Shown one piece after another: positions 1-34,352 of a stretch of DNA of 34,352 nucleotides (its first letter is position 1; every line of letters begins with the position of its first letter). Below the pieces are notes generated by a model, which was given only the letters and a program-made list of their open reading frames with translations, ran no database searches and had not been told where the DNA came from. The translations under genes and the position numbers were made by a program. This DNA is from Saprospiraceae bacterium (GTDB lineage Bacteria; Bacteroidota; Bacteroidia; Chitinophagales; Saprospiraceae), in the NCBI GenBank assembly GCA_026993525.1, contig JALWSS010000223.1:1-34352 (forward strand), written 5' to 3'.

Positions 1-36
1 ATAGAGGGTTATGAAGGATTATAGAGGATTATGAAG
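1..36. repeat. GGATTATGA-type short repeats
   Basis: Nearly identical 9 to 10-base words built around GGATTATGA / GGATTATAG follow one another. The reverse complement of the same word (CATAATCC) forms tandem runs at 13826-13885 and 15722-15832, so this is a dispersed simple-repeat family of the genome and not a local accident. No coding content is seen. Confidence 0.7.
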
Positions 37-158
37 CCTGTCAGCCGCCCCGTCAGCCGCCCCGTCAGCCGCCCCGTCTGCCGCCCCGTCTGCCGCCCCG
101 TCTGCCGCCGGGCAGGCGGGCAGGCGGGCAGGCGGGCAGGCAGGCAGGCGGGCAGGGA
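37..158. repeat. GC-rich tandem repeats (CAGCCGCCCCGT and GGGCAGGC units)
   Basis: The left part repeats a 12-base unit, CAGCCGCCCCGT drifting to CTGCCGCCCCGT, about six times. The right part repeats GGGCAGGC/GGCAGGCG. The two halves are partly complementary (GCCGCC against GGCGGGC), so the stretch can fold into a GC-rich hairpin. It lies beyond the 3' end of the apbE/doxX transcript and could slow or stop transcription, which is inference. No gene is seen here. Confidence 0.65.
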
Positions 159-305
159 TTATAGAGGTTGTAAGTTATAGGTTGTATGTTGACCCAGGAA
201 AACTCTGTTCAACGCTGTTTTTAACTCCGGTTACTCTGTGGTTAAACAAGTTTAGAGTTTAGAGTTTAGGGTGTAGAGTGTAGAGTTTGGACCTGCTAGG
301 TCTTT

Positions 306-384
306 CATCACTCCTCCGATGCCTCGCGTCACGCCATCACGTGTCACGTGTCACGCCGTCACGTGTCACGCGTCACGCCATCAC
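306..384. repeat. GTCACGC/GTCACGT short tandem repeats
   Basis: Words of 7 to 10 bases around CGTGTCACG and CGCCATCAC are repeated up to the stop codon of the leftward apbE gene. The opposite-strand word (CGTGACTC) forms the longer array at 15590-15700. Between 159 and 305 there is only AT-richer low-complexity sequence (TTTAGAG / GTGTAGAG words) with no supported gene. Confidence 0.6.
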
Positions 385-1475
385 TCCACCAGCATTTCTT
401 CCACTCCGGGGGTGTATTTCACTTGCAGTTGTCCGTTTTCGTCGGAATAGATAAACAGGGCTTCGATGTCTTCCAGTTCATCGGCCAGGAGGTATGCCTC
501 ATCCAGGCCCATGACCATGAAGCCGGTGGCGAACGCATCGGGCAGCAGGCAGTTTTTTCCGAAGACCGAGGCACTCAGCAGGGTGCGCTTTTCCGGAAAG
601 CCGGTTTTGGGGCTGATGAAGTGGCTGTATTTCTGGCCGTTCACTTCGTAAAAATTTCGGTAGTTGCCGGAAGTGGAAACCGACATGTTCTGCAACTGAA
701 CGATGCGGGTGAAGTCGGTTATTTCAGCATCTGACTTTGGGGTGTTGATGCCGATGGTCCACAATTTTCCATGTGGGTTCAGGCCTCTGGCCCTGCACTC
801 ACCGCCAATGTCCACCAGGTAATTCTTGATACCTTTCCATTCCAGGTAATCGGCCACGGCGTCAATACCGTAGCCCTGGCCGGTGCCGCCGAAGTCCAAT
901 TGCACACCGGGTGAAGCCTTTTGCAAGATTACCGGCCCGTCAGCTGCTTTGAGGGACACTTTGTCGAAGCCGACGTATTGCAGCAGCGAGTCAATGGCCA
1001 GGCTGTCGGCATTGGTCACGGCCTTTTTCGGGGTGTAGCCAAAACCCCAGTAATTGACCAGGGGCATGATGGTGGGGTCAAAAGCACCGTTGGTGCGTGC
1101 GAAGACCACCCGTGCTGCCAGAAAATTGCGAAGAAAATGGGTGTTGGGCACACCTGCACAACTGTTGAGTTGGTCCAGGCATTCGGCGAAATCCCTGTAT
1201 TCCAGCCCCAGGTTCAGGCTTCGCTCTGCCCGGTTGAAACGGCTAATGGTGGAGCTGGGTATGTAAGTGGAAATCTCATCGTTGATGGCCAGCAGCAGTG
1301 AGTCTATCTCCCGGCTGAAATCCCGGTTGAGGCTGTCGTCGTAAGTCACCCGGTAATAGGTGCCCATTGTTTTTCCTTCGGCAACGAGGTACGATGAAGC
1401 TTGCGACTCCTCCGGCTCGTTTTGACAAGCCTGGAACAACAGAAGAGCGGTAGCGGTGATGAATAGTAACCTCAT
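381..1475 (-). CDS. apbE: FAD:protein FMN transferase (ApbE family), lipoprotein
   Basis: ApbE proteins transfer FMN from FAD covalently to a threonine of flavoproteins such as Na+-NQR or RNF subunits, using Mg2+, on the outer face of the cytoplasmic membrane. The 364-residue product starts with a lipoprotein signal (MRLLFITATALLLFQAC; lipid Cys 17). Family signatures follow in order: the MGTYY segment (residues 37-41), GAFDPT near 130, DFGGTGQGYGID near 194-204, VDIGGE near 221, VSTSGNY with SHFISPKTGFPE near 266-295, and PDAFATGFMVMG near 312. About 15 residues precede the GAFDPT helix that look like a small insertion. The ATG at 1475 was chosen over one 30 bases upstream because it gives a clean signal peptide and begins 4 bases after the doxX stop. 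The two genes look co-transcribed. The partner flavoprotein is not in this window. Confidence 0.93.
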   Translation of the reverse strand: MRLLFITATALLLFQACQNEPEESQASSYLVAEGKTMGTYYRVTYDDSLNRDFSREIDSLLLAINDEISTYIPSSTISRFNRAERSLNLGLEYRDFAECLDQLNSCAGVPNTHFLRNFLAARVVFARTNGAFDPTIMPLVNYWGFGYTPKKAVTNADSLAIDSLLQYVGFDKVSLKAADGPVILQKASPGVQLDFGGTGQGYGIDAVADYLEWKGIKNYLVDIGGECRARGLNPHGKLWTIGINTPKSDAEITDFTRIVQLQNMSVSTSGNYRNFYEVNGQKYSHFISPKTGFPEKRTLLSASVFGKNCLLPDAFATGFMVMGLDEAYLLADELEDIEALFIYSDENGQLQVKYTPGVEEMLVE

Positions 1476-1479
1476 TGGG

Positions 1480-1875
1480 TCAAATCTTTCTGTATTGTTC
1501 GTCAATGGAGTAGCGGCCGGGACCGGTCATAAAGATGGCAAGAAAAGCCGTCAGGTACAGCAGTCCCATCTCCATTTTTTTAAACGGATCGTCCATGTGA
1601 ACCACAAATACCGCCACGATCATGGTGATGATGAGCGGAATGGCAGCCCACCGGGTGAAAAGTCCTAACACGATCAAAACGGCACACACGGCTTCTGCAA
1701 AAGCGGCTAGGACCAGCGAAACTTCCGGACCCAGCCCGATTGGATCGCCAAACCTGGCGAGCTCGCCTGCCAAAACCCGGGCTGCCATGCCCATTCCGTG
1801 ATTGATGAACATGAGCCCTCCGAATGTAATCCGCAAAAGCAAAAGTGCCAGGTCGGATTGATTGGTGAATTTCAT
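1480..1875 (-). CDS. DoxX family membrane protein
   Basis: A 131-residue integral membrane protein with about four hydrophobic segments (near residues 8-26, 51-72, 76-93 and 102-117). The N-terminal LLLLRITFGGLMFINHG and the central LVLAAFAEAVCAVLIVLGLFTR resemble DoxX/DoxD-like proteins. These are linked to quinone-associated or oxidoreductive membrane functions, but the biochemical role is poorly defined. It is the first gene of a two-gene leftward unit with apbE, 4 bases apart. An AAGGAA ribosome site lies about 7 bases upstream of the ATG. The pairing with a flavin transferase suggests a respiratory or redox setting, which is inference. Confidence 0.85.
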   Translation of the reverse strand: MKFTNQSDLALLLLRITFGGLMFINHGMGMAARVLAGELARFGDPIGLGPEVSLVLAAFAEAVCAVLIVLGLFTRWAAIPLIITMIVAVFVVHMDDPFKKMEMGLLYLTAFLAIFMTGPGRYSIDEQYRKI

Positions 1876-2021
1876 GGGTGTTCCTTGATATTTGATTCTG
1901 AGAGTCCCCTGAAAAAAGTCATTCTATGTTGGAGTTGACTGCAAATGAAGTTGGTTGATCCCAACCCCGAAAACCGATCCGGAAATTCTGAGCGGATCAA
2001 CCTCCCAATCCCGAATCAAGT

Positions 2022-2066
2022 TCGGGATCGGGATCAACCCCTCTCAACAACTGAAGGCACTTTTCG
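2022..2066. repeat. Dispersed intergenic repeat, copy 1 (inverted copy at 10323-10365)
   Basis: The stretch reading GGGATCAACCCCTCTCAACA followed by ACTGAAGGCACTTTT reappears as its reverse complement at 10323-10365 with only a few changes. It lies between the divergently viewed ends of terC and doxX. The flanking sequence also carries a CCCGAATCAAGTTCGGGA hairpin (about 2011-2028), and a similar hairpin, TCCCGAAGGCTTTCGGGA, flanks the other copy. No open reading frame is credible here. Confidence 0.7.
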
Positions 2067-2085
2067 CAGTGCTCTCAGTCTGATA

Positions 2086-2922
2086 TCATTTCAACAGCCC
2101 CTCTTTGAGAGCCTCTTCTTCGGCCCCGTGCAATTGCACAGGTGTTTGCTTTTTTCGAAGACGCATGTTGAGGAACTCCACAAAGAGGGAGAAAGCGATG
2201 GCGAAATAGAGGTAGCCTTTGGGCACCGTGCCCACTTCCGTTCCGCCAATTTGCAAATGGCCGATGTGGGCCCCTTCGGCAATGAGCATGAAACCGATGA
2301 GGATCAGAAAAGCCAGCCCCAGCATTTGGATGGTGGGGTGGGTGTTTACAAAGCGGCCAACCGGCACCGCAAAGGCCATCATGATCAGTACCGAAATGAC
2401 CACGGCCACTATCATGATGACCAAAGCCCCGTAAATGCCGTTGGTCATCCCGACTGCCGTCAGAATGGAGTCGAAGGAAAAGACGATGTTGATGACGGTA
2501 ATTTGCAAAACGACCGCCGTCATCGTCGAAGTTTTTCGCTTCATTCCGAGGGCCTCGGCGTGGTCGCCTTCCAGTTTGTGGTGGATTTCCGTGGTGCTTT
2601 TGTAAAGCAGGAAAATCCCACCGGCGATCAGTATCAGGCTCTGCCCGGAAAATGCTGCCTGCACCAGGCGGGTGTCAATGGTGATCCACGGCTCACTCAT
2701 GGCAATGAGAACGGAAATGCCAAAGAGCAACAGGATCCGCAAAACCATTGCCAGCAGCAAACCGATGTTTGCAGCCTTTTTTTGTTTCTCAACGGGCAGC
2801 TTGTTGGCGGCAATGCTGATGAATATGATGTTGTCAATTCCGAGAACGATTTCCAGGAAGGTCAGGGTGAGCAGGCTCATCCAGGTGTCGAAACTCGCAA
2901 GGTTCGGAAGAACGAATTCCAT
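2086..2922 (-). CDS. TerC family integral membrane protein
   Basis: TerC-family proteins are multi-pass membrane proteins. Some members export manganese (Alx/MeeF type) and others are linked to tellurite resistance. From the ATG at 2922 the product has 278 residues and starts MEFVLPNLASFDTW, followed by the family hallmark TFLEIVLGIDNIIFISI with its acidic residues inside the first membrane segment. A second acidic membrane motif, INIVFSFDSILTAVGM, lies near residue 132. Six to seven hydrophobic helices are visible in total. A start 60 bases further upstream would add a non-conserved leader and is less likely. The gene stands 60 bases downstream of the alpha/beta hydrolase and may belong to that unit or have its own promoter. 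The substrate cannot be read from the sequence. Confidence 0.92.
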   Translation of the reverse strand: MEFVLPNLASFDTWMSLLTLTFLEIVLGIDNIIFISIAANKLPVEKQKKAANIGLLLAMVLRILLLFGISVLIAMSEPWITIDTRLVQAAFSGQSLILIAGGIFLLYKSTTEIHHKLEGDHAEALGMKRKTSTMTAVVLQITVINIVFSFDSILTAVGMTNGIYGALVIMIVAVVISVLIMMAFAVPVGRFVNTHPTIQMLGLAFLILIGFMLIAEGAHIGHLQIGGTEVGTVPKGYLYFAIAFSLFVEFLNMRLRKKQTPVQLHGAEEEALKEGLLK

Positions 2923-2982
2923 GTTGCAAGGATTTGCAGATGTATGTAGGCTCAAAAACAGGCGCAATGATACGAAAAGCAA

Positions 2983-3924
2983 TCACTGCCCATTGCAAAT
3001 AAAAGCGGTGACCCGCTCGATGACGGGCTTTTGCTTCACCAGTTGGAAATGGCCGAATCCATGCGTCACCAACATGCTGACGTTGGCGTGGTTTTCGAAG
3101 ATGCGCCCGGCGCTTTCAAAAGTGACAGCGGTGTCAGAGCGGTCGTGCACTACCAGCACTTTGTTGACATTGGCATTGGCCAGTGAGTTTTCCACATCCA
3201 CAGCGCTGAAGGTGAGGTGGTTGTAGTGGTTTTGAAGCATGTCTCTGAAACGCACCCTGCCGGGGCGGGGCATGGCAATCAGTTCCAGGTAATCGCTGAC
3301 CACCTGGGTGGTGCGGGCCGGAACGGCGATCAGCACCAGCTTGTCAATGCTGATATCCGGGGCCAGGTAGCTGAGCGCAAAAACCGTGGTGGCCCCGCCA
3401 AAGGAGTGCGTAATGATGTGTTTCACCCCGCCCGCTTTATTGATGACGGTTTTGACCGCACCAGCAAAATGCACCAGATCGGTGCGCTTGCCCTGGGAAT
3501 CGCCATGAGCGGGGCCGTCAAAAGTTACCACCCGGTAGCCGGCCTCCAACAAACCCGGCACAAAACTGCGCAGGGCGGTACCGCGAGACTCCCATCCGTG
3601 TACCAGCAGTACGGTTTCCTTGCCCGCTCCCCATTCGTATGCTTTCAAAACCAGGTTGTCGTAGGGGATTTCAAAAACCCTGGCGCTTTCGAGTATCTCG
3701 TCGGAATATTTGTGGCGGGCCCGGATGCGGGGGCGGGCGAAAATGGCCAGCGCCAGCCGTGCTGCCAGTGTGGGAAGGACCCATCCGGCCAGGCGAAAAA
3801 ACATCCGCAAAAGCACCAGCCCGAAAGGCTTGGGATGCGGATTGCCGGGAAGCGTCTCCAATTGAAAGTGGGGCAGCACTTCCAACTTCTTGTCAATGGA
3901 AATGGGGGTCATGGAATCCGGCAT
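2983..3924 (-). CDS. Alpha/beta hydrolase
   Basis: A 313-residue serine hydrolase of the alpha/beta fold. The oxyanion-hole motif VLLVHGW is at residues 105-111. The nucleophile elbow is THSFGG with Ser174; the usual Gly two residues before the Ser is Thr here. The likely acid is Asp264 (DRSDTAV), and the catalytic His is His292 (THGFGHF). A hydrophobic stretch near residues 36-62 could anchor it to the membrane. The ATG overlaps the stop of the futalosine hydrolase gene by one base (TAATG), so translation is probably coupled. The substrate is unknown. Its place directly behind mqnB might suggest a lipid or quinone-related ester, but this is only context. Confidence 0.85.
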   Translation of the reverse strand: MPDSMTPISIDKKLEVLPHFQLETLPGNPHPKPFGLVLLRMFFRLAGWVLPTLAARLALAIFARPRIRARHKYSDEILESARVFEIPYDNLVLKAYEWGAGKETVLLVHGWESRGTALRSFVPGLLEAGYRVVTFDGPAHGDSQGKRTDLVHFAGAVKTVINKAGGVKHIITHSFGGATTVFALSYLAPDISIDKLVLIAVPARTTQVVSDYLELIAMPRPGRVRFRDMLQNHYNHLTFSAVDVENSLANANVNKVLVVHDRSDTAVTFESAGRIFENHANVSMLVTHGFGHFQLVKQKPVIERVTAFICNGQ

Positions 3925-4601
3925 TACAGTTGGCTTTTGATGGTTTCCAACATCTCGAGCAGGGTCTGGTTCAGGGCATCTATCGCCTTCGGCAAATCCC
4001 AGTTGTCCCTGTTTCTCGGTTCCACAATGTTGGAGATGGAGCGCAGTTCCAGAAAAGGTTGCCCGGCGAGCAGACAGGCGTAAAAAAACGCAGCGCCTTC
4101 CATGCTTTCCACATCGGCGTCGTACTTCCTTCTGATGGCTGCGATGCTTTTTTCGGAGCCGTGCACCTTGTTCACGGTCAGCCCTTTTGCCGAAGGTAAA
4201 AAATCAGATGCACCGGCGGGGTTCAGCATTTTCCCTTCGGTAAACGGGGGTGCTGACCGGTCGGCAAGTTCCATTTCAAAAACATCCGTGAGGTGCCCGT
4301 CCTTTTGCTCCACCCCCAGGTCTCCAAACTGTTCCGAAACCACATTGAAGACAGTTCCCAACGCCACATCCGGACTGAATGCGCCGCCGATGCCCGCCTG
4401 AATGGCCAGGTCAAATTTTTGTTTCGCAAATGTCTGACCCAAGACAAAGGCTGTGGCCGTGCTTCCAACTCCGGTAATCAGGGTTTGAACCTCCAGCAAA
4501 CCGAAAAACAGGGAATTCTCCCGTTGCACCGCATGCTCTCCGAGGTGCTTCATCGTGGGTGCAATCTCAAAAGGCGTGGCACTGACAACGAGGACCTTCA
4601 T
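3924..4601 (-). CDS. mqnB: Futalosine hydrolase (MqnB)
   Basis: MqnB cleaves futalosine to hypoxanthine and dehypoxanthine futalosine in the chorismate-to-menaquinone futalosine pathway. The 225-residue product is a nucleoside-phosphorylase-fold nucleosidase: start MKVLVVSATPFEIAPT, glycine-rich ITGVGSTATA (42-51), IQAGIGGAF (67-75), the ESMEGAA nucleoside-binding motif (165-171) and RSISN...RDNWD (187-202). The last is typical of MqnB and separates it from MTA/SAH nucleosidases, which are the main alternative. The ATG at 4601 was chosen because the preceding hydroxylase gene stops at 4603, leaving a one-base gap, and because family members begin at this point. The rest of the pathway is not in the window. 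Confidence 0.87.
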   Translation of the reverse strand: MKVLVVSATPFEIAPTMKHLGEHAVQRENSLFFGLLEVQTLITGVGSTATAFVLGQTFAKQKFDLAIQAGIGGAFSPDVALGTVFNVVSEQFGDLGVEQKDGHLTDVFEMELADRSAPPFTEGKMLNPAGASDFLPSAKGLTVNKVHGSEKSIAAIRRKYDADVESMEGAAFFYACLLAGQPFLELRSISNIVEPRNRDNWDLPKAIDALNQTLLEMLETIKSQL

Positions 4602-4602
4602 G

Positions 4603-5388
4603 TCAGGCAGCGGGTTTTTGGGTGCCAATGTCTTTGGTCACTTCGGCTTTCCTGATCACTTTGGTCAGTCGCTTGCTGCGGGCCAAAAGGTTGAACATCT
4701 TGCGGTTCAATGTTCTGACCCAGCCGGGAAGGCCCTGGTCCCTGTAAACATCGCAGAAGAGAACCACGCGGCGGTTGGAGCTCTTGTTCCAGACTTCGTG
4801 GACGTAGGTGTCGTCGAAAAGGACGTCTTCCCCTTCCTTCCAGGAGTATTTCTCTCCACCAACCACGATGTAGCAGGGTGCATCAGTCGGCACGATGAGG
4901 CCGAGGTGGTACCGCAAAACAGCTTTGAAGAAGCCCATGTGGGGCGGAATGTGTTTTCCGCCGTCCAGAATGCTGAACATGGCCGTGGTGATCTGAGGGG
5001 TTTGTTTCAGCAGTGCCGTGGTTTTCGGCACCCTGGCGGCGTTGCTGTCGAGCCATTTGTCATAGGCCTTGATGATGAAGGTGCGCCAGGGCACGTTGTC
5101 TTTGGCGCTTATGAAGCGCTGTATGTTATCCACTTCGTGGAATTTGGGGATGTTGTCGGCATCTTTGAGCACTTCGAGCAATTCATCCCGGATAACTTCC
5201 CAGTTGTCGCGCAAAAGCTTGTGCTGGGGGAAGTGCTCTTCCACCGGAACATACGGCGGGTTTTTGACGAAGAGCTTAATAAAAGTTGTGTAAGGCAAAG
5301 TCAGTAAGGCCGGTTGTACAAAATAGGCAATGACCAGCAGGACAATGATTGCAAGAATGGCGAATCCGAGAATTTTCAAAATGATCAT
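4603..5388 (-). CDS. Aspartyl/asparaginyl beta-hydroxylase family protein
   Basis: A 261-residue protein with one N-terminal membrane anchor (residues 2-24), followed by a 2-oxoglutarate/Fe(II) hydroxylase domain of the AspH/LpxO type. Key segments are HIPPHMGFFKAVLRYHLGL (146-164) and GEDVLFDDTYVHEVWN (186-201), then RRVVLFCDVYR (206-216). His161 and His197 are the probable iron ligands, and the following Arg would bind 2-oxoglutarate. Relatives hydroxylate protein Asp/Asn, or lipid A acyl chains (LpxO), so the substrate is open; the membrane anchor fits a lipid or a membrane-proximal substrate. It is first of a very tight three-gene unit with mqnB (1-base gap) and the alpha/beta hydrolase (1-base overlap). 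Confidence 0.87.
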   Translation of the reverse strand: MIILKILGFAILAIIVLLVIAYFVQPALLTLPYTTFIKLFVKNPPYVPVEEHFPQHKLLRDNWEVIRDELLEVLKDADNIPKFHEVDNIQRFISAKDNVPWRTFIIKAYDKWLDSNAARVPKTTALLKQTPQITTAMFSILDGGKHIPPHMGFFKAVLRYHLGLIVPTDAPCYIVVGGEKYSWKEGEDVLFDDTYVHEVWNKSSNRRVVLFCDVYRDQGLPGWVRTLNRKMFNLLARSKRLTKVIRKAEVTKDIGTQKPAA

Positions 5389-5608
5389 GTTCTCACAGTT
5401 TTGTTACAAGTGATGTGTTTGAACCACGCTTCCGCTGTTCAGGGAGGTGGTTTTGTGTCATAAGCATTCCTGTCCTTACTACACCTGACACGAAGTGGTT
5501 TGAGAATATCCCCCACTTACGTCGGGCACGAATGGGGAGCTTGTGTCCCGATGCCGATGCCGCATCGGCTCCGGAGTCGCTGCACAAACCACTTCGCTTT
5601 GAGGATAC
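5389..5608. other. Intergenic region with nested inverted repeats
   Basis: This 220-base gap holds a perfect 12-base inverted repeat, CGAAGTGGTTTG at 5491-5502 and CAAACCACTTCG at 5585-5596. Nested inside it is a perfect 8-base-arm palindrome, GCCGATGC-C-GCATCGGC, at 5553-5569. No U-tract follows the arms, so a simple rho-independent terminator is not obvious. It may be a mobile-repeat remnant or an RNA structure ahead of the hydroxylase gene. Two short frames read across it but show no recognisable protein. Confidence 0.6.
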
Positions 5609-6547
5609 CTATCTTATCAAGAATAATTCTACTGCGTTTTGCGAGAGTCTGGTTCCTTTGACAAACCCCGGTTTTTGAACCAGTTGCAGAGGAACAAAAG
5701 CGCTGTTGGGGTCTTTTCCGATTTCACTTTCAATGACTGCCACCGTAAAGTCACTTTCCGAAATATCCCTGGCAGCGCTCAGTTTTGTGATGCACTTGAG
5801 TGTTACCGTCTTTGGTAGCAGTTCGTAATCGCCGAGTTCTTCGGGCACACTCACGGACAAGTTAAACTCCAACTCGGTAAATTGTTCAACCGGGATGGAA
5901 ACAAAAACTTTTTTCCTGTGGAGTTGGACCTGTTCAGGTTCCGGTTGCAGGAGTTCCACTTCTGTGCGCAATGAACGGTTGACCCCTGAGGTGATAAAAG
6001 GCACCGTGTGTACGGCTTCCACCCGGGCCAGTTGTTCCTCCGGGCCGGTGAGGATGATGCTATCAGGTGAAAGGCTGATGTCTCCGGCCACGAAGAAGTC
6101 TCTGGCAAGATTGATCTGGTTGTCAAACACCACCGGCACCACCCTGGTGGCAGTTGAATCGAGCGAGAACAACAGGTAATTTCTATTGGCGCTCACCACC
6201 GGCAATCCGATTTCTGAAGACAACAGTTGAAACAACTCCTCTCTTTCAATGATCCTCGACCCATAGGCCTGTAGGTCAATGTCCAGCTTGTATTGACCCG
6301 TTTTGAAAAGGTAACGCATCAGTTTCCAGCCGGTTCCCTTGACCACCGCTTCCAGTTCATTGGGTGGTGATTGTGTAAGTGCCATACCGGCCGGGACTTT
6401 GAATTCCAGTTTAACCGTTCTGGGCTGTTCGTAGGTCTTGGAAAACTGGATGACCAACCAGAGTGTCAACGACAAGCCAAAACAAAGCAGCAAGGCAAAG
6501 TTGTCTTGCCTGAGTTTTGAAATGATCTTGTCATAGGTGCGCTTCAT
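5609..6547 (-). CDS. YbbR-like domain protein (CdaR-like)
   Basis: A 312-residue protein with a short cytoplasmic N-terminus, one membrane segment (about residues 18-34, LLLCFGLSLTLWLVIQF) and an extracytoplasmic part made of YbbR-like beta repeats (VPVVFDNQINLARDFFVAGDISLSPDSIILTGPEEQLARV near 136-175). In Firmicutes, YbbR/CdaR regulates the c-di-AMP cyclase CdaA. In Bacteroidota the gene is usually found next to yajC and often coaE, and its role is not settled. Here it lies 17 bases after yajC on the same strand, but no coaE follows. Identification rests on overall pattern and on the conserved neighbourhood. Confidence 0.8.
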   Translation of the reverse strand: MKRTYDKIISKLRQDNFALLLCFGLSLTLWLVIQFSKTYEQPRTVKLEFKVPAGMALTQSPPNELEAVVKGTGWKLMRYLFKTGQYKLDIDLQAYGSRIIEREELFQLLSSEIGLPVVSANRNYLLFSLDSTATRVVPVVFDNQINLARDFFVAGDISLSPDSIILTGPEEQLARVEAVHTVPFITSGVNRSLRTEVELLQPEPEQVQLHRKKVFVSIPVEQFTELEFNLSVSVPEELGDYELLPKTVTLKCITKLSAARDISESDFTVAVIESEIGKDPNSAFVPLQLVQKPGFVKGTRLSQNAVELFLIR

Positions 6548-6564
6548 TGGCGGACTGGTTCAAG

Positions 6565-6894
6565 TCATTCACCGGAGTTTTCCTGTTTGTTCATGGCATC
6601 CGTCATCTCTTTGCTGACAGCGCTTTTGAGTACCCGGATGAAGTTTTTGGTTCCCACCTCGATGGTCACGATGTCGCCATCTATTTTGTTGATCTTGCCA
6701 ATGATGCCGCTGGAGGTAACTACGGTCTGCCCCTTTTCGAGGCTGTTCAGGAAGTTGTTCTGCTCACGCTGCCTTTTGGACTGCGGCCTGATGATGAACA
6801 ACCAGAAAACGAGAATGATAAGACCGAAAAAAATGAGGTTGAACATACCGGCGTTGCCGCCGCCGCCCCCCTGAAGAAAAATGAATGTCTGCAT
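6565..6894 (-). CDS. yajC: Preprotein translocase subunit YajC
   Basis: YajC is a small single-pass membrane protein that associates with SecDF at the Sec translocon. The 109-residue product has a short periplasmic glycine-rich N-terminus and one membrane helix (about 18-37, FNLIFFGLIILVFWLFII). Next come the conserved RPQSKRQREQNNFLNSLEKG and the cytoplasmic TVVTSSGIIGKINKIDGD beta domain. Length and order match the family exactly. It sits 29 bases after the DUF1573 gene and 17 bases before the YbbR-like gene, an arrangement typical of Bacteroidota. Confidence 0.95.
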   Translation of the reverse strand: MQTFIFLQGGGGGNAGMFNLIFFGLIILVFWLFIIRPQSKRQREQNNFLNSLEKGQTVVTSSGIIGKINKIDGDIVTIEVGTKNFIRVLKSAVSKEMTDAMNKQENSGE

Positions 6895-6923
6895 GACGTG
6901 CGTTTTTAGGTTTTACGTGTTTG

Positions 6924-7421
6924 TTATTGATTTGCCTCATTGACAAATCCCCGAAGATAGATCCTCGTTGCCGAAGGATAGGTGTTTGCGGTGATCGTTA
7001 CGGGTTTTTCCTGAAATCCCGATTTTCCGGATGTGTTGAATTCAACAGCGATCTCTCCGCTTTCTCCAGGTTCAATGAAGTTTTTGGGCCATTTGGGAAT
7101 GGTGCAGCCACAGGTTGATTTTGCATTGTTGATCAGCAAAGGCACCTTTCCGGTATTGGTGAATTTGAAAATGTGTTTGACCACATCGCCCTCTTTCACT
7201 TCGCCAAAATTGTACTCCGATTCTTCAAAGGTCATTTTGGCCACATTCACGGTGTCCACGGTGCCATCGGCATTGACCGGGTTGCGGATGATCTGGCTGA
7301 TCTTGCCCCCGGTTTTGATGGTGTCAATGGAATCGCTTTCGGTGTCGTTGGCACAGGCTGCAAACAGTGCCGTGGCCATTGCTGAAAACAAAGCAATTTT
7401 GAAAAATGTCCTCGGGTTCAT
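6924..7421 (-). CDS. DUF1573 domain lipoprotein
   Basis: A 165-residue exported protein. The N-terminus is a lipoprotein signal ending LFAAC (Cys22). The DUF1573 domain covers about residues 60-160: FEESEYNFGEVKEGDVVKHIF, the NAKSTCGCTIPKWP turn with two close cysteines, and an immunoglobulin-like ending with VEFNTSGKSGFQEKPVTI. DUF1573 proteins are very common in Bacteroidota and have no established function. The gene heads the DUF1573-yajC-ybbR unit. A purine-rich AAGAAGGAA site lies about 8 bases upstream of the start codon, and a TAAATTTG promoter element is further upstream. Confidence 0.92.
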   Translation of the reverse strand: MNPRTFFKIALFSAMATALFAACANDTESDSIDTIKTGGKISQIIRNPVNADGTVDTVNVAKMTFEESEYNFGEVKEGDVVKHIFKFTNTGKVPLLINNAKSTCGCTIPKWPKNFIEPGESGEIAVEFNTSGKSGFQEKPVTITANTYPSATRIYLRGFVNEANQ

Positions 7422-7447
7422 GTCAGTGTTCCTTCTTTGATCAGGTG

Positions 7448-7455
7448 CAAATTTA
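7448..7455 (-). promoter_or_regulatory. Putative Bacteroidota -7 element (TAAATTTG)
   Basis: On the minus strand the sequence reads TAAATTTG, a full match to the Bacteroidota -7 consensus TAnnTTTG, about 27 bases upstream of the DUF1573 start codon. No convincing TTTG/TTG -33 element at the standard 19-21 base spacing is seen, so this rests on the -7 box and its position alone. Confidence 0.4.
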
Positions 7456-7651
7456 TTCGCACCGCAATAGTAAGTGAAGCAGGTCTTATTTCCTCAGTCA
7501 ACCGGACGGTTTCCGCCCGCACCTGCAAATGTACCACCTGCTGTTCTTCTGCAAAATCACAGGTGCGTTTCACCGGAAGAAAGTGCCGGCGCCCGCAACA
7601 AGCATTGGAGGAATAATCTTTGTCTTGGTTGAGAAGGTAAAACCTTTATCC

Positions 7652-8086
7652 ATGGAACCATTGTACGAACCCAAACCCAGGTGGCGCCGGATCTATGAAA
7701 ATGTCCTTGTTGTGCTGCTGATTTCGATGGCCATCTTCCTGCTGGTGAGCTTGTTTTTCTTTCCCGGCCTCTTCTTTTTTCCCCTCATTGGTATTCTGGT
7801 GTTGGGTGTGCTGAGGAGAACCTATAACCGAAGGGAGCTGATGGTGCTGGCAATGGGTGTGGGTATTTTGCTGATGGTTTTGACTGGATGGGTGATTTTC
7901 TCCGGCGATTTTCAGTACTTCACCGAGCCGGCCGCCATTGATTCAGTGTATCGCCGTTTTGTGCACAACCTTGCTGAATATTCCTTTCTCAGAAGAGCAA
8001 CTTTATTTTTTCTTCTCGGATTCCTGGTCTTTATTTCTGCTTTATTTTGGGACAGCATTTCGGCTAAAATTTTTGGAAAAAAATAA
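7652..8086 (+). CDS. Small multi-pass membrane protein, function unknown
   Basis: I do not recognise this family. From the ATG at 7652 the product has 144 residues, starts MEPLYEPKPRWRRIYENV and contains about four hydrophobic segments (near 18-36, 37-55, 62-84 and 112-134), ending in a lysine-rich tail (FGKK). The long upstream in-frame extension to 7529 is not protein-like and lacks a ribosome site, so the internal Met is preferred. The gene is divergent from the DUF1573 operon and is followed 36 bases later by aroK on the same strand. Confidence 0.65.
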   Translation: MEPLYEPKPRWRRIYENVLVVLLISMAIFLLVSLFFFPGLFFFPLIGILVLGVLRRTYNRRELMVLAMGVGILLMVLTGWVIFSGDFQYFTEPAAIDSVYRRFVHNLAEYSFLRRATLFFLLGFLVFISALFWDSISAKIFGKK

Positions 8087-8122
8087 GTTCCTTTGGCAAC
8101 TTGCCGATAACGATTCAACCCG

Positions 8123-8635
8123 GTGAAAATCTACCTCCTCGGTTTTATGGCTTCCGGAAAATCCTGGCTGGGTCGAAACCTGGCCCGGGAGCTCGGCCTG
8201 TCATTTTACGACCTCGATACCCTCGTGGAGCAACGGGCAGGCAAAAATATCAATGCCATTTTTGACGAAGAAGGTGAGCAGCGGTTCAGGGAACTGGAAA
8301 GGGAGGCTTTGCTCAGCACTTCCGAACTGGACAACTGCATCATCGCAACGGGTGGGGGTACTCCCTGCTATTCCGACAACATGCAATGGATGAATGAACA
8401 CGGCATTACCCTGTTCATCAATGCACCACAGGAACTGCTGAAAAGGCGCCTGTTGGGCAGCGAAAAACGCCCGCTCGTAAAGGGGATGGATGAAAAACAA
8501 CTGGCAGCATTTATCGAAGAAAAACTGGCAGAGCGCCTGCCTTTCTACCACCGGAGCCACCTGTGCCTGGAACCCGACGGACGGTCGGATCGCCATCTCG
8601 GGGTTTTGACGGATTACCTGAAACGCTTCCTTTAA
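8123..8635 (+). CDS. aroK: Shikimate kinase
   Basis: This enzyme phosphorylates shikimate with ATP in the aromatic amino acid/chorismate pathway. The product has 170 residues, the usual length. It has a P-loop GFMASGKS (7-14; the usual central Gly is Ala), DLD (30-32) for Mg2+ and shikimate, the RFRELE segment (54-59), GGG (77-79), and the lid RPL (116-118). The start is a GTG; no in-frame ATG precedes the P-loop. It supplies chorismate, which is also the precursor used by the futalosine pathway of mqnB. The stop codon overlaps the stop of the convergent gene by three bases. Confidence 0.95.
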   Translation: MKIYLLGFMASGKSWLGRNLARELGLSFYDLDTLVEQRAGKNINAIFDEEGEQRFRELEREALLSTSELDNCIIATGGGTPCYSDNMQWMNEHGITLFINAPQELLKRRLLGSEKRPLVKGMDEKQLAAFIEEKLAERLPFYHRSHLCLEPDGRSDRHLGVLTDYLKRFL

Positions 8636-9981
8636 GAACTGATCGGAGCCAGTTCCCGCACCTTCCAGTTTTTGGCCAGTTTCGGATGCTTTGAACGCAG
8701 GTCGTTCAGGATGATCCGGGCCTCATCCACACTGCCGTAAATGTATCCGGTGAAGATGATGTACCCGCCGCTGTGACCAAAACAGCCCCAGGGCAGGATG
8801 GTTACATCCACGCCCCGTTGTGCATATTCGCTGGCCATATCCCTGGCGTCGTCTTCGGCCACTACACTGCCTATCTCGATGAGGAATTGCGCTGTTGAGA
8901 AGTTGTTGTAGCGCTCGCAGGGGTATTTCGACAAGTCCACATTTTCAGAAGAAGCCAGGGAGGGGGCCTCGTTGATGGGAGGAAGAAACCAGTCGTCCTT
9001 TGGGTCAATCAATTTTTCAGGCAGGGTATCAACCAGGTAGCTCTTTTGCTCGGGCAGTTTGTTGGACTCCGATTTGGCTATTTCCCGACGGAATTTTTCT
9101 TTGCCAATGCGCTGTACCGGCGCCCGTTTCCACTCCTGCAACTGCACCACCGTCGCAATGAAAAGAGCGGAAACCGTAACTGCTATTTGCGTGGTAAAGC
9201 TCTTGCGATAGCGATAAATGGATTTCTTTCCATTCGCCCTGGCGGGCAACCGGAACCCGAGCGCTGACCACCAGCCTTCGGCCCGTTTGGCAGCGGAGGT
9301 GCTGTCGCCGCTGCTGAAACTGAGCGGTTTGCGTTTTCCCTGAAACAGGTCGTAGCGGGAAGGCGTGATCAGCACCTTCACCTCCAGTTGCTCATCCACG
9401 GTCAGCAGTCCGATGCCGTTGAGCACGCATTGTCGTTTCAGCTCTGCGAAAGCAGGATCGGAAGGGGAATCAAACACATCTTCGGCGAGGGCGATCCACT
9501 GTTCATCGGCAAAGTACTTTTTGAACTGCTCGATGGCGTAGATGTACCGGTAGCGGACAAACTGCCGGGCAATGAGGATGAAAATGCCAAGCGAAATTGC
9601 GCCAGCGAGTAAAAGAAACCCAATCCTGGGCAACACATTTCCCGGCGCCAGTTGCCGGAAGCTGTAAACGTAATTGAGGATGACGAGAATGGCCACCACG
9701 ATGCTGCTCACGGCCAGCCCGTCCCAGCGCATCAGCTTCCATTGCGGTTTGAAAAGCACTTCGTCTTTGTTGGCCAGATCGGTGGCTTCAAAGGTGGCCA
9801 CGAAGCGCTTGCCTTTGGCGGTAGTGAAAGAATAGTAACCATCGGCAATGATGCCGCCGGCAGCCTCGAGGTCGTATTTCGCATCTACGGGAAAACGCTC
9901 GTCACGGAGCCGGTTTTTGTAGTAGGCGCGCAAAAAACGGAGGGCTACTTTTTTGACAATGTTCTCGGTGATCCGCTTCAA
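8632..9981 (-). CDS. Membrane protein with C-terminal SPOR-like domain, function unknown
   Basis: A 449-residue protein that I cannot assign to a named family. Residues 1-80 form a soluble alpha/beta region (AKYDLEAAGGIIADGYYSF, GKRFVATFEATD) that vaguely recalls restriction-endonuclease-like folds. Two membrane segments follow at about 90-107 and 117-138, a soluble stretch, a third membrane segment at about 268-285, and a linker. The C-terminal part (about 365-445; FLIEIGSVVAEDDARDMASEYAQRG then GYIIFTGYIYGSVDEARIILNDL) has the two-repeat shape of a SPOR peptidoglycan-binding domain. The start is TTG, because an in-frame TAA lies four codons upstream and the next Met is far inside. The 161-bp palindrome begins 15 bases upstream of the start. 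Confidence 0.6.
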   Translation of the reverse strand: MKRITENIVKKVALRFLRAYYKNRLRDERFPVDAKYDLEAAGGIIADGYYSFTTAKGKRFVATFEATDLANKDEVLFKPQWKLMRWDGLAVSSIVVAILVILNYVYSFRQLAPGNVLPRIGFLLLAGAISLGIFILIARQFVRYRYIYAIEQFKKYFADEQWIALAEDVFDSPSDPAFAELKRQCVLNGIGLLTVDEQLEVKVLITPSRYDLFQGKRKPLSFSSGDSTSAAKRAEGWWSALGFRLPARANGKKSIYRYRKSFTTQIAVTVSALFIATVVQLQEWKRAPVQRIGKEKFRREIAKSESNKLPEQKSYLVDTLPEKLIDPKDDWFLPPINEAPSLASSENVDLSKYPCERYNNFSTAQFLIEIGSVVAEDDARDMASEYAQRGVDVTILPWGCFGHSGGYIIFTGYIYGSVDEARIILNDLRSKHPKLAKNWKVRELAPISS

Positions 9982-9996
9982 TGTGTGTTTGTTTTA

Positions 9997-10157
9997 GGAG
10001 TCTGTTTAGACTTTCATGCTTGAGCGAAAGTGAGCATATTTTATTCTGAACGAGGCAAATTTTGCAGCCGTATGCGGGCAATCCGGCGAAAAATTTAACG
10101 AAGTGCAGGATAAAATAGGCCACTTGCAGCCAAGAAATGGGAGTTTAAACAGGCTCC
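9997..10157. repeat. 161-bp imperfect palindromic element
   Basis: The left arm (from GGAGTCTGTTTAGACT at 9997) and the reverse complement of the right arm (GGAGCCTGTTTAAACT, ending at 10157) align for about 80 bases almost without gaps. Agreement is strongest at the ends and again at TATTTTATTCTG against TATTTTATCCTG. The centre is GCCGTATGCGGGCAATCCGGC. No direct repeats flank it and no transposase is inside. It is candidate MITE-like or long-hairpin DNA lying directly upstream of the TTG start of the 449-residue gene. A short frame reads through it on the minus strand, but its sequence is set by the palindrome. Confidence 0.75.
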
Positions 10158-10510
10158 TTCTGTTTGTTCTCAGCAATGTGTCTGCAGGGGTTCTCTCATA
10201 GCGGATGAAAGCGGGGATGTCGCAGCCGCTAAGTTCTTTAATTCAGTGGAGCTGGCAAGGATTACCCGGATTTTTCACTTGAAAACTGAGTCCCCCGATC
10301 CCGAAGGCTTTCGGGATATCGGGGCAAAAAGTGCGCTCAGTGGTTGAGAGGGGTTGATCCCGGGACGGGACCGGGAGGTTTAGAGAAGTTGGGAGAGGTT
10401 TAGAGAAGTTGGGAGATTTAGAAGTTGAGAGGGATTTAGAGAAGTTGAGAGAGGTTAAGCTCGGTCGCCCATATACTTCCCGGCGAATGTCGGGATCGGG
10501 GCGCTTAAAA
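10158..10510. repeat. Intergenic repeat block with inverted dispersed-repeat copy 2 and GAGAAGTT tandem words
   Basis: From 10323 to 10365 this region carries the inverted copy of the repeat at 2022-2066 (AAAAGTGCGCTCAGTGGTTG then AGAGGGGTTGATCCC), preceded by a TCCCGAAGGCTTTCGGGA hairpin. From 10377 to 10456 the words TTTAGAGAAGTTGGGAGA and GTTGAGAGG are repeated about five times. It is the 3' flank of leftward folP. No gene is supported. Confidence 0.6.
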
Positions 10511-11353
10511 CTACACCGATTCAAGCTGCTGCCACAATTTGACAACCTCAACGGCTTCTTTGACATCGTGTGCCCTCAGTATCCTGGCACCTTGCTGCAA
10601 GGCCACCATGTGAAGGGCGGTGGTGCCGTTCAGCGCATCGGGCGGGTCCACTTTCAGCACCTTGCAGATCATGGATTTCCGGGAGATACCGGCCAGAATG
10701 GGTCTTTCAAGAATCCGGAAGCTGTGCATGCCCTTCAGCAAGCGGTAATTGTGTTCCACCGTTTTGCCGAAGCCAAATCCGGGGTCCAGGATGATGTCTT
10801 TCACGCCGAGTGATTGGAGTTTTCCCGTTTCCCCGATCAGAAAATCCATCACCTCCTGCACCACATCATCGTATTGCGGGTTTTGCTGCATGTTGGCCGG
10901 TGTGCCTTTCATGTGCATCAGCACATAGGGCACGCCCAGCGCTGCCACAGTGGGATACATTTCAGGATCCAGCCGGCCGGCGGAGATGTCGTTGACGATG
11001 GCGGCGCCGGCTTCCACGCAGGCCCTGGCCACACTTGCCCGCACCGTGTCAACAGAGATCGGCGCTTCCGGAAACTCCCGGGCAATGGCTTCCACCACCG
11101 GCAGCACCCTTTTGATTTCTTCTTCTTCGTCAACAATGGCGGCGCCGGGCCGGCTTGACATGCCACCCACGTCCACAATGGCGGCGCCTTCTTTGAGCAT
11201 CGCTTCGCAACGTTGAAGTGCGGCAGTGACCCCGGCGTGCCTGCCTCCGTCGTAAAAGGAGTCAGGTGTGGCGTTCAGGATGCCCATCACCACGGGCCTT
11301 TCCAGGCTGAGCAATATGCCCCGGCAGTTGATTGTCATTTGACTGGAAAGCAT
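10511..11353 (-). CDS. folP: Dihydropteroate synthase
   Basis: DHPS condenses p-aminobenzoate with 6-hydroxymethyl-dihydropterin diphosphate in folate synthesis and is the sulfonamide target. The 280-residue product has a TIM-barrel pattern with all signatures: VVMGILNATPDSFYDGG (21-37), DVGGMSSRPGA (61-71; the usual EST is MSS), SVDT (100-103), VNDISAG (120-126), VLMHMKGTP (144-152), DPGFGFGK (190-197) and AGISRKSM (221-228). A second ATG at 11338 (MTINCRG) is an equally good start; neither has a clear ribosome site. It stands alone, divergent from the broken DinB gene. Confidence 0.95.
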   Translation of the reverse strand: MLSSQMTINCRGILLSLERPVVMGILNATPDSFYDGGRHAGVTAALQRCEAMLKEGAAIVDVGGMSSRPGAAIVDEEEEIKRVLPVVEAIAREFPEAPISVDTVRASVARACVEAGAAIVNDISAGRLDPEMYPTVAALGVPYVLMHMKGTPANMQQNPQYDDVVQEVMDFLIGETGKLQSLGVKDIILDPGFGFGKTVEHNYRLLKGMHSFRILERPILAGISRKSMICKVLKVDPPDALNGTTALHMVALQQGARILRAHDVKEAVEVVKLWQQLESV

Positions 11354-11393
11354 GTTTTTACAATATCATTAGATTAAGTGTCGGCCGAAAAGC

Positions 11394-11401
11394 TAACTTT
11401 G
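11394..11401 (+). promoter_or_regulatory. Putative Bacteroidota -7 element (TAACTTTG)
   Basis: TAACTTTG is a full match to TAnnTTTG, 28 bases upstream of the ATG (11429) of the DinB pseudogene. If active it would still transcribe the downstream DUF4230-like and S4-domain genes, which have no evident promoter of their own. A good -33 element was not found. Confidence 0.4.
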
Positions 11402-11428
11402 TCGTTTCGGCTCAGCAAATCCCATCGC

Positions 11429-11955
11429 ATGGATCAACACCGAATCCGGTCAACTTTTTCCGCTTGCAACCTGTGGGCTAACCAAAAGCTCGCCGGGTTG
11501 TTTACATGCCTTGACGAAGCCGCAGCAAATAAAACAATTGTCAACAGTTTTCCTTCGGTAAAACGCACCTTCCTGCACATTTGGGATGCCGGGCTGATCT
11601 GGCTCAATCGCCTTCGGGGACTCCATCTGACGGGTTTCCCGGTTGAGAATGTCAAGGTGGTTTTGACGAAGTGCTGAAAGGGTTGCCGGCCCCTGGCGCT
11701 GATTATTCCTATCATATTGCTGCGAAAGAAGAAACATACAATAGAGAAAACGATTGAATTCAAGAAAACATGGCAGGTAAGCCGTTCAGCCAGTTTGCCT
11801 TCGAAATGATACAACACTGCCTCAACCACAGCACCTGCCACAGGGGACAATTGGTGACGGTGGCCAGACAGTCGGACCCCGAAGACATACCCGCATCCGA
11901 TTTCGTGTATTGCGAAAGGAAGGGTAGGCCTTCGGGCAAAAGAAATTCAACATGA
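11429..11955 (+). pseudogene. DinB family protein, disrupted by frameshift and nonsense codon
   Basis: DinB-like proteins are four-helix metal-binding proteins of about 160 residues. The first half is read in one frame from the ATG at 11429: MDQHRIRSTFSACNLWANQ, then SFPSVKRTFLHIWDAGLIWL, the classic DinB helix with His. That frame ends at a TGA at 11674. The continuation lies in the previous frame: QGGFDEVLKGLPAPGADYSY from about 11653, a TGA at 11755-11757, then MAGKPFSQFAFEMIQHCLNH with STCHRGQLVTVARQ, carrying the second and third metal His (QHxxNHxxxHRGQ). Both halves fit one ancestral gene of about 165 codons with a one-base deletion near 11650-11665 plus one nonsense change. The old reading frame ends with TGA overlapping the next gene's ATG (ATGA). 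Confidence 0.85.
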
Positions 11956-13178
11956 ACAAATACAACGCACCCATGAATGCCGGCGGCAAAGCCGGTGCCC
12001 TCAAGGTTTTTTTACTCATCGCTGCCCTCTCGGTTTTGGGCTACCTCGTTTTCCGGCAGCTTAAAGGCGGGGCATCTTATGTGAGTGAACCACAAAAGGT
12101 ACAACTCAACTATGTAGATGCCAGCTTTCAACCGGAAATGGATATGGAATCGGCGCTGCCCATTTTGGCAAACCCTTACCGCTACGAAAGGGAGTTTTAC
12201 CAGTTGGTACACGATTTCAACCTGGACCTGCTCAGCCATGTGGCCAACCGCATGAACCTCAGCGACAGCCTGAAACTCCTCCTGCCGGAATTTTACGAAG
12301 AGCAGCATCCATATTTTGCGAAGATGATCTTCAACGATTTTGTGGCCATGACGGATTCCACCTCTTCGCTCTACGCAAGCTGGTACCGGAGTGAGTTCAG
12401 CAACGCCGTGGAGGCATTCAACGAAGTGGCTTCCAAATATACCTGTTTCGTCGTCAACAGCACCTTGTCGAAGCTGATCGAAACCGAAGCCGGGCAGATT
12501 TATGTCAAAGGAGCCGCAGCCACCACACCCTGCGGGGTGGCATTGATGGAAGGCCTGGCTCCCACCATCGGGCGCCTGAAGGAAAAGGCAGCGCGGAAAG
12601 ATTTCGAACGTTCAAAAGGCATCCTGCAGGAGCGGGTGGAAAAAGCCATCGCCGAGCTGGCCACCATGGAAGTGCGTGACCGCAAAGGCATCGGCGCCAG
12701 CAAGACCACCAAATTCATGGGGTTGGACGTATCCAGCACCGAAATGGAAATGACCGCCATCTCCATCATGAAAGTGGGGTTCAAACTCGATAAACAATTT
12801 GAAATAAGCCTCAACGACAAAGCCGGCCTGGTCATCGTAACCATGCCGGAACCGGAGATACTCAGCCACGAAGTGTATCCGAGAATTGACAAACTGGACA
12901 TTGGCTGGCTGCGGGAGATCGATCAGAGCGATTTCAACAAAAACATGGACCTGCTCCGGCGGGAGTTCCGAACCGACGCATTGCGAAGCGATGTGATGAG
13001 CAAAGCAAAAAAACGGGCTGCCGAGCTCATGGATGCCATGCTGACCCCGGTGGTAAAGAGCCTCAACCCGCGCTACGCCGTGAAAGTCAGGTTCATCCAC
13101 ATCGGCGGCGAGGAGCGCAAAGAGCTCCCGCTCGGTGCCGGTAAAAAACCTGTCACCGCCGGAGTTTTTGAAAATTGA
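11952..13178 (+). CDS. DUF4230-like membrane-anchored protein
   Basis: A 408-residue protein with one N-terminal membrane segment (about 16-33, LKVFLLIAALSVLGYLVF) and a large soluble part. The C-terminal half (about 265-370: FKLDKQFEISLNDKAGLVIV, TMPEPEILSHEVYPRIDKLD, followed by a helix of the type RREFRTDALRSDVMSKAKKR) resembles DUF4230, a family of unknown function with the pattern 'beta strands, MPEPEI, Ala/Arg-rich helix'. The middle (about 90-260) is helical and I do not recognise it. Its ATG overlaps the DinB reading frame by ATGA, so it probably relied on coupled translation. The Hsp15-like gene follows 9 bases after its stop. Confidence 0.6.
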   Translation: MNKYNAPMNAGGKAGALKVFLLIAALSVLGYLVFRQLKGGASYVSEPQKVQLNYVDASFQPEMDMESALPILANPYRYEREFYQLVHDFNLDLLSHVANRMNLSDSLKLLLPEFYEEQHPYFAKMIFNDFVAMTDSTSSLYASWYRSEFSNAVEAFNEVASKYTCFVVNSTLSKLIETEAGQIYVKGAAATTPCGVALMEGLAPTIGRLKEKAARKDFERSKGILQERVEKAIAELATMEVRDRKGIGASKTTKFMGLDVSSTEMEMTAISIMKVGFKLDKQFEISLNDKAGLVIVTMPEPEILSHEVYPRIDKLDIGWLREIDQSDFNKNMDLLRREFRTDALRSDVMSKAKKRAAELMDAMLTPVVKSLNPRYAVKVRFIHIGGEERKELPLGAGKKPVTAGVFEN

Positions 13179-13187
13179 GTTGTGCCC

Positions 13188-13586
13188 ATGGACAAAGTGA
13201 GAATTGACAAATGGCTGTGGAGTGTCAGAATCTTCAAGTCGAGAACCATAGCCACTGCTGCCTGCAAGGCGGGAAGGGTGAAAATCGGCGAAAGTATCGT
13301 GAAGCCCTCTGACAAGGTGGCCGTCGGTCAAATGGTTTATGTGAAAAAGGAAGGTTTCAACCTGGAGTTCCTCGTCAAAAAACTCATCGAAAAAAGGGTA
13401 GGGGCACCCATCGCTCAAGCCTGTTACGAAAACCTTACACCCGAAGAGGAAATGAACAAATTCAGCGACTGGTTCATCGGCAAAGCCGCAACCGAACGAC
13501 GGGACAAAGGAGCAGGCCGCCCAACCAAAAGGGAGCGCCGGGAAATTGACGCCTGGAAAAACTGGCACTTTGATTTTGACGAATAA
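13188..13586 (+). CDS. hslR: S4-domain RNA-binding protein, Hsp15-like
   Basis: Hsp15 binds 50S subunits carrying stalled nascent tRNA and helps recycle them. The 132-residue product has an N-terminal S4 RNA-binding motif (residues 1-55: VRIDKWLWSVRIFKSRTIAT, then ACKAGRVKIGESIVKPSDKV), followed by an Hsp15-like extension and a basic, helical tail (GRPTKRERREIDAWKNW). The ATG at 13188 is preferred over a GTG two codons upstream because members of this family begin MDKxRIDKWLW. It is last in a rightward unit after the DUF4230-like gene (9-base gap). Confidence 0.9.
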   Translation: MDKVRIDKWLWSVRIFKSRTIATAACKAGRVKIGESIVKPSDKVAVGQMVYVKKEGFNLEFLVKKLIEKRVGAPIAQACYENLTPEEEMNKFSDWFIGKAATERRDKGAGRPTKRERREIDAWKNWHFDFDE

Positions 13587-13604
13587 ATCCTCCAGCTATC
13601 TTTG
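13576..13604 (+). promoter_or_regulatory. Putative Bacteroidota promoter (TTTG-like -33, TATCTTTG -7)
   Basis: TATCTTTG at 13597-13604 fits the -7 consensus TAnnTTTG exactly. TTTTGAC, with its TTG at 13577, lies 20 bases before it, the spacing expected for the -33 TTG. The site overlaps the last codons of the Hsp15-like gene and points to the arylsulfotransferase-like gene 313 bases downstream, across the tandem repeats. Confidence 0.5.
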
Positions 13605-13616
13605 CCACTTTCTTTT

Positions 13617-13686
13617 TGAAGAACTGAAGAACTGAAGAACTGAAGAACTGAAGAACCGAAGAACCGAGGAACTGAGGAACTGAGCC
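13617..13686. repeat. GAACTGAA tandem repeat
   Basis: The 8-base unit GAACTGAA is repeated about eight times with late drift to GAACCGAA and GAACTGAG. Variation in copy number would change the distance between the putative promoter at 13576-13604 and the following gene. Confidence 0.8.
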
Positions 13687-13780
13687 TGTCCGGCCCGTCT
13701 GGCCGCCGCCCGTCTGTCCAGCCGGACAGGGACAGGCTGGCGCCCTGTCTAGCCGACAGGCAGGCAGGCCAGACGGGGAA
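13684..13780. repeat. GC-rich inverted repeats
   Basis: A perfect 11-base inverted pair, CCCGTCTGGCC (13694-13704) and GGCCAGACGGG (13767-13777), encloses further complementary pieces (GCCTGTCC with GGACAGGC; GCCGGACAGG; CTGTCTAGCCGACAGG). The stretch should form a large hairpin with side stems. Related GCCTGTC/GGCAGGC words occur at 37-158. Confidence 0.65.
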
Positions 13781-13825
13781 CTGAGGGAAAGCCTGAAACC
13801 CCATCCGGGTGGACCCCGGCGATAA

Positions 13826-13905
13826 TCCTTCTTCATAATCCTCATAATCCTCATAATCCTCATAATCCCTGCCGAAGGCAGTCCCGGGAATGATCCTCAT
13901 AAACC
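13826..13905. repeat. CATAATCCT tandem repeat with CTGCCGAAGGCAG hairpin
   Basis: CATAATCCT is repeated four times and is followed by CTGCCGAAGGCAGTCCCGGG. The same combination, with an extended CCCGGGCGAAGCCCCGGG hairpin, recurs at 15722-15832. It lies immediately upstream of the arylsulfotransferase-like gene. Confidence 0.75.
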
Positions 13906-13916
13906 TTTACAATCCT

Positions 13917-15581
13917 ATGAAAAAACTGCTACTTCCATTGCTCTTCATCCTGGCCACCCAGCTCGTCGTTGCGCAGCGAACGGTAGGCCTTTTGTTTTAT
14001 GAGCCTGCAAAGTCTTTTGAAGGTTACAACCTGTTGTATCCGCTAAATCAACCCAACGTTTACCTGCTCGACAACTGTGGCGAAATCGTCCACGTATGGG
14101 AAGATGACCCTGGTTTCCGGCCAGGGAACACGGCCTACCTGTTGCCCGACGGGCGACTGGTAAAAACAAAGCGGCCGGCAGCCGTGGCCGGCAATCCCAT
14201 CTGGGCCGGCGGCGGTGGCGGCATTGTAGAGATCAGGGACTGGGACAACAACCTGTTGTGGAGTTTTGAACTCAACGACAGCCTGCACCGCCTCCACCAC
14301 GATGTCCAGCCCATGCCCAACGGCAACATCCTGATGATTGCCTGGGAGTCGCACACCATCCAGGAGCTACTGGACGCCGGTGTGGACACCTCCACCCTGG
14401 TCAATGGCAAGCTCTGGTCAGACATGGTTATCGAAGTGGATCCGGAACTCGATTCCATCGTCTGGGAGTGGCACGCCTGGGACCACCTCATCCAGGATTT
14501 TGACTCCACAAAAGCCAATTACGGCGATGTGGCTGCCCATCCTGAACTGATAGACCTCAACTATGACGCCGACAATTTCAGCTCCTCCTGGACCCACCTC
14601 AACGCCGTGGATTTCGATCCGGTGAACAACCTCATCCTGCTCAGTGTGCCTACCTTCGGCGAAGCCTGGATTCTGGATCACAGCACTACTACAGAAGAGG
14701 CTGCCGGTCACATCGGCGGCTCCGGAGGTCGCGGCGGAGACTTGCTTTACCGCTGGGGCAATCCGGCCACCTACCGGGCCGGCACAGCCGATGACAAGAA
14801 GCTCTTTTTCCAGCACGATGTACAGTGGCTGGACGATTTTGTGGATACCAGCCACCCTTTTTACGGAAAGGTGGCAGCATTCAACAACCGAATCGGTGCA
14901 AACTATTCCGGGGGCATCGTCTTTACACCGCCGTTTGACATGTACAGCTTCAGCTTCCCGATGAACGGCAATGTCTGGGGCCCGGAACAACCCGACTGGA
15001 GCTTTGTGTATCCGGGTGATTCCACGAAGATGTATTCAAATATTCTGTCAAGCATTCAGTTGCTGCCCAATGGCAATTACTTGTTTTGCACCGGCCGTAC
15101 CGGATACTCATTCGAGGTGACGCCGGATGATGAAATCGTATGGGAATACGTGACCCCTCTGAAAGCCGGAACCCCCGTTGAGCAGGGAACTGTTTTGGAA
15201 ACCAACGACAATTTCACCTTTCGCCTGAAGCGCTACCCGCCCGATTACAGTGCTTTTGACGGAAAAGACCTCCAACCGCAGGGCTGGATTGAACTGAACC
15301 CCGACAGCACTTACTGCGACAGCGTGCTTCCGGCTGATGAGTTGTTTGAAGAGTACGGCCTCAAAATCTTCCCCAACCCCGCCAACGACCTGCTGGTGGT
15401 ACAGTGGGAAGCCGGCAAATTGATCGAGATGGAAATTTTTGACCTGCTGGGCCGCAAAAAACTGCAAACGATGAAACTCTCAGGCGGCCGGAAATACCTC
15501 AACACCAGCAACTGGCTGCCCGGTATTTATTTCGTCAGAATCAATGGCAAGGCCAGCGCAAAATTTCTGGTGAATCATTAG
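13917..15581 (+). CDS. Aryl-sulfate sulfotransferase-like protein with T9SS sorting domain
   Basis: A 554-residue exported protein. Residues 1-20 are a Sec signal peptide (MKKLLLPLLFILATQLVVAQ). Residues about 25-455 match the arylsulfotransferase (ASST) beta-propeller family: YLLDNCGEIVHVW, HHDVQPMPNGNILMIAWE, VWEWHAWDHLIQDFDSTKAN, DHSTTTEEAAGHIGG, LLYRWGNPATYRAG, QHDVQWL and LLPNGNYLFCTGR. Classical ASST enzymes move sulfate between phenols without PAPS. Here His residues of the WEWH and QHD motifs are conserved, but activity is not proven. The end (YGLKIFPNPANDLLVVQW ... LPGIYFVRI) is a type A T9SS sorting domain, so the protein should be placed on the surface or released. The start at 13917 gives the signal peptide; an ATG at 13890 lies inside repeat DNA. 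Confidence 0.88.
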   Translation: MKKLLLPLLFILATQLVVAQRTVGLLFYEPAKSFEGYNLLYPLNQPNVYLLDNCGEIVHVWEDDPGFRPGNTAYLLPDGRLVKTKRPAAVAGNPIWAGGGGGIVEIRDWDNNLLWSFELNDSLHRLHHDVQPMPNGNILMIAWESHTIQELLDAGVDTSTLVNGKLWSDMVIEVDPELDSIVWEWHAWDHLIQDFDSTKANYGDVAAHPELIDLNYDADNFSSSWTHLNAVDFDPVNNLILLSVPTFGEAWILDHSTTTEEAAGHIGGSGGRGGDLLYRWGNPATYRAGTADDKKLFFQHDVQWLDDFVDTSHPFYGKVAAFNNRIGANYSGGIVFTPPFDMYSFSFPMNGNVWGPEQPDWSFVYPGDSTKMYSNILSSIQLLPNGNYLFCTGRTGYSFEVTPDDEIVWEYVTPLKAGTPVEQGTVLETNDNFTFRLKRYPPDYSAFDGKDLQPQGWIELNPDSTYCDSVLPADELFEEYGLKIFPNPANDLLVVQWEAGKLIEMEIFDLLGRKKLQTMKLSGGRKYLNTSNWLPGIYFVRINGKASAKFLVNH

Positions 15582-15586
15582 GGCGT

Positions 15587-15700
15587 AACTCGTGACGCGT
15601 GACGCGTGACACGTGACTCGTGACTCGTGACTCGTGACTCGTGACTCGTGACTCGTGACTCGTGACTCGTGACTCGTGACACGTGACTCGTGACTCGTCA
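15587..15700. repeat. CGTGACT heptanucleotide array
   Basis: About fourteen units of CGTGACT/CGTGACA/CGTGACG follow one another with a strict 7-base step in the middle. The array begins right after the stop of the arylsulfotransferase-like gene. It is read through by artificial frames such as SRVTSHE. The opposite-strand version is seen at 306-384. Confidence 0.85.
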
Positions 15701-15721
15701 AGCGATGAATTCATCGTGATC

Positions 15722-15832
15722 CATAAACCAAATAATCCCCATAATCCCTGCCGAAGGCAGTCCCGGGCGAAGCCCCGGGAATAATCCTTCATAATCCTTC
15801 ATAATCCTCATAATCCCCATAATCCCCATAAA
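15722..15832. repeat. CATAATCC repeat with CTGCCGAAGGCAG and CCCGGG hairpins
   Basis: ATAATCCCC/CATAATCCT words flank a central pair of hairpins, CTGCCGAAGGCAG and CCCGGGCGAAGCCCCGGG. The core is shared with 13868-13890. It fills the space up to the SCP2 gene. Confidence 0.75.
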
Positions 15833-15841
15833 CTTCAAACA

Positions 15842-16189
15842 ATGGACATCAACGAACTTCGAAACAGCTTCACCACTCCCAGGGAATTCATCCTCGCCCT
15901 GCCGGGCAACGTGCCTGAGCAGTACCTTGAAGCGGTGGAAACCAACTTCCATTTCGACATCGAAGGGGAGGGGGGTGGACAATACAGCGTTGTTGTATCA
16001 CAGAACAAGCTCGCTGTTTACGAACATTTTGAAGGGGACCCCGCCTGTGTTATCAAGGCTAAGGAGAAAAACTTCATGGCTTTGCTCCGGGGCGACCTGA
16101 ACCCCATGATGGCGGTGTTCACCGGAAAAGTGAAAATCTCGAACCCCGGTGAAGTGATGAAATACGCCAAAATATTTGGTTTGATGTAA
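15842..16189 (+). CDS. SCP2 sterol-binding-like domain protein
   Basis: A 115-residue single-domain protein without signal peptide. The pattern YSVVVSQNKLAVYEHFEGDP, CVIKAKEKNFMALLRGDLNP, MMAVFTGKVKISNPGEVMKY is that of the SCP2 (sterol carrier protein 2) fold. Members of this fold have a hydrophobic pocket for lipids or acyl groups; bacterial single-domain members have no firm function. The length is typical. It stands alone between repeat DNA and a long non-coding stretch, and its ATG follows the repeat block by about 10 bases, so its promoter is not obvious. Confidence 0.85.
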   Translation: MDINELRNSFTTPREFILALPGNVPEQYLEAVETNFHFDIEGEGGGQYSVVVSQNKLAVYEHFEGDPACVIKAKEKNFMALLRGDLNPMMAVFTGKVKISNPGEVMKYAKIFGLM

Positions 16190-16616
16190 AACCGAACCAG
16201 GGTGCAGCTTCAGGTTGTGCCCCGGGTAGAAACAGCCCGGTATTCATCCAAAGTTACGCCATCAGCCAACCAATGCCGGAATTTTCCCGTTAAAGAAATT
16301 GGAAAGCCAGGCAACCAGGTCAACTCATCAGGCACCAGCCTGATACAGGTGTTTTGCCTCGGCAGTTTCCCATTAAACCAACATTGCATATTTGGCCCCA
16401 TTTTTTCAGGTAGTGAGGTTGACCAACAAAACAAGCATCCACTCCAAGTCAGCCCTGACCGCTGAAATTACCTTGCTCGATTAAACCCTCGGCGTTGCCC
16501 TGTGTCTGGCCGCCGGCCTGAAACCCACCTTAAAGAAATAAAGCCAGTAAAAGTGCTGTTGCGTCGCTTTCATGCGCTGCGCAGTTGTTGTTTTTCACAA
16601 ACCTAAATTCCGAACC
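16190..16616. other. Non-coding stretch, no supported gene
   Basis: Short frames exist on both strands (for example a 74-codon minus-strand frame at 16210-16434), but none shows a recognisable domain, a ribosome site or protein-like composition. It may be a decayed gene or leader sequence for the following DUF1800 gene. No clear promoter or terminator was found. Confidence 0.5.
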
Positions 16617-18284
16617 ATGGATAGACGTACTACGTTAGCCACCCTGCTCGGACAAAAGGCCGCCACCACAGCAGCTCCACCCGTGGTAACTTCCGGCCTG
16701 GCCCCTTATACAGGTGCCTTTGAATTTCAGCAGGCCTCACATCTTTTGCGGAGGACGACCTTCGGTCCCAACTACGACATGATCAAAAAGGCAGTGAATG
16801 CCGGCCTGGATGCCACCCTGGCAGAACTGCTGGCTGAAAAACCCCTGCCCGAACCACCGCTCAATTACGATTTTGAAGAAGACCCCCTGGTGCCCGTGGG
16901 CGAAACCTGGGTGAACGCTACTTACCCAACGGGTTCTTTGAAGAACATGGTCAGAAATTACCGGAGAAGGTCCCTGAGGGCCTGGACCTTCAAACAGCTC
17001 ATTGAAGAGGGTACTTCCATTCGCGAAACCATGACCCTTTTCTGGCACAACCATTACGTGACCGGCAACATCAACGACCCGAATTTTGAATACAGGTACA
17101 TCACGCTTCTGAGAGAAAACGCCCTGGGAAATTTCCGGGAGTTGACGAAGAAAGTGACCATAGACCCGGCCATGCTCCGATACCTCAACGGCAACCAGAA
17201 CATTGCCGCCGCACCCAATGAAAACTACGCCCGGGAGTTGCTCGAACTGTTCACCATTGGCAAAGGGCCCCTTGCCGGCCCCGGTGATTACACCAACTAT
17301 ACCGAGCAGGACGTCGTTCAGATAGCCCGGGTACTCACCGGTTGGAGGGACCGCGGATACAACTCCAGCAACCCCGACCAACCCGTAGCCGTGCAATTCC
17401 GGTACAACAAGCACGATAAATTGCCCAAACTCCTCTCGCCCCGCTTCGACAATGCCATCATCAACGACATGGCCGACCAGGAGTACGCCTATCTCGTGGA
17501 CCTCATCTTCACAAAAGACGAATGTGCCCGCTTCATCAGCCGGAAGCTGTACCGGTGGTTCGTCTATTACGTCATTGATGACAATGTGGAGCAAAACGTG
17601 ATCGAGCCCCTGGCACAGATCATCATTGACAACGATTACGAAATCAAACCGGCGCTGGATGCCCTGTTGCGAAGCGAACACTTTTTTGACATGCTCTCCA
17701 TGGGACCGATGATCAAAAATCCCATTGACTTCATCATCTCGGCCCTGCGCAACACCAATTTCAGCCTCGCAGATTTCAACCTCGACCAGGAGTACACCAT
17801 CCTCTGGAATATCTTCCGGCTTAATTCCGAAGGCATGCAAATGGTCTATTTCGCTCCGCCCTCTGTGGCCGGATGGAAAGCCTGGTACCAGGAGCCGGCC
17901 TTTTACCGCACCTGGATCAACTCCGCCACCCTGGGCGTTCGGCAAAATTACACCGCCCGCATCGCCAACAATGGCTACACGGGAGCCGGAGGAAGGGCCA
18001 AGCTGGATGTGCTCGCTTTGGTGGCCTCACTGGACGATCCTTTCGATCCGAACAGCCTCATTTCCGAAATTGCCAGCATCCTCTTCCCGCAGCCCATCAG
18101 CCAGGAGCAGAAAGACGCCCTCAAAGGGGTGCTCATCCCCGGCTTGCCGGATTTTGAATGGACCATCGAGTATTCCGACTACGTCAACAATCCCGGTGAT
18201 CCCAACCTGGAGGCTGCCGTCGAGGACAAACTCCGAAACCTGCTCACCGCCATGCTGAGCATGCCTGAATTCTATCTAAGCTAA
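16617..18284 (+). CDS. DUF1800 domain protein
   Basis: A 555-residue protein of the DUF1800 family, which is common in Bacteroidota, Planctomycetes and Proteobacteria and nearly always paired with DUF1501; function unknown. Typical segments: HLLRRTTFGPNYDMIKKAV near 43-61, IRETMTLFWHNHY near 137-149, NFRELTKKVTIDPAMLRYLN near 177-196, NENYARELLELFTIG near 205-219, the DVVQIARVLTGWR segment near 235-247, and PPSVAGWKAWYQEPAFY near 416-432. It lacks an obvious Sec signal peptide and a T9SS tail; the N-terminus MDRRTTLATLLG resembles an incomplete twin-arginine leader. The ATG at 16617 is preferred over 16572 because the preceding 15 codons look unrelated. It is 45 bases upstream of the DUF1501 gene, so co-transcribed. 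Confidence 0.9.
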   Translation: MDRRTTLATLLGQKAATTAAPPVVTSGLAPYTGAFEFQQASHLLRRTTFGPNYDMIKKAVNAGLDATLAELLAEKPLPEPPLNYDFEEDPLVPVGETWVNATYPTGSLKNMVRNYRRRSLRAWTFKQLIEEGTSIRETMTLFWHNHYVTGNINDPNFEYRYITLLRENALGNFRELTKKVTIDPAMLRYLNGNQNIAAAPNENYARELLELFTIGKGPLAGPGDYTNYTEQDVVQIARVLTGWRDRGYNSSNPDQPVAVQFRYNKHDKLPKLLSPRFDNAIINDMADQEYAYLVDLIFTKDECARFISRKLYRWFVYYVIDDNVEQNVIEPLAQIIIDNDYEIKPALDALLRSEHFFDMLSMGPMIKNPIDFIISALRNTNFSLADFNLDQEYTILWNIFRLNSEGMQMVYFAPPSVAGWKAWYQEPAFYRTWINSATLGVRQNYTARIANNGYTGAGGRAKLDVLALVASLDDPFDPNSLISEIASILFPQPISQEQKDALKGVLIPGLPDFEWTIEYSDYVNNPGDPNLEAAVEDKLRNLLTAMLSMPEFYLS

Positions 18285-18329
18285 TAACCGGCCACTGCCC
18301 GCCAGGGCAAGCCACAAGAAATATGCGTT

Positions 18330-19883
18330 ATGAAGCGTCGTAAATTCATACAAACCACCGGCCTTTCGATTCCGTTCATGCTGAATGGATTCCGCATCGG
18401 GGCCATGCCCATGTCTTCCTTGTTTTCTTCGTTAAACGTTGACAACGACCGGGTACTCGTACTCATCAACCTCATCGGTGGAAACGATGGACTGAACATG
18501 GTCATTCCACTCGACCAATACGACAAGTTGGCCAACGCCAGGGGAAACATCCTCCTGCCTGAAAGCCAGCTCCTCGGCGTTGGCTTTGACAATGCCTTGC
18601 ACCCATCCATGACCGGCCTGAAAGGGCTCTTCGACAACGGAAAGATGACCGTGGTGCAAAGTGTAGGCTATCCCAACCAAAACCGTTCGCACTTCCGCAG
18701 TTCCGACATCTGGAGCACGGGCTCGCCCGCCAATGAAGTGTGGACCAGCGGCTGGCTGGGCCGTTACCTCGATCAGGAGGCACCGGGGTATCCAACCGGT
18801 TATCCAAACTCGGAATACCCGGATCCCTTTGCCATCACCATCGGCTCGCTGGTGTCGGAAACCTGCCAGGGCACTGTGACCAACTTCAGCCTGGCCATTA
18901 ACGACCCGTTCAACCTCAACCCACTGGCCGACCCGGTGAACGAACCCGTGCCCGACACACCCTACGGCGAAGAACTGTCCTTCCTGCGCACCAGCATCGC
19001 CCAGACCAATCTCTATTCAGAATCCATAGAGGACGCAGCCAATGGCGGTGCCAACGTGGTCAGCTACCCGGAAGATTTCGCACTGGGACGTGCCCTGAAA
19101 AACGTGGCCCTCATGATCTCCGGTGGCCTGCAAACCAAGGTGTACATCGTCAGCATTGGCGGATTTGACACCCACGCCAACCAGGTGGACCAGGACGACA
19201 CCACCGTCGGCAACCACGCCAACCTCCTTTCGCAACTTTCACAATCCGTGGCCGCTTTCCAACTGGACCTGCAGGCCCAGGGCCTCGATGAAAGGGTGCT
19301 GACCATGACCTTCTCCGAATTCGGTCGTCGCATCCGCTCCAACGAGAGTTTCGGCACCGACCACGGCGATGCCGCTCCCCTGATGCTCTTCGGCAGTTGC
19401 GTGGCACCGGGCTTCGTCGGCAACAACCCGGAAATCCCCGAGGAACCGGAAGTGCAGGAAGCCCTGCCCATGCAATACGACTTCCGCAACGTGTACGGCT
19501 CCGTCTTGCAGGATTGGTTCCAGATTTCCGAAGAGGATGTCCGGCAACTCCTCTATGCAGGCTACCAGCACCTGCCCATCATCCAGGGTTGTGAAATCAT
19601 CAACAGCACCAGCGAAAACACGGCACCGGTCGAGATCACAGCCGCACCGAACCCATTCGTCAACCAACTCAGGGTTTCCTTCGCCTGCGGCAATGAGCGG
19701 GTAAGGCTCAGCGTGTACAACAGCATCGGCCATGAAGTGGCCGTGGCCTTTGACAAAAAACTGCCCGCCGGTGAACACCAGGCCACCATCCAGGCTCACG
19801 ACTGGCCCGCCGGCCACTACTACCTGCACCTGCAGCTCGAAAAAGGACGGCAAAAGACCAAACTCCTGGTCAAAAGCCACTGA
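18330..19883 (+). CDS. DUF1501 domain protein with T9SS sorting domain
   Basis: A 517-residue protein. The N-terminus MKRRKFIQTTGLSIPFML is a twin-arginine-like leader, as usual for DUF1501. The DUF1501 domain (about 40-400) is related to alkaline-phosphatase/sulfatase folds and shows RVLVLINLIGGNDGLNMVIP, HPSMTGLKGLFDNGKMTVVQ, NRSHFRSSDIWSTG, SIGGFDTHANQ, MTFSEFGRRIRSNESFGTDH and DHGDAAPLMLFG. The last 85 residues (EITAAPNPFVNQLRVSFACG ... WPAGHYYLHLQLEKGRQ) form a T9SS sorting domain, so export across the outer membrane is expected. The partner DUF1800 protein upstream lacks such a tail, and how it is localised is unclear. The enzymatic activity of DUF1501 proteins is not established. Confidence 0.92.
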   Translation: MKRRKFIQTTGLSIPFMLNGFRIGAMPMSSLFSSLNVDNDRVLVLINLIGGNDGLNMVIPLDQYDKLANARGNILLPESQLLGVGFDNALHPSMTGLKGLFDNGKMTVVQSVGYPNQNRSHFRSSDIWSTGSPANEVWTSGWLGRYLDQEAPGYPTGYPNSEYPDPFAITIGSLVSETCQGTVTNFSLAINDPFNLNPLADPVNEPVPDTPYGEELSFLRTSIAQTNLYSESIEDAANGGANVVSYPEDFALGRALKNVALMISGGLQTKVYIVSIGGFDTHANQVDQDDTTVGNHANLLSQLSQSVAAFQLDLQAQGLDERVLTMTFSEFGRRIRSNESFGTDHGDAAPLMLFGSCVAPGFVGNNPEIPEEPEVQEALPMQYDFRNVYGSVLQDWFQISEEDVRQLLYAGYQHLPIIQGCEIINSTSENTAPVEITAAPNPFVNQLRVSFACGNERVRLSVYNSIGHEVAVAFDKKLPAGEHQATIQAHDWPAGHYYLHLQLEKGRQKTKLLVKSH

Positions 19884-19905
19884 AGATAGTTTGACTCCAA
19901 AGAGC

Positions 19906-19936
19906 AAAAGCGCCTCCCGGATCGGGGGGCGCTTTG
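19906..19936 (+). terminator. Rho-independent-type terminator after DUF1800-DUF1501
   Basis: AAAGCGCCTCCC and GGGGGGCGCTTT form a 12-pair GC-rich stem (one G-T pair) with a short GGATC-type loop 23 bases after the DUF1501 stop. The following T stretch is short (TTTGTTG). Confidence 0.75.
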
Positions 19937-20037
19937 TTGATAGTAATACCCGCCCAATGGATTGCAGTTAGTCTGTGTTCTACAAACCAACACCCTAAAG
20001 GATGTTGGACTGGTACAACCCAAAGGTTATGCTACGG

Positions 20038-20097
20038 GGAAGTCAGCGCCTGATGTGGCCCCTCACAGGAGCTAACTTTCAGATAGCTCCTGTTTTC
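20038..20097 (+). repeat. Double-hairpin element, copy 1 (5' truncated)
   Basis: The sequence from GGAAGTCAGCGCCTGATGTG to AGCTCCTGTTTTC matches the copies at 26495-26575 and 26739-26819, but it lacks their first 19 bases. The second hairpin is kept (AGGAGCTA at 20067-20074 with TAGCTCCT at 20084-20091) while its loop has changed. It is followed by GTTTTC. Confidence 0.8.
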
Positions 20098-20410
20098 GGT
20101 GGAAGCCGGAACGGGGGCAGGTAGTACCCGGAAGGCAGATGAGCGCTTTGTTGTTTTCCGCCCAGGTCAATAGTATATTCCGGAAAAAAATCCCCCTCTC
20201 CCTTGCATATCTGAAATTTATTCCCCATCTTCACCACCATAAACACAAAAACCCCGTTCTGAGAATAAAACGGAAGTAGAAGAGAAGTAGAGAGTAAGCA
20301 GAGAAGCGTACAGGATTGAAGTGAGAAAGATGGATTCTCAGAACGCTCCAACACCGGCCCATTTCTTTATCGGAAGGCTTTTTTTCTTTAACGCTTAAAT
20401 ATTTTCAACC
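20098..20410. other. Leader region of the 1409-residue protein gene
   Basis: No gene is seen. An 11-base perfect inverted repeat, GTTCTGAGAAT at 20256-20266 and ATTCTCAGAAC at 20334-20344, brackets a purine-rich stretch (AGAAGAGAAGTAGAGAGTAAG). The 60 bases before the ATG are AT-rich, as usual for Bacteroidota leaders. A promoter of the TAnnTTTG type was not found. Confidence 0.45.
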
Positions 20411-23400
20411 ATGAAAAGAATCTCATTATTCCCGCCGGCCATGACCGGCTCAACAGCTCAACAGCTCAACAGCTCAACAGCTCAACAGCTCAACAGCTCA
20501 ACAGCTCAACAGCTCAACAGCTCAACAGCTCAACAGCTCAACAGCTCAACAGCTCAACAGCTCAACAGCTCAACATTAATAACCGGTAAAAGAAAGATTT
20601 TTGAGAGGTTCCGGGAAGTTCCTTTTCTCAAAAAACTTTCCAGACATCGAAGCCTGTCGTTCAAGCTTGCAGCAAGTTTTTTTCTGATGATGGTTTTTAT
20701 GGGTATTGGTTACGGTCACAACGTAGCGTATTCTGAACATGGCTGCCTGTATTCGGCTCCGCTTGACAGGCAGGCAACGGATCAGGCGGTGTTGGCAGAT
20801 TGTTCTTTTTTGATTACGCAGGCAATTTCAAATCCAGATGGTTCCTATGAAATTTGCTTGCAGGCGAATGAGCAAACAGGAGACCATATATGGAATATCT
20901 CTCAGACGCTGGGCGGTTCAACAGTGCAACTTACCGGCCCAAATGTATGTCAAGTATTCCCCCCAGGTTCAGGAACATTCATCATTGAACACATTATATT
21001 TCTTGATGGAATAGGCACAGATACCTGCGAACAATGGGTGTATATAGATTCAACAAATTGTGTTGATAGCCTTGTAAGTGCAAATGTTGAAGATTGTAAC
21101 CTACTGACTACTATATACATCGATATTCAGCAAATCAACCTGCCCTATGTGATTACTTTTGGAGATGGCTCCCTTGCAATACAATCATCCTCAAGTATGG
21201 TTCAGCATCAGTATGCCTCTCCGGGCATATACGAGGTATGCCTGACTTATCAGGTAAGTGAGATCGGATATGTTACCTGTTGTTATCAGATAGAAGTTAA
21301 GCTACCACAGGCTTGTCTTTGTCCCGGGAATGTCATTTATGTCTATTCTGTAGAGCCTTGTACCTGGATCGCAAATATACTCATAGCAATAAACTCCCAG
21401 TATTTGCCCATAACTGTGAATTTTGGAGACGGGTCCGAGGAAGAAGTTTACAATACTACCTGGATAACGCACCAATTTCCCGATCCAGGCACTTATAACA
21501 TCTGTTACAGTTATGAAGCATTTCCCGGAGACACGATCCAATGTTGCGAGCAGGTGCTTATTCCCGGTTGTTGTCTTGATCCGAGTTTTGATCTGGGACA
21601 ACTGCTCCAAAGCAGTTCTTGTTTGAACCCTACTTACAGGGTCACTAATATAGCTTGTGATAACGAAATAGTACCAGCTACCCACATCTGGACATTCAGT
21701 GATGGTACAGAGTACATCGGCTTGCAGCCACCAGATCATATTTTTACAAATTTCGTTGATGAGCTTGGTCAGGTTTGCGTAACACACACCATCATTTGTT
21801 GTGAAAACACAGCCTCTGCTACAGTATGTGTACCTCACAACCCTGGTGCTTATCTCGGACTTCCAGGTGAAGAACTTTACTTTTCAGACATCCTTCCATT
21901 CACTGGCTCCAATGTTCTTTCATTCATTCACCAGTATGCCAGCGGCCCTCTTCCATTTACGATTGACGGAACCCTGATAGCAGATCTCAATGGATGGTTC
22001 AACGGTGGTGTCTGGAATATGGGCAGGAACGCGGAAGTGATTGTCAGGCAATTGGATCCCAATGGTGGCCTGAGGTTTTTTGTTCCTGATGGCACTGTGT
22101 TTCAGGATGCTGCAAGGATAAACTATGCCAGTTGTTGTCCGTGGAGAGGTTTGCGATCTGAAGGTATGACATACATTGCCCTTCGCAATGCCCGAATAAC
22201 AGATGCTCAAATAGCCATACATTATCCAGGCCCCGCCTCTTTTTCATTTCCGTGGTTACACATGTACAACTCCAATATTGTCAATAACAATTTTGGTGTG
22301 AAGTCAAATGAATATGTCAATGTGACTTACATGAATGGGAATCAATTTGTTGGATCAGATGGCCTGCAAATATGTGAATGTGACGCAATCAATGCCATTG
22401 ATTTCAGGAATGCTGACCAATCATTGTTCACTTCAATTCCAATCACCATGACCAGTGCGGGATCTGTGAATACTGTTGAAAATTTCGAGCAGGCTTTCCA
22501 TTTTGAAAATACCGATCTTAAAGTCAGTGGATTCGAAATTTTCGCTTTACAGGACTATTACGGGGTTGATGAACTTCCCAACAATCCACAAGGCGACGCA
22601 GGAATCGGCATTGACTTTAGACGGACCATGTCCGGTGTTTCTTCACTTGAAATCGATAATGTCAACTTCCACGATTTTTCATCACTGAATACCTACAATG
22701 TTGCTGTAAGGGATTATATCATGAAGGGCAAGCACACCTTGACGGCCGTTGCCAGCGATCCATTGAACAGTATCAAAACTTCCAACATCGCAGGTGCTTA
22801 TGATCTGCGTGTTGAAGGCCAGGCAAAACTCAATGCTCAGATTACTGCCAACGACATCTCCACCAACGGCGGCCCCAACTTTGGTTTTGGTATAACCGGA
22901 AATATCCATTCGAAAAACAACATCGTCAATGTAGAAGACAGCAGATTCAGCATCAACTCCAATTCCACTTCCATGCTCAACGGCGGTGTGGTGCTGACCA
23001 GCCCCGCAGAAATTGACCAACGGTACAAAATCACTGCCGACACCATTGACGTTTTTCTGCCGGATGGCGCCGGTATAGGTATAACCAACGCTTTCAATTC
23101 CATCGTGAGGAGGAATACCCTGACCAATGGCGTGGATATTCCAGGCATCTACCTGGATGAGGGTGGAGCTGGTTTGGTGGATTGCAACAACATACGTAAC
23201 AAAACCATAGGCATCGCTGTCCAGGCATCAGAAGCAAATCGCTATGCCGCAAACTACCTCCGGGCCAATGGTCGTGACATGGAGTTTACTGGTAATTCCA
23301 TGGGATCACTGGGCTCCGAAATAAAATGGAACACCTTCCGGGGTAGTGACCTGCAAAGCATCTGGTATTTCACAGATGCCCTAGCAGGCCCACAACTACA

Positions 23401-24640
23401 CAACCATTACAACCAGTGGCAGGCACAGTTTGGGAATGAGGTGGAGTATGAGGATAATTCAAATAGCGCTTTAAATAATCAATTCTATCATCCCAAAGAT
23501 CATCCGGTTGGCACCATCATGCATCCGGCCAGCTTTCCACCGGAGTTGTTTTTAGAAAATCCAACAAGTGATCCCATTGACACGGTGCCACCCTACAATT
23601 TCTGCACCGCTGCCTTCGATATGCTCAGCGCACCGGAGGACACCATCCCGGATGCCAAAGTCGTATGGGAAGGCGTCGTGGATGATACGGTCTTCTGGTC
23701 TGGGTTGACAGCTGCCGAGCAGACCTTCATGCAGCAGGAGATTTATGGCTTGTTGCTGGAGCACCCCGACTGGACGACCGGCAGTGCCAGCCTGTCGGGT
23801 TTCAAGGCTGAGCATGACAACGGCTTTGTCGGAGAAAGCGAAACACTAAAGCGAAACTGGCTGGCGCTCCTCGACAGCATTGCCCGGCATCAGAGTGGGG
23901 TAGAACCTCTCGAGGATGCACTGGACTCTCTCGCCGGTCTCGCCAGTCAGTGGATAGCGCAAATGTCAGAGGATACCACCCAGATGGATTCCCTGCTCGA
24001 TTTGCTCACACCGGTACTGAACGAAGGCGATTCTCTGGCCCTGGTCATCCAGGAAAGCGACTCCCTCTTTTTCCTTGCGGTACAGGATTCGGTGGCTCAA
24101 TTACTGGTTAAGAATGGCGCTCTTTCCGAGGGTGAATGGCACCAGTGGTGTGAAAAACGGTACAACGAAATAGCCCTCCGGTGGCTGGCCGGAACCGAGC
24201 CCGATTCCACGGCCATAGCAGACCTGCGCAGCATTGCAGGCACCTGCCTTTCCGGTGGAGGCCGTGCGGTGTTGTCGGCCCGTGGGCTCTGTACAACCTG
24301 GCTCAAGGAACACTATAGTGAAAATGGTTGCCAGCCGGCTCCCCAGGGTCGGAGTGCCCGGGTTGAGCAAGAAAACGATACGACTGAGTACGGTTTGCGT
24401 TTGGTTCCAAATCCCGCCCATGACATTGTACGGATTCTTGTAAACAAAACATCACAACATCAGGACCTTGAAGTACAGGTTAGCAGCCTGGACGGCCGGC
24501 AAGTTTATCGTGGCACACTGCCATCCGGCAGTATTGAACTCACCCTGTCCGTCGGCAACTGGCCGCAGGGCCTGTATGTAGCGCGGGTATTCGACGGTGA
24601 TCGGGTACTCACACGGAGTTTTGTGATTTTACATCGTTAA
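20411..24640 (+). CDS. Large T9SS surface protein with PKD and beta-helix regions, repeat-interrupted N-terminus
   Basis: A 1409-residue protein. Residues 1-13 precede a stretch encoded by the octanucleotide repeat (STAQQLNS octads, about residues 14-55). A basic region and a signal-peptide-like hydrophobic segment follow (KLAASFFLMMVFMGIGYG, near 90-107). PKD-like domains come next (VITFGDGSLAIQSSSS..QHQYASPGIYEVC; ITVNFGDGSEEE..HQFPDPGTYNIC; HIWTFSDGTEYIG). Residues about 480-1000 have parallel-beta-helix character (NNNFGVKSNEYVNVTYMNGN; GIGITNAFNSIVRRNTLTNG; GIYLDEGGAGLVDCNNIRN). A helical segment and a T9SS tail (YGLRLVPNPAHDIVRILVN ... WPQGLYVARVF) end the protein. There is no start codon between the repeat and the signal sequence except deep inside it, so ATG 20411 or 20441 must be used. 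Base composition of the first 2.2 kb looks more AT-rich than the neighbours. Ligand and function are unknown; adhesin or polysaccharide-binding roles are possible. Confidence 0.85.
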   Translation: MKRISLFPPAMTGSTAQQLNSSTAQQLNSSTAQQLNSSTAQQLNSSTAQQLNSSTLITGKRKIFERFREVPFLKKLSRHRSLSFKLAASFFLMMVFMGIGYGHNVAYSEHGCLYSAPLDRQATDQAVLADCSFLITQAISNPDGSYEICLQANEQTGDHIWNISQTLGGSTVQLTGPNVCQVFPPGSGTFIIEHIIFLDGIGTDTCEQWVYIDSTNCVDSLVSANVEDCNLLTTIYIDIQQINLPYVITFGDGSLAIQSSSSMVQHQYASPGIYEVCLTYQVSEIGYVTCCYQIEVKLPQACLCPGNVIYVYSVEPCTWIANILIAINSQYLPITVNFGDGSEEEVYNTTWITHQFPDPGTYNICYSYEAFPGDTIQCCEQVLIPGCCLDPSFDLGQLLQSSSCLNPTYRVTNIACDNEIVPATHIWTFSDGTEYIGLQPPDHIFTNFVDELGQVCVTHTIICCENTASATVCVPHNPGAYLGLPGEELYFSDILPFTGSNVLSFIHQYASGPLPFTIDGTLIADLNGWFNGGVWNMGRNAEVIVRQLDPNGGLRFFVPDGTVFQDAARINYASCCPWRGLRSEGMTYIALRNARITDAQIAIHYPGPASFSFPWLHMYNSNIVNNNFGVKSNEYVNVTYMNGNQFVGSDGLQICECDAINAIDFRNADQSLFTSIPITMTSAGSVNTVENFEQAFHFENTDLKVSGFEIFALQDYYGVDELPNNPQGDAGIGIDFRRTMSGVSSLEIDNVNFHDFSSLNTYNVAVRDYIMKGKHTLTAVASDPLNSIKTSNIAGAYDLRVEGQAKLNAQITANDISTNGGPNFGFGITGNIHSKNNIVNVEDSRFSINSNSTSMLNGGVVLTSPAEIDQRYKITADTIDVFLPDGAGIGITNAFNSIVRRNTLTNGVDIPGIYLDEGGAGLVDCNNIRNKTIGIAVQASEANRYAANYLRANGRDMEFTGNSMGSLGSEIKWNTFRGSDLQSIWYFTDALAGPQLHNHYNQWQAQFGNEVEYEDNSNSALNNQFYHPKDHPVGTIMHPASFPPELFLENPTSDPIDTVPPYNFCTAAFDMLSAPEDTIPDAKVVWEGVVDDTVFWSGLTAAEQTFMQQEIYGLLLEHPDWTTGSASLSGFKAEHDNGFVGESETLKRNWLALLDSIARHQSGVEPLEDALDSLAGLASQWIAQMSEDTTQMDSLLDLLTPVLNEGDSLALVIQESDSLFFLAVQDSVAQLLVKNGALSEGEWHQWCEKRYNEIALRWLAGTEPDSTAIADLRSIAGTCLSGGGRAVLSARGLCTTWLKEHYSENGCQPAPQGRSARVEQENDTTEYGLRLVPNPAHDIVRILVNKTSQHQDLEVQVSSLDGRQVYRGTLPSGSIELTLSVGNWPQGLYVARVFDGDRVLTRSFVILHR
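20449..20575 (+). repeat. Octanucleotide repeat (CTCAACAG, about 16 units) inside coding sequence
   Basis: Fifteen perfect copies of CTCAACAG run from 20449 to 20568, then a partial one. Because 8 is not a multiple of 3, each gain or loss of one unit shifts the frame. All three frames through the repeat are open. Directly after it, one shifted frame meets TAA at 20577-20579 and the other TAA at 20587-20589; only the present frame (TCA ACA TTA ATA ACC) continues into the signal peptide. Confidence 0.95.
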
Positions 24641-24652
24641 TTCTTTTTTATG

Positions 24653-24690
24653 AGCAGTCCTGTCGCCAAAGCGGCCGGACTGCTTTCCTC
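24653..24690 (+). terminator. Hairpin after the 1409-residue protein gene, possible terminator
   Basis: AGCAGTCC (24653-24660) pairs perfectly with GGACTGCT (24677-24684), with additional pairing possible in the loop, followed by TTCCTC. It lies 13 bases after the stop and before the ATG of the next gene. The T-run is weak, so attenuation instead of full termination is possible. Confidence 0.5.
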
Positions 24691-24703
24691 TAAACCTGTT
24701 GTC

Positions 24704-26353
24704 ATGAAACAGAACATCAGGATATTTCTACTTTTTATAGCGATTGTAGGAAGTGTACACTGGTGCCATGGCCAGCAATACGACCGGCATTGGTTGGGTC
24801 GAACACCTTATGGATACAAGCTGGTATTGATGCAATTCAATGAGGACGGTATAAGCTACATCCTGACTGGCGTAAGCCCCAAGATTATCATGGATAAGGG
24901 GGCCTTTGCCGTAAGTAATGCTGATGGTGAATTGCAATTCTATACCAACGGCAACGTCGTGTGCAACCACGAATTTGAAATCATGAGTGGAGGCAAGGGC
25001 TTCAACCAGGGGTCCTTTTTCGACGACTGGGATACCTTTGATTCAGATACCACTGCCAACACGCCTTACGTCCCTTACACCTACCAGGTCATTCCCGATG
25101 GCTACGACGATCAGGTGTACTACATGCTGCACGCTTTCGATGAATATTACTGGTTTGATCTCGATGGCGAACCACCAACTGATGATTGTGGAATACTATC
25201 CTCGCCCAAAATGCAGATCAGCAAGATAGACATGTCAGCCAATGGCGGGCGGGGAAAGGTGGTTTACAAGAACAGGATCATAGACAATGACACCATGGGG
25301 GTAACCTTTGCCCTGGTGCGCCACGGCAACGGCAGGGACTGGTGGCTGGTGCTGCGCTCCCTGGATGCACTGGAGTATAAGTCGCTGCTGCTGCGCCGGG
25401 ATTCGGTGGTTCAGGTTGTGCCCAGCAATATTTCTGAACTGAGTTCGGATTGGTTTATGTGCAGTGATTGGAGGTCGACAGCACAAAATTTGTTGTATCC
25501 GTCACCGGACGGAAGCATGCTGGTTGATAAATACGGGGGTTTTCATGCCAAGCTGTTGTCTTTCGACCGTTGCAACGGAGGAGTCACCTTGATTGACACA
25601 TTATACACAGGTGCCAAGGATATCATTGATCCCACTGATGGGCATGTGATTTTTGAAGATGCTTACATTCATGAATTTGCGTTTTCCCCCTCAGGTCGCT
25701 TCCTGTATGGTTCAGGGGATGCGGAGTATGCGCAGTGGGATTTGCAGGCAGAGGACATCGAGGCCAGCAAGGTCACCCTTGGGGGCATTCCCTGGGCTGT
25801 GACCGAGGACCAACAAAGTGTAATATATAATAGAATGGGCTCCACCATCATGGCACAGGGTCCTGACGGAAAAATATACAGCCTGGTTAATTACTGGCAC
25901 AGCGTGATCGAACACCCGGATGAAAAGGGGGAGGCAGCGGGGATTTGCCTGGCCCCGGAGAATTTACCTTCATGCCTGGGCATACCGTACCGTCTCTATG
26001 CCGTACCCAAGCCCAACTACCGCCTCGGCCCCCTCGAGGGCAGCCCCTGCGACACCATCCCCGATGAGCCGGAGCCTCCGGAGCATCCCACCGGCGGCTA
26101 CGACCTGAGCGTCTGGCCCAGCCCCAGCAGTGGCCCCGCCACGGTGGAGATCACCCTGCCGGACTACAGCCAGGGACGTGCCCGCATCGCCATCGTGGAC
26201 ATGCTGGGCCGCTACCTGTACTCGCACACCTTCCCGCCCTACACCTACCTGCATCAACTGGACGTAAGCGACTGGGCCTCTGGCGTTTACAACGTCCTTC
26301 TGCTGGAGGGCAAGGACCTCAAAGCCACAGCCCGGCTGGTGGTCATCCGGTAG
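24704..26353 (+). CDS. Secreted T9SS protein of unknown function, beta-propeller-like
   Basis: A 549-residue exported protein. It has a Sec signal peptide, MKQNIRIFLLFIAIVGSVHW followed by CHGQQ. The body (about 25-450) contains recurring beta motifs such as GAFAVSNADGELQFYTNGNV, PSPDGSMLVDKYGG, HEFAFSPSGRFLYGSGDAEY and MAQGPDGKIYSLVNYW, which resemble propeller blades with SPxGxxLY turns. A Pro/Glu-rich linker (PDEPEPPEHPTGG) leads to a T9SS tail (YDLSVWPSPSSGPATVEITL ... WASGVYNVLLLEGKD). The start at 24704 was chosen for the signal peptide; the ATG at 24650 lies in the hairpin. I do not recognise a specific enzyme. Its gene follows the 1409-residue protein by 63 bases and may share a transcript. 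Confidence 0.8.
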   Translation: MKQNIRIFLLFIAIVGSVHWCHGQQYDRHWLGRTPYGYKLVLMQFNEDGISYILTGVSPKIIMDKGAFAVSNADGELQFYTNGNVVCNHEFEIMSGGKGFNQGSFFDDWDTFDSDTTANTPYVPYTYQVIPDGYDDQVYYMLHAFDEYYWFDLDGEPPTDDCGILSSPKMQISKIDMSANGGRGKVVYKNRIIDNDTMGVTFALVRHGNGRDWWLVLRSLDALEYKSLLLRRDSVVQVVPSNISELSSDWFMCSDWRSTAQNLLYPSPDGSMLVDKYGGFHAKLLSFDRCNGGVTLIDTLYTGAKDIIDPTDGHVIFEDAYIHEFAFSPSGRFLYGSGDAEYAQWDLQAEDIEASKVTLGGIPWAVTEDQQSVIYNRMGSTIMAQGPDGKIYSLVNYWHSVIEHPDEKGEAAGICLAPENLPSCLGIPYRLYAVPKPNYRLGPLEGSPCDTIPDEPEPPEHPTGGYDLSVWPSPSSGPATVEITLPDYSQGRARIAIVDMLGRYLYSHTFPPYTYLHQLDVSDWASGVYNVLLLEGKDLKATARLVVIR

Positions 26354-26490
26354 CACGGGCTTCCCGCCCTACCGTAGCACAGGCTTCAGCCTGTGTCAGT
26401 AGAATGGGCTTCCCGCCTTGCGGCGGACAGGCAGCCCGTGTCAGTAAGACGGGCTTCCCGCCAGGTGGTGGCCGGGCAGCCCGTACCCTT
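26354..26490. repeat. REP-like imperfect repeats (ACGGGCTTCCCGCC and ACAGGCTTCAGCCTGT hairpins)
   Basis: Directly after the stop codon there are related units: GCACGGGCTTCCCGCCC, AGCACAGGCTTCAGCCTGTG, ATGGGCTTCCCGCC with GGCAGCCCGTGTCAGTA, and ACGGGCTTCCCGCC with GGGCAGCCCGT. Each is a short hairpin of similar design separated by TGTCAGTA words. They resemble REP-type intergenic elements. Frames reading through them are not genes. Confidence 0.7.
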
Positions 26491-26494
26491 GCCC

Positions 26495-26575
26495 GAACAA
26501 TTCAGGAGCTGACCGGAAGTCAGCGCCTGATGTGGCCCCTCACAGGAGCTAACTTTCGGTTAGCTCCTGTTTTCA
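26495..26575 (+). repeat. Double-hairpin element, copy 2
   Basis: An 81-base unit identical to 26739-26819. Hairpin 1: AGGAGCTGAC (26504-26513), loop CGGAA, GTCAGCGCCT (26519-26528), one mismatch. Hairpin 2: AGGAGCTAAC (26544-26553), loop TTTCG, GTTAGCTCCT (26559-26568), perfect, followed by GTTTTC. The two hairpins are clearly related to each other. A truncated copy is at 20038-20097. Confidence 0.9.
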
Positions 26576-26738
26576 TTTCCAAGCCTTGCCAGAGGGAGGC
26601 TTGTCGTCCGGCGGCCGGGAGGCCGCCACTTATGTGCGTCAACGAGCGGAGCTCGTGACGAGCATTCAGGATTTCATAGGCAGAGGAGGGAATTCGGGGC
26701 TTCCTGGTTGCGCTCAATGTCTTTTGATCAGGTCTTGC

Positions 26739-26819
26739 GAACAATTCAGGAGCTGACCGGAAGTCAGCGCCTGATGTGGCCCCTCACAGGAGCTAACTTT
26801 CGGTTAGCTCCTGTTTTCA
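26739..26819 (+). repeat. Double-hairpin element, copy 3
   Basis: Identical over 81 bases to the unit at 26495-26575 and in the same direction, 244 bases downstream. The sequence between the two copies (26576-26738) shows no gene and holds a small GGCCGGGAGGCC hairpin. Confidence 0.9.
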
Positions 26820-27535
26820 GTGGAAAAAGAGATCAAACTGGAACGGGGGGAGAGGCCGGTGGGCAGTGTTTTCCCTGTCACAAATCCCCTTCGTTTGGCA
26901 CAGTTGTTGGCCTGTGACAGGGAATTTCCCCCCGAGTTATGTGTGTTCATAACCCATCCCCCCATATTTGAACACATCGAATTTTTCCCTGTATGAGCGG
27001 TGTTTGGCATCGTTCCAATTTGTTACAAACTCACCCTATTGCAGCAATTGATTTGCTGTGACCCATTAGCAATTTCCTTCCCCCCACTGCTATAACACTA
27101 TTGCTTCGGCCAGGAGTGCTGCCGCAAGGCTGTTGCCAATGGCCGGAACCCAAAATTTGTATGGTCCACGTTGAACCTCATTTTTCCCGACACAGCGCGG
27201 AGGCGTTGGTGCATCCCTGTTCTTTGTTTGCGAAGAAAGGGGCATTGCATTCGTCATCGGCCTCGTGCGAGCCCGTTCCCATTGCCCGAAGGGCGAAGGA
27301 AGGGCAACAATTTATTTTCCCGGAAAAGATTTCTGGAAAGGAGGAGTGTGAAGGGTTTGCATACACTGCAAACCCTCCAACCTCTTTGTTTACACATCCG
27401 AAAGGGTATGCGCCGAATTGGCCGGCGCATACCCTTTTGTGCTTGCCGGGAAGAGATCCGCAATCAGAGACGTGCAAAGAATACTACATAAAAATTTCTT
27501 CCACTAAACCAAATTATCACACAAACCACAGTTCC
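26820..27535. other. Non-coding region upstream of the giant protein gene, with hairpins
   Basis: No supported gene. Structures seen: a 12-base inverted repeat TTCCCTGTCACA / TGTGACAGGGAA (26871-26882 and 26913-26924), a perfect 10-base stem AGGGTTTGCA-TACAC-TGCAAACCCT (27352-27376), and a strong hairpin at 27401-27437. Frames on both strands at 27171-27491 are low-confidence and unlike any protein I know. The sequence ahead of the next ATG is A/C-rich, as is common for leaders here. Confidence 0.55.
27401..27440 (+). terminator. Strong hairpin, possible rho-independent terminator or leader attenuator
   Basis: AAAGGGTATGCGCC (27401-27414) pairs with GGCGCATACCCTTTT (27423-27437), with a loop of about eight bases and a TTTTGT run on the plus strand. 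The run of A before it would also give Ts on the minus strand. It is about 100 bases upstream of the giant gene, with no gene shortly before it, so it could end a small RNA or attenuate the leader. Confidence 0.6.
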
Positions 27536-30500
27536 ATGCTATCCAGGATTTTTACAACGGTTCTCACATTGCTCATTTTTTCCGGTGTTGCGCTGTCGCA
27601 AACCGTGACTTTGCAGAAATCGGTTGACAAAGCCACCGCACAGTCCGGGGAGTTGCTGACCTACAGCCTCGATTACGGCTGCTCCTCCCTCACTGCCGAC
27701 TGTGTGGGTGCCGTGCTGACGGACACCCTGCCGGCGGATGTGGAGTATCAGAGTGCCACACCCGCCATTGTGAACGGTCAGGCGGGCTCTGTGGCGGTGT
27801 TTCCCACCTACGATTCCGTATCGCATACCGTGACCTGGGATTTTGCCACCAATGTGCTGCCGGAAGCGGGCTTGCCGGATGGATCATCGGGAACTGTGCA
27901 GATTACCGTAAAAATTAAAACCGGGGTGGTACCCAACAACGATTCACTGTTGAACAAGGCCATCCTGCCGAGTACCAACGCAGGTACGGCTACCGATACC
28001 GCACTGACCGTTACCCAGGGCATTGACCCGAACGGCAAGTGGAGCCTCACCAAGAGCGTCACCTCCGGCAATATCTACCACGATGAGAACGTGACCTACC
28101 GACTGAGCCTTTGTTCGGCCAGTGCCATTGGCAACCAGAACATCCACACCATTGTGGTGACGGATACCCTGCCACCGGGCGCCGTTTTTCAAAGCGCAAC
28201 GCTGGGTGGCGTACACGACGGCGGCACCCCCGGCATCGTCACCTGGACATTTACGGATACCATGCTGGTGGACGATGCGTGCAGAATCATGGACCTGGTG
28301 GTTCAGTACCCTTTTGCCGATACGGTGAACAACAACACCGGCCTCACCACCCAGATTCCGAAAAGAAACGTGGGCAAGCTGAGTGCTCTGACAGTGGTGG
28401 ACAGCGTGATGGTAATGAGTGTGGACAGTGTGAATGATCCGCTGCTGCCACCTTTCTTCAGCATTGGCCTGAGCAAATCAATACCTGACGTAGGGGCTGT
28501 ACCCATTGACTCTATTTACAAATACATTCTGACGCCCTCCAACAACAGTACGGCCACGGTGAACAATTTCATCGTAACCGACAGCATGCCCGATCAGTTC
28601 GACTTGTTGCGGCTGGACTTCATGGCTTTCAACACCAACCTGCCCGTGACCATCCGTGCCGAGATCAACAATTCCGGCAGTTGGACCGTCTGGCAAACGG
28701 GCATCCCCGCTGACCAGAACCAGGTCCTCGATGTGTCCACCATTCCCGGATTCACCCCGGGCGATTACGTCAGTGCCGTTCAGATTGACTTCGGCAATGT
28801 GCCCAAAGGCTTCGGTGGAGGCAGCATAGAGCTGGTGTTCATGCCGTCTTATCCGTTGGACAATGCGGGGCTGGCCACACCGCTTTACACGGCGTTCCGC
28901 AATACCGGTTACCTGACGGGTATCAATCCGTTCGATGGCTCCGGGCTGAGCGCATCAGACTTTGCGGATGTGTGTGTGGTTCCGGGCAACCTCACCCGTA
29001 TTGCGACGAATAAAAATGTGGCCATCAACTACGTGAACACCCCCGCCGGTGATCCCACCACCGGCAACCCCTATTTCATGGGCTCCAGGGTGCAATACAA
29101 CCTGCTCGTAGAAAACGACGGGGTGGATGGCAACGACGCCAACAACAGCTCTTCCGTTTCGCAGGGGCCGCTGATTGACCCCATCGTGGCGGACCTGTTG
29201 CCGGCCGGGATGACCTATGAGGCGGGCAGTTACCAGATCATCAACAACACCACCGGGCTGACCTTCGACAACAGCGGTACCAACCCGACCTTCGAACTGA
29301 TTCCCAACTTCAACAGCACCGGCAAAACCCTTCTCCGATGGCGCTTTACCGGTACTTTCGACATTGGCGAATCCGCCGAAATACAATACAATGCCTATAT
29401 AGATTCTTCCAATCCTGCCAACACCGTTTTGCTCAATGAGTACGCCGTTGCCTCTGATACCCTGGAGATCATTTGCGACGCCAATGTTTGCGGTATTCCC
29501 GATACCACCGGTTTGCTGGATTTCTTCGCAACGGCGTCCAATTCCGGAACGCCCATTCCGGGTGTGGACAATTTCTGCAAGAACAGCATTCAAATAACCG
29601 TGGCCGATACCACCTCTGCACCCCGGCCTTCCAAAACCATCATCTCCACCGGCCCTTATGCGCCGGCCGAAACACCGAATGTGGAGCTCGGACTGGCCAC
29701 CGATACAGTGCAGTACAGCATCCAGCTTTGCAACAACCAGTCGGCCAACTACACCATGCCCGATCCGGTACTCATGGACCTGTTGCCGGCTGAGCTGGAG
29801 TTCGTGGACAGCAGCATCACCCTGACGGGCAATACCACCGGCCTGACCCTCAACGCCTCAAACCCTTTGATTGAAACAATCCCTGATTTTGGAGGTACGG
29901 GCCGGACCATGTTGCGCTGGACCTTTACCGGGGATTTTCCCATCAACAAATGCGTAAGCTATTCTTTCAAGACCCGGATCAAGCCGGGCTCCGGTGGCAG
30001 CATCATCAACGAGCCGCTGGCAAGCGTGGGCGACAGGGTGGTCTCCTGCACGGGGAACCTGGTCGAGACCCTGGATTACAACGGCAACAGCATCGTGGGC
30101 GACACCCTCTGCACCGCCGCTGTCAACCCGAATTTCGACATCCCCGAAATTCGTTCATTGCGGACGAAAAAATTTGTGAAAGGCGCCAAGAATCCGACTT
30201 ACCTCGGCTCCAATCTGGGTCAGTTGGGTGTGGGCTGCACCTACCACGGCGACAGCGTACTCTGGCGTTTCAAAATATCCAACCCCGGCAACGTCACCCT
30301 CACCAATGCGGTGGTGGTGGATGTTTTCCCTTACCTCGGTGATGTGGGGGTGAAACTCAACACCACACCCCGCCTGACCGAATGGGTCCCCTACTTGGTG
30401 GACACCATCCGCTCCCCGAATCCGAATATCAAAGTCTGGTACTCGCAAAGCACCAACCCCTGCCGCCCGGAAGTGGAACCTGTGGATACTGCCGGATGTG

Positions 30501-33500
30501 TGAACGATTGGACCATGGCCGTGCCGGCAATCCTGGCGGATGTGAAAGCCGTGAAATTTGACTTCAGCAGCGAGGTGCTCAGCCCGGGTGAAGAATACTG
30601 GTTCGATATAAGCATGCTGGCACCCGACAGCATCCAGATGAACCCCGGCATTGCCTGGAACTCCGTAGCGGGTGATGCTGCCGAGGTACCGTCCAACGAA
30701 CCCAACAAAGTGGGTATCATCATCAACGGTTTCGACGTGGCTTTGAAAAAGACCCTTGCTGCCGGCCAGGGCTACCTCGTCGATCCCGGAAGCGATGTGA
30801 CCTATACCGTCAAGATTTACAACCAGGGCACCGACTCGGTGAAAAATGTAGGCCTCATTGACTACCTCCCTCCGCAAATGACCCTCAACGACCCTAACTG
30901 GACGGCCGGCCCCGGAAATACCGCCACCCGCACCATCGCCGGGCCCATTGCCCCGGACGACAGCGTTTCAGTCAACATCACCCTGAATCTGAGTACAAGC
31001 GTCGTGACGGGAGACAGCATTGACAACTACGCTGAAATTACCGGCTTTGAAGACATGGCCGGCAACACGCCCAACGACTGGGATGCCTTCAACGACAATA
31101 CCAACGGCAACGACGCCGGCGGCACCATCGAGTCTCCTGCCGACGATGCCATCAATGGCAACGGACAGGGCACCGTACCGGGTGTTGACCCAGCCACCGA
31201 CGAAGACGACCACGACGGTGCCCGCGTGCGGGTGTGTCCTTCCTTCACGCAGAATTCTGCCCAGGACCAGGAGGTGTGTACCGACAACCTCGCCGCCCTC
31301 AACGACATCGTCATTCCGACGACGGCCAACTCCACCGAGCAGGTGAAATTTGTTGAATTCGCTTCGCAACAAACCCCGCCGAACATGTACTCCGGTGGCA
31401 CAACCCTGCTGACGGTGAACCCCTCCGGCGGCAATGTGACGCTTCCCGTGGTCAACATTCCAACTTCATTGGGAACCCATTATATCTACGCCATTCTGGA
31501 ACCGGCTCCGGCCGACCCGAATTGCCGCCCGTATGACCTGGTCATCGTTCAGGTGAATCCGCCCATCACGGCCAATGCCGGCCCGGATGTGGAGATCTGC
31601 GACGGATTTTCGACGACACTCTCAGCTTCTGCAACGGGTGGCAACGGCAACTACAGCTACGCCTGGAGCAACGGCGCCAATACGGCCAACACCACCGTAA
31701 GTCCTTCTCCCGCAGGTGTTTACAATTACATCGTTACCGTGACGGACAACTCCGGCAACTGCTCGGATGTGGATACCGTGCAGGTAACCGTGAACCCGAA
31801 TCCAACCGTAAACGCCGGCGTGGACGTGGACACTTGTGTGAACGCAGCCGTGACCATCACCGCCACACCGGCCGGTGGCACCCCGGGCTACACCTACCTG
31901 TGGAGCAACGGCAATACCAGCCAGTCGCAGGTGGTTATGGTGGACAATCCGGCCACTTTTACGGTGACAGTTACGGATACCAAAGGCTGTACGGCCGTTG
32001 ATGCCATGAACATCAATGTACCGGTGGCCGATGCGGGCCCGGACGCAGCCATCTGTTTGAATTCTTCAACGACACTCACCGCTTCGGGTGGGGTGAGTTA
32101 CAACTGGAGCAATGGCGGCACCACGGCTGCCATCACCGTTTCGCCTCCGGCAACGACCACCTACTACGTCACTGTGACGGACGCCATCGGCTGCACCGAT
32201 GTGGACAGCACACTGGTAACCGTTTATCCATTGCCGATGGTGGACGCAGGTGCAAATGTGGAGATCTGCAACGGCCAGAGCACCACCCTGACGGCCACCG
32301 GCAGCGCCGGAACCCCGGGCTACAGTTATGCCTGGGACAACGGCCTGGGCAGCGGTGCCAGCAAAACCGTTTCACCGACGGCAAGCACCACTTACCACGT
32401 CACCATCACCGACAGCAACGGCTGTACCGGCACCGACAGCGTTACCGTAACGGTCAATCCGTTGCCGGTTGCCAATGCCGGCACCGATACAACCGTCTGT
32501 CTCGGCACTGCCGCCAGCATCATGGCTACCGCCACGGGTGGCACGCCTGGTTACACCTACAACTGGAACCAGGGCCTCGGTGCAGGTCAGTCGCATACAT
32601 TCATTCCATCGTCTTCACTTAATTACACCGTCACCGTCACCGACAGCAAGGGCTGTACGGACACCGATGTGATGCGTGTGAATGTGCAGAGTCCTACCGC
32701 CAACGCCGGCCCCGATGTGGGCATCTGCCTCGGCAACAGCACCACATTGACGGCCTCGGGCGGTGTCAGCTACAGCTGGAGTACGGGCGACAACACGGCT
32801 TCTGTTACCGTTTCGCCGGTGGCAACGACTACCTACTCCGTAACCGTAACAGACGCCCTCGGCTGCACCGATGCGGACAGCGTGGTAGTGACCGTTTTCC
32901 AGTTGCCCACGGTGGATGCAGGCCCCGGTGTGGAAATCTGCAACGGCCAGAGTACCACCCTTACGGCTGTGGGCTCCGGTGGGGCCGCACCTTACAGCTA
33001 CGCCTGGAGCAATGGCCTGGGCAGCGGTGCCAGCAAAACCGTTTCACCGACGGCAAGCACCCAATACTTCGTCACCCTCACCGATGCCAACGGCTGTACG
33101 GCCCTCGACAGCGTGACGGTTACCGTCAACCAGTTGCCGACGGTTACGGCCTCTCCCGACACCACCATCTGTCTGTCCGGCACTGCCAATCTCGACGCCA
33201 CTGCCACAGGCGGCACACCAGGCTACACCTTTGCCTGGGACAACGGCCTGGGGGCAGGAGCCATGCATGCTGTTTCGCCTCCGGCAGCAACGACCTACAC
33301 CGTCACTGCGACCGACAGCAAGGGCTGTACGGATACCGATCAGACCGTTGTGACGGTACAAATACCTCCGGCCAATGCCGGTCCCGATCAATCAATCTGT
33401 ATCGGAGACACAACCATGTTGAGCGCCACAGGGGGCATCAGCTACGTCTGGAACACCGGCGACAGTGTGGCCGTCATCACGGTGGTGCCGGCCGCCACCA

Positions 33501-34352
33501 CCAGCTACTCAGTGACCGTCACCGACGCCCTGGGCTGTGTGGCCGCCGACACGGCTGTGGTCACGGTCAATCCATTGCCGACACCGGGCATCAGCGGAAA
33601 CCTCTCCATTTGCGAAGGCGAGAGTACCACCCTTACCGCCTCCGGCGGAACGAGCTACCTGTGGAGCAATGGTGCCACCACTGCTGCCATCACCGTTTCG
33701 CCGCTTTCAACGACCCTGTATTCCGTCACCGTTACGGATGGCAACAGTTGTAGTGCCGACACCTTTGCCACGGTAGTGGTGAAGCCGGTGCCTGTGGCGC
33801 AGATTGCCGGGGCAACCACCATTTGCCTGGGCGAGAGCACCACTTTGACAGCCACCGGCGGTGGCACCTACACCTGGAGCACGGGCGCCACCACGGCTGC
33901 CATTACGGTTTCTCCAGCTTCCAATACCACCTACACCGTGACCGTCACCTCAGCCAACGGCTGTACCGATGTGGCATCAGCTTCTGTGACAGTCAATCCA
34001 TTGCCGACAGCTTCTATCAACGGCAATACCAGTTTGTGCCAGGGTGATTCAACTTTGCTGGTGGCAACTGGAGGTATCGGTTACCTCTGGAGTACCGGCC
34101 AAACCAACGATTCGATTTTTGTTTCGCCTGCGGCAACGACGGGTTACACCGTTACCGTCACCGATGCCAATGGTTGCACCGATATTGACGGCATCACCAT
34201 CACCGTGAATGCCAACCCAAGCGCTTCCATTTCCGGAACGGATGTCATCTGCGCCGGCGACAGCACCACCTTGACGGCCAGTGGCGGCAGCAGCTACCTG
34301 TGGAGCAACGGCGCTGCTACGGCTTCCGTCACCGTATCGCCTGCGGCAACGA
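27536..34352 (+). CDS. Giant secreted protein: DUF11-like domains followed by CHU_C-type Ig-like repeats (3' end outside window)
   Basis: The reading frame is open from the ATG at 27536 to the right edge, at least 2272 codons; the end is missing. Residues 1-22 are a Sec signal peptide (MLSRIFTTVLTLLIFSGVAL then SQT). Up to about residue 1230 the protein is built of DUF11-like or related isopeptide-type domains: LQKSVDKATAQSGELLTYSL, LTKSVTSGNIYHDENVTYRL, LKKTLAAGQGYLVDPGSDVT, and an Asp/Asn-rich stretch (NDNTNGNDAGG) likely to bind calcium. From 31556 onward there are 13 Ig-like units of the pattern NPLPTANAGPDxxIC-GxSTTLTASGGxSYxWSNG-ATTTYxVTVTDxxGCTD, each with two Cys. This resembles adhesins of gliding or surface-associated Bacteroidota (SprB-like in role, not by homology that I can show). 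A T9SS tail is expected beyond the edge. Confidence 0.9.
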   Translation, partial: MLSRIFTTVLTLLIFSGVALSQTVTLQKSVDKATAQSGELLTYSLDYGCSSLTADCVGAVLTDTLPADVEYQSATPAIVNGQAGSVAVFPTYDSVSHTVTWDFATNVLPEAGLPDGSSGTVQITVKIKTGVVPNNDSLLNKAILPSTNAGTATDTALTVTQGIDPNGKWSLTKSVTSGNIYHDENVTYRLSLCSASAIGNQNIHTIVVTDTLPPGAVFQSATLGGVHDGGTPGIVTWTFTDTMLVDDACRIMDLVVQYPFADTVNNNTGLTTQIPKRNVGKLSALTVVDSVMVMSVDSVNDPLLPPFFSIGLSKSIPDVGAVPIDSIYKYILTPSNNSTATVNNFIVTDSMPDQFDLLRLDFMAFNTNLPVTIRAEINNSGSWTVWQTGIPADQNQVLDVSTIPGFTPGDYVSAVQIDFGNVPKGFGGGSIELVFMPSYPLDNAGLATPLYTAFRNTGYLTGINPFDGSGLSASDFADVCVVPGNLTRIATNKNVAINYVNTPAGDPTTGNPYFMGSRVQYNLLVENDGVDGNDANNSSSVSQGPLIDPIVADLLPAGMTYEAGSYQIINNTTGLTFDNSGTNPTFELIPNFNSTGKTLLRWRFTGTFDIGESAEIQYNAYIDSSNPANTVLLNEYAVASDTLEIICDANVCGIPDTTGLLDFFATASNSGTPIPGVDNFCKNSIQITVADTTSAPRPSKTIISTGPYAPAETPNVELGLATDTVQYSIQLCNNQSANYTMPDPVLMDLLPAELEFVDSSITLTGNTTGLTLNASNPLIETIPDFGGTGRTMLRWTFTGDFPINKCVSYSFKTRIKPGSGGSIINEPLASVGDRVVSCTGNLVETLDYNGNSIVGDTLCTAAVNPNFDIPEIRSLRTKKFVKGAKNPTYLGSNLGQLGVGCTYHGDSVLWRFKISNPGNVTLTNAVVVDVFPYLGDVGVKLNTTPRLTEWVPYLVDTIRSPNPNIKVWYSQSTNPCRPEVEPVDTAGCVNDWTMAVPAILADVKAVKFDFSSEVLSPGEEYWFDISMLAPDSIQMNPGIAWNSVAGDAAEVPSNEPNKVGIIINGFDVALKKTLAAGQGYLVDPGSDVTYTVKIYNQGTDSVKNVGLIDYLPPQMTLNDPNWTAGPGNTATRTIAGPIAPDDSVSVNITLNLSTSVVTGDSIDNYAEITGFEDMAGNTPNDWDAFNDNTNGNDAGGTIESPADDAINGNGQGTVPGVDPATDEDDHDGARVRVCPSFTQNSAQDQEVCTDNLAALNDIVIPTTANSTEQVKFVEFASQQTPPNMYSGGTTLLTVNPSGGNVTLPVVNIPTSLGTHYIYAILEPAPADPNCRPYDLVIVQVNPPITANAGPDVEICDGFSTTLSASATGGNGNYSYAWSNGANTANTTVSPSPAGVYNYIVTVTDNSGNCSDVDTVQVTVNPNPTVNAGVDVDTCVNAAVTITATPAGGTPGYTYLWSNGNTSQSQVVMVDNPATFTVTVTDTKGCTAVDAMNINVPVADAGPDAAICLNSSTTLTASGGVSYNWSNGGTTAAITVSPPATTTYYVTVTDAIGCTDVDSTLVTVYPLPMVDAGANVEICNGQSTTLTATGSAGTPGYSYAWDNGLGSGASKTVSPTASTTYHVTITDSNGCTGTDSVTVTVNPLPVANAGTDTTVCLGTAASIMATATGGTPGYTYNWNQGLGAGQSHTFIPSSSLNYTVTVTDSKGCTDTDVMRVNVQSPTANAGPDVGICLGNSTTLTASGGVSYSWSTGDNTASVTVSPVATTTYSVTVTDALGCTDADSVVVTVFQLPTVDAGPGVEICNGQSTTLTAVGSGGAAPYSYAWSNGLGSGASKTVSPTASTQYFVTLTDANGCTALDSVTVTVNQLPTVTASPDTTICLSGTANLDATATGGTPGYTFAWDNGLGAGAMHAVSPPAATTYTVTATDSKGCTDTDQTVVTVQIPPANAGPDQSICIGDTTMLSATGGISYVWNTGDSVAVITVVPAATTSYSVTVTDALGCVAADTAVVTVNPLPTPGISGNLSICEGESTTLTASGGTSYLWSNGATTAAITVSPLSTTLYSVTVTDGNSCSADTFATVVVKPVPVAQIAGATTICLGESTTLTATGGGTYTWSTGATTAAITVSPASNTTYTVTVTSANGCTDVASASVTVNPLPTASINGNTSLCQGDSTLLVATGGIGYLWSTGQTNDSIFVSPAATTGYTVTVTDANGCTDIDGITITVNANPSASISGTDVICAGDSTTLTASGGSSYLWSNGAATASVTVSPAAT
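31556..34352 (+). repeat. Ig-like coding repeats with 672-bp higher-order period changing to 213-bp period
   Basis: Unit starts at 31556, 31793, 32021, 32225, 32456, 32693, 32897, 33128, 33365, 33569, 33782, 33995 and 34208. Units 3-5 (204, 231 and 237 bases) recur as units 6-8 with the same lengths, an exact 672-base step that also fits unit 9 and the start of unit 10. From unit 10 on every unit is 213 bases. A 47-base stretch at 32342-32388 is identical to 33014-33060. Confidence 0.9.

Follow-up and report, generated by a model that had tools for sequence, protein, structure and literature searches.

The window, by which is meant the whole stretch of 34,352 nucleotides that was analysed, carries on its forward strand a gene for a large secreted protein in which a perfect octamer array is placed between the start codon and the signal peptide, and on the same strand a second gene, also tagged for the T9SS, follows close behind. 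The features of the locus are as follows.

20387..20410, forward strand: A/T-rich leader upstream of the start codon (from the sequence; same-genus orthologs have a similar leader ahead of their ATG; an automatic alignment of these was poor, with 45% mean column identity)
20411..20413, forward strand: start codon ATG of the 1409-aa ORF (position backed by the array-less homologs)
20411..24640, forward strand: the putatively switched gene, encoding a secreted protein of 1409 aa (ORF, domain scans)
20448..20575, forward strand: proposed slippage switch, the octamer array (GCTCAACA)16 (TRF, frame reading)
20577..20579, forward strand: TAA closing one of the two other frames (frame reading)
20587..20589, forward strand: TAA closing the other shifted frame (frame reading)
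20666..20713, forward strand: hydrophobic core of the signal peptide (translation, judged by eye)
21143..21253, forward strand: PKD domain, best stretch aa 245-281 (PF18911, E 2.6e-13)
23069..23497, forward strand: beta-helix-like stretch, aa 887-1029 (PF13229, 21.3 bits, under the cut-off of 25.9)
24407..24628, forward strand: T9SS type A sorting domain, aa 1333-1406 (PF18962 33 bits, TIGR04183 31.1 bits, both above cut-off)
24704..26353, forward strand: T9SS-tagged gene after the switched gene (24650 is the listed start of the ORF; homologs set in at residue 19)

TRF describes the array as a tandem repeat of period 8 with 16.0 copies, a 100% match and a score of 256, the highest among the 23 rows that it returned for the window, and the array begins 37 nt downstream of the A of the ATG at 20411, inside the long ORF, much as the initial annotation had it with its count of about 16 octanucleotide copies within a reading frame. 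The order of the parts is ATG, array and signal peptide: the frame from 20411 encodes MKRISLFPPAMTG, next a tract of repeated STAQQLNS and next TLITGKRKIFERFREVPFLKKLSRHRSLSFKLAASFFLMMVFMGIGYGHN, and stays open to the stop at 24638. The period is not divisible by 3 although the array is in coding sequence, and the two other frames end directly after the repeat at the two TAA codons, both of which had been correctly placed. The earlier remark that all three frames are open within the repeat is true, but it adds no evidence since it is automatic for an 8-base unit, where, once one frame is open, each frame reads the same eight codons. Elsewhere in the 5.16-Mb genome there is no occurrence of (CTCAACAG)3.

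The assignment of the product to the T9SS is borne out by the Por_Secre_tail match above cut-off and by the SprA gene of the same genome (2422.6 bits), which also holds at least 150 T9SS-tag matches; the sorting-domain profile A1 additionally matches the mirolase C-terminal domain 8qb1. At the N-terminus there is a hydrophobic stretch, judged by eye. The product had also been described as a PKD/beta-helix protein, of which the PKD part stands while the beta-helix match lies below the Pfam cut-off. The predicted structure of aa 664-1409 has a mean pLDDT of 70.2, and a Foldseek search of the PDB with this model gave nothing at E <=0.001, and above that value the best matches were to Ig-like DUF3244 domains, to beta-helix enzymes and to the C-terminal domain of mirolase; the structure prediction adds little.

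The array is, with high probability, a translational ON/OFF switch, that is a simple-sequence contingency locus, acting by slippage on a T9SS surface protein, with a repeat that has been rebuilt several times over at the one site. Translation would begin at the ATG at 20411 and pass through the array, where slippage would add or remove one octamer and so shift the frame. The shifted frame would meet a TAA just past the array, ahead of the signal peptide, such that no surface protein would result until a later slippage event restored the frame. In the assembly as it stands the frame is ON, a state that is the assembled consensus of a 128-bp array in a 230-contig draft assembly. We infer that slippage occurs within populations, that the protein is absent in the OFF state and that the switching has an adaptive role. 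The genome contains a mutS1 gene.

Central to this mechanism is where translation starts. The initial annotation had named a single plausible start, and while its position upstream of the array stands, a second in-frame ATG is found at 20441; this too is upstream of the array, so the consequence is nil. What if the ribosome instead began downstream of the array, using a rare or internal start codon and leaving the array as a 5' untranslated element that tunes expression through RNA structure or spacing? The window array does fold, as RNA, better than 199 of 200 shuffles (z -2.45), and an in-frame ATG or GTG at or near the signal peptide is present in the orthologs of three genomes of the genus, here labelled G008, G001 and G006. 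In G008 this is an ATG directly ahead of the hydrophobic stretch and in G001 a GTG 7 nt past the array, which makes a post-array start possible in these two. The window gene, by contrast, has no in-frame ATG, GTG or TTG between the array and position 20687, which is already inside the hydrophobic core. Moreover, the units are mostly unrelated from homolog to homolog, so that no common RNA structure is to be expected, and RNA structure as the common function was rejected despite the good folding of the window array. Among the nine homologs that have no array, seven open with a plausible ATG ahead of the signal peptide, as a start ahead of the array would have it (G304 and G417 are counted as array-less with an unclear start). 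Finally, a second gene of the genome, taken up below, has a stretch past its array that evolves as coding sequence, and the difference in length between this gene and its ortholog is a multiple of 3. An untranslated array is accordingly very improbable, and the reading of a start before the array is the one retained here.

The comparison with relatives is where the case for a switch gains most. The gene is present in six of the 14 genomes of the window's genus, and since the six named relatives are Saprospiraceae MAGs, the Saprospirales-like source suggested from the letters alone was well judged. Across the family, matches were found in 21 of 398 Saprospiraceae genomes, with two candidates scored per genome, by which second copies may be missed, and 18 of them have a readable homolog 5' end; set aside from the 18 were G406 and G180 (two copies), which are fragments lacking the 5' end, and the shorter homolog in G167. 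A search at the level of the order, in 396 genomes, gave no further homolog. The same-genus genes and the array-bearing genes of other genera are listed here with unit, copy number and assembled state.

Window: GCTCAACA, 16 copies, ON
G008: CACGACGA, 8.8 copies, ON
G006: CAACGAC[GA], 7.4 copies, OFF
G001: ACGGACGC, 11.2 copies, ON
G002: ACTACCGA, 4.2 copies, OFF (copy of the gene cut by the contig end)
G012: array absent, start MKKITFFGQKK (the copy matches in three pieces in the body)
G205, other genus: CCGACTTG, 9.0 copies, after the ATG, OFF
G213, other genus: CCCCTGTA, 4.8 copies, after the ATG, OFF (same array in MAG-355)
G127, other genus: AGAACAC, 6.6 copies, after the ATG, OFF
G378, other genus: CAGTCAA, 8.7 copies, after the ATG, OFF

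Thus, an octamer array lies between the ATG and the signal peptide in five of the six same-genus orthologs, and an array occupies this place in nine of the 18 homologs overall, as seven octamers and two heptamers with units that are all different. In each of the nine the two frames other than that of the signal peptide close within 0-80 nt past the array. Most units are as different from each other as shuffled units are; the G008 unit may be related to that of G006 (edit distance 1) and to that of G001 (edit distance 2). In one genus, g114, a heptamer is found in one species and an octamer in another, and in a further genus, g67, one of three homologs has an array. On the gene tree the array label requires at least five changes (gains or losses) and is not clustered, 110 of 500 shuffles being as low, with several rows of the tree partial or long-branched. 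As the other half of the homologs are without an array, the gene can do without the switch. The units in relatives being mostly unrelated 7- or 8-mers, what selection seems to maintain is a switch in this part of the gene and not a given repeat. The phase-variable layout proposed from the window by itself is supported by the frames, the stops and the homolog arrays, and the evidence is stronger than a single-sequence view would allow, in that homologs share the place and the apparent switching property but not the unit sequence, and some of them are OFF.

The assembled states are three ON and six OFF, every one in a different species, and three in nine is the third expected of a random frame. 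The bodies of all six OFF genes are intact as far as the sequence reaches, three of them to the C-terminus and three to the end of the sequence. These data consist of one assembly per species, in which signal peptides and several start codons were judged by eye, and for the ON orthologs, with arrays of 70-128 bp, the assembled unit numbers may be wrong. If draft unit numbers were unreliable throughout, the ON and OFF calls would mean little: the six named records are MAGs, and arrays of 128 and 90 bp come near the usual short-read length. The six OFF arrays, though, measure just 34-72 bp, the presence and place of an array are independent of its exact unit number, and four orthologs are alike in two collections, though probably as the same records, so that there is scarcely any probability that the pattern is an artefact of assembly.

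A switch of this kind has also to be set against the supply of arrays in the genome at large. Many 7-9-mer arrays may arise, and some might persist, unselected, in a tolerant site such as a dispensable stretch before a signal peptide. Arrays are indeed common, with 85 of them (period 4-13, at least 3.5 copies) in 571.6 kb of the window's own genome, a sample of which part, the second gene discussed below included, was chosen for distant T9SS hits, and the stretch ahead of the signal peptide is poorly conserved and may be without an array. Period 7 accounts for 42 of the 85 and period 8 for 22. However, only ten lie inside ORFs of at least 150 aa, though such ORFs make up 80% of the sampled bases, and only four are perfect with at least eight copies, the window array and that of the second gene among them; the median match in the background is 93%, compared with 16 perfect copies in the window. 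Arrays as such are therefore ordinary in this genome, while a perfect array within a coding 5' end is not, and position, perfection and homologs argue against the window array as a mere member of the background.

The most direct control comes from other T9SS-tagged genes of the same genome. From 150 T9SS-tag hits (150 of 260 candidates scored), 15 frames shorter than 300 aa and 35 without a 5' end were removed, and among the 100 examined genes (at least 300 aa, 5' end readable) an array of the frame-switch type is present only in the window gene, that is in 0 of 99 others. Five of these 99 have some array near the start of the frame. In three it precedes the likely start (a 9-mer, a 10-mer and an 11-mer with imperfect copies), and in the other two it is a hexamer of 2.8 copies; by eye all five were rejected as frame switches. 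Against the 0 of 99, Fisher's test gives p 1e-6 for the genus (4 of 5 orthologs, window excluded) and 4e-8 for all homologs (8 of 17), or 5e-6 and 3e-7 with the second array-bearing gene counted against (1 of 100), values that serve as guides only because the homologs are not mutually independent and a single genome supplied the control genes. Neutral persistence would hardly account for this contrast between orthologs and other tagged genes, and a frame broken in six of nine homologs should have given decaying genes, yet the six bodies are intact; a neutral array in a tolerant site is in our judgement unlikely. Two further properties were set aside. A non-triplet period is shared by 72 of the 85 background arrays (p 0.22) and was rejected as evidence, and the excess of octamers (seven of nine homolog arrays as against 22 of 64 background 7- and 8-mers, p 0.01) is not relied on, given that the background is from one genome.

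An automatic filter for switches returned five candidates in the window's own genome (834 kb, 87 arrays), five in G008 (348 kb, 18 arrays), three in G006 (400 kb, 15 arrays) and three in a further genome, G004 (358 kb, 22 arrays). Apart from the window array and that of the second gene, these were dismissed by eye as intergenic, antisense, within gene bodies or with the real start downstream, one of them (L222) being antisense to a frame that by eye resembles peptidyl-tRNA hydrolase. No further switch was accepted in the samples of G008, G006 and G004, zeros that are not exhaustive since two of the eight known positives (L014 and L084) escaped the filter. Two heptamer arrays of G008 may be recorded in passing: one (L223:1995-2023), with an inverted TCATCCC arm after it, within a frame of 2706 codons that looks by eye like a polyketide synthase, and another (L214:2170-2201) splitting a frame named by eye as acyl-CoA-synthetase-like.

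The second gene, on contig C125 of the window's genome, falls outside the 150 T9SS-tag hits as its tag scores 17.9 bits where the cut-off is 23, and encodes a secreted-looking product of 1199 aa with a trypsin-like domain. It and its ortholog in G004 are arranged as follows.

L097:79-3675: C125 gene, with the array (TCCGTTC)8.3 at 91-148, 12 nt after the ATG, ON
L195:5034-5066: array of the G004 ortholog (gene on the reverse strand), same TCCGTTC unit and place, 4.7 copies (TRF)

The two proteins are 64% identical, and both genes are in frame with the leader conserved. The distance from the ATG to the shared body is 72 nt in C125 and 51 nt in G004, a difference of 21 nt, which is the length of three units, and the pair thus reads as a change of unit number between species with the frame kept. 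In the codons past the array there are 8 synonymous and 13 non-synonymous changes, as compared with 156 and 250 in the body, so that the stretch changes as the body does, which is as expected if it is translated. Among the further C125 homologs in which arrays were sought, ten in one set and 16 in another (coverage 11 of 19 other loci, plus 16 of 18 of L292-L309), none has such an array.

How does the window locus relate to switches that are already known? The opa genes of Neisseria have (CTCTT)n in the 5' region that encodes the leader peptide, according to the relevant passages of PMC3960869, and in what is described there the likeness is plain: a non-triplet repeat within the first part of the coding sequence of a surface protein, where the frame sets production of the protein. 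The opa unit is a pentamer as opposed to the 7- or 8-mer here, and belongs to an outer-membrane protein of a host-adapted pathogen, with no T9SS involved; in the family described here the unit also varies from homolog to homolog. Scans with Pfam and NCBIfam gave no Opa homology for the window protein, finding only PKD, a weak beta-helix and Por_Secre_tail. The best reading would be that the window locus works like the opa or lic loci without homology to Opa. In Haemophilus influenzae the simple-sequence loci include tetranucleotide tracts and the hepta-, octa- and nonanucleotide tracts of hmw1A/hmw2A and others, and the sections of PMC2651432 that treat them propose 7- and 8-base units as switches, with a unit length at the hmw locus that varies by strain. 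As presented there, the hmw tracts are upstream of the genes, in contrast to the place between start codon and signal peptide in the window, and they concern a single species, where the present gene family spans several genera.

Within or near the Bacteroidota the parallels are of other kinds. Heptamer arrays of TAACTGA in Beggiatoaceae, Cyanobacteria and some Bacteroidetes are, in the parts of PMC4679880 that deal with their location, mostly intergenic and proposed to be sites of a post-transcriptional regulator; as long heptamer arrays in Bacteroidetes genomes they are similar to the background arrays of the window's genome, but they are intergenic with one conserved unit, whereas the window array is in an ORF and units differ in all nine homologs. 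Phase variation in Bacteroides is treated as DNA inversion in the pertinent passages of a 2025 review (PMC11868660), which shares with the window locus the reversible switching of surface features in Bacteroidota and differs in that site-specific recombination takes the place of the slippage proposed here. For F. psychrophilum, the text of PMC4322650 at the point concerned makes a passing remark on phase variation of colonies. Searches of the open-licence PMC literature turned up no account of phase variation by slippage, either for a T9SS protein or in Saprospira.

Rather likely, to our minds, is the broader proposal that in environmental Saprospiraceae this family of very large T9SS surface proteins is a hotspot at which slippage switches are born and replaced again and again: selection would maintain a frame switch at one position, ahead of the signal peptide and past the start codon, and the repeat would be lost and rebuilt with unrelated 7- or 8-base units drawn from the genome's supply of new arrays. 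Slippage phase variation of T9SS cargo would then exist in Bacteroidota that are free-living and have large genomes, with phage or predators as a possible source of pressure. The adaptive reason, be it phage, predator or adhesion, is a matter of speculation. The slippage switches of the compared literature are mostly from host-adapted pathogens, and the bacteria here are environmental Bacteroidota. A family that keeps the switch and remakes its sequence would show how contingency loci arise and are replaced, and it makes mixtures of ON and OFF cells in natural populations directly testable. For annotation, there is a caution in that OFF copies in such assemblies may be called truncated or start-less. 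The shorter homolog of G167 has (ACCCAAC)3 directly after an out-of-frame ATG (L285, G167:C264, ~852-890), and this is perhaps a young switch.

The downstream gene encodes about 550 aa, with its probable start at 24704, and forms a conserved pair with the switched gene, as counterparts follow the orthologs in G006 (L080:9948-11588, 53% identical) and G001 (L083:9963-11570, 50% identical). The gaps between the two genes are of ~63, 80 and 71 nt in the window, G006 and G001, respectively, and the downstream gene is possibly co-transcribed with the switched one. With a same-strand T9SS-tagged gene close behind in three genomes, the OFF state may lower its expression too. Between genes of the window there are imperfect 7-12-mer arrays, for instance at 13617-13683, 15584-15698, 10375-10456 and 40-384. 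Near-identical hairpin-like stretches, AGTCAGCGCCTGATGTGGCCCCTCACAGGAGCTAAC...GCTCCTGTTTT, are also found after genes at ~20036-20099, 26516-26576 and 26752-26815, and these three copies are perhaps a repeated terminator element.
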